64,000 nt of DNA. Source: Buttiauxella massiliensis. Lineage in GTDB: Bacteria > Pseudomonadota > Gammaproteobacteria > Enterobacterales > Enterobacteriaceae. A program made the translations under genes and the position numbers. The DNA is taken from contig NZ_LR722650.1 of the NCBI RefSeq assembly GCF_902500225.1, positions 62,001 through 126,000 of the forward strand, written 5' to 3'. Shown in pieces: positions 1 to 64,000 of this stretch (the stretch's first letter is position 1; every line of letters starts with the position of its first letter). The notes below the pieces were generated by a model. It made no database searches. It was not told the DNA's origin and was given only the letters and a program-made list of their open reading frames with translations.

Positions 1-792
1 CATTCCGGCGAGTTCCGGACGGGCAATTACCCCCAACGAAAGCAATGTGACGAGCAGATACACGCCTAATGCCGCAGTCACAGCAAGAAGTGTTGCTCGC
101 CCGACATCATTTTTATTACGCGCACGAGCAGAAACCACCACTGCACCCTCAACACCAATAAATACCCAAAGGGTAATCAGCATGGTGTTCTTGACCTGTT
201 CCCAAACGGGAACACCTAGCGCAATCCCGCTAAAATCTAGGGTGAAGGTACGAAGTTTAAAGGCCAAAGCGGCGAGAACGATAAACAGACCTAACGGCAA
301 TAACTTCGCAAGTGTGGCAACCAGATTGATACTGGCCGCCGTTTGCACGCCGCGAAGTACCAGGAAGTGAACCATCCACAGTAGCACCGATGCTCCAATA
401 ATCGACTGCCAGGTATTCCCATCACCAAACAAGCGCAGTTCCGGCGTATCGGTGAAGAAACTCAGTGCGGAGAAAACAATAACCAGATAGGAGACATTAG
501 CGATCACTGCACAAAGCCAGTAGCCCCATGCGGAGAAGAATCCGATCAGTTCGCCAAAACCTTCGCGTGCGTAAGTAAAAATTCCGCCGTCCAGATCGGG
601 CCGCAGGCGTGTTAGCACCAACATTGCCAGCGCCAGCAACAAAATACCTGCACCGGTAATGGCCCAGCCAATCAGTAATGCTGAGGGACTGGCTACACTC
701 GCCATGTTTTGCGGCAGGCTAAATACACCAGCACCGAGCATCGAACTCAATACCAATGCAGTTAATGCGGCGAGGCCAAGTTTCTTTTCCAT
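1..792 (-). CDS. ydgI: APC-family amino acid permease YdgI (C-terminus cut off by window edge)
   Basis: The 264 visible residues read without interruption from an ATG at 792 to the first base of the window, so the gene continues beyond it. The protein starts MEKKLGLAALTALVLSS and has the glycine-rich first membrane helix (SSMLGAGVFSLPQN) of APC-superfamily permeases, followed by several hydrophobic segments. It resembles E. coli YdgI, of the ArcD-like arginine:ornithine antiporter group. The exact substrate is inferred from the family and is not shown by the sequence. It lies upstream of ydgH in the same orientation as in E. coli, but a strong terminator between them argues for separate transcription. 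Confidence 0.9.
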   Translation of the reverse strand, partial: MEKKLGLAALTALVLSSMLGAGVFSLPQNMASVASPSALLIGWAITGAGILLLALAMLVLTRLRPDLDGGIFTYAREGFGELIGFFSAWGYWLCAVIANVSYLVIVFSALSFFTDTPELRLFGDGNTWQSIIGASVLLWMVHFLVLRGVQTAASINLVATLAKLLPLGLFIVLAALAFKLRTFTLDFSGIALGVPVWEQVKNTMLITLWVFIGVEGAVVVSARARNKNDVGRATLLAVTAALGVYLLVTLLSLGVIARPELAGM

Positions 793-934
793 AGCAGTCC
801 CGTGATATTCAAATAAGACCCAGAATAATTATCATGTTTTTATGCATAAAAATGGTGGGTAACACTAAGGCGCGGAATTTTACGGAGTGTAGACGCTGCT
901 TGCAATGACATGAGCCATAAAATGCTCGGGAAAT

Positions 935-963
935 AAAAAAAGGGCGGCAGAGCCACCCTTTTT
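935..963 (-). terminator. Terminator after ydgH
   Basis: Read on the minus strand this is a GC-rich hairpin (arms AAGGGTGGC and GCCGCCCTT around TCT) followed by a T-rich run. It starts 17 bases after the ydgH stop. The other strand also ends in T residues, but no gene there needs it. Confidence 0.8.
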
Positions 964-979
964 GCTACAAAAGCTGCGC

Positions 980-1924
980 TTATTTATACAAATCAGCGCT
1001 AATTGTCATATTACCGCCACGTTCATCCCATTGACGAGTGATGTGGTAGAACTTCGCACCTTTCTTGGCCGCACGTTTTGCAACCTGGTAAGAAATTTCA
1101 GTACCGCTGCCATAGTGGCCAGTGAATTTCACGCTATCAAATGGAACCATTTGAGCGGCAGTCACTTTGTTCAGTTCCTGAATTTTAGTGCCGTCTGGTA
1201 GCGTTACAGTGTAACGCCCGCCTTGAGTGGTTTGTGTTTCAAAGAAGCGACCAACATCAGAGCTTGGTGTGCTGGAGCTTGCAACCCCTGGGATCTCAAC
1301 TTTGGCCGCTGCAGCACCACCGGCAGCCAGCGCGGCTTTACCTGCTTCTGAATCAGCAGGAATCACGTCAGCGCTTTGCAGAACACGTTTCTTGGCATCT
1401 TTTTTATAGATGAAAGCGGTAATACGTTGGTTACCACCGGAGTTTGCATCAATCTGGCGCACAATAAAGAAGGAGTCCGCACCTTTTTCTTTAGCTACAC
1501 GAGTGATTGCATCATTAACTTCAGGTTGGCTGCGATAAAAGCCCTGAATTGTCACTGTATCGAATGGTTCAAGAGCATATGCCTGGTCTTTCGGTAACTC
1601 CGTCACACCATTAATAACGCGGTTGGACGTCTTTTCGGCTTTAGGGGCATCAGCATGATACACATCAGCGACTACGCGCCAGTTACCGCTACTGCTGGCA
1701 TCACTTGTACCCTGAACATAGAAAGATGCGGCGCCGATCTTATCCGCACGACGGGAAACAGCATCGACAGCGTCACCAATCGAATTGAAACGACCAGTGA
1801 TAGTAATGCGATCAAATGGTTTAAGAGCTGCAGCTTGATCCGGTGTCAGTTCCGTTGCCGCCTGAGCAGACAGCGTCATTAAGGAAATCAGTGCTGATGC
1901 CAGAAGGGTGTTCTTGAGCTTCAT
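980..1924 (-). CDS. ydgH: Periplasmic protein YdgH, three DUF1471 (YhcN/BhsA) domains
   Basis: This is a 314-residue exported protein, the same length as E. coli YdgH. The start is the ATG at 1924 (MKLKNTLLASALISL), preceded by a GAAGGA ribosome-binding site. An upstream in-frame start would add 15 charged residues before the signal peptide and is less likely. Signal cleavage is expected after AQA near residue 22. Three repeats follow, each with a 'PFD.(V/I)...G' strand and a '(R/K)..DK.GA..(F/Y)' helix: about 25-90, 105-175 and 250-314. These are DUF1471 modules, otherwise found as small stress proteins such as BhsA and McbA. Its function is not firmly established; a cell-envelope role is assumed from the family. 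Confidence 0.93.
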   Translation of the reverse strand: MKLKNTLLASALISLMTLSAQAATELTPDQAAALKPFDRITITGRFNSIGDAVDAVSRRADKIGAASFYVQGTSDASSSGNWRVVADVYHADAPKAEKTSNRVINGVTELPKDQAYALEPFDTVTIQGFYRSQPEVNDAITRVAKEKGADSFFIVRQIDANSGGNQRITAFIYKKDAKKRVLQSADVIPADSEAGKAALAAGGAAAAKVEIPGVASSSTPSSDVGRFFETQTTQGGRYTVTLPDGTKIQELNKVTAAQMVPFDSVKFTGHYGSGTEISYQVAKRAAKKGAKFYHITRQWDERGGNMTISADLYK

Positions 1925-2098
1925 AAAAATAGTCCTTCGCCTTGCGCAAAATGAATACAAATACCGCATTCTCTGAGGGTTACCTGTTAGCCGCCGATTA
2001 TTGCATTGAAATAGTGGCTAATCTACAACTGATTGATTTAGCTTGCGTTATCAAGTTAACTTATTGATAAAATGGCATAATAGGGGCATGGCAGCCGT

Positions 2099-2290
2099 TT
2101 ATGCATTACCAATCTTGCTATTCAAAAGACTGACATGATCAGCATCTAATCCTGAAATCCACGCAGAGTAGACCGTATATACCATTTGCGCATTCTCGTG
2201 TCCCATCTGTCCGGCGATAAAAGCAGGATTTGCACCAGCTGAAACCGCCCAGTAAGGGTATATATGCCGTATTTGGTTAGCACGGTGTTT
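2099..2290 (-). pseudogene. 3' remnant of a phage-type tyrosine integrase
   Basis: In one minus-strand frame 63 codons end in a stop and encode the C-terminal tail of a tyrosine recombinase. Visible motifs are an RH box (QIRHIYPYW), SAGANPAFIAGQMGHENAQM with the conserved GH, and VYTVYSAWI with the catalytic Tyr. A stop codon lies just upstream in frame, and no start codon or N-terminal part was found. It is therefore a decayed fragment, probably of a prophage or integrative element that once inserted between ydgH and pntA. It sits 43 bp beyond the end of cho, which is also out of its E. coli location. Confidence 0.8.
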
Positions 2291-2333
2291 ATCTCAACAA
2301 AGATATGAAGCAAAGAGCAGTAGAATTTGCCAG

Positions 2334-3161
2334 TCAGTCTAGCTCAACGATTTTTACGGCATCGCTCTGGAAAACATATCGACAAAGAATCTTGTAACTG
2401 TCCCGGTCAAAATGTGAGGGGGGAGTAACCATTGCTTTACCTGACTCCAGAGTGTTTACCGTTCCCAAATACAGCCAGTTATTCAATATATGGTACTCAG
2501 TTTGATCTCCTGATTTCTCTTTTATAGCAATGCGTCCAGGGTATGGCCAACTCCGGACTCTTATCGATTCAAGAGAACTTCTAAGCCGTTCCTGGTGATG
2601 CTCAATAGTCTCTTTCCCGCAACACGCACCCGCACATTTGTTCAACGAGAAACGGAAACACGGCCTGCCAGCAGTCAACTTTTCAAGACCTAATACCCCA
2701 CAACAAAGTTGTTCCTTGTCTGCCAACTCTCTTAACTGGTCTATAGCTGCATGCCTGGTTTTAAACAGCCCAAATAAGCCATTAACATTTGTGAAGTCGG
2801 TTTCGCTGCTGAATACAAATTGTGTTGTTTGGTCAGTAATACGAAGAGAACAAAGCTTTCTCGTCACTCGTAACCTTTTGTTGAAGAGTGGGCTGTGATT
2901 CTTTATGAGTTGGGACTCAAGTAACAGGGCGCCAATTTCACCAATGGTTTGGTGAAATTCAATACGAGTGGTCATGTGCAGTAATTTCGCTTCAGATTGT
3001 GTTCTGAAATGCGACTGAACACGACTACGAATGTTGATGCTTTTCCCGATGTAGAGAGGAAAGCTTTGATCCGAACCGTAGAAAATATATACACCAGGAC
3101 TTGATGGAAGAGTTTTAAGTGTATGACGAAGATGCTCTGGATACTGGTACTGTAGGGTCAT
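2334..3161 (-). CDS. cho: Excinuclease Cho (UvrC-like GIY-YIG endonuclease)
   Basis: The 275-residue protein matches E. coli Cho (about 295 residues) along its length. The N-terminal GIY-YIG nuclease domain is at about 20-100: GVYIF near 23, LYIGKSINIRSRVQSHF near 36, and GEIGALLLESQLIK. A cysteine cluster follows (CCGVLG ... KCAGACCGKE) as in UvrC and Cho. Cho makes the 3' incision in nucleotide excision repair, replacing UvrC at bulky lesions. E. coli cho is LexA-controlled; I found no convincing LexA box in the 300 bp upstream. In E. coli cho lies elsewhere. Here it sits between ydgH and pntA beside an integrase remnant, which suggests acquisition. The N-terminus is about 12 residues shorter than in E. 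coli. Confidence 0.9.
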   Translation of the reverse strand: MTLQYQYPEHLRHTLKTLPSSPGVYIFYGSDQSFPLYIGKSINIRSRVQSHFRTQSEAKLLHMTTRIEFHQTIGEIGALLLESQLIKNHSPLFNKRLRVTRKLCSLRITDQTTQFVFSSETDFTNVNGLFGLFKTRHAAIDQLRELADKEQLCCGVLGLEKLTAGRPCFRFSLNKCAGACCGKETIEHHQERLRSSLESIRVRSWPYPGRIAIKEKSGDQTEYHILNNWLYLGTVNTLESGKAMVTPPSHFDRDSYKILCRYVFQSDAVKIVELD

Positions 3162-3177
3162 GCTTCTATTAGCTAAT

Positions 3178-3270
3178 TTATTTGAAAGTTGGGTTGATCA
3201 AAGGCGGCTGCTTGAGACGTCTGTAGATTGCGCGTGTTTTAATCAGTTCATCGTAATGTTCTCTCATCAT
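3178..3270 (-). CDS. Possible small ORF upstream of cho (30 aa, unknown)
   Basis: An ATG-ATG start at 3270 opens a 30-codon frame (MMREHYDELIKTRAIYRRLK...) that ends 16 bases before the cho start, on the same strand. The peptide is basic and probably helical. I do not recognise it. It could be a short gene translationally linked to cho, the C-terminal scrap of a decayed phage gene, or a chance frame. Its ribosome-binding site is poor. Confidence 0.25.
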   Translation of the reverse strand: MMREHYDELIKTRAIYRRLKQPPLINPTFK

Positions 3271-3730
3271 TCATGCAACTTTATGGCGTGTGTTAATTCC
3301 GCATAGGATTGGTTTGTTTCATTGCTTTTATCGCGGACTGAGGCTTCAGATAAAGGGCTTAAAATTCGGTGTTCTATGACGAAAGGGGCATGAAAAGTGG
3401 AAAAAATTGTGTAAGTTGGCAGGCTTAAGGTTGTAGGTTGCAACGTGTAACTGCCTGCGGTATCTCGCACCCTGCAATTATTGATTCCAGCTACTTTTCA
3501 TAACGAAAATTTATAGCTTCATAAAAGAGTGCTTTGACCAGTAAAAGTGGTAAAGCTTACAACTTAATTGGTTAATGTAATGTTAAATGTGCAATTTGCA
3601 GCGGCGCAGAATCGTGAATTGCCGCACTGATGAAGCGTATTATCAGGTGTTGTAGATGAAAATTAGTCGAAAAGAGCTGTCTTAAGGCCCTGGAGCTAAA
3701 TTTTTACGATAATGATACAAATACTGAGAT
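3271..3730. other. Intergenic region between cho and pntA, no recognisable gene
   Basis: This stretch is AT-rich. It holds a 67-codon open frame on the minus strand with no recognisable product, and I did not accept it. No tRNA, repeat or attachment site was seen. The pntA control region begins at its right end. Confidence 0.5.
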
Positions 3731-3771
3731 CCTGATCTAGATCACAGGCGTTATTTTCAGTAGGTTATAAA
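3731..3771 (+). promoter_or_regulatory. pntA promoter with CRP/FNR-type palindrome
   Basis: The palindrome TGATCTAGATCA lies within CCTGATCTAGATCACA (3731-3746). It gives one perfect CRP half-site (TGTGA read from the other strand) and fits the FNR pattern TTGAT-N4-ATCAA in 8 of 10 bases. A -10-like TATAAA lies at 3766-3771. The start point would then be near 3778-3780, with the palindrome centred close to -40. That is the class II activator position used by CRP and FNR. Regulation is inferred, not shown. Confidence 0.5.
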
Positions 3772-3774
3772 TAG

Positions 3775-5406
<1,632 letters not shown>

Positions 5407-5413
5407 GGGGTAA

Positions 5414-6805
<1,392 letters not shown>

Positions 6806-6836
6806 TTTTTTTATAATAGTGCGAGCCGCATACCAT

Positions 6837-6861
6837 AACCGCCTTTCGGGGCGGTTTTTTT
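6837..6861 (+). terminator. pntAB terminator
   Basis: The hairpin AACCGCC...GGCGGTT has a short TTTCGG loop and is followed by seven T residues. It lies 32 bp after the pntB stop. This is a classic intrinsic terminator. Confidence 0.92.
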
Positions 6862-7010
6862 CCGCGTGCCTATCACTCAAGTGAATGCAATATTACATTT
6901 AACTGACTGAATCTATAGAAAAATAATTTAGATGAGAGAAGGTGTGAGGAGTAAAGTATCACCGGGTGCTGAAGCTGTTTGCTTCAATGCCAATGGTGAA
7001 AAGCAGACAG

Positions 7011-7061
7011 AAAAAAGCCCCGAGTTAGTTTAACCAACCCGAGGCCCTCTCATGCATAGAC
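7011..7061 (-). ncRNA. sok: Sok-type antisense RNA of a hok/sok locus
   Basis: A short minus-strand transcript is predicted opposite the leader of the hok-type mRNA. It would start near 7061, seven bases from a good -10 box. It would end in a long hairpin (7017-7045, arms GCCTCGGGTTGGTT and AACTAACTCGGGGC with a few G-U pairs) followed by TTTTTT. The size of about 50 nt, the GC-rich terminator hairpin and the position just upstream of hok are typical of Sok RNAs, which block translation of the toxin mRNA. The ends are estimates. Confidence 0.75.
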
Positions 7062-7156
7062 ACCATGATAGTAGCCTCTTCACTTTGTGTTTGCAACGCA
7101 GGAGGCGAAGATGTCGTCAAAGAACAGGTTGTTCACCGTTATCGTTATCTGTTTGA
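7052..7156 (+). CDS. mok: Mok-like leader ORF overlapping hok
   Basis: A 34-codon frame (MHRHHDSSLFTLCLQ then an Arg-rich stretch) starts at 7052, within the region covered by the antisense RNA. It runs across the hok start in another frame and stops at 7156. In plasmid R1 hok/sok, translation of such an overlapping mok frame is needed for hok translation, and Sok RNA acts through it. The arrangement fits, but the peptide has no other support and its ribosome site is weak. Confidence 0.4.
   Translation: MHRHHDSSLFTLCLQRRRRRCRQRTGCSPLSLSV
7068..7096 (-). promoter_or_regulatory. sok promoter
   Basis: On the minus strand TTGCAA (7091-7096) and TACTAT (7068-7073) are separated by exactly 17 bp. 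They match the -35 and -10 boxes of a strong sigma-70 promoter and point into the antisense RNA. A strong constitutive promoter is expected for a Sok RNA. Confidence 0.7.
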
Positions 7157-7266
7157 CAATTCTCATGATTATTTTTCTGGTGAAAGATTCACTGTGTGAA
7201 TTTCACTATCGAAAAGGAGGCATTGAGATGGCGGCATTCTTAGCTTGTCACAAGTCGCAATCGTGA
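7111..7266 (+). CDS. hok: Hok/Gef-family small membrane toxin
   Basis: The 51-residue protein begins MSSKNRLFTVIVICLTIL. It has one membrane helix (residues 7-24), then the Hok signature DSLCEF with its conserved Cys, then Gly/Glu residues and AAFLAC with a second Cys. The short polar tail is also as in the family. AGGAGG precedes the ATG. Hok proteins depolarise the inner membrane when translated; they are held silent by antisense Sok RNA and by mRNA folding. An inverted repeat at 7280-7306 (arms GTGGCGGGAA and TTCCCGCCAC) just after the stop could shape the mRNA 3' end. The locus is complete (mok-like frame, antisense RNA, toxin) and lies between pntB and uspE. Confidence 0.85.
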   Translation: MSSKNRLFTVIVICLTILMIIFLVKDSLCEFHYRKGGIEMAAFLACHKSQS

Positions 7267-7345
7267 AGTTTTGAGGTCAGTGGCGGGAATGAACATTTCC
7301 CGCCACACATGGGTATCTGGTATGAGATTCAGCACGCCACCCAAC

Positions 7346-7379
7346 AAAAAGCCCATTCAGTTTAATGAACGGGCTTTTC
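7346..7379. terminator. Bidirectional terminator between hok and uspE
   Basis: The hairpin has arms AAAAGCCC and GGGCTTTT, extended by imperfect pairing of CATTCA with TGAACG. A/T runs on both sides make it usable from either strand. It lies 20 bp beyond the uspE stop and 80 bp beyond hok. Confidence 0.85.
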
Positions 7380-7399
7380 TTTACCGATTGAACGACAAA

Positions 7400-8350
7400 T
7401 CAATCGTCTTCTTCATCATCCATTTCTACCGGTGTTTGGTAATCATCAGGTTTGATGACCAGCAAATCGCAGCGCAAATGGTCGATAACTTGTTCGGCAG
7501 TATTGCCAAGGAATGCAGCAGAAAGACCGGTGCGTCCTACAGTGCCGAGCACCACAATACCCGCTTGCAAATGTTCCGCGAGATCAGGAATAACCTCTTC
7601 CGGTAATCCTTTCTCGACGTGAGTCATTTTCTCATCGATTCCAAATTTTTGGCGTAACGCTTTCATCGCAACTAAATGCTGGCCGCGAATGGCATCGTTA
7701 TAAACGCTTGGATCAAAATCAGGGAGTTCGATGGCAATGTTAATTGGAGTAATTGGATAAGCACCAACGAGGTGAACTTCAGTGTGGTTAACATCCTCGG
7801 CCAGGCGAATGGTCTCTTTAACCAGCTTTTCATTGAGCGCGTTGTGGTATTGCTCTTCACTGGCAAGGTTGACCGCAACGACCGCTCGGCCGCCTTCAGG
7901 CCACGGTTTTTCATTAACCATCCATACCGGGCTTGGGCACTTACGCAGCAGATGCCAGTCGGTTGGTGTGAAAATTACCGCTTCCAGTTTATCGTGCTGA
8001 TGCGTCATTTTGAGCACCAGGTCATGACCACCGCTGATCACTTCCTGAATAATCGCCTCGAAGGGACGATTATGCCAAACCACTTTAATCTCAATCGGTA
8101 CACCCGAATCGATGTAGTACTGGGCTTGTTCTTTTATCCAGGCCGCACGCTGGCTGATCACGCCTTTGCGCATAGCTGTGCGTTCATCTGGTGACAGAAG
8201 GGTGGTCATTTCGTAGGAAAAATCATAGATAGGCAGAAATGCTTTGATCCTGCCACCAATCCGTTGATGCAAATAAACAGCACGCCGCAGGGCGGGTTGA
8301 TCGTCCTGATTAGGATCTATAGCGACTAGCATGTTTTGATACTTTGCCAT
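7400..8350 (-). CDS. uspE: Universal stress protein UspE (tandem Usp domains)
   Basis: The 316-residue protein equals E. coli UspE in length and ends in an acidic tail (MDDEEDD). Two Usp domains lie in tandem at about 3-150 and 155-305. The first begins [17 protein letters not shown]. The second has the family's nucleotide-loop-like [36 protein letters not shown] near its end. UspE is a cytoplasmic stress protein linked to DNA-damage resistance and adhesion or motility in E. coli. GGAGACCTGT precedes the ATG. It is placed downstream of fnr on the same strand, as in E. coli. Confidence 0.97.
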
Positions 8351-8486
8351 ACAGGTCTCCTTACAACTGCTTAACCACAGTCTGTAAATTAAGATTAACC
8401 CATATGCGATGAATGAAACAGGTGATAAGTCTCTGTGGGATCAATAAATCAGGAAAATTTAATGATCCGACAGAGGAAAGCAGATA

Positions 8487-9239
8487 CTAGGCAACGTTAC
8501 GCGATTGACCAGCGAGTTGTGCAAGAAGATCGATATTTTCGATGGTAATGTACTTTCCTTTCACGGCCAGCATGCCACTTTTCTGGAAACGGCCCAGCAA
8601 ACGGCTGATAGTCTCGACCGTCAGACCCAAATAGTTACCGATATCACCACGCGTCATGGTCAGACGGAACTCCCGAGGGGAGAAACCGCGCTGGGCAAAG
8701 CGACGTGAAAGATTATAAATAAATGCGGCCAGACGCTCTTCTGCATTCTTTTTGGAAAGCAGCAGGATCATATCCTGGTCACCCTTAATTTCGCCGCTCA
8801 TTAAACGCATCATCTGCTGGCGCAAGTTAGGCATTTTACCGGACAAATCATCAAGGGTTTCAAATGGGATTTCGCAAACCATTGAGGTTTCAAGTGCTTG
8901 CGCAAAGCTTGGGTGCATACCCGTGCCAATAGCGTCAAAGCCCACAAGATCGCCTGCTAAATGGAAGCCGGTAATTTGCTCGTCACCTTGTTCAGTAATG
9001 GTGTAGCTCTTGATGGTCCCTGAACGAATTGCGTACAGCGACTTCAGCTCATCACCAGCCTTAAACAGGGTTTGTCCTTTCTGAATAGGCTTCTTACGCT
9101 CGATGATATTATCAAGCTGATCAAGCTCATGTTCATTGAGCGTGAAGGGGATGCATAATTGGCTGATGCTGCAATCCTGGCAATGGATAGCACAACCGCC
9201 AGACTGAATGCGTCGAATAATTCGCTTTTCAGGGATCAT
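8487..9239 (-). CDS. fnr: Fumarate and nitrate reduction regulator FNR
   Basis: The 250-residue protein from ATG 9239 ([10 protein letters not shown]) equals E. coli FNR in length. Upstream in-frame starts would add 26 unrelated residues and overlap the FNR box. The N-terminus carries the iron-sulfur ligands C-x3-C-x2-C-x5-C ([16 protein letters not shown], residues 20-29), with the fourth Cys in SMVCEIPF near 122. A cAMP-receptor-like beta-roll follows. The C-terminal helix-turn-helix ([14 protein letters not shown], near 205-220) has the E..SR recognition residues that read TTGAT half-sites. It senses oxygen and switches anaerobic respiration genes. It is probably autoregulated (site at 9259-9272). 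Confidence 0.98.
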
Positions 9240-9258
9240 AGATATGCTCGGGCCGTTA

Positions 9259-9272
9259 TTGATATTGGTCAA
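9259..9272 (-). promoter_or_regulatory. FNR box upstream of fnr
   Basis: Read on the minus strand the site is TTGACCAATATCAA, which fits TTGAT-N4-ATCAA with one mismatch. It lies 20 bp before the fnr start. E. coli fnr has a very similar site through which FNR represses its own gene. Confidence 0.7.
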
Positions 9273-9437
9273 TTTTAACATCTTTTTCTTGAGCACGTAA
9301 GTATGATGAAAGCGCATTCAGAATATATCAGCTAATACCCTTGTGGTTATAGAGCTATCCTATTGAAATTAATAGAACTGTATATTAATCCACATTATTG
9401 TTGTGTGAATAAAGAACATTCCTCTGCGCTTAGGGTG

Positions 9438-9953
9438 CTACAGCAACAAATATCCTTCATGCCGCAGTAACCACTCTTTCCTGCTTACGCCTCCCGCATA
9501 ACCCGTCATTGTGCCATTACGGCCAATCACGCGATGACATGGAACCACCACGCTGACCGGGTTTGAACCATTTGCAGCACCCACTGCACGCGCTGCACCC
9601 GGCCTGCCAAGTTGGTCTGCTAACTGTCCGTAATGCATAACCTGTCCGCAAGGGATGGTGCGCAACGTTTGCCACACTTCGCGCTGAAATGCCGTTCCCG
9701 CCGTCGCGGTAGGGAGCGTTTCAATCACCGCTAAATCACCCTCAAAATAATCGCGTAGCTTGCCGCTTAATCCATCTGGATTCGTGCAAGCCACACGTTG
9801 ATAGCCGCCAGAGCCATAATGAAGACCCAGTAATTGCACCATTCTGTCGCTATGTTCTTCCCATTCCACCGCACGCAAATGGTACTGCTCGTCGCAAATG
9901 ACCCATAACGGCCCTAATGGTGTAACGATCTTGTCTTCCAGCAATGTCAGCAT
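9438..9953 (-). CDS. ogt: Methylated-DNA--protein-cysteine methyltransferase Ogt
   Basis: From ATG 9953 the protein has 171 residues ([18 protein letters not shown]), the E. coli Ogt length. A longer frame from 10025 runs back into abgT coding sequence and is rejected. The active-site motif [13 protein letters not shown] holds the methyl-accepting Cys near residue 139. The helix-turn-helix [16 protein letters not shown] precedes it. The protein removes methyl and larger alkyl groups from O6-guanine and O4-thymine in a suicidal reaction. It starts 20 bp after the abgT stop on the same strand, so it may be partly co-transcribed with the abg operon. Confidence 0.96.
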
Positions 9954-9973
9954 TGATTGTTCGCTCCGGTTAA

Positions 9974-11497
9974 TTAGAGATGCGGGTAAACTCCCGGCCC
10001 AATAGGCAAGCCAACAAGATACCACGCCACCAATAGCAGCAACCAGACACCCAAAAAGATGAGGGGGTAAGGTAATACTAAAGAGTAATAAGTCCCTAAT
10101 TTGGCATCGGGTTTATAGCGTTGTAGGAAGCCTAAGAATAATGGAATAAACGGCGAAACCGGTGCCAGCGGGATAACCGAAGAATCCGCCACGCGGAACA
10201 AAATCTGCGCGAACGCCGGATGGAAACCCAACAGCATAAACATCGGCACGAAAATCGGTGCCAGAATCGACCAGATTGCCGAACCGCTGGCGATAAACAT
10301 GCACAGGAATGACGAGAGCAACGCCAGGCCCAGAAACGCCGGAATACCGTTTAGGCCAGAGCCTTCCAGCACGTCGGTCAGCCCGACCGCCATAAACTTG
10401 CCCATATTGCTCCAGTTGAACATCGCCACAAATTGCGCCAACGGGAACACCATCACGATAAAACCGGCCATCTCTTTCATCGGCTCAATCATGAGCTGCG
10501 GCAAATCAGCCTGTTTACGGATTTTCCCGGTCGCAATGCCATAGGCCAGAGAGATGACGAAGAAGAACAGAATAATCAGCGGCACAATACCGCTAATAAA
10601 TGGCGACGGGATAATCGTGCCTTTCACCGGGTCGCGCAGCAGGCTGTTTTCCGGGATTAAAAGCAGGGCGATAACCGCAATAAACAGCAGCGACACAATC
10701 CCGGTAACGCGCAATCCAAAGCGTTGAACATCATCCAGTTGTTGCAGCTTTTCTTTGTTTTCGCCTTGCCACGTTCCCAGGCGTGGCTCGACGATTTTAT
10801 CGGTAATCAGGCCACCGACAATCGACAGCACAATCACCGAGGTCGCCATAAAATACCAGTTATCAATCACGCTAACGTGCATCGCGGGATCGATGGTATG
10901 CGCCGCTTCGGTGCTGATACCCGAAAGCAGCACATCGGTCGTCACAATCAGTAAATTCGCGGTAAATCCACAGCCCACGCCGGCAATCGCTGCCAGCAAT
11001 CCGGCGACCGGATGGCGACCCACGGCCAGGAAAATCAGCGCCCCCATCGGTGGCATAATCACCAGCGCGGCATCTGAAGAAATATGGCTGAAGAAGGCGA
11101 TAAACAGCACCATATAACTGGCGTAACGTGCACTCACGTGTGACGCCATTTTTACCATCAAACTCGGTAACAACCCGACGCGCTCCGCCAGGCCCGCCCC
11201 TAAAACCAGCGCCAGAATTGCCCCTAACGGCGCAAACCCACTGAAGTTCTTAATCACGTTTGGCAAAAACCAGTGCACACACTCGGCGCTCAACAAGTTT
11301 TTGACCTGCACCAGGCTGCCGTCAGCGGGGTTACGAACGCTGACGTTAAACGCAGAAAGCACGGCGGTACTGACTGATAAAACAACAATCAAATAAACAA
11401 ACAGCAAAAAAGGATGGGGCACTTTATTGCCAATTTTCTCGACAAGGCCATACAGCTTGCCAGAGCCGGAGTGCGTGGGTATGGAGGACATACTCAT
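9974..11497 (-). CDS. abgT: p-Aminobenzoyl-glutamate transporter AbgT
   Basis: The 507-residue inner-membrane protein (508 in E. coli) has about a dozen hydrophobic helices and two re-entrant hairpin regions typical of the AbgT family. Conserved stretches include [44 protein letters not shown] and [20 protein letters not shown]. It imports the folate breakdown product p-aminobenzoyl-glutamate, which AbgA and AbgB cleave. It is the third gene of abgABT, 42 bp after abgB, with a GAGG ribosome site. Confidence 0.97.
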
Positions 11498-11539
11498 GGG
11501 CTTACCTCGGGTGAAGTTGCGATATTGTGTTTTATATAA

Positions 11540-12985
11540 TTATTTTAAAGGTGACGGTGTCACGTCATCTGGGATCGGACACTGATAAGGGCGCTCGGCG
11601 AGTTGTGCGTGCAACTCGCTTTGGCAGGCTTCCAGCGTCTGTGGGTTGATAAACAATTGCAGAGCCGTCGCGGCCATCACTTTGCCCGCATGTAACATCC
11701 CTTTATGAGCGATCGACGTGCGTCCCTGACTCACTAATTGCCAGGTGTGCAGCGGTGTGCCGACGGTAAAGCACGGGCTAAAGCATTGTGCGACGGGCAC
11801 CTTCCAACTCACATCACCGACATCCGTAGAACCCGGCAAAATTTTGTCATTTGGGGCGTATGGCGCAATTTCGTTAATCAGTAACGTTTCACGATGGCGA
11901 CGGGCAAAGGCTTTTCCCTCTTCATTGGAGGTATTAGCAATATTATTTAAGCTGTTTTGCAGGTCATTTTCGGTCAACGTAGCGCGAATTCGTTTGGCGA
12001 ATGCCTGTTCTTCTTCGCTCCATTGCGGCAAGCCAAGTGCCTGTAAAGCCTCGTACATCACGCCTTCAAGTTGGCGATTGGGTAGATAATTGGAACAGGC
12101 TTTATCAAAACGCACTTTCACCGAGGTTTCGGTCATCAGCGCCGCACCTTCGGCGATTTTATTGATGCGCTCATAAATATGCTGCGCCTGCGCCATTTCC
12201 GGGGCACGAATCAAATACAACACTTCGGCTTGTGCTTGCACCACATTCGGCGAAATCCCGCCGGTGTTGGTGATGGCGTAATGTACGCGCGCTTTTTCGA
12301 TGATGTGCTCGTTGAGGAAGTTAGTGCCGGTGGTCATCAGCGTGACGGCATCTAACGCGCTACGCCCGAGATGCGGTGAATTTGCGGCATGTGCCGCAAT
12401 TCCGTGGAAGCGATACGCCACCTGAATGTTCGCCAGCGAACTGGTACTGAACATCCCGGCATAGGCTTCCGGGTGCCAGGTCACGGCCGCGTCCACGTCG
12501 TCAAACAAGCCTTCACGCACCATAAATGTTTTGCCGGAACCGCCTTCCTCGCCGGGGCAGCCGTAAAATCGTACTGTTCCGCCAGCGCCGTATTGTTCAA
12601 GCCAGTTCTTCACCGCCACCGCGCCTGCAAAGGCCGCCGTACCCAGCAAATTGTGGCCGCAGCCGTGGCCGTTCGCATCTTCAACCAGTGGACTGGGCGA
12701 GGCTTCGCCCGAACACTGGCTTAATCCCGCAAGCGCATCGTATTCGCCGAGCAGGGCGATAACCGGTTTACCGGAACCAAAACTTGCCACAAACGCGGTT
12801 TCGATATTCCCGGCATTGCGCTCGACGCTAAAACCTTCGGCTTCCAGCGCGCAGGCCAGGCGTTCCGCAGACCAGTGCTCTTCAAAACGAGTTTCCGGAT
12901 GATCCCAGATATCATCGGCAATCGCGGTAAATTCGCCACGCTTTGCTTCAATCGCATCATCGACAAACTGATAAATCGAACTCAT
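11540..12985 (-). CDS. abgB: p-Aminobenzoyl-glutamate hydrolase subunit B AbgB
   Basis: Starting at the ATG at 12985 (MSSIYQFVDDAIEAKRGEF) gives 481 residues, the E. coli length. It is an M20-family metallopeptidase with metal-ligand motifs GHGCGHNLLGTAAFAGA (near 105), PGEEGGSGKTFMVREG (near 147) and TWHPEAYAGM (near 173). A dimerisation insert (AHAANSPHLGRSALDAV) follows. With AbgA it hydrolyses p-aminobenzoyl-glutamate to p-aminobenzoate and glutamate. Its start overlaps the abgA stop by one base (TGATG), which indicates translational coupling. Confidence 0.96.
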   Translation of the reverse strand: MSSIYQFVDDAIEAKRGEFTAIADDIWDHPETRFEEHWSAERLACALEAEGFSVERNAGNIETAFVASFGSGKPVIALLGEYDALAGLSQCSGEASPSPLVEDANGHGCGHNLLGTAAFAGAVAVKNWLEQYGAGGTVRFYGCPGEEGGSGKTFMVREGLFDDVDAAVTWHPEAYAGMFSTSSLANIQVAYRFHGIAAHAANSPHLGRSALDAVTLMTTGTNFLNEHIIEKARVHYAITNTGGISPNVVQAQAEVLYLIRAPEMAQAQHIYERINKIAEGAALMTETSVKVRFDKACSNYLPNRQLEGVMYEALQALGLPQWSEEEQAFAKRIRATLTENDLQNSLNNIANTSNEEGKAFARRHRETLLINEIAPYAPNDKILPGSTDVGDVSWKVPVAQCFSPCFTVGTPLHTWQLVSQGRTSIAHKGMLHAGKVMAATALQLFINPQTLEACQSELHAQLAERPYQCPIPDDVTPSPLK

Positions 12986-14295
12986 CACACACCTCTCTGC
13001 CACGGGAAATTAAGTGCGAGGCGTGCCATGGTGCTGACGGCAACTTCCATCACTTTTTCATCAAAATCAAACTTCTCATTGTGATGCCCGGCGCTCAATT
13101 CGGTGCCAAACACCATATAAGATGCTTTGCCGCCTTGTTCCTGCACGCGCGCCATCATCAACGTCGCATCCTCGGAACCGGCTGCGCCTTTTACCGTGTC
13201 GACCACTTCTTTTACACCGTTCACTTCTAACGCCTGCTGGTGGATAAACGCCACCCATTCTGGCGATGGCACGCTGTTGGTCGCCGCACCCATTAACTGC
13301 ACGTCAGCTTCGATGCCATACATCGTTGCCGTGCCGCGAATAATTTCCTGTGCCCGGTCAAAGACATAGTCATTGATTGCGCTGGTTTCGCCGCGGGTTT
13401 CTACTTTCAATAACGCCTGTGCTGGCACCACGTTTCGTCCGCTGCCCGCCTGCAAAACGCCGACGTTAACGCGTGATGCACCCGCACTGTGCGGCGCGAT
13501 GCTGTGCAAAGCCAATGCGGTTTGCGCGGCGGCGAGCAGGGCGTTACGGCCTTCTTCCGGTTTACCGCCCGCATGTGCCGCGACACCGGTAAATTCCACA
13601 TCAAACTTGGTGGTTGCCATAAAGTTATCGCTGCCGCACACCACGGTGCCGGAAGGGATGCCAGTGCCGATGTGAATCGCCGTAAAGTAATCAATATTAT
13701 CGAGCGCACCGGCTGCCACCATGGCGCGAGCGCCGCGTGTGCCTTCTTCGGCGGGCTGGAAAATGAGTTTGATGGTGCCGTTTAACTGGCTGGAAAACTG
13801 TTGCAATACCGAGGCTAACCCGAGGCCAATCGCCGTATGTCCGTCATGGCCGCAAGCGTGCATCATTCCGGCATTACACGAAGCAAAACCTTCGGCAAAC
13901 GGGCGGTGCGCGGGCTTGAGCATCTCGCCTAAATCCAGTGCGTCCATATCCACGCGAAACGCGAGAGTTGGGCCAGGGCGACCCGTTTCCAGGGTGGCGA
14001 CAATTCCGGTAAATCCACCGGAAAAATGGTGTAGCCATTGCGGTAATGCGCCTTGCGCCAGCGCACGTTGCTCTTCACGCGCCAGCACTTCTGCCGCTGG
14101 CAGCCCCATGCGCGCCGCGTCGTCAACCACATCACGGCCTAACGCCAGCTGATAACCTAATTGATGTAGTGTCTCAGCCACCAGCGTGGCGGTGCGAAAC
14201 TCCAGCCAGCCGGACTCGGCAAAATGGTGAAAATCACGCCGCCAGTGCTGCATGCGCGGAGCCAGTTCATGTACTGCCAGTTCTAATTGCGACAT
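12985..14295 (-). CDS. abgA: p-Aminobenzoyl-glutamate hydrolase subunit A AbgA
   Basis: The ATG at 14295 gives 436 residues (MSQLELAVHELAPRMQHWRRDFH), exactly the E. coli length; the upstream start at 14334 adds an unrelated 13-residue leader. M20 metallopeptidase motifs are clear: RRDFHHFAESGW at the N-terminus, MMHACGHDGHTAIGLG near 160, and IFQPAEEGTRGARAMV near 195. GTELSAGHHNEKFDFDE lies near the C-terminus. It is the first gene of abgABT, divergent from abgR. Confidence 0.96.
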   Translation of the reverse strand: MSQLELAVHELAPRMQHWRRDFHHFAESGWLEFRTATLVAETLHQLGYQLALGRDVVDDAARMGLPAAEVLAREEQRALAQGALPQWLHHFSGGFTGIVATLETGRPGPTLAFRVDMDALDLGEMLKPAHRPFAEGFASCNAGMMHACGHDGHTAIGLGLASVLQQFSSQLNGTIKLIFQPAEEGTRGARAMVAAGALDNIDYFTAIHIGTGIPSGTVVCGSDNFMATTKFDVEFTGVAAHAGGKPEEGRNALLAAAQTALALHSIAPHSAGASRVNVGVLQAGSGRNVVPAQALLKVETRGETSAINDYVFDRAQEIIRGTATMYGIEADVQLMGAATNSVPSPEWVAFIHQQALEVNGVKEVVDTVKGAAGSEDATLMMARVQEQGGKASYMVFGTELSAGHHNEKFDFDEKVMEVAVSTMARLALNFPWQRGV

Positions 14296-14353
14296 AACCC
14301 ATCCTGTATAAGCATCTTCTGTGATCAACTTCACGCTGTGATAGTTTTTACTT

Positions 14354-14366
14354 ATCGCTCAGCGAT
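14354..14366. promoter_or_regulatory. Candidate AbgR operator between abgA and abgR
   Basis: The perfect inverted repeat ATCGCT-C-AGCGAT lies in the 175-bp divergent region, 59 bp from the abgA start and 105 bp from the abgR start. Position and symmetry suit a LysR-type regulator. Assignment to AbgR is inference from context. Confidence 0.4.
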
Positions 14367-14470
14367 ATTTGGTAGTTTTCGCCGTCATGGGATTACCCTG
14401 GCACAAGAGTTTGAATTACAGTAGATGCTAAATTCTTTCGGCTGATAGCTAATGGTTATCAGGAGGCAAT

Positions 14471-15367
14471 GTGACCTTCCAGGTTAAGCTCCATCAAATC
14501 CGCGCGTTCGTGGCGGTGACGCAAAATGGCAGCATTCGCGGAGCCAGCCGGGCGTTAAATATTTCGCAGCCCGCGCTCACAAAAGCGATAAAAGAATTAG
14601 AAGAAGGGATGGCGGCGCGTCTGTTCATTCGGCGCAGTCAGGGCGTGGCGTTAACCGAATGCGGTGAAAGTTTTTACTCCCACGCCCGTTTGATTCTCGA
14701 AGAGTTACGCGCCGCACAGGAAGATATTTTGCAACGTCAGGGGCAACTTGCCGGGCAAATCAATATCGGTTTGGGGGCGAGTGTGTCCCGCACATTAATG
14801 CCGCCGGTTATCACCGCTTTTCATCAAAAACACCCGCAAGTGAAAGTGCGCATTATGGAAGGGCAACTGGTGTCGATGATCAACTCGCTGCGCCAGGGCG
14901 AGCTGGATTTCACCATCAACACCTATTATCAGGGGCCATACGACCAGGAATTTACCTTTGAACGGCTGTTTGAAAAACCGTTCGCCATCTTTGGCCGCGA
15001 AGATCATCCGGCAATTAACGCCACATCAATAAAAGAACTCCTGCACTACAACTGGACGCTGCCAACGCCACGCGGCAGTTACTACAAACAACTGGAAGAG
15101 TTATTCCATAAGCGCTCAGAAATTCCCAATGTTAGCGTGTTCTGTGAAACCTTTTCGGCCTGCATCAGCCTGGTGGCACAAAGTGATTTCCTCAGTATTT
15201 TGCCCGCAGAACTCGGCCACGATCCGTTGTTGGCGCACCGACTCAAACAAATCAAAATCGTCGAAACGCTACCGAACGCCACTTACTATTTGATTCAGCG
15301 GCGTGATGTAACCCAGGCTCCGTTAACCACCGCGCTTATCAATCAATTTCGCCGCGAATGCCGTTGA
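14471..15367 (+). CDS. abgR: LysR-type regulator AbgR
   Basis: The 298-residue protein resembles E. coli AbgR (302). The start is a GTG at 14471, 4 bp after AGGAGG. An overlapping ATG at 14469 is immediately followed by a stop in its frame, so GTG is the only workable choice. The N-terminal winged helix-turn-helix (IRGASRALNISQPALTKAIKELEE, near 22-45) is followed by a type 2 periplasmic-binding-like sensor domain. It is divergent from abgABT, which it is taken to control. Confidence 0.93.
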   Translation: MTFQVKLHQIRAFVAVTQNGSIRGASRALNISQPALTKAIKELEEGMAARLFIRRSQGVALTECGESFYSHARLILEELRAAQEDILQRQGQLAGQINIGLGASVSRTLMPPVITAFHQKHPQVKVRIMEGQLVSMINSLRQGELDFTINTYYQGPYDQEFTFERLFEKPFAIFGREDHPAINATSIKELLHYNWTLPTPRGSYYKQLEELFHKRSEIPNVSVFCETFSACISLVAQSDFLSILPAELGHDPLLAHRLKQIKIVETLPNATYYLIQRRDVTQAPLTTALINQFRRECR

Positions 15368-15424
15368 GCCACGGCACATCGGCGGCTATAGTGACTCCTG
15401 AATAAAGCCTGGAGGATTTTGCCC

Positions 15425-15988
15425 ATGAACCTTGACGAAAAATCGCTGTTTCTCGATGCGATGGAAGACGTGAAACCGCTGAAAGATTGCAACAGCAGCC
15501 AGTGGTTAAAACCGGTCAAAGAGAAAGTGGTGCAAAAGCCCGACACACTCCAGTTAGATAACTTTCTCACCACCGGTTTTCTGGAAATTATTCCGCTCGC
15601 CGCACCGCTGGAATTTAAGCGTGAAGGGCTACAAACCGGTGTGCTGGATAAACTGCGACATGGCAAATACAAACAAGAAGCAAGCCTGAACCTGATTCGC
15701 CAGCCGGTTGAAAAGTGCCGTCAGATGCTTTTTGCCTATATTCAGGAAGCCAAAAAAGACGGTTTGCGTAATTTGCTGATCGTTCATGGCAAAGGGCGCG
15801 ACGACGAATCTCATGCCAATATCGTGCGCAGTTACGTTGCCCGCTGGCTGGTGGAATTTGAAGACGTGCAGGCGTTTTGCAGCGCCATGCCGCATCACGG
15901 CGGCAGCGGGGCGTGTTACGTGGCGCTCAAAAAATCCGAACAGGCGAAAGCCGAGAACTGGGAACGCCACGCCAAACGCAGCCGTTGA
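15425..15988 (+). CDS. smrA: SmrA, Smr-domain DNA endonuclease
   Basis: The ATG at 15425, preceded by TGGAGG, gives 187 residues (MNLDEKSLFLDAMEDVKPL), the E. coli SmrA (YdaL) length. The Smr domain fills the C-terminal half, with LRHGKYKQEASLNLIRQPVEKCR leading to the signature NLLIVHGKGRDDESHANIVRSYV and then MPHHGGSGACYVAL. SmrA has nicking endonuclease activity in vitro, though its physiological role is unclear. Its 3' end faces pcaR with an 11-bp gap. Confidence 0.94.
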   Translation: MNLDEKSLFLDAMEDVKPLKDCNSSQWLKPVKEKVVQKPDTLQLDNFLTTGFLEIIPLAAPLEFKREGLQTGVLDKLRHGKYKQEASLNLIRQPVEKCRQMLFAYIQEAKKDGLRNLLIVHGKGRDDESHANIVRSYVARWLVEFEDVQAFCSAMPHHGGSGACYVALKKSEQAKAENWERHAKRSR

Positions 15989-15999
15989 TCTGCTTTCAA

Positions 16000-16812
16000 C
16001 TAATCTGATTTCAACAACAACGACAATTCCTCAGCCGCTTTAACTAGCTCAGGCAACACGCGGCTGCGCAACTCCTGCGCGGAAACTTGCCCGGCGTGAA
16101 CCCCGACGTTTAACGCCGCAACCACCGCGCCTTCCGGGTTAACCAACGGCACCGCAATTGACCGCAATCCCATCTCCAGTTCCTGATCGTTTAGCGCGTA
16201 GCCTTGCTGGCGCACGCGTTTTAACTCCTCACGAAGCTTACTCACCGAATCCACCGTCTGCGGCGTGTAGCGAATCATCGTAATACGCGCCAGGAAATCA
16301 TTGAGCTGTTCCTCCGGCAAATAACTCAGCAACACGCGCCCCATGGACGTTGACCACGCGGGGAGGCGGCTGCCGATATCCAAATCAATGGTCATGATGC
16401 GCGAGCTGGAAGCGCGGGCGATATACAGAATATCGTCGCCATCCAGCGTGGCGATTGAACAGGACTCGTTGAGCATTTCACTCAGATGTTTGAGCACCGG
16501 TTGCGTGGATTTCGCAAGTGGTGTCGAGGCCAGATAAGCGTGGCCTAGTGATAAAATTCGCGGGCGTAATTGGTAGTATTTTCCGTCTTCGGCGTAGACA
16601 AAACCAAGCTTGCTCAGAGTGTACAAACAGCGTCGCACCGCAGCGCGAGGGATCCCGGTCTTCTGGCTAATTTGCGAAATAGACATTTGTCGCCGCTGTG
16701 GAGTGAATGCCTGGATCACTTCCAGGCCACGAGCCAGGGATGCCATAAAATTCGGGTCGCCCTTAAAGGGATCGACTTCACCTGCTACCGGTTCATCACG
16801 TTGAATTTCCAT
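16000..16812 (-). CDS. pcaR: IclR-type regulator PcaR of the beta-ketoadipate pathway
   Basis: The 270-residue IclR-family protein has an N-terminal winged helix-turn-helix at about 25-85 (MASLARGLEVIQAF ... MSISQISQKTGIPRAAVRRCLYTLSKLG). A ligand domain at about 100-265 ends with SIAVPLVNPEGAVVAALNVGVHAG. The motif pattern is that of PcaR/PobR/PcaU. In pseudomonads PcaR with beta-ketoadipate activates pcaIJ and related genes. It is divergent from pcaI, and a matching operator lies in the shared 170-bp region. Confidence 0.9.
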   Translation of the reverse strand: MEIQRDEPVAGEVDPFKGDPNFMASLARGLEVIQAFTPQRRQMSISQISQKTGIPRAAVRRCLYTLSKLGFVYAEDGKYYQLRPRILSLGHAYLASTPLAKSTQPVLKHLSEMLNESCSIATLDGDDILYIARASSSRIMTIDLDIGSRLPAWSTSMGRVLLSYLPEEQLNDFLARITMIRYTPQTVDSVSKLREELKRVRQQGYALNDQELEMGLRSIAVPLVNPEGAVVAALNVGVHAGQVSAQELRSRVLPELVKAAEELSLLLKSD

Positions 16813-16867
16813 GCCGTTCTCCTCAAATTTCGCCGTTGATCACACTCTTAAAACAAAGATACATGAT

Positions 16868-16901
16868 GTTCGATAATCGCACCATATTTCGATTATCGCC
16901 C
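16868..16901 (+). promoter_or_regulatory. PcaR operator, two direct copies
   Basis: GTTCGATAATCGCAC occupies 16868-16882. It is identical to the 15-bp PcaR-binding sequence described, as I recall it, at the Pseudomonas putida pcaIJ promoter. A second copy in the same direction, TTTCGATTATCGCCC (16887-16901, 12 of 15 identical), begins 19 bp further on. Both lie between pcaR and pcaI, about 85-115 bp before the pcaI start. Confidence 0.75.
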
Positions 16902-16982
16902 TTGACCAGCTTCGTTAACGGGGTCACATTTTGTTCGAACAAAGCAAACTTGTGCGAATGACGCACACCAAGGAGCAGAGTG

Positions 16983-17666
16983 ATGATCAACAAAAGTGTG
17001 GCTTCGCTTGAAGAAGCGGTTGCCGGAATTTTCGACGGAGCCACCATCATGATTGGTGGCTTCGGGACCGCAGGACAACCCACCCATCTTATTGATGCCC
17101 TGATTGATCAGGGCGCTTGTGACCTGACCATAATCAATAACAACGCAGGGAACGGGGAAGTGGGGTTGGCGGCACTTTTGAAGGCAGGACGAGTGCGCAA
17201 AATGGTCTGCTCATTCCCACGTCAGGTGGATTCACAAATTTTTGATGACCTGTATCGATGCGGCAAAGTTGAACTGGAACTGGTGCCACAAGGCAATCTG
17301 GCGGCACGCATCCAGGCGGCGGGAGCAGGGCTTGGGGCGGTATTTACGCCAACCGGTTTTGGCACACCGCTTGCCGATGGTAAAGAGACCCGTGAAATCG
17401 ATGGTCGCCAATATGTGCTGGAATACCCGCTAAAAGCCGATTTTGCATTAATCAAAGCGTATGAAGGTGACCGCTGGGGAAACCTAGTGTACCGCAAAGC
17501 GGCGCGTAACTTTGGGCCTATTATGGCAACTGCCGCCACCGTGACTATTGCTGAAGTCAGCCGCCTGGTGCAGCTAGGTGACCTTGACCCTGAAAATATC
17601 GTGACGCCTGGCATTTTCGTACAACGTCTGGTCGCTACCGAAAAATCACTGGCACAAAGCGCATAA
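16983..17666 (+). CDS. pcaI: 3-Oxoadipate CoA-transferase subunit A PcaI
   Basis: The 227-residue subunit A of a family I CoA transferase has the glycine-rich loop IMIGGFGTAGQPTHLIDAL near residue 22 and the FTPTGFGTPLADGKETREIDG block near 120. The ATG at 16983 is preceded by AAGGAG; a GTG directly before it is an alternative start. With PcaJ it transfers CoA from succinyl-CoA to 3-oxoadipate. It is the first gene of pcaIJFBDC, all on the plus strand with gaps of 11 bp or less. Confidence 0.96.
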   Translation: MINKSVASLEEAVAGIFDGATIMIGGFGTAGQPTHLIDALIDQGACDLTIINNNAGNGEVGLAALLKAGRVRKMVCSFPRQVDSQIFDDLYRCGKVELELVPQGNLAARIQAAGAGLGAVFTPTGFGTPLADGKETREIDGRQYVLEYPLKADFALIKAYEGDRWGNLVYRKAARNFGPIMATAATVTIAEVSRLVQLGDLDPENIVTPGIFVQRLVATEKSLAQSA

Positions 17667-17677
17667 GGAGCCTACAG

Positions 17678-18334
17678 GTGAAAAAACTAACCCGTGATGA
17701 AATGGCACAACGTGTCGCACGTGATATTCCCGAAGGCGCTTACGTCAATCTCGGCATTGGTTTGCCAACACGCATTGCCAACTACCTTCCGGCGGATAAA
17801 GAGATCTTCTTGCACAGCGAGAACGGCTTGCTAGGCATGGGGCCAAAACCGGCCGAGGGCGAAGAAGACCCTGAGCTTATCAATGCCGGAAAAGAGTTTG
17901 TGACTTTGTTGACCGGCGGCTGTTTTTTCCACCATGGCGACTCTTTTGCCATGATGCGCGGCGGCCACCTCGATATCTGCGTACTAGGTGCGTATCAGGT
18001 TTCCGCCACTGGTGACCTTGCAAACTGGAGCACCGGTGCGCCGGACTCTATCCCGGCAGTAGGTGGAGCGATGGACTTAGCCATTGGCGCACGCCAGGTC
18101 TTTGTGATGATGGATCACCTCACCCGTGACGGCGAGTGCAAGCTGGTGGATAGCTGCTCTTACCCACTCACCGGAATCGGCTGTGTCAGCCGTATTTATA
18201 CCGACCTCGCAGTGATTGATATCACTGACAAAGGGCCCGTGGTGCGCGAAATCTTCAATGGCCTCTCTTTTGAAGAATTACAACGTATTACCCCGGTCAC
18301 ATTAGGTTTCGAACAACTGGCAGAAAGCGCGTAA
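17678..18334 (+). CDS. pcaJ: 3-Oxoadipate CoA-transferase subunit B PcaJ
   Basis: The 218-residue subunit B begins at a GTG (17678) after AAGGAG, with no nearby ATG that keeps the conserved N-terminus. The catalytic glutamate is in HSENGLLGMGP (Glu48). Other family blocks are GGHLDICVLGAYQVSATGDLANW and VKLDV-type MMDHLTRDGECKLV. It forms the heteromeric transferase with PcaI, 11 bp upstream. Confidence 0.96.
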   Translation: MKKLTRDEMAQRVARDIPEGAYVNLGIGLPTRIANYLPADKEIFLHSENGLLGMGPKPAEGEEDPELINAGKEFVTLLTGGCFFHHGDSFAMMRGGHLDICVLGAYQVSATGDLANWSTGAPDSIPAVGGAMDLAIGARQVFVMMDHLTRDGECKLVDSCSYPLTGIGCVSRIYTDLAVIDITDKGPVVREIFNGLSFEELQRITPVTLGFEQLAESA

Positions 18335-18343
18335 GGAACTATG

Positions 18344-19546
18344 ATGAATCAAGCATTTATCTGTGATGGAGTGCGTACTCCGTTCGGTCGTTTTGGTGGC
18401 ACACTGTCCAGTGTTCGTAGTGATGATTTAGCTGCATTACCGCTGAAAGCCTTGATCGCGCGCCATCCAAATCTCGACTGGTCGGCGGTTGATGATGTGA
18501 TTTACGGCTGTGCAAACCAGGCGGGGGAAGATAACCGCAACGTGGCGCGTATGGCTTTGTTGCTGGCGGGGCTACCAGAGACGGTACCGGGGAGCACCAT
18601 CAACCGTTTATGTGGTTCAAGCCTTGATGCGCTGGGTGTTGCGGCAAGGGCGATTAAAAGCGGTGAAACGCAGCTGATGATTGCCGGCGGAGTGGAAAGT
18701 ATGTCACGCGCGCCGTTTGTGATGGGTAAAGCCGAAAGTGCATTTAGTCGCAGCATGAAAATGGAAGACACCACCATCGGCTGGCGGTTTATCAACCCGC
18801 TGATGAAGGCGCAATACGGCGTTGATGCGATGCCCGAAACGGCAGAAAACGTCGCGACCGACTTTAATATTAACCGTGAGGATCAGGACGCCTTTGCTTT
18901 ACGCAGCCAGTTACGCACCGCTCGCGCTCAGGAAATGGGTATTTTTGATGATGAGTTAATTCCTGTTTCTATCGCGCAACGCAGAGGTGAAGCCTTGCTG
19001 TTTAAGCAGGATGAGCATCCTCGTTCCACCTCGATTGAAGCACTGGCAAAACTCAAAGGTGTGGTACGAGCCGACGGCACCGTCACCGCAGGAAACGCAT
19101 CAGGTGTTAATGATGGGGCTTGTGCTTTGCTGCTCGCAAGCGAACAGGCGCTCAACACTCATGGTTTGCAGCCGCTGGCGCGAGTCGTTGGTGTGGCGAC
19201 CGCAGGTGTCGCGCCACGGATTATGGGTTTTGGCCCGGCTCCGGCAGTGCGCAAAGTGCTGGCGCAAACCGGGTTAACGTTGGCACAAATGGACGTGATT
19301 GAATTAAATGAAGCCTTTGCCGCGCAGGCACTGGCTGTGATGCGCGACCTGGGTCTGCCTGATGATGCCGAACATGTAAACCCGAATGGCGGGGCCATTG
19401 CGCTTGGGCACCCTCTTGGTGCATCGGGTGGGCGTCTGGCGATGACCGCCGCGTATCAACTCAAGCGTAGCGGCGGGCGTTACGCGCTATGTACCATGTG
19501 TATTGGTGTCGGTCAGGGGATTGCACTGATTATCGAACGTGTTTAA
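18344..19546 (+). CDS. pcaF: 3-Oxoadipyl-CoA thiolase PcaF
   Basis: The 400-residue thiolase cleaves 3-oxoadipyl-CoA to succinyl-CoA and acetyl-CoA, the last step of the pathway. The nucleophilic Cys is in [12 protein letters not shown] (Cys90). [15 protein letters not shown] (near 346) and [11 protein letters not shown] (near 385) supply the catalytic His and second Cys. The second of two adjacent ATGs (18344) is better spaced from AAGGA and gives the usual [19 protein letters not shown] start. It follows pcaJ by 9 bp. Confidence 0.96.
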
Positions 19547-19555
19547 GGAGCAGGC

Positions 19556-20911
19556 ATGACACTGTTTACCCCGATGTTACGCAACTCGCCGTTAAGCGAA
19601 ATTTTTAGCGATGAGAACACGTTACAAGGGATGCTGGATTTTGAAGCGGCACTGGCGCGGGCTTGTGCGCAATGTGGCGAGATCCCGGAGTCGGCGGTTA
19701 ACGTCATTTCCGGGCAGTGTCAGGCCACAAAACTTAATAGTGAAGCCTTAGCGCAAGCGGCGGCAGCAGCTGGAAACCTGGCGATCCCGCTGGTGAAACA
19801 GCTCACTGCCAACGTAAAACAACAAGATGAACAGGCCGCACGTTACGTTCACTGGGGCGCAACCAGCCAGGACGTGATTGATACCGGCCTGGTGTTACAA
19901 CTACGCCAGGCATTCTCAGCCTCGGAAGACCTTCTCGAAACACTGATCGGCGCTTTAACCGAACAAATTCAACAGCATCAGCACAGCGTAATGGCGGGCC
20001 GCACCTGGATGCAGCACGCGTTGCCGATCACCTTCGGCCTGAAACTGGCCGGAACGCTCGACGCGCTATTGCGCTGGCAGCAACGCTTAAATGAAATCAA
20101 ACCGCGCGTTTTAGTTCTGCAATTTGGCGGTGCGGCGGGCACGCTGGCATCGCTTAAAGAGCAGGGCATTCCGGTGGCGCAGGCGCTGGCAAACGCGCTT
20201 GATCTTCATCAATCAGACACGCCGTGGCACAGCCAGCGTGACCGATTACTGGAAGCCGCCGCCTGGTTTGCCGGAATGGCGAGCACGCTCGGTAAATTCG
20301 CCAATGACTTTGCGCTGTTGATGCAAACCGAAGTTGCCGAAGTGGGCGAGCCGATTGCCGAAGGGCGCGGCGGTTCCTCGACCATGCCGCACAAACGCAA
20401 CCCGGTAAGCTGTGCGGCAATTTTAACGGCGACCACCCGCATTCCGGGAATGATGGCAACGATCTACGCCAGCCAGAATCAGCAACATGAAAGGGCGCTT
20501 GGCGGCTGGCAAGCCGAATGGGAAACGCTCCCACAGCTGATTATGCTGACAGGCGGTGTGATGCAAACCTCGCTGGATTTGATGCGGGGAATGCAGATTA
20601 ACACCGCGAAAATGCGTACTAACCTGGATATCACTCACGGCCTGATTATGGCGGAATCTGTGACTCTGGCGTTGGCGAAATCAATCGGAAAACAGGCCGC
20701 ACACCATCTTGTGGAACAACTTTGTCATCGCGCGTTGGACGAAAATCAGCCCCTCGCGACATTGCTCGCACAGCATCCTGATGTCAGCACCCATCTTTCC
20801 TCGACACAAATCGAACATTTACTCGACCCGCAACAAGCTCTTGGCAGTAACGACACCTTTATCAGCCAGGTTCTGGTGCGGGCGGCACAACAAACCAGGA
20901 GGGTAAAATGA
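19556..20911 (+). CDS. pcaB: 3-Carboxy-cis,cis-muconate cycloisomerase PcaB
   Basis: The 451-residue member of the fumarase/argininosuccinate lyase superfamily carries the signature GRGGSSTMPHKRNPV near residues 270-284 and the earlier block WGATSQDVIDTGLVLQLR near 100. It lactonises 3-carboxy-cis,cis-muconate, the product of PcaHG, to 4-carboxymuconolactone. AAGGAG precedes the ATG. Its last codons overlap the pcaD start (ATGA). Confidence 0.96.
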   Translation: MTLFTPMLRNSPLSEIFSDENTLQGMLDFEAALARACAQCGEIPESAVNVISGQCQATKLNSEALAQAAAAAGNLAIPLVKQLTANVKQQDEQAARYVHWGATSQDVIDTGLVLQLRQAFSASEDLLETLIGALTEQIQQHQHSVMAGRTWMQHALPITFGLKLAGTLDALLRWQQRLNEIKPRVLVLQFGGAAGTLASLKEQGIPVAQALANALDLHQSDTPWHSQRDRLLEAAAWFAGMASTLGKFANDFALLMQTEVAEVGEPIAEGRGGSSTMPHKRNPVSCAAILTATTRIPGMMATIYASQNQQHERALGGWQAEWETLPQLIMLTGGVMQTSLDLMRGMQINTAKMRTNLDITHGLIMAESVTLALAKSIGKQAAHHLVEQLCHRALDENQPLATLLAQHPDVSTHLSSTQIEHLLDPQQALGSNDTFISQVLVRAAQQTRRVK

Positions 20912-21666
20912 GCCTTTATTATCAACTGGAAGGGCGCAGCGGTGCACCGGTCGTAGTGTTGTCGAACTCGCTCGGCACCACGCTTGAAATGTGGCAGCCG
21001 CAAATGACGGCGTTGCTTGAGAACTTTCGCGTGCTGCGTTACGACACGCATGGCCACGGACGTACTACCAAAAACGAGAAAACTACACTGCCACAACTGG
21101 CAGAAGATGTTCTCAGCGTGATGGATGATGCGGGCGTTAAGCAGGCGCATTTCTGCGGGATTTCAATGGGTGGTTTGACTGGTCTTTGGCTGGCGCGTTT
21201 TGCGCCGGAGCGGTTCCTTTCGATAACCGTCGCCAACAGTGCCGCGAAAATCGGTGAGCAAAGTGGCTGGCTGGAACGCGCGCGAACTGTTCGCCACGAA
21301 GGGATGTCGGCGATTGCCAAAAGTGCGCCTTCACGCTGGTTTACTGATGATTTTGTTCACCACCATCATGCGCAAGTCGATGCGTTATGCGCAACCCTGG
21401 CCCAGACCAATCCAGAAGGTTATGCCGCCTGTTGTGAAGCACTGGCAGCCGCGGATTTGCGAGCAGAAATTGGCAATATCACATTACCGATGCAGTTTAT
21501 CGCCGGAGCCAACGACCCGGTTTGCACCGTGGCTGACAGTGAGTTTATGCATCAGCAGGTGCATGGTTCGCATCTTGTCACTATCGAGGCTTCACACCTC
21601 TCCAGCATTGAAGACGCGCACGGTTTCAACATCGCGTTGCTTAACTTTATTCAACAGGGCGACTGA
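20908..21666 (+). CDS. pcaD: 3-Oxoadipate enol-lactonase PcaD
   Basis: The 252-residue alpha/beta hydrolase has nucleophile Ser86 in FCGISMGGLTG, with probable triad partners Asp203 (GANDPVC) and His230 (EASHLSS). The oxyanion region is SNSLGTTLEMW near 20. It opens 3-oxoadipate enol-lactone to 3-oxoadipate. The start overlaps the pcaB stop by four bases (ATGA), so the two genes are coupled. pcaC follows after one base. Confidence 0.95.
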   Translation: MSLYYQLEGRSGAPVVVLSNSLGTTLEMWQPQMTALLENFRVLRYDTHGHGRTTKNEKTTLPQLAEDVLSVMDDAGVKQAHFCGISMGGLTGLWLARFAPERFLSITVANSAAKIGEQSGWLERARTVRHEGMSAIAKSAPSRWFTDDFVHHHHAQVDALCATLAQTNPEGYAACCEALAAADLRAEIGNITLPMQFIAGANDPVCTVADSEFMHQQVHGSHLVTIEASHLSSIEDAHGFNIALLNFIQQGD

Positions 21667-21667
21667 G

Positions 21668-22054
21668 ATGAAGGACGAAGAACATTATCAACGAGGCATG
21701 GAAGTGCGCCGTGCGGTGCTGGGTGATAGCCACGTCGATCGTACATTGTCGCAGCTTACGCCGCTAAATGAGGAGTTTCAGGACTTCATTACTCGTTATG
21801 CCTGGGGCGATATCTGGACGCGTCCGGGGCTTGAACGCCACACACGCAGCATGATAACCATCGCGATGTTAATTGCGCTTAACCGTGAGGCTGAGTTGAA
21901 AATGCACCTGCGAGCGGCGTTTAACAACGGCGTGACGCGTGATGAGCTCAAAGAACTGATTATGCATTCAGCACTGTACTGTGGTTTACCCGCAGCCAAC
22001 GCTACTATGCATCTTGCACAACAGGTGTTTGATGAGATGGATGCTGCTGGTTAA
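21668..22054 (+). CDS. pcaC: 4-Carboxymuconolactone decarboxylase PcaC
   Basis: The 128-residue protein starts at ATG 21668 (MKDEEHYQRGMEVRRAVLG), one base after the pcaD stop. The open frame extends upstream through pcaD, but that part is a shadow of the other frame. The family block DELKELIMHSALYCGLPAANATMH (near 95-118) and WTRPGLERHTRSM are present. It decarboxylates 4-carboxymuconolactone to the enol-lactone used by PcaD. In some bacteria PcaC and PcaD are fused; here they are separate. It is the last gene of the operon, followed by REP elements. Confidence 0.95.
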   Translation: MKDEEHYQRGMEVRRAVLGDSHVDRTLSQLTPLNEEFQDFITRYAWGDIWTRPGLERHTRSMITIAMLIALNREAELKMHLRAAFNNGVTRDELKELIMHSALYCGLPAANATMHLAQQVFDEMDAAG

Positions 22055-22059
22055 TTAAT

Positions 22060-22133
22060 GTCGGATGGCGCTAACGCTTATCCGACCTACGAAAACGGTG
22101 TTGTAGAGTGGATGAGTCGCATGCGCCATCCAC
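22060..22133. repeat. Two REP-type palindromes downstream of pcaC
   Basis: The first (22060-22086) has arms GTCGGAT and ATCCGAC. The second (22108-22133) has arms GTGGAT and ATCCAC. Related copies with the same two arm types occur at 23194, 38002, 38043 and 39922, which marks dispersed extragenic palindromes. They fill the gap between the converging pcaC and pcaQ. Confidence 0.8.
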
Positions 22134-22142
22134 CCTTGTTAC

Positions 22143-23066
22143 TTAACCCGGAATAGATTTCCGAATCGAAGAGAGCAGAATTTGTGCGCCCGCTGAAAGC
22201 GGTTTATCCACGCGAGTCAAAATACCAATCGGTTCACCAGCACCTTGTGTTGCCACCGGCAACGAGGTCAAAGTTCCCTGGCGTAAATCTTCTTTCACCG
22301 CGCCAGATGGCACAAACCAAACGTAGTTATAATCCACGGTTAACTGGCGAGAAAGAGATGCGGAAAGCGTTTCGACGCAGCCTGCAGGCATTTTACAACC
22401 CTGGCTGGAAAGCAGCGATTCAGCATTCTGGCGTGGAATCGTTCCTTTTGGCGACACCACCACCGGCCACTCCATCACGCGGCTAAGTGTGATGTTTTCA
22501 TGCAGTAGCGGGTGCCCAGGACGAACCACCAGTTTTAACGATTCAAGAAATAACAGTTCATAGTTCAGCCCGGTCATCAATTCAGGATCTGACATTCGGC
22601 CAATGCCTAAATCCAGCTCACCCGATTTTAAACCCGACAGCAGCATGGTGTTATTCATGGTGGCGACTTGCAGCGTAACGTCACTTTGCTGCTTGTGAAA
22701 CTGGCCGATAACTTTTGGTAATATGCCCAGAGCTGCTGTTGGCAACGCACCAACACGGATAACCGTAGTACTTTGCCCATCTTTTTGATTAAACGATTGC
22801 CCGGCGTGGTTGAGCGCATCAAGCACCTTTACCGCATGTGTCAGAAACTGCTCACCCATCAGCGTCATTTGTGCGCCAAGACGTCCACGCTCAAATAAAC
22901 GCGTGCCGGTTAGCTGCTCTAATTCATTAAGTGTTTTCGATAATGCAGGCTGGCTAAGATTAAGTGTTTCAGCCGCGCGCCCCAGAGTTCCCTGTTGAGC
23001 GACAGCCACGAAAGTATGAAGATGGCGCAAGCGAATGCGCTGACTAAACAAACCGTTTTTTTCCAT
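22143..23066 (-). CDS. pcaQ: LysR-type regulator PcaQ
   Basis: The 307-residue LysR-family protein has an N-terminal helix-turn-helix (GTLGRAAETLNLSQPALSKTLNELE, near 26-50) and a sensor domain with the PcaQ-like TTVIRVGALPTAALGILPKVIGQFH and FVPSGAVKEDL blocks. PcaQ in rhizobia and other proteobacteria activates protocatechuate genes in response to 3-carboxymuconate and the lactone. It lies 169 bp downstream of pcaG on the same strand. This differs from the common arrangement, in which pcaQ is divergent from the genes it controls. A motif like its binding site overlaps its own start. Confidence 0.85.
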   Translation of the reverse strand: MEKNGLFSQRIRLRHLHTFVAVAQQGTLGRAAETLNLSQPALSKTLNELEQLTGTRLFERGRLGAQMTLMGEQFLTHAVKVLDALNHAGQSFNQKDGQSTTVIRVGALPTAALGILPKVIGQFHKQQSDVTLQVATMNNTMLLSGLKSGELDLGIGRMSDPELMTGLNYELLFLESLKLVVRPGHPLLHENITLSRVMEWPVVVSPKGTIPRQNAESLLSSQGCKMPAGCVETLSASLSRQLTVDYNYVWFVPSGAVKEDLRQGTLTSLPVATQGAGEPIGILTRVDKPLSAGAQILLSSIRKSIPG

Positions 23067-23080
23067 AACCTGATGTTAAA
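23065..23080. promoter_or_regulatory. PcaQ-type motif at the pcaQ start
   Basis: ATAACC-TGAT-GTTAAA nearly fits ATAACC-N4-GGTTAA, the PcaQ site known from rhizobia as I recall it. It begins at the pcaQ start codon, a position that suits autorepression. A related ATAACC element lies upstream of pcaH. Confidence 0.4.
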
Positions 23081-23193
23081 AACAGACCTGTAGCGCTGAC
23101 AAGATAAGTTGTTTGATTTTGATAACTTGCTAGCAAAATTTCATTAACATCGCTCGATATTTTATAACAACAGGTGAGGGTAATGAACGGTAA

Positions 23194-23220
23194 GGTGGAT
23201 AACCGCAAGCGTCATCCACC
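23194..23220. repeat. REP-type palindrome between pcaG and pcaQ
   Basis: The arms GGTGGAT and ATCCACC surround a 13-bp loop. It is the same type as copies at 22108 and 38043. A short T-rich stretch follows on the plus strand. Confidence 0.75.
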
Positions 23221-23235
23221 CTTTTTCATCTGAGC

Positions 23236-23855
23236 TTACACGTCAAAAAACACCGTTTCCTTTTCACCCTGAAGATAAATATCGAAGGTATAAACCACCT
23301 CAGAGCCGCGCTGCTCGCGCTTACCCATCAAGGTATTGCGGCGTACTTCCCATTCAATAAGATTCAACACCGGGTCAGTTTCGTTCGCCGCTTGCTCGTC
23401 GGAAAAATACATCCGCGTATTCAGGCCAATGTTAATCCCGCGCGCCACAATCCACAGGTTGAGATGCGGAGCCATTAACCGCCCGTCGCGCCCGACAACC
23501 GCACCGGGTTTGATGGTGTCAAAACGCCACACGCCGCTGTCGAAATCTGAACAGGTGCGCCCCCAGCCACGGAAGTCGTCATCCAGCTTTTTATCCGTTT
23601 GCTGGTCGGCAGGGTGGTTGTAACGCCCGGCGGCATTGGCTTGCCACACTTCCAGTAATACGTCGCGCACTGGCGTGCCGGAGCCGTCGAACACCCGGCC
23701 TTCAACGGCAATGCGCTCGCCCTGAGTGTGGGAGTTTGTTAATACATGACTAAAGTTCTTCTCGAAAATATTAAACCCGGCGGCTTGTGGCGCGAGGCCA
23801 ATATGCACATACGGGCCAGCGGTTTGCGAGGCAGTTTCAGATAAGTAATCTTTCA

Positions 23856-23856
<1 letters not shown>
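23236..23856 (-). CDS. pcaG: Protocatechuate 3,4-dioxygenase alpha subunit PcaG
   Basis: The ATG at 23856 overlaps the pcaH stop (ATGA) and gives 206 residues; a GTG just before it is an alternative. The beta-sandwich intradiol dioxygenase fold is indicated by TQGERIAVEGRVFDGSGTPVRDVLLEVWQANAAGRYNHP (near 45-85) and RFDTIKPGAV. As in other alpha subunits it lacks the full set of iron ligands; PcaH supplies these. The enzyme opens the ring of protocatechuate to 3-carboxy-cis,cis-muconate. Confidence 0.95.
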
Positions 23857-24659
<803 letters not shown>

Positions 24660-24706
24660 TCAGTTAATGGTTTGTTAAATTAAAGTGAATTTAAAGGCTG
24701 ATTTAC

Positions 24707-24722
24707 ATAACCTGTAGCTATG
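24707..24722 (-). promoter_or_regulatory. PcaQ-like half motif upstream of pcaH
   Basis: ATAACC-TGTA-GCTATG shares its first half and spacer start (ATAACCTG) with the motif at the pcaQ start. It lies about 115 bp before the pcaH start, in the divergent region with ydcJ. The second half is degenerate. Confidence 0.3.
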
Positions 24723-24846
24723 AAAATCCCGATAAATATTACTTATAATCTATGGCTGTATAGTCGATCACAAAACGAAAATTCTTAGCCCAAAACCTCC
24801 GCGCGACATTCTACTCTTTGAGCAATATTCACAGGAGTACGACATT

Positions 24847-26190
24847 ATGGCGAACAACATCACGGCTGATGATATTCGGGAAAAATTTTCGCACGCAATG
24901 TCGGCGATGTACCAGCAAGAAGTACCTCAATACGGAACCTTGTTAGAGTTAGTCGCTGACGTAAATCTGGCGGTGTTGGAAAATAACCCCGATCTGCAAC
25001 AGCAATTAGAAAATGCCGATGAACTGGCGCGCCTGAATGTGGAGCGCCACGGCGCAATACGGGTGGGTAAAGCGGAAGAACTGGCAACCTTACGGCGTAT
25101 TTTTGCGGTAATGGGGATGTATCCAGTCGGCTATTACGACCTTTCGCAGGCGGGCGTACCGGTGCATTCCACTGCGTTTCGTCCAATTGATGATGCGGCT
25201 TTGGCGCGAAATCCGTTTCGTATTTTCACCTCGTTGCTACGCCTTGAGCTGATTGACGATGCTGAACTGCGTAAAACTGCGGCTGCTATTCTCGCAGAAC
25301 GTGACATTTTCACCTCTCGTTGCCGGGCATTACTGGATATTTACGACCAGCAGGGCGTATTTAGCGAAGAGCAGGCCGACGAGTTTGTGAGTCAGGCGCT
25401 GGAAACCTTCCGTTGGCACAGTCATGCCACGGTCGATGCGCAAACTTACCAGGCATTCCACCAGCAGCATCGCCTGATTGCCGACGTCGTCTGTTTCCGT
25501 GGCTGCCATATTAATCATCTGACTCCACGCACGTTAGATATCGACCGCGTTCAGGCATTGATGCCTGAATATGGCATTGCGCCAAAAGCAATTATCGAAG
25601 GCCCACCACGCCGCACATTCCCAATCTTGCTGCGCCAGACCAGCTTTAAAGCGCTGGAAGAACCTATTATTTTCGCCGGTGTGCATCACGGCACACATAC
25701 TGCCCGTTTCGGGGAAATTGAGCAGCGGGGTGTAGCGTTAACGCCAAAAGGGCGTGCGTTATACGATGAGTTGCTAAATGAAGCCGGTAATGGGCAGGAT
25801 AATTTCAGCCATCAGCAGCATTTGCAGGAAGTATTCAGCCGCTTGCCCGATAGTGAAACACTAATGCGCTGCCAGGATCTGGCTTACTTCCGCTACCGTT
25901 TAACCCCTGTGGGCGAGATGCATCGCCAGGCGATCAAACCAGGTGATGACCCGCAGTCGCTGATTGAACGGGGTTGGTTGGTGGCGCAGCCGATTATTTA
26001 TGAAGATTTCCTCCCGGTTAGTGCTGCGGGAATTTTCCAGTCGAATCTGGGGAGTGAAGGCGGGGCGCGCAGCCACGGTCACTCCAGCCGCCAGGAGTTT
26101 GAACAAGCGCTCGGTGCACCGGTTGCAAATGAGTTTGAGTTATACCAACAGGCTACAGATCGCAGTAAAAAGCGCTGCGGGTTGCTGTAG
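24847..26190 (+). CDS. ydcJ: YdcJ/HglS-type 2-oxoadipate dioxygenase/decarboxylase (DUF1338)
   Basis: The 447-residue protein equals E. coli YdcJ in length. Conserved metal-site motifs are VERHGAIR (His68), GCHINHLTPRTLDID (His221/His224) and FGEIEQRG (Glu290/Glu292). They fit the His/His/Glu iron site of HglS, which converts 2-oxoadipate to 2-hydroxyglutarate in Pseudomonas lysine catabolism. AGGAG precedes the ATG. Its nearness to the pca genes looks accidental, since in E. coli it sits next to opgD without them. Activity of the enterobacterial homologue is inferred. Confidence 0.92.
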   Translation: MANNITADDIREKFSHAMSAMYQQEVPQYGTLLELVADVNLAVLENNPDLQQQLENADELARLNVERHGAIRVGKAEELATLRRIFAVMGMYPVGYYDLSQAGVPVHSTAFRPIDDAALARNPFRIFTSLLRLELIDDAELRKTAAAILAERDIFTSRCRALLDIYDQQGVFSEEQADEFVSQALETFRWHSHATVDAQTYQAFHQQHRLIADVVCFRGCHINHLTPRTLDIDRVQALMPEYGIAPKAIIEGPPRRTFPILLRQTSFKALEEPIIFAGVHHGTHTARFGEIEQRGVALTPKGRALYDELLNEAGNGQDNFSHQQHLQEVFSRLPDSETLMRCQDLAYFRYRLTPVGEMHRQAIKPGDDPQSLIERGWLVAQPIIYEDFLPVSAAGIFQSNLGSEGGARSHGHSSRQEFEQALGAPVANEFELYQQATDRSKKRCGLL

Positions 26191-26291
26191 CGACGTCAAA
26201 ACTTTAGAGAAAGGTCGGTATTGTGCGCAATGCCGACCACTCCGTCAGAGATCTTCCATTTAGACTGCCAATCAACAGTGTAGATACATTG

Positions 26292-26339
26292 TTGACACAT
26301 TAGGTTGGCTGAATTACTGTTGCTACAAACGTATCAACA
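26292..26339 (+). promoter_or_regulatory. mazEF promoter and operator
   Basis: TTGACA (26292-26297) and TACTGT (26315-26320) are 17 bp apart. An inverted repeat with arms TGTTGCTAC and GTATCAACA (26318-26339) overlaps the -10 box and the start point. It ends 13 bp before mazE. This is a likely site for autorepression by the MazEF complex. Confidence 0.6.
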
Positions 26340-26352
26340 AAGGAATTCTCGC

Positions 26353-26598
26353 ATGGCACAATCTGTCGTCAAAAAATGGGGTAATAGCCCTTCAGTTCGC
26401 ATTCCCGCCGCTATCATGCAGGCCGCTAGTTTGAATGTTGATGATACGGTGGATATTGCCGTAGAAGATGGTCGTATCATTATTGTTCCGGTGAGAGCGA
26501 AAGCCTATTCGCTGGATGCGTTGTTAGCCGGAATTACCCCGGAAAATCAGCATGAGAAAGCGGAGTTTGGCGCACCGGTTGGCAAGGAAATGCTCTGA
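26353..26598 (+). CDS. mazE: MazE-type antitoxin (AbrB/SpoVT fold)
   Basis: The 81-residue protein from ATG 26353 follows AAAGGA. The N-terminal swapped-hairpin DNA-binding domain is clear: VVKKWGNSPSVRIPAAIMQAASLNVDDTVDIAVEDGRIIIVPV. The C-terminal tail (LDALLAGITPENQHEKAEFGAPVG) is the acidic toxin-binding segment. A longer upstream start is rejected because it covers the promoter. The stop overlaps the mazF start by one base. The pair sits at the left edge of the segment absent from the E. coli order. Confidence 0.93.
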   Translation: MAQSVVKKWGNSPSVRIPAAIMQAASLNVDDTVDIAVEDGRIIIVPVRAKAYSLDALLAGITPENQHEKAEFGAPVGKEML

Positions 26599-26930
26599 TG
26601 GTTTCTCGCTATGTACCAGATGCAGGCGATTTAATCTGGATTAATTTTGACCCTGTTGAAGGGCATGAACAAGGGGGGCATCGTCCGGCGGTTGTACTTA
26701 GCCCGTTTGCTTATAACAACAAAACGGGGCTGTTGCTGTGTGTGCCTTGCACCACAAAAGCAAAGGGATATCCTTTTGAGGTCGAAATAACCGAGAGCCG
26801 GGAAGGCGTCGCACTAGCAGATCAAGTCACCTGCGTGGACTGGAGAGCGCGAAAAGTCGAGAAGAAAAGTAAAGTTAACGCCACAGAACTGGCTGATATC
26901 CGGGCGAAAGCAAAAGCGTTGATCGGGTGA
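26598..26930 (+). CDS. mazF: MazF-type endoribonuclease toxin
   Basis: The 110-residue PemK/MazF protein has DLIWINFDPVEGHEQGGHRPAVVLSPFAYN (residues 11-40) with the conserved catalytic region, LLLCVPCTTKAKGYPFEV, and DQVTCVDWRARKVEK. MazF toxins cut mRNA at short motifs. No disrupting change is seen, so the pair looks functional. A hairpin follows directly. Confidence 0.94.
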   Translation: MVSRYVPDAGDLIWINFDPVEGHEQGGHRPAVVLSPFAYNNKTGLLLCVPCTTKAKGYPFEVEITESREGVALADQVTCVDWRARKVEKKSKVNATELADIRAKAKALIG

Positions 26931-26936
26931 TATCGA

Positions 26937-26964
26937 AAATGGCCTCCCGTCACGGTGGCCATTT
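26937..26964. terminator. Hairpin after mazF
   Basis: The arms AAATGGCC and GGCCATTT surround a 12-bp loop, starting 6 bp after the mazF stop. A second hairpin (26988-27008, AGGGCCGCA/TGCGGCCCT) lies between it and the end of afuC. Neither has a long T run, so termination strength is uncertain. Confidence 0.5.
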
Positions 26965-27013
26965 CAGAACAGCTTGTCATCAGTCGCAGGGCCGCATTGT
27001 GCGGCCCTTATGT

Positions 27014-28063
27014 TTACGCCGCATCAGCCAGCATAAACATGCCGTACGGATGGATCTCCAGATAATAATTGTCACCAACGTCAGGCTGTAAGCGTGTTGC
27101 ATTCACCTGCAATAACAGCGACTGCCCATGCCACTCCACGGTCACTTCATATTGCGGCCCCATATACGCCACGTGGCGTACCACGCAACGCTGGCTTTCG
27201 TCGCCGTGTTCACTCAGCGTTATCGCTTCCGGACGCACGCCAACCGTGCCTTCCGCCTGCGTGATGATCAACTGCGGCGGGCGTGGTAAACGATAGCCAT
27301 GGATCTCAACGAAATCGCTGCCAAAACGCGCCGGGAAGACGTTTGCATCACCCATAAAGCTCGCCATAAAGCGAGAGGCGGGCTGGCGATACAGCGTTTG
27401 CGGGCTGCCAATCTGCATGATTTCACCTTTGTTCATCACCAGTACCGTATCCGACACGGCAAACGCTTCACTCTGATCGTGAGTAACGTACAGCGACGTG
27501 ATGTTGAACTGCTTTTGTAGCTCGCGGATTTTGTCACGCATGCTGCGGCGCAGGTTGGCATCAAGGTTACTGAGCGGCTCATCAAACAGCAGCACTTTCG
27601 GTTTCAGGATCAGTGCACGCGCCAGCGCCACACGTTGCTGCTGGCCGCCGGAGATCTGGTCAACAAAACGGTCTTCGAAACCCTCTAAATCGACCATCGC
27701 CAGCGCTTCTTTCACGCGTGTTTTAATTTCCCCACGCGAGGTGCCGAGCATTTTCAGTCCGTAACCGACGTTATCGCCCAGCGACATATGTGGGAACAGG
27801 GCGTAGGACTGGAACACCATGCAGATGTCACGCTGTTGAATGGAACGGTGTGTCACATCTTCGCCATCAATAAAAATCTGCCCTTCAGTGGGTTTTTCAA
27901 GCCCGGCAACCAGGCGCAGAACCGTGGTTTTCCCGCAGCCGGATGGCCCAAGCAGGGTTACCATTTCCCCTTTAGGGATTGCCAGATTAATGCCTGCAAT
28001 GACGGTGTTATTACCAAACCGCTTCGTGACATTGCGCAGTTCTACAAAATGAGGTTGTGTCAT
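27014..28063 (-). CDS. afuC: AfuC, ATPase of a sugar-phosphate/iron-type ABC importer
   Basis: The 349-residue ABC ATPase has Walker [10 protein letters not shown] (39-47), signature SGGQQQR (138-144), Walker [13 protein letters not shown] (157-168) and the switch His in [13 protein letters not shown]-terminal TOBE-like domain lies beyond 235. It closely fits the AfuC/FbpC group, once annotated as ferric importers. AfuABC was later shown in Actinobacillus and enteric pathogens to import sugar phosphates. It is the last gene of the minus-strand operon, 14 bp after afuB. Confidence 0.88.
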
Positions 28064-28077
28064 GTGTTACTCCATAA

Positions 28078-30156
28078 TCACGCGTTGGTTTTGGCTTTTG
28101 AACGCGAAATGCGCGCTTCACCAATCAGCCAGTCAAAAATGAAAATGATGGTCAGCATTACGACGATAAGTATCGAGCCGTAGGCTATCGCCACCCCGTA
28201 TTCGCCATCTTCCACGCGGTTAAGAATGTAGGCGGTTGCCACACGGGTATCCGGTGTGACGAGGAAGACAATCGCGCTGACGGTCGTAATGGCACGCACA
28301 AAGCTGTAAATCAGCGCGGATAGAATCGCCGGGCGTAGCAATGGCAGCAGGATGTTGATAATGGTGCGCATCGAACCGGCACGCAGGCTAAGCGAGGCCT
28401 CGTCGAGCGATTTGTCGATTTGCCCAAGCCCGGCAATACCGGCACGAATACCCACCGGCACGTTACGCATCACCATCGACATAATCACAATCGCGGCGGT
28501 GCCCGTCAGGTAAACCGGCGCACTGTTAAACGCCAGGATGTAGGACACGCCCGCTACGGTGCCAGGTACTGCAAAGCACAGCATGGTGGTGAACTCGATG
28601 GTCTTTTTGCCACGGAACTGCTGGCGCACCACAACCCAGGCAATCAGTAAGCCGAAGAAGGCGGTGATCGGTGCGGCAATTCCGGCGTACAGCAGTGTGT
28701 CGAGCAGTGAAGGCCACGCGCCATCGCTCATTCCCTGGCCGAAGAGCTTGATGAAGTTATCGAACGTCAGCGTGTAATCCACGCCCCAGTTGACGGTGAA
28801 ACTACCGTAGAAAATGCTGCCGTAAAGCAGGGCGTTAAAGGCAATCCACACCGCTAATAACGCAACAACAGCCCACACCAGCGTCACTGGTAGCGGCTGT
28901 ACGTCGCCTCGGTTCGATTTACCGGAAACGGTGACGTAGGAGCGTTTTCCAATCCACATATACTGAATGCAGAACACAAGCAGTGAGAAGACCAGCAAGA
29001 ATGCGCCGAGTGTGCTGGCGGCCTGGTAATCAAGCTGCGAACCGGTGATGTAGAAATAGATTTGTGTGGCGAGCACGTCGAAGTTACCGCCAAGTACCAG
29101 CGGGTTACTGAAGTCCGCCAGCGATTGCACAATCACAATCAAGAAGGCGTTAGCCAGCGCTGGTTTCAGCAGCGGTAAAAACACCCCTTTAAAGGTCTTC
29201 CAGCGCGTAGCACGTAGAGTATAAGAGGCTTCTTCCAGCGACGGGTGAATGGTTTTAATCGCGCCATCGAGGATCATAAATGCCATCGGCGTAAATGCTA
29301 AAACTTGCGCCAGCCAGATACCGGTAAAACCGTACAGCCAGTTGGTGTTGGTCAGTCCGAACCAGTCGACCATCAACTCGGTGATATACCCCGAACGGCC
29401 CATCATCAGGGTGACGCCAAGGCCAACCACAAACGGCGGCGTGACAATCGGCAGAATCGAGAAAATGCGGCCAATAATAGCGCTACGTTTGGCGATGCGC
29501 GTGGTGTAAATCGCCAGCACCAGGCCAAAGAAGGTACAGCCAATTCCCACCGCAATCGATAGCGCGATTGAGTTGATAATTACCTGGATGATATGCGCCT
29601 GGCTGAGAACCGCCATAAACGCCAGCGGTGCAAACTCCCCGGCATCATTGGTAAACATCGGAATAAAAATCGCGATGCTCGGCCAGACAATAAACACACC
29701 AATCAGTGCGATAATTGTGACCAGCGAACCAATCACAAAGCTGTCGCCACCGAGCCATTCGAGGCGGGTCAGGGCGAGAGTAATCACCATGCCGAGGGCG
29801 ATAAACAGCACAATAGTAGCGTAACCCATTCCACGCTCGGTAAGGGTTGCACTGACTACCACGAAGGCCATGCAAAAGAGTGCCCAGCCTGCGTCGAAAT
29901 AGTGACGCTGGCGCTTTTCTGGCCCGAGTTCGTTGAACGGGCGCAGCAGTAACAGCGACGGCAAAACGTACCACAACAGGCTGATATTGATGCCCGACCA
30001 GCTATAAGCGTCGAGCAGTTCATCGCTGGTCGATTCAAACAGGCCGTAATCGAGGCTCCAGCTAGGCAGCAGGGCAAACGCCAGCCAGCACAGCGCCACC
30101 CACCAGAGAATAGCGTCCCGCTTTCGCGTAGGTCGCAAAAGTAAAGTTTCAGACAT
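28078..30156 (-). CDS. afuB: AfuB, fused two-domain ABC permease
   Basis: The ATG at 30156 (MSETLLLRPTRKRD), after GAGG, gives 692 residues; a TTG further upstream is less likely. This is a double-length permease with two homologous halves. The inner-membrane loop EAA motifs are LEEASYTLRATRWKTFKGVFLPLL in the first half and LDEASLSLRAGSMRTIINILLPLL in the second. About a dozen or more membrane helices are visible. Such fused permeases are typical of AfuB/FbpB. It lies 66 bp after afuA. Confidence 0.88.
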   Translation of the reverse strand: MSETLLLRPTRKRDAILWWVALCWLAFALLPSWSLDYGLFESTSDELLDAYSWSGINISLLWYVLPSLLLLRPFNELGPEKRQRHYFDAGWALFCMAFVVVSATLTERGMGYATIVLFIALGMVITLALTRLEWLGGDSFVIGSLVTIIALIGVFIVWPSIAIFIPMFTNDAGEFAPLAFMAVLSQAHIIQVIINSIALSIAVGIGCTFFGLVLAIYTTRIAKRSAIIGRIFSILPIVTPPFVVGLGVTLMMGRSGYITELMVDWFGLTNTNWLYGFTGIWLAQVLAFTPMAFMILDGAIKTIHPSLEEASYTLRATRWKTFKGVFLPLLKPALANAFLIVIVQSLADFSNPLVLGGNFDVLATQIYFYITGSQLDYQAASTLGAFLLVFSLLVFCIQYMWIGKRSYVTVSGKSNRGDVQPLPVTLVWAVVALLAVWIAFNALLYGSIFYGSFTVNWGVDYTLTFDNFIKLFGQGMSDGAWPSLLDTLLYAGIAAPITAFFGLLIAWVVVRQQFRGKKTIEFTTMLCFAVPGTVAGVSYILAFNSAPVYLTGTAAIVIMSMVMRNVPVGIRAGIAGLGQIDKSLDEASLSLRAGSMRTIINILLPLLRPAILSALIYSFVRAITTVSAIVFLVTPDTRVATAYILNRVEDGEYGVAIAYGSILIVVMLTIIFIFDWLIGEARISRSKAKTNA

Positions 30157-30222
30157 AAGTGCCTCATCGGCCAAAAGAAAAGGAGGGGAGCAGGTGACGT
30201 GACGCTGTCACCTGCTAACGGG

Positions 30223-31254
30223 TTAGTTACCCATTTTTACTTCGCTAACCCATTTGTTGATCAATGCTTTGCGCATGTCAGTCGCACCGTATTTGTCCAT
30301 GTCATAGTTGATGAGCTTCAGGTCATCAAGCTTGAGTGACAACGGTGAGCTTTCGGCGGTGGTGTTGGTCAGAATTTGATAAGACTTGCCTTTTTTCCAG
30401 GAGAGTTCCTGCGCTTCTTTTGACAGCACCCAATCAACAAACAGTTTGGCGTTGTCCATATTGCGTGCACCTTTCAGGATGCTGACGCCGCCGATTTCAT
30501 AGCCAGTGCCTTCGCATGGCGAAATCAGCTCCAGCGGAGCACCGTTCTCTTTTTCGAGGGAGTAATCGTGCAGGAAGCCAATGCCGATGGCGGTTTCACC
30601 ACGCGCGGCGTTACGCGCCGGAGCAATACCAGATTTGGTGTACTGGGAAATATTGCCGTTGAGTTTTTTCAGGTAATCAAATGCCTGATCTTCGCCCCAC
30701 AGCTGGGCGAACGTTGCCAGCGCGGTATAAGCGGTGCCCGAGCTTTGCGGGTCAGCAACCTGGATTTCGCCTTTATAAATTGGGTTGGTCAAATCTTTCC
30801 AGCATTTCGGCACCGGGAGGTTCTTCTCTTTCAGGCGCTGGGTGTTAACGCCAAAACCGAGAATGCCGATATACACCGCCGAGGAATAGTTGCCTTTGCG
30901 TTTAGCAGGGTCCTGGAATTTTGGCATGATTTGCGCGAGATTTGCTGATTTGTACGGCTCCAACAAATCCATTTCCCCTGCCTGTGATTGCGGGTCTAGC
31001 GTACCGCCATACCAAACATCAGCCTGTGGGTTTTTCTTCTCGGCATCCACTTTCGCAAGCGTGCTGCCCGAGCCGTTGCGGATAAACGAGGTTTTCACAT
31101 CGTATTTTTCACCGAACGCTTTGGTTTCGGTTTCACACATTTCGTTGGTAGCGCTGCAATACACCACCAGACGGCCTTTGGCTTGCGCGGCACCTGACAG
31201 GGTAGCCAACGCAACACCAGCAGCAACCAGAGAAGAGAGCACGGTCAGTTTCAT
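30223..31254 (-). CDS. afuA: AfuA, periplasmic sugar-phosphate binding protein
   Basis: The 343-residue protein has a signal peptide (MKLTVLSSLVAAGVALATLSGAAQA, cleavage near 25). The mature type 2 binding-protein fold contains LVVYCSATNEMCETE and SFIRNGSGSTLAKVDAEKKNPQADVWYGGTLD. AfuA proteins bind glucose-6-, fructose-6- and sedoheptulose-7-phosphate, not iron. The protein lacks the paired tyrosines near the C-terminus used by FbpA for iron, as far as can be read. Linkage to UhpABC-like genes supports sugar-phosphate uptake. It follows the UhpC-like gene by 9 bp, so the two are probably co-transcribed. Confidence 0.85.
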   Translation of the reverse strand: MKLTVLSSLVAAGVALATLSGAAQAKGRLVVYCSATNEMCETETKAFGEKYDVKTSFIRNGSGSTLAKVDAEKKNPQADVWYGGTLDPQSQAGEMDLLEPYKSANLAQIMPKFQDPAKRKGNYSSAVYIGILGFGVNTQRLKEKNLPVPKCWKDLTNPIYKGEIQVADPQSSGTAYTALATFAQLWGEDQAFDYLKKLNGNISQYTKSGIAPARNAARGETAIGIGFLHDYSLEKENGAPLELISPCEGTGYEIGGVSILKGARNMDNAKLFVDWVLSKEAQELSWKKGKSYQILTNTTAESSPLSLKLDDLKLINYDMDKYGATDMRKALINKWVSEVKMGN

Positions 31255-31263
31255 ATTATTATC

Positions 31264-32592
31264 CTAAGTGTCCTGAGGTAAGGTAACTGCCGGGTCCATG
31301 GCACCAACACTCCTGTCCTGCGCGCTGATGCCCGCCATTAACAGGGGCATCAGCAAAAATCCAATCAGTGCGGCGGCAACGGTGAGCAGCGCGAACATCC
31401 CGGACCAGCCATAACGCTCAATCACCTGCGACAGCGGCCATCCCGCCAGTGCCGCACCCAAATAGGCGAACAAACCCAGAAACCCGGTAACGCTGCCTGC
31501 CGCCTGTTTATGGCTGCACTCCACGGCTGCGAGGCCAATCAGCATCTGCGGGCCAAAAACAAAAAAGCCGATGGCAAAAAAGCAGACTGCTAATAATGCG
31601 TAGTGGTGCACTGGCGATAACCAAAGTGCGGCGACCGAAACAAACAGCCCCAACGCAAAGAGTAAAATCATCGGCCCACGCTGGCCGCGAAACAGTAAAT
31701 CTGAACCCCATCCGGCAAACAGTGCGCCCAATAACCCGCCCATTTCAAACAACATCACCGTGGCGTTGGCGCTGAGTAAATTCACGCCGTGGCTCTCGGA
31801 AAGCCAGATATTGCCCCAGTCGTTCAATGCGATACGAATCAGGTACACCAGCACATAACTCACACCGAGAAGCCAGACCATCGGGTTTTGCAGCACCGTG
31901 CTGCGAAACATCTGCCACTGCGTCATTGGAGGACTGAGCTGTTCCTGGCGCATTTCCAACGGGTCATGTCGCCATACGCCAACAGACGGTAACCCCATCT
32001 CTTGCGGTGTGCCGCTTAGACTGCGGCACAGCCAAATACCAATGATGATGCCGATAGTTCCTGAGACGAATAACGATGCCTGCCAGCCGTACCACAGCGC
32101 CATCAGCGCGGAAATCAGCGGCACCGCCGCACCTCCGAGGTTGATGGACGTGTTCCAACACCCCCACCAAAAACCGCGCTCGTTGCGCGAATACCAGTGC
32201 GTTAGCAATCTTGCGCACGGCGGCCATCCCCAGCCCTGGAAGAAACCGTTTAACGTCCAGATAACCAGCAACATCGGTAAATTGCTGCCAAACGCAAATA
32301 GGATATTTAGTATCCCCGTGGCCAGCAGGCCGGCTCCCATAAACCAGCGTGCGCCCCGGCGGTCGTGCCATAATCCTGCGACAAATTTCGACAAGCCGTA
32401 GGAGAGGTAAAAAAGCGTGCCCAGCAGGCCGATATCACTTTTGCTTAAATCCAGATCGAGCTGCATCGCCGGAAGGACAAAACTGACGCTTTTGCGTGTC
32501 AGGTAGAATGCGGCGTATCCCACGACCATCGACAGCAGCAAACGTGGACGCCAGTAACGATAATCACGGCCGATTGTTTGCTCGGAAATCAT
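31264..32592 (-). CDS. UhpC-like MFS sugar-phosphate sensor/transporter
   Basis: The 442-residue protein has 12 membrane helices and belongs to the organophosphate:Pi antiporter group. Shown by YRYWRPRLLLSMVVGYAAFYLTRKSVSFVLP at the start, GFFQGWGWPPCARLLTHWYSRNERGFWWGCWNTSINLGG (near 120-155) and VLVYLIRIALNDWGNIWLSE. UhpC senses external glucose-6-phosphate and signals to UhpB; UhpT transports. The neighbouring UhpB and UhpA homologues and the absence of a separate uhpT favour a sensor role. A GGGAGG site precedes the ATG. It is the likely first gene of an operon with afuABC. Confidence 0.85.
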   Translation of the reverse strand: MISEQTIGRDYRYWRPRLLLSMVVGYAAFYLTRKSVSFVLPAMQLDLDLSKSDIGLLGTLFYLSYGLSKFVAGLWHDRRGARWFMGAGLLATGILNILFAFGSNLPMLLVIWTLNGFFQGWGWPPCARLLTHWYSRNERGFWWGCWNTSINLGGAAVPLISALMALWYGWQASLFVSGTIGIIIGIWLCRSLSGTPQEMGLPSVGVWRHDPLEMRQEQLSPPMTQWQMFRSTVLQNPMVWLLGVSYVLVYLIRIALNDWGNIWLSESHGVNLLSANATVMLFEMGGLLGALFAGWGSDLLFRGQRGPMILLFALGLFVSVAALWLSPVHHYALLAVCFFAIGFFVFGPQMLIGLAAVECSHKQAAGSVTGFLGLFAYLGAALAGWPLSQVIERYGWSGMFALLTVAAALIGFLLMPLLMAGISAQDRSVGAMDPAVTLPQDT

Positions 32593-32614
32593 CTGATTCC
32601 TCCCGGTTGAAATG

Positions 32615-32681
32615 ACTATAGAAAACGCGGATGCAAAGGGGATGAGACAAGGTTTTAGCCAACCAGGAATAATTCCTGGTT
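32615..32681 (-). promoter_or_regulatory. Predicted promoter and UhpA-type operator for uhpC-like/afuABC
   Basis: A perfect palindrome (32661-32681) with arms AACCAGGAAT and ATTCCTGGTT around one base overlaps the uhpB-like stop. A minus-strand -10 box TATAGT lies at 32615-32620, with no good -35 box. The start would be near 32608, so the palindrome is centred near -63. That is close to the strong UhpA site of E. coli uhpT (about -64). The match in position suggests activation by the UhpA-like regulator. Confidence 0.5.
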
Positions 32682-34221
32682 ATCCCTGAGTTTGTTGGAA
32701 AAGTGTGGGCAGGTTAACAATTACGCGTGTGCCAGACTGGCTTTCGAGTTGCAAATCTCCGCCTAAAGCGCGGATTCGTTCGGCAATCCCTTGTAATCCA
32801 TGGCCAGTGTGAGTGCTGCCGCTAAAGCCGATACCATCGTCTTTGACTTCAAGGCGCACGCCGTGGGGTTGCCGAGTTAACGCGATCTCAACCTTGTGTG
32901 CGTCAGCGTGTTTGCAAATGTTATTGAGCAACTCCTGCACCAGGCGATAGAGCGTAAACACCACAGGGTCGCTGGCGGGTTGGCCGGGTAAATCGTAATG
33001 GAAACGGCAGGTGATACCGCGTTCGTCAAAGGCGAACTCCTGAATCAGATGGTGCAGCGCTTTATCGAGGGAAATTTCGTCCAGCACGGGTGGGCGGAGC
33101 TGGCGCAATAAGTGGCGGGTCGAGTGGTGAATACGTTGGGCAAGCTGGTTGATTTGCTCGGCGGCGAGTACCGTTGCATCACCGCTGGCAGTACGCTTAA
33201 CCAGCATCGACTGGATTTGAATCGCAGTAATATTCTGACCAATTTCGTCGTGCAGCTCACGCGCCAGATCTTTGCGCGTGTCTTCTTCGGTGTGCACCAG
33301 TTGTTCCATCAGTTCGCGGCGTGCCTGTAACTCAACTTCCAGCCGTTGGCGGTAACGATGAAGATTATTTGCCAGATGCTGCTGGCGACTGATGGCAATC
33401 CCAAGACCAATGCCCAACAACGCCTGGGTTGAGAGAAAAAGTTCCATCTCCATCAGTCCATTAAAGCCGCTACCTATCTGGCGGGCGATGGTAATCATCA
33501 TGCTGCCCAACAGTGCCGCGAGTACACCGCCTTGCCAGCCAAATTTGTAGGCCATGACTACGTTTGGCAGGAAAACCACAATCAGCAACAAACGCTCGAT
33601 TTCCGGCGACACCACCATTTGTGCGCCTACACCGATGATGAAAAACAGGCTGCACCAGATAAGCAACGAAGTGCGTAGCGGGGGATTGGGTGTTTCTTGT
33701 GCCAGCAGGCTTTCCAGATGCTGTTGGCGCAGATATTCATAAATCAAATAGACGAACGGCGTCAGCACCACACCGCCGGTAAACGCCGCCAGCAGTGTTT
33801 GTGAAGCGGAACTCGCCAGAAATGGCGTCAGCACCAGGGTGTGTAGTAGCGCATCGCCAGTAATTGCTGCCATCAGCAGCGAAAGCCGCTGCCAGTAAAG
33901 CGTAAAACGGTGCCAGTAGTGTTGAACTAATAGCGCAGGAATGGCGCTAAGTAGTGGGGAAAGCAACATGACGGGTTCTGTCATTAACTGTTGCAGCCAA
34001 AGCCAAATAAGTAGCCCGATCACCGGAATAAAAAGGGCTGGCCAATAGCGGCGATGTAGCAAAATCAATAATGCGAGATGGACGCCCTGCGGAAGCAGTA
34101 AGGTGGCCTGCTGGCCGTTATCGGTGAGGTAAAAACTTATCGTCCACAGGGCAAGCCAGGTCAGCCCCCAGGCAAAGACGATAAACAGCGATAACAGCAG
34201 ATGACGCCACGCACGAGACAT
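32680..34221 (-). CDS. UhpB-like sensor histidine kinase
   Basis: The 513-residue protein has an N-terminal MASE1-like membrane domain with about eight helices (residues 1-275). A short coiled segment (ANNLHRYRQRLEVELQARRELMEQLVH) leads to a HisKA_3 dimerisation box with the phosphorylated His324 (RKDLARELHDEIGQN). A C-terminal ATPase domain has a DDGIGFSG G-box and GTRVIVNLP. It is expected to phosphorylate the UhpA-like regulator in response to the UhpC-like sensor. Its ATG directly follows the regulator's stop codon (TAAATG). Confidence 0.9.
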   Translation of the reverse strand: MSRAWRHLLLSLFIVFAWGLTWLALWTISFYLTDNGQQATLLLPQGVHLALLILLHRRYWPALFIPVIGLLIWLWLQQLMTEPVMLLSPLLSAIPALLVQHYWHRFTLYWQRLSLLMAAITGDALLHTLVLTPFLASSASQTLLAAFTGGVVLTPFVYLIYEYLRQQHLESLLAQETPNPPLRTSLLIWCSLFFIIGVGAQMVVSPEIERLLLIVVFLPNVVMAYKFGWQGGVLAALLGSMMITIARQIGSGFNGLMEMELFLSTQALLGIGLGIAISRQQHLANNLHRYRQRLEVELQARRELMEQLVHTEEDTRKDLARELHDEIGQNITAIQIQSMLVKRTASGDATVLAAEQINQLAQRIHHSTRHLLRQLRPPVLDEISLDKALHHLIQEFAFDERGITCRFHYDLPGQPASDPVVFTLYRLVQELLNNICKHADAHKVEIALTRQPHGVRLEVKDDGIGFSGSTHTGHGLQGIAERIRALGGDLQLESQSGTRVIVNLPTLFQQTQG

Positions 34222-34851
34222 TTAGTGCCCGGTTAACAGTTGGTGTTCAAGGGCAAAATGTACCAGTTCGATGGTGCTTTCACATTGCAGTTTGCCGAGG
34301 ATGTTTGCTCGATGCACATGCACTGTTTTGTGGCTAAGGTTGAGCTGTTCGGCAATGTGCTTCACGCTTTCGCCTTTGATCAGCAAGTCGAAAACTTCGT
34401 GCTCGCGTGGAGTGAGAACCTCCAGCACTTTGGCCGGTTGCCCTGCGTGGCGTAACGCTCGTAATGCATCCGCACATAAATAATGACCGCCCATACCAAC
34501 GGAACGAACCGCCTGTACTAACTCCTCCGGGCCGCAGCGTTTAGTGAGATAGCCGCTGGCACCGGCATCCAGCGCACTTTGCACAAACGCTGTGGTGTCG
34601 TAAATGCTCAGAATAATGGCGCGAAAACCGGGGCGCTGCTGGCGCAGACGCTTAAGCAAACTCAGCCCATTTTCGTCCGGCATGGCGACGTCTAATACCG
34701 CGACATCGGGCTGATTTTTTATTAATGCAGGGAACGCTTCGGCGGCAGAACTGTATTGCCCGACGATTTCGATATCGGTTTCGAGGCTCAGCAACTGTGC
34801 AAAACCCGAGCGCACTACAACGTGGTCATCAACTAAAGCAACGGCAATCAT
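34222..34851 (-). CDS. UhpA-like response regulator (NarL/LuxR family)
   Basis: From ATG 34851 (MIAVALVDDHVVVRSGFAQLL) the protein has 209 residues; a start at 34899 would add a leader not found in UhpA. Receiver-domain residues are Asp8-Asp9, the phosphoacceptor Asp54 (AVLDVAMPDENG) and Lys near 104 (GYLTKRCGPEELV). The C-terminal LuxR-type helix-turn-helix is LTPREHEVFDLLIKGESVKHIAEQLNLSHKTVHVHRANI. It is the first gene of a uhpA-uhpB-like unit preceding the uhpC-like/afuABC genes on the same strand. Confidence 0.9.
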   Translation of the reverse strand: MIAVALVDDHVVVRSGFAQLLSLETDIEIVGQYSSAAEAFPALIKNQPDVAVLDVAMPDENGLSLLKRLRQQRPGFRAIILSIYDTTAFVQSALDAGASGYLTKRCGPEELVQAVRSVGMGGHYLCADALRALRHAGQPAKVLEVLTPREHEVFDLLIKGESVKHIAEQLNLSHKTVHVHRANILGKLQCESTIELVHFALEHQLLTGH

Positions 34852-35053
34852 CGTTCTGCTCAATAAGGGGAGTCTGGCGACATCATGCGGGTGAATCAAT
34901 TCTGCGCAATGGGGATGTTGGGATTATGTTACGGGGGTAACAGAAAAGGGGGGCATGTCTATGCCGAGAACGGTGGTGTTCCGTTCACCTGAAGGTTATT
35001 CGATCCTTCATAAATCTGCGAACGGTGAACGGAAAAAAGCAGGACTGGTAGAT

Positions 35054-35911
35054 TTAGCTTACTGCCAGCAACCCTTGCCTGAACGCCTCAAGCCCCGCGT
35101 GGCTTTCCTCCCCCGGCCGCAACGCCAGGCAATAACACGCTCCGGTCTTCACAATCCCCGTGAAAGGCTGCACTAACCGCCCACGGTGCAAATCTTCCGC
35201 CACTAACGTGGCATCGGCAATGGCAATGCCAAAACCCTGAATCGCGGCACTGATCGCCAGATCCATAGTATCGAAGTGTTGATTTTTATTCATAGCGGGA
35301 GGGTTAGGGACGTTTTGCCCAAACCACAGTGACCAGTCGGTGCGATCGCGCGTCGGATGAAGAAATGTATAACGACTTAAATCTTCAGGTGTTAAAGCGT
35401 TTTCAGGCAATAAATGCTGGCTGATCACGGGCGTAAGGCGTTCTTCAAACAGCAATGCACCCGTTGTGGAAGGCTTACCAAAAATAATCGCTGCATCAAA
35501 AGGTTCATTTTTGAAATTCACGCCGTGTTCAACGGTGGTGGTGAGTGCGACCTGGATATCCGGTGACACGCTTTCGAGCTGCACCAGTTTGGGCACCAGC
35601 CAGCGCATGGCGCAGGTCGGGGCTTTCAGGCGGATAACACTGGATTTGTGGCAGGCATTACTGGCGACATTCAGCAAGTGCTCAAAAGATTGCTGCAATT
35701 CCGGCAACAGCGCAGAGCCTTGTGGTGTGAGATGCAGCCCGCGAGCATGACGATCGAAGAGGGCATAGCCGAGCCATTCCTCAAGCGTGGAGATTTTGCG
35801 GCTGACGGCACCTTGTGTCAGACAGAGTTCTTTTGCCGCGCGAGTCAGATTCAGATGTTTGGCTGTCACCAGGAAAGCATCAACAGTATTAAGAGGGAAG
35901 TTGCGCCGCAT
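35054..35911 (-). CDS. LysR-type regulator, GcvA/AmpR subgroup
   Basis: The ATG at 35911 (MRRNFPLNTVDAFLVTAKHLN), preceded by GGAGA, gives 285 residues; a start at 35947 adds 12 residues. The helix-turn-helix region LTRAAKELCLTQGAVSRKISTLEEWLGYALFDRHARGLHLTPQG has the GcvA-type spacing. The sensor domain includes SSVIRLKAPTCAMRWLVPKL. It is divergent from the aminotransferase and binding-protein genes, with an inverted repeat between, so it probably regulates them. Inducer unknown. Confidence 0.85.
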   Translation of the reverse strand: MRRNFPLNTVDAFLVTAKHLNLTRAAKELCLTQGAVSRKISTLEEWLGYALFDRHARGLHLTPQGSALLPELQQSFEHLLNVASNACHKSSVIRLKAPTCAMRWLVPKLVQLESVSPDIQVALTTTVEHGVNFKNEPFDAAIIFGKPSTTGALLFEERLTPVISQHLLPENALTPEDLSRYTFLHPTRDRTDWSLWFGQNVPNPPAMNKNQHFDTMDLAISAAIQGFGIAIADATLVAEDLHRGRLVQPFTGIVKTGACYCLALRPGEESHAGLEAFRQGLLAVS

Positions 35912-35985
35912 TCGATTGCTCTCCGCTGAGCTATGAGTTTTTTGCATGGCTATTATGACAACAATTCGGTTGTGGTAGCAACCTG

Positions 35986-36008
35986 TTGCATATTGAATAG
36001 TTATGCAA
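35986..36008. promoter_or_regulatory. Inverted repeat in the LysR/aminotransferase divergent region
   Basis: The arms TTGCATA and TATGCAA are separated by 9 bp, placed 24-46 bp before the aminotransferase start and 75-97 bp before the LysR start. The symmetry and the position suit a LysR-type operator. Confidence 0.45.
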
Positions 36009-36031
36009 ATCGCGTTTTAACAGGAGAGGCC

Positions 36032-37201
36032 ATGACTATGCAAACCCCGGTGCAATTTCGTTCAAAATTACCGGATGTTGGAACCACCATTTTTACTGTT
36101 ATTGGCCAACTCTCGGCGCAACACAACGCCATTAACCTTTCTCAGGGTGCTCCAAACTTTTCGCCTGACCCAAAGCTGATAGCCGGTGTTACCAAAGCGA
36201 TGCAGGATAACCATAACCAATACGCATCCATGACCGGTTTCAGGCCGTTAAAAACCCTGATCGCAGAAAAGGTCGCTACGATCTACGGTTCAACGTATGA
36301 CGTCGACGATGAAATCTTAGTGACTGCCAGTGCCAGCGAAGGGCTTTATTCCGCCATCAGCGGGTTAGTGCATCCTGGTGATGAAGTCATTTACTTCGAA
36401 CCTTCTTTTGATAGCTACGCGCCCATTGTTCGCCTACAAGGTGCAACACCCGTAGCGCTGAAACTGACGTTGCCAGATTTCACCGTCAACTGGGATGAAG
36501 TACGCGCGGCTATTACGCCTCGTACCCGTATGATCATCGTAAATACACCGCACAACCCAAGCGGGCAGGTGTTTAGCGCACATGATCTGGAAATGTTGGT
36601 GGAGCTGACGCGTAATACCGACATCATTATTTTGTCCGATGAAGTCTACGAACACATCGTGTTTGATGGTGAGCGCCATCACGGCATGGCAACACATCCG
36701 GCACTGGCTGAACGCAGCGTTATCGTTTCGTCATTCGGCAAAACCTTCCACGTGACCGGTTGGCGTGTGGGCTATTGCCTGGCTCCGGCAGAATTAATGA
36801 CTGAAATCTGCAAAGTGCATCAGTTTTTGATGTTCTCTGCCGATACTCCTATGCAATATGCCTTTGCTGAATATATGGCGAACCCAGATACCTACCTGTC
36901 GCTGGCGGCGTTTTACCAACGCAAACGCGATTTAATGCAGACACTGCTGGCTGAGTCTCCGTTTAAATTGCTGCCAAGTGCCGGGTCTTTCTTCTTGTTG
37001 GCGAAATTCGATCATTTCACTGATGAATCAGACAGCGAATTAGTAAAACGTTTAATTACTCAATACGGCGTGGCGACCATTCCGCTCTCCGCGTTTTATA
37101 CCGACGGAACAGACAACAAGTTGATTCGTTTGTCATTTGCAAAAGATGAAGCTACGTTACGTGCGGGTGCACATGCACTTTGCCAGGTTAAGCCACGCTG
37201 A
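36032..37201 (+). CDS. PLP-dependent aminotransferase, YbdL (methionine aminotransferase)-like
   Basis: The ATG at 36032, 5 bp after AGGAG, gives 389 residues; an open upstream extension lacks homology. It is a fold-type I class I/II aminotransferase resembling YbdL and kynurenine-oxoglutarate transaminases. Motifs are SKLPDVGTTIFTVI near the start, NLSQGAPNFSPDP, TASASEGLYSAI, NTPHNPSGQVF (near 183), SDEVYEHIVFD and the PLP lysine in SSFGKTFHVTGWRVGYC (near 237). The substrate is not certain; methionine or aromatic amino acids are likely. The next gene, an amino-acid-binding protein, starts 12 bp after it, so uptake and transamination may be linked. Confidence 0.85.
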   Translation: MTMQTPVQFRSKLPDVGTTIFTVIGQLSAQHNAINLSQGAPNFSPDPKLIAGVTKAMQDNHNQYASMTGFRPLKTLIAEKVATIYGSTYDVDDEILVTASASEGLYSAISGLVHPGDEVIYFEPSFDSYAPIVRLQGATPVALKLTLPDFTVNWDEVRAAITPRTRMIIVNTPHNPSGQVFSAHDLEMLVELTRNTDIIILSDEVYEHIVFDGERHHGMATHPALAERSVIVSSFGKTFHVTGWRVGYCLAPAELMTEICKVHQFLMFSADTPMQYAFAEYMANPDTYLSLAAFYQRKRDLMQTLLAESPFKLLPSAGSFFLLAKFDHFTDESDSELVKRLITQYGVATIPLSAFYTDGTDNKLIRLSFAKDEATLRAGAHALCQVKPR

Positions 37202-37213
37202 TACGAGGTCATA

Positions 37214-37990
37214 ATGAAAAAAGTTTATGCGTTAAGTTTGTTGGTTGGGATGTGTGCGTCATTCTCGGCATTCGCAGCAACCGAACTGCGCTACGGCGTG
37301 GAAGCGGAGTATCCACCGTTTGAAAGTCGTAACTCAGCGGGGGAACTGGAAGGGTTTGATATCGATTTAGGCAATGCGATCTGTAAAGCGGCGAGCCTGA
37401 AATGTTCATGGGTTGAAACGTCGTTTGATGCGCTGATTCCAGGGCTAATGGCGAAGAAATTCGATGCGATTAACTCCGCAATGAATATCACCGACCAGCG
37501 CCGTAAAAGTATCGACTTTACCCAGCCAATTTACCGCATTCCATCACAGTTGGTGGGCAAAGCCGACAGCGGTATGGAAGCAACGCCTGCCGGACTGAAA
37601 GGTAAAACTATCGGCGTTCTGCAAGGTTCCATTCAAGAAACTTATGCGAAAGAACACTGGGAAAAAGAAGGCGTAACAGTGGTTTCTTATAAAGACCAAA
37701 ATATGGCGTGGGGCGATTTGCTCAATGGCCGTATCGATGCGTCTTTGGTGATGTCAGCAGCAGGTCAGGCAGGCTTCTTAAGCAAGCCGCAGGGCAAAGG
37801 TTTTGGCTTTATCGGCAAGCCGGTGAGCGACGATACGATTCTGGGCAGTGGTATTGGCTACGGGTTGCGTAAAGGCGATGAAGCGACCAAAAAACAGCTT
37901 GATGCCGCTATCGATAAAGTACGTGCTGATGGCACGATTACCGAACTTGCCAAGAAGTATTTCCCTGGTATCGATGTAGCCGTCAAATAA
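37214..37990 (+). CDS. Periplasmic amino-acid-binding protein (HisJ/ArgT family)
   Basis: The 258-residue exported protein has a signal peptide (MKKVYALSLLVGMCASFSAFA). The family 3 solute-binding signature is GFDIDLGNAICKAASLKCSWVE (near 48-70), with blocks NSAMNITDQRRKSIDFTQPIY and KGKTIGVLQGSIQETYA. It resembles lysine/arginine/ornithine and histidine binding proteins. No permease or ATPase gene accompanies it, so it may use a transporter encoded elsewhere such as HisQMP. It lies in an operon with the aminotransferase. REP elements follow. Confidence 0.88.
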   Translation: MKKVYALSLLVGMCASFSAFAATELRYGVEAEYPPFESRNSAGELEGFDIDLGNAICKAASLKCSWVETSFDALIPGLMAKKFDAINSAMNITDQRRKSIDFTQPIYRIPSQLVGKADSGMEATPAGLKGKTIGVLQGSIQETYAKEHWEKEGVTVVSYKDQNMAWGDLLNGRIDASLVMSAAGQAGFLSKPQGKGFGFIGKPVSDDTILGSGIGYGLRKGDEATKKQLDAAIDKVRADGTITELAKKYFPGIDVAVK

Positions 37991-38001
37991 GTGTTCTCCA
38001 G

Positions 38002-38069
38002 GTCGGATTAGCGTAGCGACATCCGACACTGCCTGTGTAAATGGTGGATGGCGCATTTGCTTATCCACC
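38002..38069. repeat. Pair of REP-type palindromes before opgD
   Basis: One copy (38002-38027) has arms GTCGGAT and ATCCGAC. The next (38043-38069) has arms GGTGGAT and ATCCACC. The same pairing of the two types, in the same order, is seen after pcaC at 22060-22133. Confidence 0.8.
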
Positions 38070-38222
38070 CTACAAACCCCACCCCGCAAATTTTGCGTAA
38101 AGGTCTGTGTCTCCGATTGGTTTTTCAGTGATTTTTGTCTAGAGTGTGCGGTCTAGATTTTGCCGCTGTTCTGCCTCTTGTGGGGGCGAAACACATCGAC
38201 AATGAAGGACAATTTTTCAGGC

Positions 38223-39878
38223 ATGAACCGCAGACGTTTTATCAAAGCCTCAATGGCTCTCGCCGCTGTCAGCGGCACAACTTCAATTGCCACGCTCTTC
38301 TCGCGTGCAGCTTACGCGGCAGAGTCTGAAATTGCCGATGGTCGCACCACCGAATTCGATTTCTCCGTGCTCCAGTCAATGGCTCATGATTTGTCGAAGA
38401 AACCTTGGGTTGGCAAACCGCGTCCGTTGCCGGACACACTGGCAAACTTAACTCCACAGGCTTACAACGCGATTCAGTATGATGCTGAACACTCGCTGTG
38501 GAACAACATCGAAAACCGCCAACTTGACGTGCAGTTCTTCCACGTTGGTATGGGCTTCCGCCGCCGTGTACGGATGTTCTCCGTAGATTCAGCCAGCCAT
38601 CAGGCACGTGAAATTCACTTCCGCCCTGAGCTGTTTAACTACAACGATGCAGGTGTTGATACCAAACAACTCGAAGGCCAGATTGATCTTGGCTTTGCCG
38701 GTTTTAAAGCATTTAAAACACCAGAACTGGCGCGCCGTGATGTGGTTTCCTTCCTCGGTGCCAGCTATTTCCGTGCGGTCGATAATACATACCAATATGG
38801 GCTTTCAGCGCGTGGCCTTGCGGTAAATACCTATACCGATCAGTTGGAAGAGTTCCCGGACTTTACCTCTTTCTGGTTTGAAACTGCAAAAGCGGGTGAC
38901 ACGAAGTTTGTGGTCTATGCATTGTTAGATAGCGCAAGCGTCACCGGAGCGTACAAATTCACTATCAGCTGTGAAGCTGCGCGCGTGGTGATGGATGTCG
39001 ATAATCACCTGTATGCTCGTGAAGATATTAAGCAATTGGGCATCGCACCGATGACCAGTATGTTTGCCTGCGGCACTAACGAACGCCGTATGTGCGACAC
39101 CATTCACCCGCAAATTCACGACTCTGACCGTCTGGCAATGTGGCGTGGCAACGGCGAGTGGGTGACACGCCCGCTGAATAACCCGCAGAAATTACAGTTC
39201 AACGCTTATCTCGATAACAACCCGAAAGGCTTCGGTTTGCTGCAACTCGACCACGAGTTTGCCAATTACCAGGACATCATGGGCTGGTATAACAAGCGCC
39301 CAAGTCTGTGGGTTGAGCCGCTGAATAAGTGGGGTAAAGGCGCGATTGGGCTGATGGAGATCCCGACTACGGGGGAAACGCTCGATAATATCGTCTGCTT
39401 CTGGCAGCCGGAAAAACCGGTGAAAGCTGGTGATGAGCTGGAATTCAAATACCGTCTGTACTGGAGCGGTTTGCCGCCGATTCAGTCGCCGCTGGCGCGG
39501 GTTTACGCGACCCGCACCGGTATGGGCAGTTTCCCGGAAGGTTGGGCACCTGGCGAGCATTTCCCTGAAAAATGGTCACGCCGTTTCGCCATTGATTTTA
39601 TCGGTGGTGATCTGAAAGCCGCGGCACCGAAAGGTATCGAGCCGGTGATTACGCTATCGAACGGTGAAGCCAGACAGATTGAGATTTTGTATGTTGAGCC
39701 ATTCGACGGCTATCGTATTCTGTTTGACTGGTATCCGACAGACGACTCTACCGACCCGGTAGATATGCGCATGTTCCTGCGTTGTCAGGGCGATGCCATC
39801 AGTGAAACCTGGCTGTATCATTACTTCCCGCCAGCACCGGATAAACGTAAATACGTTGATGACCGTATTATGAAATAA
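38223..39878 (+). CDS. opgD: Glucans biosynthesis protein OpgD (MdoD)
   Basis: The ATG at 38223 ([18 protein letters not shown]) gives 551 residues, the E. coli OpgD length; an in-frame ATG at 38202 would add seven residues. The twin-arginine motif RRRFIK and the AYA cleavage site near 33 mark Tat export to the periplasm. The mature part has the OpgG/OpgD fold, with [33 protein letters not shown] and [28 protein letters not shown]. OpgD controls the glucose backbone structure of osmoregulated periplasmic glucans. In E. coli it directly follows ydcJ; here about 12 kb separate them. Confidence 0.96.
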
Positions 39879-39884
39879 CAGCTT

Positions 39885-39912
39885 AAGCCCCGTAACAAAT
39901 ACGGGGCTTTAT
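39885..39912 (+). terminator. opgD terminator
   Basis: The hairpin AAGCCCCGTA...TACGGGGCTT starts 6 bp after the opgD stop and is followed by a T-rich stretch. Confidence 0.85.
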
Positions 39913-39921
39913 CTTTTGTAG

Positions 39922-39947
39922 GTCGGATAAGTGCAGCGTCATCCGAC
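39922..39947. repeat. REP-type palindrome between opgD and hicB
   Basis: The arms GTCGGAT and ATCCGAC are of the same type as those at 22060 and 38002. It lies just beyond the opgD terminator and next to the end of hicB. Confidence 0.75.
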
Positions 39948-39951
39948 AGAT

Positions 39952-40314
39952 TCATTTTAGTTTCATCTGCTTGCTGAGCATTTCAACAATATAGCTATTT
40001 ACCGACATGCGCTGTTCGGCGGCGGCAATAGCCAGGCGTTCGCCAAATGACTCGGGGTAGCGCAGAGTAAAGGTTTTGATCTTCTCTTCGCGCTCATACG
40101 GCTCAATGCCGCTTTCTTTGCAATCCGCAAGATACGCTTTCAGCGAAATCTCACCTTCCTGCATCAAGCCCTTAGCGCTATCTGCCACAAAATCGCAGTA
40201 GCCTGAAAGCCCGAGAAATTTGCCGCGAAACAGGCTGATTTCAGGAACCCAGGTGATTAACGCCGGTTGGCCGCAAATCACCATTGTATTTGGAATTGAA
40301 TGTGAATCCGTCAT
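39952..40314 (-). CDS. hicB: HicB-type antitoxin with ribbon-helix-helix domain
   Basis: The 120-residue protein has an N-terminal partly degraded RNase H-like domain (ISLFRGKFLGLSGYCDFVADS ... GEISLKAYLADCKESG). The C-terminal ribbon-helix-helix is TFTLRYPESFGERLAIAAAEQRMSVNSYIVEMLSKQ. HicB neutralises HicA and represses the operon. Its start overlaps the hicA stop by four bases. The order is toxin then antitoxin, as usual for hicAB. Confidence 0.9.
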   Translation of the reverse strand: MTDSHSIPNTMVICGQPALITWVPEISLFRGKFLGLSGYCDFVADSAKGLMQEGEISLKAYLADCKESGIEPYEREEKIKTFTLRYPESFGERLAIAAAEQRMSVNSYIVEMLSKQMKLK

Positions 40315-40586
40315 GGTGTTACTCCAATACTTTCAAACCATTCTCGTAAATTGACGATGGCACCTTTGTCAGTTTCAGGCGATGGGTGGGGGCGGTGAAA
40401 ACGTGCAATGCTGCCTTTTAGCAGGAAGCGCACTCTCGAACCATTTCCGTTACTGACTTCGCCACCCAGCGCGAGTATCAACATCTCCACATCTTGCCAT
40501 TTGACGCTCGTTGACGTGGGTTTGCTGAAAATCTGCTTTAACGTGCCTTGATGTTTATTTCTGAGGTAATCCTTGCCATAGCCCAT
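40311..40586 (-). CDS. hicA: HicA-type mRNA interferase toxin
   Basis: The 91-residue protein has the double-stranded-RNA-binding-like HicA fold. The N-terminal 'GTLKQIFSKPTSTSVKWQDVEMLILALGGEV' helix region is followed by GSRVRFLLKGSIARFHRPHPSPETDKGAIVNLREWFESIGV. The catalytic His is expected in the FHRPHP stretch (near 63-66). GGAAGGG precedes the ATG. The pair occupies the place of E. coli ydcH between opgD and rimL. Confidence 0.92.
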   Translation of the reverse strand: MGYGKDYLRNKHQGTLKQIFSKPTSTSVKWQDVEMLILALGGEVSNGNGSRVRFLLKGSIARFHRPHPSPETDKGAIVNLREWFESIGVTP

Positions 40587-40597
40587 GAACCCTTCCG

Positions 40598-40657
40598 TGA
40601 AGTCAATTTATGAAGTCATGCTAGCATATAAAAAAATGACGTCAATTTCTGACGTCA
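40598..40657 (-). promoter_or_regulatory. hicAB promoter with two tandem HicB-type operators
   Basis: Two elements with the same design flank the promoter. At 40637-40657, TGACGTCA occurs twice separated by ATTTC. At 40598-40618, TGAAGTCA occurs twice separated by ATTTA. On the minus strand a -35 TTGACG lies in the distal element, with -10 TAGCAT 16 bp on, between the elements. The proximal element covers the start point. Cooperative repression by the tetrameric HicB is a natural reading. Confidence 0.65.
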
Positions 40658-40701
40658 TTTCTGGAACAGCCTTCAGGATTTGAATGAAAGATTGTGCAAC
40701 G

Positions 40702-41859
40702 TTACTCCAGCGGCCCGCCAAGAATGGTTTCGCGCATACCCGAAAGCACACGCTCGCCGGTTTCGCTTTTTAGTTCTTCATACCAGCTATGAGTGATGTT
40801 CATATCTTTACCATGGGTCACATCGCAGCGTTTGCGCGCCTTGAGCACCAGGTCTTTTACGCGATATGCGCGCTTCTCCTGATAGCGTAGCAGTGCATCT
40901 TCTATGCCTAGAGAGTTGGTTTGCAGCGCGACGGCAAGTACAACGGCGTCTTCCATGGCAGCGCATCCGCCCTGGCCGATGTCCGGCGTGGTGCTGTGGC
41001 CTGAGTCGCCAAGTAGTGCAACTCGCCCGCGAACTAATTGCATAAATGGCTCAATATCATGAATTTCTATGCGATTGGTAGTGTCGGGGTTAATTATGGA
41101 AATCAATTTTTGCACCGGCTCTGCCCAACCAGAAAAATAACGGGTTAAATCGGCTTTTACCGTGCTGCGATCTTCCGGCAGCCCTTTTTCTAATGGCACA
41201 TCAAAGAAGAAGTAAAAACGATTGCCCGCAACAGGCATCAGCGACACACGTTTGCCTTCGCCGACAAATGTCGTCCACTGGTTAGCAGGTGCAATAGATT
41301 CATCAATATCGACCAGACCATTCCAGTTAACGTAACCGGCATAACGGCGCTCTGTCTGGTGGCCGAGCACATAGGGGCGGATCACCGAATGGGTACCATC
41401 GGCGGCGATTAACACATCACCCACTGCAACATGACCATCTTCAAAATATGCCCGCACGCCACCGTCAAACTCTTCGATACGCGCCACGCGCTTGCCAAAC
41501 TGAATATCCGCACGCACATAAGTATCAATCAGCATATCTTGCAGTTCAGCGCGGGCCACCGGATAAGGGCGCTCGCCAACACTTTGAATTAAAGGATCGA
41601 GACTAAAACGTGTCAGGGTTTGGCCGTGGACAAATTCTTTATAGGCCATAAATTCCATCGGCCCACCCAATTGCTGGAGCTGCTCTTTCATGCCGAGCCA
41701 GTTGAGGCACTTCACGCCATTTGGCCAAATCGAAATCGCCGCACCAACCGGTTTGATTTCTTTGACCGCTTCATAGACTTCCGTTGTAATGCCACATCTT
41801 TTCAGGGCAATTGCCGCCGAGAGTCCACCAATGCCGCCGCCAATTATGATCGCTTTCAT
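40702..41859 (-). CDS. hpxO: FAD-dependent urate hydroxylase HpxO
   Basis: The 385-residue class A flavoprotein monooxygenase has the FAD loop IIIGGGIGGLSAA (4-16), the DG motif ADGTHSVIRP near 153 and the GD motif RVALLGDSGHSTTPDIGQGG (279-298). The residues known to be important in Klebsiella HpxO fall at the same numbers: Arg204, Tyr216 and Asp293. It oxidises urate to 5-hydroxyisourate. The usual hpx purine-catabolism genes are not in this window, so it is an orphan here. It stands alone on the minus strand between hicAB and rimL. Confidence 0.92.
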   Translation of the reverse strand: MKAIIIGGGIGGLSAAIALKRCGITTEVYEAVKEIKPVGAAISIWPNGVKCLNWLGMKEQLQQLGGPMEFMAYKEFVHGQTLTRFSLDPLIQSVGERPYPVARAELQDMLIDTYVRADIQFGKRVARIEEFDGGVRAYFEDGHVAVGDVLIAADGTHSVIRPYVLGHQTERRYAGYVNWNGLVDIDESIAPANQWTTFVGEGKRVSLMPVAGNRFYFFFDVPLEKGLPEDRSTVKADLTRYFSGWAEPVQKLISIINPDTTNRIEIHDIEPFMQLVRGRVALLGDSGHSTTPDIGQGGCAAMEDAVVLAVALQTNSLGIEDALLRYQEKRAYRVKDLVLKARKRCDVTHGKDMNITHSWYEELKSETGERVLSGMRETILGGPLE

Positions 41860-42035
41860 CTAAGTCTCCTTTGGGTTACAAAGATGTTAAGCAATATCTA
41901 TACCAGCATGTGAAGCAGCCCAGCAGCGGCGCGAGGCGTGCGTTAAACTGATTTGTGCATTGGTGGGGATCGTCTGTGGTGCAATCTATTTTTCTGCACC
42001 ATTATTTTCCACAGATAAAAAGAAGGAGAGGGTGC

Positions 42036-42590
42036 GTGCGCGATTCTGATAACTGGCAAGACGACGTGATTAATATTGATGACCACATAACACTTCATTC
42101 AATCAATGAACGTTATGTGGATGAGATTTTTGCTTTGGTACAAAAGAACAAAGCCTGGCTACAAACAGCGATGGACTGGCCAAGGTTCGTGTTGTCGGTT
42201 GAGGACTCGCGCAAAATGGCACAAGGCAACTATATCCTCCATCATCGCGGCTACGCGAAAATGTTTCTAATTTTCCAGGATAAAAAAATGGTAGGAGTAT
42301 TCTCGTTTAACCAGATAGAGCCGACCAATAAAACCGCCTATATCGGTTATTGGCTGGATAAAGATGTCCTGGGATTGGGAATTATTTCGCGAGCCTTAGA
42401 CGCGGTCATTCGTAAGTACTCCAAAGAAGGGTTGGCCCGCCGTTTTGTGATCAAATGCATTGTCAGTAATGTCGCCAGTAATCAGGTGGCGTTGCGTAAT
42501 GGTTTCCTGCTTGAAGGGCGCCTGAAACAAGCTGAGTTTTTAAATGGCGAGTTCCATGACCAGAACATCTACGCGCGGATTATTGGTTAA
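42036..42590 (+). CDS. rimL: RimL-type ribosomal protein L7/L12 serine acetyltransferase
   Basis: The GTG at 42036, 7 bp after AAGGAG, gives 184 residues (VRDSDNWQDDVINIDDHITL); E. coli RimL has 179. The open frame continues upstream without homology. This is a GNAT acetyltransferase with AKMFLIFQDKKMVGVFSFNQIEP, the acetyl-CoA region GYWLDKDVLGLGIISRALDAVI (near 118-140) and NQVALRNGFLLEGRLKQAEFLNG. RimL acetylates the N-terminal serine of L12. The E. coli neighbours (opgD side, ydcK) are conserved. Confidence 0.92.
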   Translation: MRDSDNWQDDVINIDDHITLHSINERYVDEIFALVQKNKAWLQTAMDWPRFVLSVEDSRKMAQGNYILHHRGYAKMFLIFQDKKMVGVFSFNQIEPTNKTAYIGYWLDKDVLGLGIISRALDAVIRKYSKEGLARRFVIKCIVSNVASNQVALRNGFLLEGRLKQAEFLNGEFHDQNIYARIIG

Positions 42591-42601
42591 CGCGACGGTT
42601 C

Positions 42602-43534
42602 TTAAAACACGCCATAAAACGGTGAGCGAGTAACACGCTGCTCGCCGTTAATATCCTTAATCCCACGTATGTGAATGAGCTCACCGTCCAGACCATCAAC
42701 CGCCGCTTTATCGTAGATCTGCACATTATTCTCTATTAGAACATTGCCGGTGACCCGCGCCTGGCCGTAAATCTGCACCTGGTTATCTAATTGGATAGGG
42801 CCACCAATGAGTGTGGCATCATCGAAGATATGCACATGGTGTTTTAGCACGCAGTCGCCTTCAATAAGCGCATTGCCGTAGACCTGCGAGGAGTAGCGGA
42901 TGGTTGGGATCTGATCATCACCATGCCCTGCAATAATCCGTGCATTATCAAAAACCCGAGCACAGTCGCAAACCCAGATATTGTTCTCGTCATTACCTTC
43001 AAGAATTGCCTGTCCGAACACTTCAGCGCGGTGTTCAATAAAGGCATTGTTCACCACCGCGTTACCAAAGATCTGTGCCTGATGAACCACGCGCGATGCG
43101 TTTACCGTAGCGTTGCCATAAATTTGCAGCACTTTATCGTTGTCGGCAGTCAGTCCACGAACCGCAATCACCTGGCTGCCGTTAACAATGCGCGCGGCAT
43201 CGTAAATACGGCATTCACCGCTAATCAATGATTCTTTAATGATGCTTTTCCCGCTGATACGCGCCTGGTGGCAAAGGGTGGAACTGCCATGAACTTGCGC
43301 ATCATCGTTAACACTTGAGCCGCCGTATACCATGCAATCGCCGCCATAAATCCAGCAATTTCCTTGTTGGCTAAGGTTGTCTTCGTTTTCAATCCAGCCG
43401 CCCAGTTGCCCGGCTTTGATGTCGCTGAAATCACACAGGGCCATGACTTGCCAGAGTTTGACCTGCTGTTTTTTGCCATCGACCAGATAATCATGTAGCT
43501 GCGAATCACCCGTTAACTGATACTTGTTCATCAT
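42602..43534 (-). CDS. ydcK: YdcK, left-handed beta-helix (hexapeptide repeat) protein
   Basis: The 310-residue protein starts MMNKYQLTGDSQLHDY; either of two adjacent ATGs (43534, 43531) could be used. After an N-terminal cap with CDFSDIKAGQLGGWIENEDNL, most of the chain is a series of hexapeptide-like repeats such as DAQVHGSSTL, NATVNASRVV, SSQVYGNALI and QVQIYGQARV. It is similar to E. coli YdcK (326). Proteins of this fold are often acyltransferases, but the function of YdcK is unknown. It ends 12 bp from the rimL stop, facing it. Confidence 0.93.
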   Translation of the reverse strand: MMNKYQLTGDSQLHDYLVDGKKQQVKLWQVMALCDFSDIKAGQLGGWIENEDNLSQQGNCWIYGGDCMVYGGSSVNDDAQVHGSSTLCHQARISGKSIIKESLISGECRIYDAARIVNGSQVIAVRGLTADNDKVLQIYGNATVNASRVVHQAQIFGNAVVNNAFIEHRAEVFGQAILEGNDENNIWVCDCARVFDNARIIAGHGDDQIPTIRYSSQVYGNALIEGDCVLKHHVHIFDDATLIGGPIQLDNQVQIYGQARVTGNVLIENNVQIYDKAAVDGLDGELIHIRGIKDINGEQRVTRSPFYGVF

Positions 43535-43645
43535 CTTCGCCTTAGTTTTCTTTCTGTTTAAAACTTAGCAGGTAAATCCTCAGATGGCGTTCTTCGGTGC
43601 AATCACATAAAATGCATCTAAAATACATTTTAAGTTTTAAACGAA

Positions 43646-44635
43646 ATGAATAAATCAGTAACGCGAACCATGCTTAATCTCCCGGCCGGGTATTTTGGTA
43701 TGGTTCTTGGGACCATCGGAATGGGTTTTGCCTGGCGCTACGCTGCTACGATCTGGCCAGTATCCCCGGTAATTGGTGAAGCGTTTGAGAGCCTGGCGAT
43801 TGCTATCTGGCTCGCTCTGGCGGTGGCTTTTATAGTGCGACTGGTGAAATATCCGCACACGGTAATCGATGAGGTTCGCCACCCGTTAAAGGGCAGTTTT
43901 GTGAGTCTCTTTCCTGCGACAACGATGTTAGTGTCCATCGCCATAGTGCCATTTATTCGCCCGTTAGCCGTGGGTATGTTTGCTTTTGGGGCGACAGTGC
44001 AATTGGTATACGCCGCATGGCAAAGTGCCGGGTTGTGGCGTGGCAGCCATCCGCATACTGATACCACTCCGGGACTCTATTTGCCGACTGTTGCCAACAA
44101 TTTTATCAGTGCGATGGCCTGCGGTGCGCTTGGCTTCCACGACCTCGGTATTTTGTTTTTTGGTGCGGGGGTATTTTCCTGGCTAAGCCTGGAACCGGCG
44201 ATTTTGCATCGTTTACGTAGCGCTGGTGAGCTCCCTGAATCGACGCGAACTTCACTTGGCATTCAACTCGCACCTGCGCTGGTTGCTTGCAACGCTTATT
44301 TGAGTGTTAACGGTGGGCAACCTGATTTCTTTGCCAAAATGCTGTTTGGCTACGGGTTGCTGCAATTACTGTTTATGTTGCGCCTGATGCCGTGGTATTT
44401 GATGCAGCCCTTTAATGCCTCGTTCTGGAGCTTCTCGTTCGGTATTTCAGCACTTGCTGCCACGGCCCTTCATCTGGGCATGGGGAGTAACGACGGGCTT
44501 TTTACCGCACTCGCTGTGCCGCTATTTATCTTCACTAATTTCATTATTGGCCTGCTACTGGTGCGCACGGTAATCCTGCTTTATCAGGGTAAATTACTAC
44601 TGCGTGTCGAACGGCCTGCAAAAAGGACAAACTAA
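43646..44635 (+). CDS. tehA: TehA, SLAC1/TDT-family anion channel or tellurite-resistance protein
   Basis: The 329-residue inner-membrane protein has about ten helices, beginning [25 protein letters not shown]. It matches the TDT family, including [28 protein letters not shown] and the pore-lining Phe region of helix 9. Over-expression in E. coli gives tellurite resistance together with TehB, but the normal role is thought to be anion transport. tehB starts one base after its stop, in one operon. Confidence 0.94.
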
Positions 44636-44636
44636 G

Positions 44637-45224
44637 ATGCTTTCTGAGAATTATTTCACCGAGAAATATAGCTTAACTCGTACCCATTCTGATGTGGTGA
44701 ATGCGGTAACGGTTGTCAGGCCTGGGAAAACGTTGGATCTCGGTTGCGGCAGTGGACGTAACAGCCTTTATCTGAATCAAAAAGGGTTTGATGTAACTGC
44801 GTGGGATAAAAACCCGATGAGTATCAGCAACCTGAATAAAATTATAGAAGCGGAGGAGCTGAAAAACATCACTGCAGATGTGGTCGATCTCAACACATTA
44901 CATTTTGACGGTGAATACGATTTCATTCTTTCAACCGTGGTGATGATGTTTTTAGAGCGCAATACCATACCAGGGCTTATCAGCAACATGCAGCGCTGCA
45001 CCAAAGTTGGTGGTTACAACCTGATTGTTGCTGCGATGGATACCGAAGATTTCCCTTGCACCGTCGGCTTCCCGTTTGCTTTTACTGAAGGTGAGTTGAG
45101 TCATTATTACGCGGGTTGGGAATTGCTGAAATACAACGAAGATGTCGGTGAATTACATAAAACCGACGCGGAAGGTAACCGCATTAAACTGCGATTCGCC
45201 ACTATGCTGGCACGAAAAGTCTAA
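44637..45224 (+). CDS. tehB: TehB, SAM-dependent tellurite methyltransferase
   Basis: The ATG at 44637, preceded by AAAGGA, gives 195 residues (197 in E. coli). The SAM-binding motif I is [16 protein letters not shown] (31-46). [25 protein letters not shown] and [29 protein letters not shown] match TehB. It methylates tellurite in a SAM-dependent way. Its last four bases overlap the end of the converging VOC gene. Confidence 0.95.
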
Positions 45225-45613
45225 GCTGTAGGCCAGGCACGGTTTTGCAGCACGATGCGATAACCATCGTTATCAACAAAGGTGCGCCCGGCGATATCCC
45301 AGTACGGATTAAAACTGTTAATGGTTACAAAACCTGCATTCAGCATTTGCTGGCAGGTTTTTTGCCATTGAGCGTTATCCGGATAATACAGCACTAAGAG
45401 GTCATCAACTGTTGCGGCGGGTTCAACCGGATGGCGGTGGCAAACAGTAAATTCAAGATGCCAGCTTAAATCATCCCGCCCCAGCATCACGCCGCTAAAA
45501 CCGTCGTGCTCGCTAAAATCCCCGAGTTCTTGCAAACCCAATCCCAGACAGTACATCTCTTTGCTTTGAGTAAGATCGGTCACCGGACGAGCAATACGCA
45601 GATGTGGAATCAT
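45221..45613 (-). CDS. VOC-family (glyoxalase/bleomycin-resistance fold) protein
   Basis: The ATG at 45613 ([31 protein letters not shown]), after GGAG, gives 130 residues; a start at 45643 is less likely. It has the vicinal-oxygen-chelate pattern of paired beta-alpha-beta-beta-beta units, ending [21 protein letters not shown]. The function is unknown; related proteins include lyases, dioxygenases and drug-binding proteins. It is not part of the E. coli tehB-ydcL gap. It converges on tehB. Confidence 0.8.
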
Positions 45614-45813
45614 GGTTACTCCATATTTATTTATTGTATGCAAGGCTATCTTATATACGAAAAAATATGTAATTCGAGCTAAATAATGAGCATGTTAAAA
45701 AGAAATTTAGCGATTGTTATCTTAGTTTGGAAAAATAGCATTTATAACTTCATGCGCAATCCCAATTTTTTGCTATAACTGAAAGGCTTACATGCAATTT
45801 ACAGGGATAAAAT

Positions 45814-46476
45814 ATGCGCACTTCTTTATGTATTAAAGCCGCCTGCCTGACAGGTCTGTTAGCCTTGGCCGGCTGTTCCTCGTCTGTTACCGCTCCTGAG
45901 AAGTATTCTGGTTTTTTAAAAGATTATTCCGGTCTTCAGGAAACAAAATCTGCATCTGGAAAAACCATTTTACGTTGGGCTGATCCGAGCTTTAAAAGCA
46001 GCAACTACGACAAACTTATCTTCAATCCGTTGACGTACTACCCAGTGCCGAAACCAACCACCCAACTGGGTGCTCAGACACTGGATAAAATCCTTGCTTA
46101 CGCCAATCAACAGTTGAAAGCGAGTGCTGAGAAGCGCATCCAATTGGTCAGCAAGCCAGGTCCGCGTACTTTGATTTTCCATGGTGCAATTACGGGCGTA
46201 GACAGCAGCAAACAGGGTTTGCAGTTCTATGAAGTGATTCCAGTGGCAATGATTGTTGCAGGGACTCAAGCAGCAACAGGCCACCGGACGATGGAAACAA
46301 ACCTCTATTTTGAAGGGGAGCTTATTGACTCCTCAACCAACAAAGTCGTGATGAAAGTGGTACGTAAAGGCGAAGGTAAGACGGTAAACAATGAAAGTGC
46401 ACCGATTACCGTAGACTCGCTGAAAACAGTGATTGATGACATGGCGACAGACGCGTCCATGTTCGAAGTTAAATAA
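45814..46476 (+). CDS. ydcL: YdcL, DUF3313 lipoprotein
   Basis: The 220-residue protein has a lipoprotein signal (MRTSLCIKAACLTGLLALAGC) with lipobox LAGC and Cys21. Ser at +2 predicts outer-membrane sorting. The mature part (YSGFLKDYSGLQET ... GALTFHG-type IFHGAITGVD) matches DUF3313 and E. coli YdcL (222). Function unknown; E. coli YdcL rises in stationary phase. A strong terminator follows. Confidence 0.93.
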   Translation: MRTSLCIKAACLTGLLALAGCSSSVTAPEKYSGFLKDYSGLQETKSASGKTILRWADPSFKSSNYDKLIFNPLTYYPVPKPTTQLGAQTLDKILAYANQQLKASAEKRIQLVSKPGPRTLIFHGAITGVDSSKQGLQFYEVIPVAMIVAGTQAATGHRTMETNLYFEGELIDSSTNKVVMKVVRKGEGKTVNNESAPITVDSLKTVIDDMATDASMFEVK

Positions 46477-46490
46477 CGCGCTATTACACG

Positions 46491-46516
46491 AAAAGGGAGC
46501 TAAGCTCCCTTTTTTT
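46491..46516. terminator. Terminator between ydcL and the DMT transporter gene
   Basis: The hairpin AAAAGGGAGCT-A-AGCTCCCTTTT has further T residues on the plus side and A residues on the other. It can serve both converging genes. Confidence 0.9.
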
Positions 46517-46521
46517 ACCTC

Positions 46522-47427
46522 TTATGCTGCCCGCTTGCGCCATGGCAATGCACTAAACATCCCCGGTTTTGAAAACATCACCAGATTGCCCAGCAAGATC
46601 ATGATAAGCCCGATAATGGCATTGCTATGCCAGACATACCCTTCGTAAACCGTAGATAGACTCAATGCCACCAGAGGGAATAACAGCGTGCTATAAGCGG
46701 CCTGGCTTGCACCGATACGCCCAACCAGCGTGAAATAGGCACCAAAGGCGATAACCGAACCGAAAATTGCCAGATAGAACAGCGAGCCGAGATAGCGCAG
46801 CGTAAATTCCGGGATAAACGAATCACCGCGTACCAGTGCCAGCACACCCATAATGACGGTGCCGTAAAACATGGCATAAGTGTTGGTGGAAAGCGTCTCC
46901 AGGCCACGGCGCTGGTGACGAGTGCTAATCATATTGCCGAGTGAAAACCCGTAAGTGCCCAGTGCACTCAAACCGATCCCCAACAGTAGAGAAGGGGCAA
47001 GTTGTGTCGCGACCAAATCATGCCAGAACAGCGCAACAACCCCGGCAATGCCGAGAACTGCGGCGGGTAGCAAATTTTTGTGTGGACGCTGACGGAAGAA
47101 AATCATGCTGTTAACCGCATTAAACAACACGGCCATGGAGAATATTACTGACTCCAGTCCCGAACTGATATATGCCGCAGCATGATAAAAACAGAAGAAG
47201 TTAAAACCAAAAACACAGCCACCTTGCAGCATGCAGAATAGATGGTCACGTAAGCTGATACGGCGCAAGCGTCCAAGCGCCAGTAATACCACCAACATCA
47301 CGACGGCCGCTACGGCAAAACGCCAGAAAATAGAAACGGGTACCGACACCACACCTTGCTGCATGTAAATTGCAAGCCAGGTTGTACCCCAAATCACCAC
47401 CACCGAAATATAAAGCAATGCATTCAT
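46522..47427 (-). CDS. EamA/DMT-superfamily transporter
   Basis: The 301-residue inner-membrane protein has about ten helices in two EamA repeats (1-140 and 150-290). It starts with the family's MNALLYISVVVIWGTTWLAIYMQ, and GASQAAYSTLLFPLVALSLSTVYEG begins the last third. DMT members export amino acids, purines or drugs; the substrate here cannot be told. It is divergent from an AraC-type regulator 177 bp away, which probably controls it. Confidence 0.9.
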   Translation of the reverse strand: MNALLYISVVVIWGTTWLAIYMQQGVVSVPVSIFWRFAVAAVVMLVVLLALGRLRRISLRDHLFCMLQGGCVFGFNFFCFYHAAAYISSGLESVIFSMAVLFNAVNSMIFFRQRPHKNLLPAAVLGIAGVVALFWHDLVATQLAPSLLLGIGLSALGTYGFSLGNMISTRHQRRGLETLSTNTYAMFYGTVIMGVLALVRGDSFIPEFTLRYLGSLFYLAIFGSVIAFGAYFTLVGRIGASQAAYSTLLFPLVALSLSTVYEGYVWHSNAIIGLIMILLGNLVMFSKPGMFSALPWRKRAA

Positions 47428-47604
47428 TTTGTTATCTCCCCAAACGGTTAAGGGGAGTATCCGGAAATATGCCGCTCGTTGCTTTCACCAGCTTGCGTGG
47501 CTTGCATATTCTTGCGGTTTTTTTGCCGGGCGGATTGTTAATGGCTGGTAACGAGTGCTGGCACTACATACACTGTCAGTCCCGAACCTTAATGGTAATA
47601 AGTT

Positions 47605-48477
47605 ATGACCCAGCCGTATCACGCATTTGAAAATCTTCGCCAGCACAACGCCGTGCTGGAAGATAACGTGCAGCTGGGTTCCGGGATTCAACTGTCGGCC
47701 TGGTCAAACAGTCTCGACCGTGTGACGCAATGCAGCGATCACCATACGTTAAGCATGTATGTGAATGAAGGTTATGAAACCTACCAAAAAACCAACTCAG
47801 GTTGGAAAAATGGCGGCGGGCCAGACCGATTCTGTCTGATGCCAAAAGACGGGGAAACTACCTGGGATATTCGCAACCATTTTTCATTTGTACATCTGTA
47901 TTGTACGGATGAACATCTGCGTCATATTGCGGAGCAAATCTGGGATCGCAGCCCGGCGGCTCTTCAGCTCGATGAAAAAATCTTCAGCGAGGATCCGCGT
48001 ATTACACAGTTGTATCGCCACTTTCTACTCAGCAGTGATTGGCAACAGCAGGCGAACCATTTGATGTTGAGTACGGCATCAACACTGCTGTTGACCCACC
48101 TGGTTCAGACGTACAGCAACGTGCAGTGGCGGTTGCCTAATGTGCGTGGAGGCCTGGCACCTGCGGTGCTGCGAAATATCCAGGCATATATTGAACAGCA
48201 CCTTAGTGAGCCATTAACACTGGCTGAACTGGCTCAAGAAGCAGGGCTCAGCGAGTTTCACTTTGCGCGCATGTTTAAGCAATCAACCCAGCTCGCACCA
48301 CATCAATTTGTAATGCAAAGACGCATGTTACGCGCCGAAGCATTAGTGAAAAACAGCCCGTTATCGCTCACAGATATTGCGATGGCATGCGGGTTTAGCT
48401 CGGCAAGCCATTTCAGTAATCGTTTTAAAGCGACGATAGGCGTGACACCGTCGCAGCTACGCGCGGCGGGTAAATGA
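47605..48477 (+). CDS. AraC-family transcriptional regulator
   Basis: The 290-residue protein has a C-terminal double helix-turn-helix at about 190-288: LTLAELAQEAGLSEFHFARMFKQSTQLAPHQFVMQRRMLRAEALV and LSLTDIAMACGFSSASHFSNRFKATIGVTPSQLR. The N-terminal ligand region (about 1-170) is unlike known sugar sensors. It is divergent from the DMT transporter gene. The 3' end overlaps the converging benE by 21 bp. Confidence 0.92.
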   Translation: MTQPYHAFENLRQHNAVLEDNVQLGSGIQLSAWSNSLDRVTQCSDHHTLSMYVNEGYETYQKTNSGWKNGGGPDRFCLMPKDGETTWDIRNHFSFVHLYCTDEHLRHIAEQIWDRSPAALQLDEKIFSEDPRITQLYRHFLLSSDWQQQANHLMLSTASTLLLTHLVQTYSNVQWRLPNVRGGLAPAVLRNIQAYIEQHLSEPLTLAELAQEAGLSEFHFARMFKQSTQLAPHQFVMQRRMLRAEALVKNSPLSLTDIAMACGFSSASHFSNRFKATIGVTPSQLRAAGK

Positions 48478-49623
48478 GAACAACGCGTAACATATCCCGC
48501 CAGCCACCAGCCCCCAAAAAGCAGAACCAATCCCCAGCAAACTGACGCCAGATGCGGTGACCAGAAACGTGACGATTGCCGCATCGCGCTCACGCTCGTG
48601 GTTTAACGCCTGATACAAACTTCCTGCAATGGTACTCAACAACGCCAGACCTGCCAGTGTATGAATATAGGCGACAGGCAGTGCGGTGAGTAATGTGGTT
48701 ATAGAGCCGCCAAAAATACCGGCAAGCAAATAAAACACGCCAGCCGCAGCGGCAGCAAGCCAGCGCTTCGACGGATCGGGATGCGCTTCAGAACCCTGGC
48801 AAATTGCGGCAGTGATCGCAGCAATGCAAATAGAAAACACGCCAAAAGGTGCCAGTATCAGAGCAATTGCTGCGGTAACCACAATCAGTGGCGATACCGG
48901 AATCTCATAGCCGGAGGCTTTGAGTGTGGCAATGCCTGGCGCGTTTTGCGACGCCATGGTCACCAGGAAGAAAGGGATACCGATGCCCAACAGGCTCGAT
49001 AGAGAAAAATGTGGTGCGGTAAATTCTGGCATAACCATTGCGACCGGCACGCTGCCGCTTTGCAGGCTTCCGCTGATGATACAAACCAGCAGGCCGACTA
49101 CCATTGCTACCACAACGGCATAACGTGGAGCCCAGGTTTTTGCCAATAGCCAGCCGAGCAACATACTGGCACAGAGTAAGAAATTACCCTGCAAAGAAGT
49201 AAATGCATCCAGGCCGAAGCGCAGCAGAATGCCTGCCAGCATCGCTGCGGAAAGTGTTGAGGGAATCAGGCGCATCAAACGGGCGAAGAGGCCGGTCACA
49301 CCGCACAGCAGAATTAAAAATGAGGCGAAAATAAACACGCCGATAGCTTCATTGAGCGAATGACCTGGCAAACTGGTCGCGAGCAGAGCCGCACCTGGAG
49401 TGGACCAGGCGGTGAGAATGGGGGTGCGATACCAAATCGTTAGCACGAGAGTACTCACCCCCATGCCAATCCCAAGCATCGTCAACCAACCCGCGATTTG
49501 CAGCGTGTTAGCACCAGCAGCTTCCGCCGCCTGCCAGATAATTGCCGCCGAACTGGCGTAACCAACTAAAACAGCAACAAACCCTGCCAGGATCGTCGGC
49601 AATGGGATAGATATTGTGCGCAT
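48457..49623 (-). CDS. benE: BenE-family transporter (YdcO)
   Basis: The 388-residue inner-membrane protein has about twelve helices and matches E. coli YdcO (391). It starts ISIPLPTILAGFVAVLVGYASSAAIIWQAAEAAGAN, with TAWSTPGAALLAT and GIPFFLVTMASQNAPGIATLKASGYEIP in the middle. The family is named for a benzoate:H+ symporter of Acinetobacter, but the substrate of enterobacterial YdcO is unproven. Position next to rlhA is conserved from E. coli, apart from the gene inserted between them. Confidence 0.92.
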   Translation of the reverse strand: MRTISIPLPTILAGFVAVLVGYASSAAIIWQAAEAAGANTLQIAGWLTMLGIGMGVSTLVLTIWYRTPILTAWSTPGAALLATSLPGHSLNEAIGVFIFASFLILLCGVTGLFARLMRLIPSTLSAAMLAGILLRFGLDAFTSLQGNFLLCASMLLGWLLAKTWAPRYAVVVAMVVGLLVCIISGSLQSGSVPVAMVMPEFTAPHFSLSSLLGIGIPFFLVTMASQNAPGIATLKASGYEIPVSPLIVVTAAIALILAPFGVFSICIAAITAAICQGSEAHPDPSKRWLAAAAAGVFYLLAGIFGGSITTLLTALPVAYIHTLAGLALLSTIAGSLYQALNHERERDAAIVTFLVTASGVSLLGIGSAFWGLVAGGICYALFSFTRRA

Positions 49624-49787
49624 TTTTTCCCTTCATAGTTTATAGCGTCGTCGAACTATAACATCACAACTCATTAACAACAGACGTGATGATGTTGAAA
49701 ACTCTGCAAGTTCATTCTTATGTGAAATGTTTGGTGAGGGCAAGAATAGGGGAGGATTGCTCTCCTGGGGGAGAGCAATTAAAAGTC

Positions 49788-51740
49788 TTATGCGTATTCG
49801 TTACAGGATTCTTGTTCTACGGCTACGTTGATATAAGCCAACGCATTTGGGCGCTCCAGAGGTCGTGAGAAATAGTAACCCTGCATATAAGGGATGCCAC
49901 ATTGCTCAAGTAATTGGCGCTGCTTTTCCGTCTCCACGCCTTCTGCGATAACACTGAAGTTGAGGCTTTTGGACATATTCATCATCGCCTGAACAATAGA
50001 TAGGCCTTTGTGTTCAATATGCTGAATAAACGAGCGGTCAATTTTGATGTAATCAATATTCATATTCTGGATGACTGACAAACTTGAGTAGCCCGTCCCA
50101 AAATCATCTACTGAGAATTTCACGCCACATTGTTGTAACTGACTGACCTTCTCATTAATCATCATCTGTTCAGACTGGAAGAGTGATTCAGTGACTTCCA
50201 GATGCAGTAAATGCCCTGGTATTGCATAGCGTTCGATAACCCGGTTGACGTTATTGACGAACCCTTTGCCGTAAAACTGAATCAGCGAGATATTCACGCA
50301 CATGCAGATTTCCGCATTTTTTTTATGCATTTTCGCCAGTGTTTTACAGGCTTCTTCCAGTACCCAGCTTCCCACCTGAACAATGCGGCCGCTTTGTTCC
50401 ATTAATGGGATAAATTCAACTGGTGAGATCTCCTGCTCCTGATAACGCCAGCGCATCAAGGCTTCAAAGCTGACTATTTGGCCGGTTGCGTCGACAATCG
50501 GTTGATACACAAGACGGAACTCATCACGCTCAAGTGCACCTTTTAGTGCTTCGTTGAGAGTCATCTTGCGGCGCAAGTTGTGTTCTAGTTCGAGATTATA
50601 GAAAGCAAAGCGTTCAGGATATTTGCCTTTTTGCGAATACATGGCGATATCCGCAAGCTGAATCAGTCGCGTGATGGAAGACTCATGCTCAGGACAAACT
50701 GAAATACCGATTGTTGCATTCAGGGCAATGGTTTGGTCATCAAGACGGATCGGTAGGGAGAGGCTGGCGATGATATTCTCAGCAAGCTCACTGGTAATGT
50801 CATGAGAACTTTCCTTAACCAAAAGAATAAATTCATCACCACCCCAACGGCACATAAAATTACCGTCACCGATAAAGCTTTTAAGTCTGGTACTTAATGC
50901 AATCAGTACCTTGTCGCCGACATTGTGCCCGAGGGTGTCATTAATATTTTTAAAACCATCGAGGTCGATAAAGAAAATGGAGAAGCCCGCAATATGGTTC
51001 TGCTCAAATTCGCGCTCTATGCCTTCTACTGCCGACAAAAAAGCAGTGCGGTTATACAGACCCGTGAGGGAGTCTATATTGGATATTACATACACTTCCT
51101 GCGTTCTTTCTCGGATGGTCTCTTCCATGCTGGAAACAAGTTTTTTGTTTCGGTAACGCAACAAGATAGCTTCTTTAATATAATTGGCTGAGCGTGCAGA
51201 AGAGATAATCATGATTAAAGTAAAACAGACACCCAGCCCGCCGAGGTTAATTTTATATTGTTCTGGCTGCAGCATCAGCAATACGGACATCGGCATTAAA
51301 ATAATAATGTTATAGAGCGCGGATAGCAGAAAGCTTGCTGAGAGGATACTTGTGGCTCCGCCAGCCATTGCGGCAAGTATTACATTCGTAGAGCTAAGTT
51401 CTTCAATGGTAAATTGCGGGTAGAAAGTGACCGCGTAGGCGCTCCATAACATAGCCGTTATTAAGCAACCTATTGAAAAGCGCACCACCCAGTCCTTCCG
51501 GCCCTTACATTCAACGTCACTTTTTATCCACATATGGGTATCAATGACGCGAATGGCCAGCACCAGGGCCATGATCAGCCACCAGGTGATTTTGGCGTAG
51601 AAATTATTATTGTCGATAAAAGTGAAGGCAAGGGCGGTAGATGCAATAAAAGTAATCAGAATGCCTGGTAATGAGTTGTTGTATAACAACTTAACGCTTT
51701 CTGACTTATAAAGCCTTGAATGTTCTGTGTTTATGTTCAT
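49788..51740 (-). CDS. Membrane-anchored GGDEF-EAL cyclic-di-GMP protein
   Basis: The 650-residue protein has an N-terminal domain with about six membrane helices (residues 20-195) of no family I can name. A GGDEF domain follows, with RWGGDEF at about 297-303 intact but no RxxD inhibitory site five residues before it. The C-terminal EAL domain is complete, with FEALMRW at 426-428 for EAL, LEVTESLF, and DDFGTGYSSLSVIQNMNIDYIKIDRSFI. Phosphodiesterase activity is likely; cyclase activity is possible. It stands between benE and rlhA, where E. coli K-12 has no such gene. Confidence 0.92.
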   Translation of the reverse strand: MNINTEHSRLYKSESVKLLYNNSLPGILITFIASTALAFTFIDNNNFYAKITWWLIMALVLAIRVIDTHMWIKSDVECKGRKDWVVRFSIGCLITAMLWSAYAVTFYPQFTIEELSSTNVILAAMAGGATSILSASFLLSALYNIIILMPMSVLLMLQPEQYKINLGGLGVCFTLIMIISSARSANYIKEAILLRYRNKKLVSSMEETIRERTQEVYVISNIDSLTGLYNRTAFLSAVEGIEREFEQNHIAGFSIFFIDLDGFKNINDTLGHNVGDKVLIALSTRLKSFIGDGNFMCRWGGDEFILLVKESSHDITSELAENIIASLSLPIRLDDQTIALNATIGISVCPEHESSITRLIQLADIAMYSQKGKYPERFAFYNLELEHNLRRKMTLNEALKGALERDEFRLVYQPIVDATGQIVSFEALMRWRYQEQEISPVEFIPLMEQSGRIVQVGSWVLEEACKTLAKMHKKNAEICMCVNISLIQFYGKGFVNNVNRVIERYAIPGHLLHLEVTESLFQSEQMMINEKVSQLQQCGVKFSVDDFGTGYSSLSVIQNMNIDYIKIDRSFIQHIEHKGLSIVQAMMNMSKSLNFSVIAEGVETEKQRQLLEQCGIPYMQGYYFSRPLERPNALAYINVAVEQESCNEYA

Positions 51741-52029
51741 TTCTAATCATCTTAACTGAGTCATTTAACTAGCGCCCACTTTAATGGGTCTAATATGATC
51801 ACTCTTTGTAATTATTCCTTGTGGAAGTATAGGTGAAAACATTTTGTAATACACCGTCTTTAGCAGCCGTCAGCATTATTACCCGTCTATGTTGTTGCGC
51901 CGTTTCATATATGTTGGAAACTAACAAATTGAAGGTTGCTGGATACTCGAAGTATGACGGGTATATGCTTACGCGGCTAATCTGACTACAATACCCGCCT
52001 TTCGCCCATAACATAGAAATAGACCCACT

Positions 52030-53994
52030 ATGCGCCTGCACGCCAATCATCTTGAATTACTCAGCCCAGCCCGTGACACCTCCATCGCCCGCGAAGCCAT
52101 TCTGCATGGCGCGGATGCGGTCTACATCGGTGGGCCTGGCTTTGGCGCTCGCCATAATGCCGGCAACAGTCTGCAAGATCTTGCTGAACTGGTGCCGTTT
52201 GCTCACCGTTATGGGGCGAAGATTTTTGTTACGCTCAACACCATCCTGCATGACAACGAACTGGAACCTGCACGTCGTATGATCCACGACCTGTATCAGG
52301 TGGGCGTTGATGCGCTGATTGTGCAAGATATGGGCGTGCTGGAAATGGATCTGCCGCCGATTGAAATTCATGCCAGCACTCAGTGCGACATTCGCAGCGT
52401 AGAAAAAGCAAAATTCCTGTCTGATGCGGGCTTCTCGCAAATCGTTCTGGCGCGCGAGTTGAACCTCAACCAAATCCGCGCTATTCACGAAAACGTTGAT
52501 GCGACTATTGAGTTCTTTATTCATGGCGCGCTATGTGTGGCCTATTCAGGGCAATGTAATATTTCCCACGCCCAGACCGGGCGCAGCGCAAACCGAGGTG
52601 ATTGCTCCCAGGCTTGCCGTTTGCCGTACACACTGAAAGACGATCAGGGCCGCGTAGTGGCCTATGAAAAACATCTGTTGTCGATGAAAGATAACGACCA
52701 AAGCGCCAACCTTGCTGCATTGGTAGATGCTGGCGTGCGTTCCTTCAAAATTGAAGGGCGCTACAAAGATATGAGCTATGTGAAAAATATCACCGCTTAT
52801 TATCGCCAGTTGCTGGATGAATTAATGGAGCAGCGCACCGATTTGGTTCGTGCTTCCGCTGGCAAGACTTCGCATTTCTTTATCCCGTCACCGGATAAAA
52901 CCTTCCACCGTGGCAGCACAGACTACTTCGTGAATGAGCGCAAAATAGATATCGGCGCTTTTGATTCACCAAAATATATCGGCTTACCGATAGGTGAGGT
53001 CCTGAAGGTGGGTAAAGACTTCCTGGATGTTAGCGTGACCGACACTTTGACCAATGGTGATGGTCTGAACGTGCTGATCAAGCGCGATATTGTTGGCTTC
53101 CGTGCTAATACGGTGGAGAAAACCGGTAAAAATCAGTATCGCGTCTGGCCAAATGAGATGCCGGAAACACTGAAAAATGTGCGCCCGAACCATCCACTCA
53201 ACCGTAACCTTGACCATAACTGGCAGCAGGCGTTGACGAAGACCTCCAGCGAACGCCGTATTGCGGTGGATTTGGAGCTAGGCGGTTGGGAAGAACAGCT
53301 GATTTTAACCCTCACCAGTGAAGATGGAGTCAGTGTAACTAAAACGCTGGAAGGGCAGTTCGAAGTGGCGAATAACCCGGAAAAAGCGTACTCGAACCTA
53401 CGTGACGGCCTGACTAAACTGGGTCAAACCATGTACCAGGCGCGAAAAGTAGAGTTAAATCTTCCCGCGGCATTGTTCGTACCAAACAGCCAGTTGAATC
53501 AACTGCGCCGTGAAGCTATTGACGAGCTGACCGATGCGCGCCTGCAACAGTATCAGCGCGGCACCCGTAAACCGGTTAGCGTTCCGCCACCGGTCTATCC
53601 AGATGAGCATTTGACGTTCCTCGCCAACGTTTACAACCATAAAGCGCGTGAGTTTTATCAGCGTTATGGCGTAAAACTGATTGATGCCGCTTATGAAGCC
53701 CACGAAGAAAAGGGTGAAGTGCCGGTAATGATAACTAAACACTGTCTGCGCTTTGCGTTTAACTTGTGCCCGAAACAGGCGAAAGGTTCAGTAAAAAGCT
53801 GGAAAGCCACGCCAATGCAGTTGGTGCATCAGGATGAAGTGCTGACGCTGAAATTTGACTGCAAACCGTGCGAGATGCACGTGATCGGCAAGATGAAGAA
53901 CCACATTCTCAAGATGCCATTACCAGGCAGCGATGTTGTGGCGTCCATCAGCCCGGATGAATTGCTAAAGACGATGCCGAAGCGCAACAAGTAA
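52030..53994 (+). CDS. rlhA: 23S rRNA C2501 hydroxylase RlhA (U32 family)
   Basis: The 654-residue U32-peptidase-like protein matches E. coli RlhA (YdcP). It starts MRLHANHLELLSPARDTSIAREAILHGADAVYIGGPGFGAR. The iron-sulfur cysteine region SGQCNISHAQTGRSANRGDCSQACRLPY lies near 174-201, with further cysteines at the C-terminus (CLRFAFNLCPKQ, CKPCEM). RlhA forms 5-hydroxycytidine at position 2501 of 23S rRNA and needs prephenate-dependent chemistry. It is transcribed alone and followed by a strong terminator. Confidence 0.96.
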   Translation: MRLHANHLELLSPARDTSIAREAILHGADAVYIGGPGFGARHNAGNSLQDLAELVPFAHRYGAKIFVTLNTILHDNELEPARRMIHDLYQVGVDALIVQDMGVLEMDLPPIEIHASTQCDIRSVEKAKFLSDAGFSQIVLARELNLNQIRAIHENVDATIEFFIHGALCVAYSGQCNISHAQTGRSANRGDCSQACRLPYTLKDDQGRVVAYEKHLLSMKDNDQSANLAALVDAGVRSFKIEGRYKDMSYVKNITAYYRQLLDELMEQRTDLVRASAGKTSHFFIPSPDKTFHRGSTDYFVNERKIDIGAFDSPKYIGLPIGEVLKVGKDFLDVSVTDTLTNGDGLNVLIKRDIVGFRANTVEKTGKNQYRVWPNEMPETLKNVRPNHPLNRNLDHNWQQALTKTSSERRIAVDLELGGWEEQLILTLTSEDGVSVTKTLEGQFEVANNPEKAYSNLRDGLTKLGQTMYQARKVELNLPAALFVPNSQLNQLRREAIDELTDARLQQYQRGTRKPVSVPPPVYPDEHLTFLANVYNHKAREFYQRYGVKLIDAAYEAHEEKGEVPVMITKHCLRFAFNLCPKQAKGSVKSWKATPMQLVHQDEVLTLKFDCKPCEMHVIGKMKNHILKMPLPGSDVVASISPDELLKTMPKRNK

Positions 53995-54000
53995 GCCATA

Positions 54001-54030
54001 AAGAGAGGGCATCCAATGCCCTCTCTTTTT
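54001..54030 (+). terminator. rlhA terminator
   Basis: The hairpin AGAGAGGGCAT...ATGCCCTCTCT with five T residues lies 7 bp after the rlhA stop. It also overlaps the end of the converging LysR gene. Confidence 0.92.
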
Positions 54031-54892
54031 AATTCTGTGCCCGCAACTGATCAATCATCCATCTCCCCGCAGGGCCTGGCGGCGTTTTATTTGACCACAA
54101 AACATCCACATCAATGCGCTGGGGCCAACCCGCAATAGGTAACTCCTGCAAGATCCCATGACCAAATTGCTCCACCAGCCAGCGCGGCAAAATTCCCCAG
54201 CCAAACCCTTGCTCTGCCATTTCCAATAGCATCAATAACGATGGTGATGACCACATCGGGCCACCGCTTTTATTGCGAGTCGGATCGGTAAAGGTGCTCA
54301 AACAGAGCTGGCGTTCAGTCTGTAGCATGTCCATTTCAACCGCAGGCTGACGGGCCAACTCATGCTGGCGGTGAATAAAAATCGCCATCTCCGCACCGAC
54401 CTGCAAACGAGCCACCGTTACATCCACCGGGTAGCGCGGTTGTACCCGCAAGACGCCGACATGCGCACGGCCAATTTGTATCAGGTCGATAACGTCTTCA
54501 TCCTCAGCCATCAGACACTCGAATTCGATATCGGGAAAGCGCTGTGAAAAACGCTGGAGAATCGATTCGTGGTGTGAAGTTTGCCAGACATCAGAGAGCA
54601 CAAAACTCAGACGCGGCTCAACGTTGCCTGCAAGGCGTACCGAGACTTCATTGAGCCTTTCGCTTGCCGCAAGTATTGACTGTATATAGGGCAAAACGTG
54701 TTTTCCCTGGTCAGTCAATACGGGTTGACGACTCTGGCGATCAAATAAGATCACGCCCAGGTCGGCCTCGAGATTTGCAATCGCACTGCTTATCGTCGAC
54801 TGGCTTTTCTTTAGCTTACGAGCCGCCGCAGAAAACGAACCGGTTTCAACCGCATGTAAGAAGGCTTCGAGGGATTCGGGGGAATATTTCAT
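54029..54892 (-). CDS. LysR-type regulator divergent from a PACE efflux gene
   Basis: The 287-residue protein has an N-terminal helix-turn-helix (GSFSAAARKLKKSQSTISSAIANLEADLGVILFDRQSR, near 18-54) and a LysR sensor domain. It is divergent from a PACE-family efflux gene with a 99-bp shared region. In Acinetobacter the LysR regulator AceR controls the PACE pump AceI in the same arrangement, so that role is inferred here. Confidence 0.88.
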   Translation of the reverse strand: MKYSPESLEAFLHAVETGSFSAAARKLKKSQSTISSAIANLEADLGVILFDRQSRQPVLTDQGKHVLPYIQSILAASERLNEVSVRLAGNVEPRLSFVLSDVWQTSHHESILQRFSQRFPDIEFECLMAEDEDVIDLIQIGRAHVGVLRVQPRYPVDVTVARLQVGAEMAIFIHRQHELARQPAVEMDMLQTERQLCLSTFTDPTRNKSGGPMWSSPSLLMLLEMAEQGFGWGILPRWLVEQFGHGILQELPIAGWPQRIDVDVLWSNKTPPGPAGRWMIDQLRAQN

Positions 54893-54914
54893 CGTCTATC
54901 GCTTTTCTCGATGG

Positions 54915-54941
54915 CTATTAACTTAATACTATCACTAATAG
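54915..54941. promoter_or_regulatory. Inverted repeat in the LysR/PACE divergent region
   Basis: The arms CTATTA and TAATAG are separated by 15 bp. It lies 23 bp from the LysR start and 51 bp from the PACE start. It is a candidate LysR-type operator. Confidence 0.4.
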
Positions 54942-54991
54942 CGATAATAATACGCAGAGCCATATTGCTTTTATTTCGTCTGGAGTTAGTT

Positions 54992-55432
54992 ATGCAGTCT
55001 CAAAAGAGAACATTTGCCGAACGCATCCTGCATGCGGTGGGTTTTGAAGTTATCGCGATTGCGATTTGTGCGCCGTTAGCAGCGTGGATTATGGATAAAC
55101 CTCTGTTTCAGATGGGTGCGCTGGCAGTAATGCTTTCAACCGTAGCCATGGTGTGGAACATCATTTATAACGCCGGGTTCGATAAAATTTTCCCGATAGG
55201 GCAAAAACGCCGCTTGCCACTGCGCGTCGCTCACGCGCTGGGCTTTGAAGGGGGCTTTATCCTGATTGGCCTGCCGCTGGCGGCCTGGATGCTGGATATT
55301 TCTCTATTGCAGGCGTTTATGGTCGAGATCGGGTTCTTCCTATTCTTCCTGCCGTATACCGTAATTTATAACTGGGTGTACGACACCCTGCGTGCTCGCT
55401 GGATACAGTGCCCGGCTTCCTCGACAAAATAG
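54992..55432 (+). CDS. PACE-family multidrug efflux protein
   Basis: The ATG at 54992, after TGGAG, gives 146 residues; an upstream start would add a 27-residue hydrophobic leader and cover the regulatory region. The protein is two tandem repeats of about 70 residues, each with two helices. The repeat headers are RTFAERILHAVGFEVIAIAICAPLAAWIMDKP and RLPLRVAHALGFEGGFILIGLPLAAWMLD, with WNIIYNAGFDKIFP and YNWVYDTLRARW at the repeat ends. This is the AceI-like PACE fold, which exports chlorhexidine and short-chain diamines. The conserved membrane Glu is present in each repeat (FE). Confidence 0.92.
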   Translation: MQSQKRTFAERILHAVGFEVIAIAICAPLAAWIMDKPLFQMGALAVMLSTVAMVWNIIYNAGFDKIFPIGQKRRLPLRVAHALGFEGGFILIGLPLAAWMLDISLLQAFMVEIGFFLFFLPYTVIYNWVYDTLRARWIQCPASSTK

Positions 55433-55444
55433 TGCAACCGGCGG

Positions 55445-55654
55445 GTGGTGTGCGGTGAGAGGCAGGAGTCTCTCATCAATCCCTATGAGCTTCCATCAGT
55501 AGTGGCCTTCCTTAGACCCAACCCTTCTGGACGCTGCGTTCAAATCTGTGCTCGGCAGATTTGTTGGGTGATTGAGCGTGACCAACAAAGAGGCAGCTCG
55601 CGAAGGACGATAGGTAGAAACAATGGAATTAGGATCAGCGAACACACTTTATGA
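55445..55654 (+). pseudogene. Unrecognised reading frame, possible gene remnant
   Basis: A 69-codon frame follows the PACE gene, containing LPSVVAFLRPNPSGRC and QQRGSSRRTIGRNNGIRISE. Its composition is higher in GC than the AT-rich DNA that follows, and it stops exactly where the first adhesin repeat unit begins. I do not recognise the product. It could be the tail of a phage-related small gene, or a chance frame. No good ribosome site was found. Confidence 0.25.
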
Positions 55655-55973
55655 GCCGCAGGGATTTTAAAGTATTATTAATTAATAACGAAATTAAGTG
55701 GTTAAAAATAGTAAAATATAATTAAAGGTTGTGGTGTTTTTTGCCGATTAAAAAACGATTAATTAATTGCTCTCTTAAATCCTTAAATTAGATTAATAAA
55801 TTACTAATTGTATGGGTTTGAATGTTGTTACTTCAGCAATGCGAAGTATCTTTATAATAAACAGAAGTTTATCTAGTGCTGGATTTATCATCATCAATGC
55901 GACGAACAGGTAATAAGTATGTGCATATGCCTCTGATTTGTCGCCATAAGAGGTATTTTAAGAATCTCACTAC

Positions 55974-56001
55974 TTGAAACCATTTAGAAATCACGTATCG
56001 T
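55974..56001 (+). promoter_or_regulatory. Promoter of adhesin gene 1
   Basis: TTGAAA and TATCGT are 16 bp apart. The box is preceded by TTTTAAGAATCTCACTAC, a block found before all four genes. It lies 85 bp before the start codon. Confidence 0.5.
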
Positions 56002-56085
56002 GTTTTACTTAGTAGTAAATATTTTTTTTCGCCCTCAAACAATATTGATTTGCTGAGTTATTATTTAAACAATAGTGAAACCCAT

Positions 56086-57063
56086 ATGACGATAAAAAGG
56101 TTTTTTTTACTATGTTTTCTACTGTTGTTAGCCACAATAATATTGTCTATTCCTAAGCCAGCGCAAGCTTTTAGCTGCACCTCTGCTGGAGTCAACGTCG
56201 GGGGGGCTGGGACTTTCAACATTCCGGTTAACGTAACGCTAACAAGGTCGGGGGATGGTTTTATCATTACCGATCTTGCCCAGTACACCACCTGTAATGG
56301 ATACACTGGTGCGTCTTATTATGATGCACTGCGCATCTACGATATGAGTATTTCGCCACTGTTTACAGCAAAAGGCTACTCGGGTTTTGTCATAGCCGAT
56401 ACCATCCAGATGAACGCCCCAATAGGCATTTCCTGCGTTTGGCCAAATACGAAGTGCGGTAATCTTGGATATATTACCTCACCGCTGAAAATTAAAATTG
56501 GCATGCGAAGTACCTCTTTAGTGACGCAAGGAATTACCATCCCCCAGGGTACGGAAATTGCCAGTATCAGTGTGCAACAACGATCTTTTAGCACCTGGGG
56601 CTGGAATAAAATCTGGAAATTTGTTTTAGCCAGCCCTCTGGTCATACCCAGTTATACCTGCAATGCGACCATGCCTGACTCGGTAACTACGGTGACATTG
56701 CCGCCGGTTGATGCTGCGGCCCTTCGCTACGGCGGGGGTGGCAGGTACTCGGGGGCAAAAAAAACATTTTACATCACTTTGGAATGCGAACCTGAAACAC
56801 TCGTTTCCGTCACCTATAGCGCAAGCACGATGTCAGGAAGGAACGATGTTCTCCTGAATACCACGCCGGGTAATAACAACGTGGGAATTCAGGTCTTTTA
56901 TGGATCTAACGTACTCACTTTTAACGGACCCGACACACCATTCATAGCTAGCGCGTTGTCTACCCAAACCCTCGCTTATGACGCGTATTATTATTACAGG
57001 GATGGCGGTGTGCGCGGCGGGCTGGTGACAGCTTCCGCAGTCTTCACTTTTAATTATAAATAA
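56086..57063 (+). CDS. Fimbrial-adhesin-like two-domain protein, copy 1
   Basis: The ATG at 56086 (MTIKRFFLLCFLLLL) gives 325 residues and aligns with the starts of the other copies; an earlier ATG at 56050 is not conserved. The signal peptide ends at PAQA near 28. The N-terminal domain (about 29-190) begins FSCTSAGVNVGGAGTFNIPV and is probably receptor-binding. The second half, from PSYTCNATMPDSVTTVTLPPVD, has the pilin pattern: two Cys, a Gly-rich strand, NTTPGNNNVGIQVF, and a C-terminal strand AVFTFNYK with penultimate Tyr. This is the layout of FimH-like tip adhesins. No chaperone, usher or major pilin gene is adjacent. The exact family is not known to me. Confidence 0.75.
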   Translation: MTIKRFFLLCFLLLLATIILSIPKPAQAFSCTSAGVNVGGAGTFNIPVNVTLTRSGDGFIITDLAQYTTCNGYTGASYYDALRIYDMSISPLFTAKGYSGFVIADTIQMNAPIGISCVWPNTKCGNLGYITSPLKIKIGMRSTSLVTQGITIPQGTEIASISVQQRSFSTWGWNKIWKFVLASPLVIPSYTCNATMPDSVTTVTLPPVDAAALRYGGGGRYSGAKKTFYITLECEPETLVSVTYSASTMSGRNDVLLNTTPGNNNVGIQVFYGSNVLTFNGPDTPFIASALSTQTLAYDAYYYYRDGGVRGGLVTASAVFTFNYK

Positions 57064-57115
57064 AGTGTTTCGGGTGGTGTGTTAAGTTCCGCTACCGTTC
57101 ACTTCACTTTTCTCT

Positions 57116-57152
57116 AAGCCCTGTATCGGCTGTTTAATCTGATACAGGGCTT
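57116..57152 (+). terminator. Hairpin after adhesin gene 1
   Basis: The arms AAGCCCTGTATC and GATACAGGGCTT pair perfectly around a 13-bp loop, 53 bp after the stop. The T run is short. Confidence 0.65.
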
Positions 57153-57164
57153 ACTGCATTATAT

Positions 57165-57214
57165 TTTCCGGGCAATGATAAACAGTCTCGGAACTAACAG
57201 TAGTATGCTGCCAT
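57165..57214 (-). pseudogene. Relic of the tam 3' end, copy A
   Basis: Fifty bases match the end of the intact tam gene (62051-62100) at 47 positions, in the same orientation. In frame they still read GSILLL...PRLFIIARK. The match begins at TTTCCGGGCA and ends at CTGCCAT, with unrelated sequence on both sides. It is a leftover of duplication next to tam. Confidence 0.85.
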
Positions 57215-57373
57215 TAATCCCTCTTCAATAGCTAACACTTTTTCCAAGCCGCAGGGTTCTTGAGGTATTACTATTTGATAACGAAACCAGGTGGTTAAAA
57301 AATAGTAAAATATGATGAGGGGGATTTAATGTGTCTTGTAAATAAAGATCGGAAGATAAATGTTTTTCTTTTA

Positions 57374-57387
57374 ATCCAAAATTGGAT
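57374..57387. promoter_or_regulatory. Conserved palindrome before adhesin gene 2
   Basis: ATCCAAAATTGGAT is a near-perfect palindrome about 195 bp before the promoter. The identical 14-mer recurs at 58981-58994 (gene 3) and 60564-60577 (gene 4). A degenerate version is at 55779-55793 (gene 1). It may bind a shared regulator. Confidence 0.45.
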
Positions 57388-57568
57388 TAATAAATCCTGG
57401 ATTGTATGGATTTAATATTATAACCATCAGTGGTGCGAAGTATTTTTATGATGAACAAAAGGTTATCCATCATTTGGGTTGTCGTTTTTAATACGTCGAA
57501 CCGGTAATGAATATCTATAGATGCCCTTTGATTTGTCGCCATAAGGGATATTTTAAGAATCTCACTAC

Positions 57569-57596
57569 TTGAAACCATTTAGAAATCACGTATCGT
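57569..57596 (+). promoter_or_regulatory. Promoter of adhesin gene 2
   Basis: TTGAAA-N16-TATCGT is identical in boxes and nearly in spacer to the gene 1 promoter. It lies 88 bp before the start codon. Confidence 0.5.
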
Positions 57597-57683
57597 GGTT
57601 GACTTATTGTTGAATAATATTTTTTCTTACCCTCAAATAATACTGATTTGCGCAGTCATTATTTAAACAATAGTGAAGTACAT

Positions 57684-58670
57684 ATGATGATAAAAAGGCT
57701 GTTTTTACTATTTTACTTATTGTTATTAGCCACAATAATACTGTTTATCCCTAAACCAGCACAGGCTTTTTACTGTACCTCTGCTGGAGTCTCAGCCGGC
57801 GGAGCGGGGACTTTCAATATTCCGGTTAACGTCACGCTAACAAGGTCGGGGGATGGTTTTATCATTACCGATCTTGCCCAGTACACCACCTGTGGTGGGG
57901 CGACAGGTGCATCTACATATGACGCACTGCGTATCTATGATATGAGTATTTCGCCACTGTTGATGGCAAAAGGCTACTCGGGGTTTGTCATAAATGCCGA
58001 TAGCACTCAAATCAACGCTCCAGTAGGAATTTCCTGCGTTTGGCCAAATACGCAGTGCGGTAACCTTGGAAATATTACCTCACCGCTGAAAATTAAAATT
58101 GGCATGCGAAGTACCTCTTTAGTGACGCAGGGAATTACCATCCCCCAGGGGGCGGAAATTGCCAGTATCAGCGTGCAACAACGATCTTTTAGCACCTGGG
58201 GCTGGAATAAAATCTGGAAATTTGTTTTAGCCAGCCCTCTGGTCATACCAAGTTATACCTGCAATGCGACCATGCCAGATTCGGTAACTACTGTAACATT
58301 GCCGCCGGTTGATGCCTGGACCCTTCGTAACGGCGGTGGCGGCAGGTATTTGGGGGCAAAAAAAACCTTTAACATCCTTTTAGATTGCACCCCCGAAACC
58401 ATTGTTTCCGTTGCCTATACTGGAAGCACGATGTCAGGAACGGATGATGTTCTCGTTAATACCACTCCGGGCAATGACAATGTGGGAATTCAGGTCTTTT
58501 CTGGATCTAACGCGCTGACATTCAATGGACCAGAAACACAAATCATGAGCAGCGCTTTGGCGAGCCAAACCTTAGCTTATGACGCATATTATTATTACAA
58601 GGATAACAATGGCGGTGTGCGCGGCGGGCTGGTGACAGCTTCCGCAGTCTTTACTTTTAATTATAAATAA
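57684..58670 (+). CDS. Fimbrial-adhesin-like two-domain protein, copy 2
   Basis: The ATG at 57684 (MMIKRLFLLFYLLLL) gives 328 residues with a signal peptide ending PAQA. It is the closest relative of copy 1. A central block from SPLKIKIGMRSTSLVTQG to TTVTLPPVDA is almost unchanged, while the surface-like stretches before and after it differ. The C-terminal pilin-like domain ends AVFTFNYK, as in copy 1. It carries three more residues than copy 1, in INADS and KDNNGG insertions. The same AT-rich leader and 3' flank show that copies 1 and 2 arose by duplication. Confidence 0.75.
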   Translation: MMIKRLFLLFYLLLLATIILFIPKPAQAFYCTSAGVSAGGAGTFNIPVNVTLTRSGDGFIITDLAQYTTCGGATGASTYDALRIYDMSISPLLMAKGYSGFVINADSTQINAPVGISCVWPNTQCGNLGNITSPLKIKIGMRSTSLVTQGITIPQGAEIASISVQQRSFSTWGWNKIWKFVLASPLVIPSYTCNATMPDSVTTVTLPPVDAWTLRNGGGGRYLGAKKTFNILLDCTPETIVSVAYTGSTMSGTDDVLVNTTPGNDNVGIQVFSGSNALTFNGPETQIMSSALASQTLAYDAYYYYKDNNGGVRGGLVTASAVFTFNYK

Positions 58671-58722
58671 AGTGTTTCGGGTGGTGTGTTAAGTTCCGCT
58701 ACCGTTCACTTCACTTTTCTGT

Positions 58723-58759
58723 AAGCCCTGTATCGGCTGTTTAATCTGATGCAGGGCTT
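58723..58759 (+). terminator. Hairpin after adhesin gene 2
   Basis: This is the same hairpin as after gene 1, with one G-U pair (GATGCAGGGCTT in the second arm). Confidence 0.6.
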
Positions 58760-58771
58760 ACTGCATTATAT

Positions 58772-58821
58772 TTTCCGGGCAATGATAAACAGCCTCGGAA
58801 ATAACAGTAGTATGCTGCCAT
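58772..58821 (-). pseudogene. Relic of the tam 3' end, copy B
   Basis: This second 50-base copy of the end of tam matches 62051-62100 at 47 positions. It shares two of the three changes seen in copy A (AATGAT and CAGTAG), so the two relics share a common origin. It lies 32 bp before the start of the third unit. Confidence 0.85.
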
Positions 58822-59151
58822 TAATCCCTCTTCAATAGCTAACACTTTTTCCAAGCCGCAGGGTTCTTGAGGCATTACTATTTGACAACGAAACCAGGTG
58901 GTTAAAAAATAGTAAAATATGATGAGGGAAATTTAATGTGTCTTGTGAATAAAGGTCGTAAGATAATTTTTTTTCTTATAATCCAAAATTGGATTAATAA
59001 ATTCACGAGGTAATTATCATTATTTACGTGGTGCCAGGTATCTTTGTGATAAATATAAGATTAACCAATTTTCAATGCGTTGTACGGGTGGGGAATATTC
59101 GCACATGACGGCTGACCCGTTGCCGTAAACATTTTTTAAGAATCTTACCAC

Positions 59152-59179
59152 TTGAAACTGTTCAGAAGTGACTTAATAT
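59152..59179 (+). promoter_or_regulatory. Promoter of adhesin gene 3
   Basis: TTGAAA-N16-TAATAT is preceded by TTTTTTAAGAATCTTACCAC, a variant of the shared block. It lies 90 bp before the start codon. The palindrome at 58981-58994 lies 157 bp upstream. Confidence 0.5.
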
Positions 59180-59268
59180 CGCTAAGTCATGCATTACCTA
59201 CTCCTTCCTTTTAAATCGTATTTCCCTATACTGGGTTAATGTAATTGTAACGAAACTAGTGAACTCAT

Positions 59269-60270
59269 ATGATGATAAAAAGACTGTTTCGACTATTTTT
59301 CTTGCCGCTGTCAGTCACAATAATGCTTTTTATCCCTAAAAGCGCGCTGGCTTTTACGTGTTATAGTAATGGCCAGTCTGTCTATAATGGAGCGGCGACT
59401 TTTGTCGTGTATGTTGATCCGGTTGTTTTGGATAAAACAGTTGATAAGATCATTATCAGTGACATGAGCAAGTACGCATCATGCAAAGGCTCAACGGGGC
59501 CGACCTTTAAGGACGCTTTAACTGGCATACCTGCAGACATCTCACCAACCTTTGCCAAACTTGGTTATGAAGGTTATTTTGAGAGTGGTGGTGAGGATAA
59601 TTCATTTTTGCAAAGTACCTGTTTCTGGCCCGATAACAAATGCACCATTTCTAGTACTGATAAAGAAATTACACTGCCCATTGACGCGAGAATTGGTCTT
59701 AAGCGAGTCGCTCCCGGTGACTGGAATAATGCGGAAGATCTGCCTGCGGGTACTGAAATCGCCAGAATTTATGGGGAAATGCGGGGTATGGGGGCATGGC
59801 AACCTAGCTGGCGATTGACCTGGGTCTTTAAACTGGGTGCCCCCGTGGTTATACCTCGATATACCTGTCAGATTGAAAGGTTTGATAATGACGTTACCCT
59901 GCCGAGTATTGACCGTGAGGATTTACGTCACAAAGGGGATGGGCGAATTGATAAGGTGACTAAAAGTTTCCGCATGGATTTAAGCTGCGCGTCCGGGACT
60001 GGGGTATCGGTAACCTTTAACGGCACTAAAATGCCTGATAAAGATGATGTTTTAGCCAACACGACGCCCGGTAATGAAAATATAGGCATACAGATAGTCT
60101 CTGGCAGCACACCCGTTAAGCTGGGCGTCACTAACGAGGTGATTGAAAGTTCCCAGGAGCACGAATCACTCAATTACAACGCCTATTATTACTACAACGG
60201 TAAGGATTTAATGGATGTACACGGTGGGCTCATCACGGCCAGTACGGAAGTGATCTTTGATTATAAATAA
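59269..60270 (+). CDS. Fimbrial-adhesin-like two-domain protein, copy 3
   Basis: The 333-residue protein starts MMIKRLFRLFFLPLSVTIMLFIPKSALAFTC, with a signal peptide ending ALA. It has the same plan as copies 1 and 2 but is clearly divergent from them. The N-terminal domain has FTCYSNGQSVYNGAATFVV and STCFWPDNKCTISS. The C-terminal domain begins PRYTCQIERFDNDVTLPSIDREDL and has NTTPGNENIGIQIVSG, NYNAYYYYNGKD and a final strand STEVIFDYK. It forms a close pair with copy 4. Secretion and assembly probably depend on a chaperone-usher system encoded elsewhere, if it is assembled at all. Confidence 0.75.
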   Translation: MMIKRLFRLFFLPLSVTIMLFIPKSALAFTCYSNGQSVYNGAATFVVYVDPVVLDKTVDKIIISDMSKYASCKGSTGPTFKDALTGIPADISPTFAKLGYEGYFESGGEDNSFLQSTCFWPDNKCTISSTDKEITLPIDARIGLKRVAPGDWNNAEDLPAGTEIARIYGEMRGMGAWQPSWRLTWVFKLGAPVVIPRYTCQIERFDNDVTLPSIDREDLRHKGDGRIDKVTKSFRMDLSCASGTGVSVTFNGTKMPDKDDVLANTTPGNENIGIQIVSGSTPVKLGVTNEVIESSQEHESLNYNAYYYYNGKDLMDVHGGLITASTEVIFDYK

Positions 60271-60756
60271 CGTATTCGGTTTTCAGCGAAATTAGCAGCA
60301 TGTGAGGGCGTTGCCTGCCAATGAATGAGCTTTAACTGCGAACTTCCTTCTTGAGTGGCAGGTGAAAGAGTTAATGGATAACTGCGCCCGGGTGTTTACT
60401 TGTGAAATGTTAAATATAATAGTTTGTTAATGTTGGCATTAATTTACAATCTTGAGAGCCAGATATTTAATGACAGTGCCGGGTTGTTAAAAATGGTAGG
60501 CAATGTGCAAATATAAATACCCCACCTGTTAATAAGAGGTTGATGATTAATTCTTTTCTTAAAATCCAAAATTGGATCAATATATTATTGATTTCGTGGA
60601 GGGGTGTGTAATTGTTTGAATGATGTCAGTTTTCTGTATTATAAACATAAAAATAACTACGTTGAAGTTTTTAGTGTTTAATGCTTTGAGCCGGTAATAA
60701 GTAAGTGCGCAAGATATCTGACTTGCCCACAACGAATATTTTAAGAATCTCACTAC
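60271..60756 (+). other. AT-rich leader between adhesin genes 3 and 4
   Basis: There is no open frame of interest. The palindrome ATCCAAAATTGGAT is at 60564-60577. A stretch near 60486-60510 resembles the GGTTCTTGAGG/GGTGGTTAAAAA part of the unit start but is degraded. No tam relic is present here, unlike the two preceding gaps. Confidence 0.5.
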
Positions 60757-60784
60757 TTGAAATCATTTAGAAATCCAGTATTAT
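60757..60784 (+). promoter_or_regulatory. Promoter of adhesin gene 4
   Basis: TTGAAA-N16-TATTAT is preceded by TTTTAAGAATCTCACTAC. It lies 93 bp before the start codon. Its -10 box is the closest of the four to consensus. Confidence 0.5.
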
Positions 60785-60876
60785 ATTTTCATCTGTAGCC
60801 TGATTTATTCTCTCCCTCCCATTTAAATTATATTGATCTGTTTAGTTAATATACTTGTAACAATAGTGAAATACAC

Positions 60877-61878
60877 ATGATGATAAAAAGACTGCTTTTG
60901 CTATTTTGCTTACCATTGTTAGCCACAACAATGCTGTTTATCCCTAAAAGCGCGCTGGCTTTTACCTGTTATAGTAATGGTCAGTCTGTCTATAATGGAT
61001 CGGCGACTTTTGTGGTAATTGTCGATCCGATAGTTTTGAGTAAAACAGTTGATGAAGTTATTATCTCCGACATGAGTAAGTACGCATCATGCAAAGGTTC
61101 ACCGGGGCCGAGGTTTAAGGACGGTTTAAAGGGCATACCTGCTGATATTGCCCCCACCTTTGCCAGACTTGGCTATGAAGGCTATTTTGTGAGTGGTGGC
61201 GAGGAGTTTAGCTTTTTGCAAAGTACCTGTTTCTGGCCCGATAACAAATGCACCATTAGAGGTTCTGATGCAGAAGTTACACTGCCTATAGACGCGAAAA
61301 TTGGTCTTAAGCGAGTCGCTCCCGGTGACTGGAATAATGTGGCAGATATACCAGCGGGCACTGAAATTGCCAGAATATATGGAGAAATGCGGGGTAGTGG
61401 GGTATGGCAGCCTAGCTGGCGAGTGACCTGGGTCTTTAAACTGGGTGCCCCCGTGGTTGTACCTCGATATACCTGTCAGATTGAAAGGTTTGATAATGAC
61501 GTTACCCTGCCGAGTATTGACCGTGAGGATTTACGTCACAAAGGGGATGGGCGAGTTGATAAGGTGACTAAAAGTTTCCGCATGGATTTAAATTGTGTGT
61601 CCATGACTGGGGTATCGGTAACCTTTAACGGCACTAAAATGCCTGATAAAGATGATGTTTTAGCCAACACGACGCCCGGTAATGAAAATATAGGCATACA
61701 GATAGTCTCTGGCAGCACGCCCGTTAAGCTGGGCGTCACTAACGAGGTGATTGAAAGTTCTCAGGAGCACGAATCACTCAATTACAACGCCTATTACTAC
61801 TACAACGGTAAGGATTTAATGGATGTACACGGTGGGCTCATCACGGCCAGTACGGAAGTCACCTTTGATTATAAATAA
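60877..61878 (+). CDS. Fimbrial-adhesin-like two-domain protein, copy 4
   Basis: The 333-residue protein starts MMIKRLLLLFCLPLLATTMLFIPKSALAFTC. The C-terminal half is almost identical to copy 3, with only a handful of changes (DLNCVSMTG for DLSCASGTG, TEVTFDYK for TEVIFDYK). The N-terminal domain differs at many more positions (for example VIVDPIVLSKTVDEVIISD and SGGEEFSFLQ). This fits a conserved anchoring domain with a diversifying binding domain. It is the last gene of the array, followed by the converging tam. Confidence 0.75.
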   Translation: MMIKRLLLLFCLPLLATTMLFIPKSALAFTCYSNGQSVYNGSATFVVIVDPIVLSKTVDEVIISDMSKYASCKGSPGPRFKDGLKGIPADIAPTFARLGYEGYFVSGGEEFSFLQSTCFWPDNKCTIRGSDAEVTLPIDAKIGLKRVAPGDWNNVADIPAGTEIARIYGEMRGSGVWQPSWRVTWVFKLGAPVVVPRYTCQIERFDNDVTLPSIDREDLRHKGDGRVDKVTKSFRMDLNCVSMTGVSVTFNGTKMPDKDDVLANTTPGNENIGIQIVSGSTPVKLGVTNEVIESSQEHESLNYNAYYYYNGKDLMDVHGGLITASTEVTFDYK

Positions 61879-62044
61879 TGAAAGGTTGGTTATTCGGTTT
61901 TAAGCGAAATAAAGCCATAGGTCAGCGCCCAATACCGCCATAAGGGATGTTTTCATTACGATTATTTCAGCAAAATTCACAGTGTGTGAGGGAGTGACCT
62001 ACGGTCGGTATTCGACTAGCTACCGCCGCTGCGATTGAAGTCAA

Positions 62045-62800
62045 TCAAGATTTCCGGGCAACGATAAACAGTCTCGGAAATAACAGCAGTATGCTGCCAT
62101 CCTTCTGCGGAGGGTAAGCCTGTTTTAATCGCTGATGGTAGCGTTCAAGAAACGACTCCTGTTCGATGGCATCGAGGTTTGCCAGATAAGGCCGTAAACC
62201 GGTAGAACTCAACCATTCAATAATCGCCTGTGCTGATGGCATTACGTGGAAATAGGTTGTACGCCAGATATCCACCGCACAACCCGATTGTGCCAGCAAA
62301 TCGTAATACTGTTGTGCAGGTAACAACGCTTCTCGCCCGGAGTCAGGGTTCCCCAATTCAGCAGCGACCTGGCGCATTAATGTATGCGTTGGCTCCTGCC
62401 AATTATCCGGCATTTGCACCGCTAAAACTCCATTTTCGGCAAGCTGAGCCGCCAGGTGGGGAAACAGTTCTGGATGGTTGCTTACCCACTGCAATGACGC
62501 ATTAGCATAGATAACATCTTGCTTTACCGCCGGCGTCCAGGATGTCACATCAGCCTGTTCAAACTGGCAATTGGGCAGGGCGGCGCGAGCTTTTTCCAAC
62601 ATCGCCGGAGAGCTATCGATGCCGGTCACAGTTGCATCCGGAAAGGCCTGATGCAGTAAAGCGGTACTGTTGCCTGGGCCGCAGCCTAAATCGGCAATAT
62701 GTTTTGCGTCGGGGTGTTGAATGCGCGCGGCGAGTTCTGCTGCCGGGCGCGTACGTTCAGCTGCAAACTGCAAGTAAAGCGCGGGGTTCCAGTCCTGCAT
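62045..62800 (-). CDS. tam: Trans-aconitate 2-methyltransferase Tam
   Basis: The 251-residue SAM-dependent methyltransferase (252 in E. coli) begins [27 protein letters not shown]. Motif I is [15 protein letters not shown] (35-49), with [22 protein letters not shown] and [26 protein letters not shown] after it. It methylates trans-aconitate, an inhibitory by-product of the citric acid cycle. It converges on the adhesin array. Its final 50 coding bases are duplicated twice inside that array (57165 and 58772). Confidence 0.95.
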
Positions 62801-62918
62801 AGCTTTCTCCTGTGACTTAATTGCATTAAGCGTAGTGATGAATTAAGAAATTGTGCATGGTTTAGAATCTGATTAATTACTGTAACGTAGTGACTAAACT
62901 CAGGTAAGGAAAACCGCT

Positions 62919-63938
62919 ATGAAAGTGACTCGCAAACAGGAAAAGATCGTCAAGCGCACACTGGAGGGCTGGCGTCAGGAGGGGGTGATTGATGCCTCTG
63001 AACAGCAGCGTTTGCAACAAAATCTCTCGGTTCAACTGTTCGACTGGCAACGAATGAGCCGCTATGCATTCTGGATAGCGTTGGCCTGCTTTATTATCGC
63101 GATGGGCAGCCTGGTTGCTGATGAATATTTGATGGCGTTGCTATTTAATTTTGGCTACCTCACGCGCGCGGTCATTTTGCTGCTTATCGCTGTCGCCTTT
63201 TATTGCTGGGGATTCTACCGCCAGAGACAGACGCCGGATAAACGCTACAGCAATGAGGCCATTCTGTTCCTGGGCGTATTATTCACCGCGCTATTTTTAT
63301 GGCAGCTCGGCATGGCGTTTGATAACGGCAGCGGAAATGTAGCACCGCTATTTTTACTCGGCTGCGCGATTTACGGCGTCATTGGCTACCTGAGCCGCTC
63401 GGGTCTTATCTGGCTATTTTTCCTGCTGGCATTAGGCAGCTATTTCGGGGCATCCACAGGCTATTCTTCCGGTTGGGGCGCTTATTGGCTCGGTATGAAC
63501 TACCCAATTCGTTTTGTATTATTCGGCGGGGTGTTACTCGCGGCATGTTACCTGCTTAAAAAACCTTTGCTGCAACGTAACGTGTTTGCAGTCAGCAAAG
63601 CGATGGGGCTGCTGTATCTGTTTATCGCTTTGTGGATTTTGTCGATCTTTGGCAATTACGATTTGGATATATGGCAAAGTGTGCGCCAGATTGAACTGCT
63701 GCACTGGTCATTGCTATTCGCCCTGGCAGCAGGGACATGTATCTGGATTAGCCTGAAAACAGACGATGGAATGCTGCGCGGATTTGGCCTAACGTTCCTC
63801 GGTATTAACCTCTACACCCGCTATTTCGAAATGTTCTGGGACGACACTAATAAAGTGATTTTCTTCTTACTGCTCGCCATCTCGCTGGCCCTTGTCGGGC
63901 GCTATGCCGAGAAGATTTGGCAGCCAGGGGAGAAGTGA
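62919..63938 (+). CDS. DUF2157 membrane protein
   Basis: The 339-residue protein has a basic, soluble N-terminus of about 45 residues (MKVTRKQEKIVKRTLEGWRQEGVIDASEQQRLQQNL), typical of DUF2157, followed by about ten membrane helices. GGTAAGG lies before the ATG. The function of the family is unknown. It is divergent from tam with a 118-bp gap. Confidence 0.88.
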   Translation: MKVTRKQEKIVKRTLEGWRQEGVIDASEQQRLQQNLSVQLFDWQRMSRYAFWIALACFIIAMGSLVADEYLMALLFNFGYLTRAVILLLIAVAFYCWGFYRQRQTPDKRYSNEAILFLGVLFTALFLWQLGMAFDNGSGNVAPLFLLGCAIYGVIGYLSRSGLIWLFFLLALGSYFGASTGYSSGWGAYWLGMNYPIRFVLFGGVLLAACYLLKKPLLQRNVFAVSKAMGLLYLFIALWILSIFGNYDLDIWQSVRQIELLHWSLLFALAAGTCIWISLKTDDGMLRGFGLTFLGINLYTRYFEMFWDDTNKVIFFLLLAISLALVGRYAEKIWQPGEK

Positions 63939-63945
63939 CAGTCGC

Positions 63946-63975
63946 CGGGCGGGTAAGCACAACATTACCCGCCCG
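63946..63975. repeat. Inverted repeat after the DUF2157 gene
   Basis: The arms CGGGCGGGTAA and TTACCCGCCCG surround an 8-bp loop, 7 bp after the stop. No T run follows within the window, so it is a stable hairpin but not a clear intrinsic terminator. Confidence 0.6.
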
Positions 63976-64000
63976 CGAATGGCAAAAATCACTCAGATGT

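Follow-up and report, generated by a model that had tools for sequence, protein, structure and literature searches.

The receptor specificity of a pilus is thought to come from the tip gene of its own operon. In the stretch of 64,000 nucleotides of the Buttiauxella massiliensis genome analysed here (contig NZ_LR722650.1, positions 62,001 to 126,000; hereafter the window), four genes for candidate fimbrial tip adhesins follow one another at a distance from any fimbrial operon. This raises the question of which pilus, if any, such adhesins would serve.

Four tandem adhesin genes and their surroundings

The original prediction described a row of four secreted proteins with a FimH-like layout, and this description was borne out: the region 56086-61878 holds four frames on the forward strand, all free of internal stops. 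Gene 1 (56086..57063) encodes 325 aa, gene 2 (57684..58670) 328 aa, and genes 3 (59269..60270) and 4 (60877..61878) 333 aa each. The start at 55654 that had been assigned to the array corresponds to the edge of the repeated upstream region and not to the edge of a gene. The signal peptides, judged by eye, end in AQA or ALA in all four proteins and are followed by Phe; the mature adhesins thus begin with Phe and carry Cys at position 3 and at 42 or 44, with another Cys pair at 89-90 and 96-97. All of them end with a penultimate Tyr and have Gly 14 residues from the end. A signal peptide combined with the penultimate Tyr and Gly at -14 is what we take to be the motif of two-domain chaperone-usher tip adhesins. 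Identity is 85% between genes 1 and 2, 88-89% between genes 3 and 4, and 38-42% between the two pairs.

In a profile scan of the four proteins, the C-terminal domain of three matched the Fimbrial family PF00419 above the cut-off (gene 2, 3.4e-9; gene 3, 6e-10; gene 4, 4.1e-10). No PF00419 match was obtained for gene 1, the assignment of which rests on its reading frame, its identity to the others, the terminal motif and a predicted model, which aligned with pilin subunits despite the absent match. Because folding adhesin 1 at full length gave a poor model (pLDDT 56), the lectin domain was folded separately; a lectin domain model was obtained for adhesin 4. The structure prediction that had been proposed for the N-terminal domain returned a lectin of the FimH/FmlH type, and the C-terminal domain was modelled as an incomplete pilin domain, the absence of which had been named as an outcome that would speak against the idea. 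The NCBIfam FimH equivalog was absent among the matches of the four adhesins up to E 10. On the strength of the pilin domain, the FimH-fold lectin domain in the models and the terminal motif, we assign the four proteins to the two-domain chaperone-usher tip adhesins; linkage to a chaperone and an usher is usual for this protein type, yet non-essential to it, and is lacking beside the four window genes. The dN/dS ratios of the close pairs were 0.24-0.35 in both domains, which suggests that the window adhesins are maintained.

A promoter of its own had been predicted for each adhesin gene, and the upstream regions agree with this. Four occurrences of the block TTTTAAGAATCTYACYACTTGAAA were found in the genome (at most 3 mismatches), one upstream of each window adhesin gene, and neither the opposite strand nor the backward sequence gave any occurrence in the whole genome. 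The putative promoter blocks, located by the genome motif search, lie on the forward strand at 55956..56002, 57551..57597, 59134..59180 and 60739..60785 for genes 1 to 4, respectively. In front of gene 1 the block consists of a conserved 24-mer, a TTGAAA box, 16 bases and TATCGT, the -35 and -10 elements being read by eye, and the TTGAAA box starts 112-120 bases 5' of the ATG in the four genes. The G+C content of the adhesin upstream regions is 29-37% vs 50% in the window. Two further modes of control were considered: among 23 inverted repeat pairs, none matched around each promoter block was seen that would point to phase-variable promoter inversion, and Pap-like GATC pairs were unsupported by the upstream GATC counts of 0, 1, 0 and 2.

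Copies of a 50-base tail of a methyltransferase gene lie behind gene 1 (57165..57214) and gene 2 (58772..58821), each 94% identical to 62051-62100, which implies that the array expanded by in-place duplication. Hence, the notion of a stand-alone tandem bank holds as far as the detachment of the four genes is concerned, while their tandem repetition reflects local duplication. Across the domains of the close adhesin pairs dS ranged from 0.07 to 0.44, a spread that may result from gene conversion. Hairpins with stems of 13-14 bases, 100% and 93% complementary, are located behind genes 1 and 2 (57115-57153 and 58721-58761) and are possible terminators, as judged from their sequence.

As predicted, no chaperone, usher or shaft pilin gene was found next to the four adhesin genes in the window. 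All usher matches and all above-cut-off chaperone matches in the genome were on contigs other than that of the window, and the same contig carries, about 135 kb away, one sub-threshold chaperone match with two stops.

An adhesin-less pilus operon and further detached adhesins in the same genome

A chaperone-usher operon lacking an adhesin had been suggested as something to look for in this genome, and the profile search of the contigs revealed one such operon among the four that contain an usher. It is located on contig C21 (259.1-263.1 kb; hereafter the C21 operon) and consists of intact pilin, chaperone and usher genes; the adhesin-size last subunit is missing, and neither an adhesin nor a remnant of one was found behind the usher. 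The C25 operon is a complete type 1 operon with its own FimH (620 bits vs the equivalog cut-off of 472), and an adhesin-size last subunit is present in the remaining two operons, on C21 (246-252 kb) and C1. Compared with B. noackiae, the usher, chaperone and pilin of the C21 operon had dN/dS values of 0.08, 0.12 and 0.25, by which they are under purifying selection.

The best NCBIfam models of the C21 usher and chaperone were PRK09828 (685 vs the cut-off of 830 bits) and PRK09926 (255 vs 285 bits), which we take to be HtrE and EcpD of the Yad system. The C21 operon thus resembles Yad of E. coli (yadN-ecpD-htrE-yadMLK-yadC), but both proteins score below the curated cut-offs, and the linked tip is missing from the C21 operon, with candidate tips encoded elsewhere. 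By sequence, the operon is related to Yad and we do not class it as Yad. The YadC tip has two domains, one of which is a lectin domain (PMC13245861).

Two side observations concern the flanks of the C21 operon. Behind the adhesin-less usher there is a stretch that looks transposase-like by eye (L026:7090-8170), and its B. noackiae counterpart holds a broken adhesin. Between a LuxR-type regulator gene and the pilin operon, a secreted-looking 167-aa frame (L026:1024-1527) is kept in B. noackiae (75% identity, dN/dS 0.19), and it had no NCBIfam or Pfam match.

The window adhesins are not the only detached ones. An intact adhesin gene on C23 (340.0-341.0 kb) stands behind a chaperone gene without an usher, another on C21 (296.6-297.8 kb; C21c-type) stands alone, and a third detached gene on C21 (369.6-370.8 kb) is broken by an internal stop. 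With the four window genes, the genome contains at least six intact detached adhesins, and more lone adhesins may exist in it, as searching the whole genome with PF00419 did not pick up the window genes. The claim that the tips come without a chaperone therefore applies to the window genes but not to the C23 adhesin, which travels with a chaperone of its own. For two C23-type adhesins, matches to MrkD-like lectins did not reach the cut-off.

Detached adhesins and one usher class in relatives

Window-type adhesins were matched in 23 of 392 family genomes at E 1e-8 or better and in nine, including B. massiliensis itself, at E 1e-25 or better; the contexts of the latter were read. Five genomes carry surely lone window-type adhesins: our own (4), Kosakonia sp. 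S29 (2), Phytobacter massiliensis (1), P. ursingii (2) and P. diazotrophicus (2). Had the homologues always been members of complete chaperone-usher operons, the idea of a detached bank would have suffered, but in four of the eight other genomes with close homologues (E ≤ 1e-25) all were lone genes. The closest homologue outside our genome, in Citrobacter sp. Awk 4 (G104:C6), is encoded immediately after an usher that shares 60% identity with the C21 usher; the second adhesin of that strain meets a contig end on the would-be usher side and was left out of the lone count, so that the figures below use five genomes and seven loci. In G012, G376 and G387 window-type adhesins lie inside operons, and those of G376 and G387 have FimD-type ushers resembling the type 1 usher, so that the descent of the pilin domain points to more than one usher. 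The weaker matches numbered 15 in 14 genomes. At 14 of the 15 matches an usher, or in one case part of one, was inside the stretch read (13 beside a FimD-type usher, one with a partial usher close to a contig end). In G082 the match adjoined part of a chaperone; 8 kb of context contained no usher, and the genome had no class usher at E 1e-240. Adhesin 3 matched no records in the plasmid and E. coli collections, and a search for relatives by peptide patterns gave 42 stretches, none of which was confirmed.

The lone window-type adhesins at L067-L070 and L073 include four places (L068-L070, L073) with an agmatine deiminase/amidohydrolase neighbourhood. Four Phytobacter/Kosakonia genomes share one conserved slot for lone window-type adhesins, which indicates that the detachment is old and stable there. 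A different slot, beside a gene for a dipeptide/peptide-type ABC transporter ATPase (L203, L204, L071), holds lone C21c-type adhesins in Phytobacter and a window-related one in Citrobacter sp. Awk 4, and may be a hot spot of tip genes.

At E 1e-25, C23-type adhesins were present in 4 of the 392 genomes. In 20 chosen genomes they occupied 12 places at E 1e-30; in 11 of these the adhesin followed its own chaperone with no usher in the fetched stretch, and in the twelfth, in Kosakonia sp. S29, the chaperone-adhesin pair closes an operon of the C21 class. The C21c-type was searched for in the same number of chosen genomes, outside of which lie the 22 usher loci used for contrast below, and was found at 13 places in seven of the 20: seven intact and lone, two behind a class usher, two broken and two fragments at the ends of B. 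noackiae contigs. P. ursingii, G012 and a Citrobacter have C21c-type adhesins behind C21-class ushers. Among 12 Buttiauxella genomes, the C21-class usher and C21c-type adhesins were found in the same two, and the ten without this usher had no C21c-type adhesin. P. ursingii contains nine detached adhesin copies. All three sorts of adhesin (window, C23 and C21c) also occur directly behind C21-class ushers in relatives.

An usher at least 54% identical to the C21 usher was present in 10 of 392 family genomes. All five genomes with surely lone window-type adhesins (hypergeometric 3e-9) and all four with C23-type adhesins (2e-7) were among these ten; both figures are uncorrected for descent, and since the positive genomes represent few lineages (Buttiauxella, Phytobacter/Kosakonia), they overstate independence. 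At 22 other class loci, one per genome, an adhesin-family frame followed the usher in every case (21 frames of at least 340 aa and one of 204 aa, L123), whereas the seven class loci in genomes with detached tips had two intact linked tips (P. ursingii, Kosakonia C20), one broken (B. noackiae) and four none. The contrast of 22/22 with 2/7 gave a Fisher p of 0.0002, the 204-aa frame being one of the 22. Among 24 named class loci, partly overlapping with the genomes of this contrast, the adhesin was behind the usher in 17, broken in one, before the pilin in one and absent in five (Kosakonia, P. massiliensis, P. diazotrophicus, one Edaphovirga contig and Entomohabitans).

In a pilin-domain tree of 67 rows built by a quick method, the C23-type group (support 97) and the C21c-type group (99) each included operon-linked tips of the class. 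The window group (99) contained one class-linked tip and two tips of FimD-type operons, the latter split off at support 87, and the second Citrobacter sp. Awk 4 tip fell outside it, among other class tips. A side finding concerns the shaft: in P. diazotrophicus (G274:C6, L108:9667-13627) six tandem shaft-pilin genes precede the chaperone and usher genes, with no adhesin behind, which suggests that the shaft can multiply too in this system.

Candidate partners of the detached adhesins

We consider it probable, judging by gene content and genome comparison, that the window adhesins are interchangeable tips supplied in trans to the adhesin-less C21 pilus. The four tip adhesins, multiplied in tandem next to the methyltransferase gene, would, once exported, be bound by a chaperone in the periplasm and be loaded onto the C21 usher in trans, one per fibre tip, and the C21 shaft pilin would complete the adhesin pilin domain through donor-strand exchange. 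The window four, the C23 adhesin with its own chaperone and the C21 adhesin at 296.6 kb would then provide a single pilus with six or more intact alternative tips. We infer the loading in trans, the single tip per fibre and the choice of tip via separate promoters. The combination of a tipless operon, detached tips that are kept and multiplying, purifying selection and class-linked relatives of all three sorts favours tips acting in trans, and the bank of alternative tips for a distant fimbria, as originally proposed, is thus the best reading of the locus. We counted several observations against C21 as the partner. The promoter block is absent from the C21 operon; B. noackiae has the C21 usher at 92% identity and no window-type adhesin; G082 has a weak window-type match and no class usher at E 1e-240; in P. 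ursingii and one Kosakonia operon a linked tip persists alongside the detached ones; and Entomohabitans and one Edaphovirga contig, which lie outside the detached-tip search, have adhesin-less class operons. In addition, exchange between fimbrial clusters by trans-complementation in general does not occur, as stated in the accessible part of PMC3373541.

The main rival explanation is that the window genes supply the complete C25 type 1 operon with additional tips, in competition with its own FimH. In its favour, the lectin domain resembles those of FimH/FmlH, the window clade has at its base two tips encoded in operons with FimD-type ushers, and C25-type operons are common in the family. We nevertheless regard this as unlikely, because the C25 operon already owns a FimH, the closest full-length homologue lies next to an usher of the C21 class, and lone copies track that class, whereas the type 1 class is widespread without them. 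The sequence similarity to FimH and FmlH of type 1 and F9 pili is marginal (FmlD, E 0.017 and 0.09), and the window adhesins differ from them in the second Cys pair at about 89-97, the four tandem copies and the absence of a linked operon. It would be a little less plausible still that the C21 pilus is a tipless homopolymer, with the lone adhesins being either remnants or shared among several ushers, none of which is a dedicated partner. A homopolymeric fimbria needs only three genes, and such clusters are known outside Salmonella, according to the portion of PMC3373541 available; decay of detached and linked tips is also seen, in the broken C21c-type copy here and the broken linked tip of B. 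noackiae. The intactness of the four genes and their dN/dS values argue against this reading, as do the growth of the repertoire to nine detached copies in P. ursingii and the co-occurrence with one usher class. Finally, the absence of assembly genes beside the four adhesins would suit secreted or surface lectins that do not depend on an usher, and a non-fimbrial use of the fold had been offered as an option. This we hold to be very improbable: the adhesins retain an incomplete pilin domain with a pilin-type C-terminal strand, a domain that requires a chaperone and a donor strand in the chaperone-usher pathway, and their presence follows one usher class.

Supply of tips in trans to the C21 pilus would have a partial precedent in Bordetella, where, according to the accessible text of PMC12952627, the sole fimBCD system serves structural genes scattered over the chromosome. 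Both cases involve one chaperone-usher machine and unlinked structural genes; as far as that text goes, Bordetella has unlinked shaft subunits and a linked tip, and the arrangement here is the mirror image, with a linked shaft and unlinked tips. The C23-type chaperone-adhesin pair resembles Salmonella stb and E. coli 987P, in which an added chaperone is paired with the distal subunit (PMC3373541, in the part available), but differs in having no usher in the fetched stretch at 11 of 12 places. The accessible portions of the E. coli and Salmonella surveys report no orphan ushers (PMC3559732, PMC3373541). A description of unlinked tip adhesins was not found in the open-licence literature as far as its text was accessible, a weak negative, given that subscription papers lie outside this scope. 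Thus, unlinked shaft subunits that share one machine are known, and unlinked tips may be new.

We lean towards the view that a branch of enterobacterial pili abandoned the rule of one operon and one tip in favour of a dispersed and growing repertoire (six intact tips here, nine detached in P. ursingii), some members of which have private chaperones and the window four their own promoters, so that the pilus could be re-aimed without building another. If this is true, a detached library of tips on one machine would be another route to changed pilus binding, and surveys based on usher operons would overlook most adhesins of such genomes. These adhesins would also offer natural cognate sets of tips for asking what ushers recognise.
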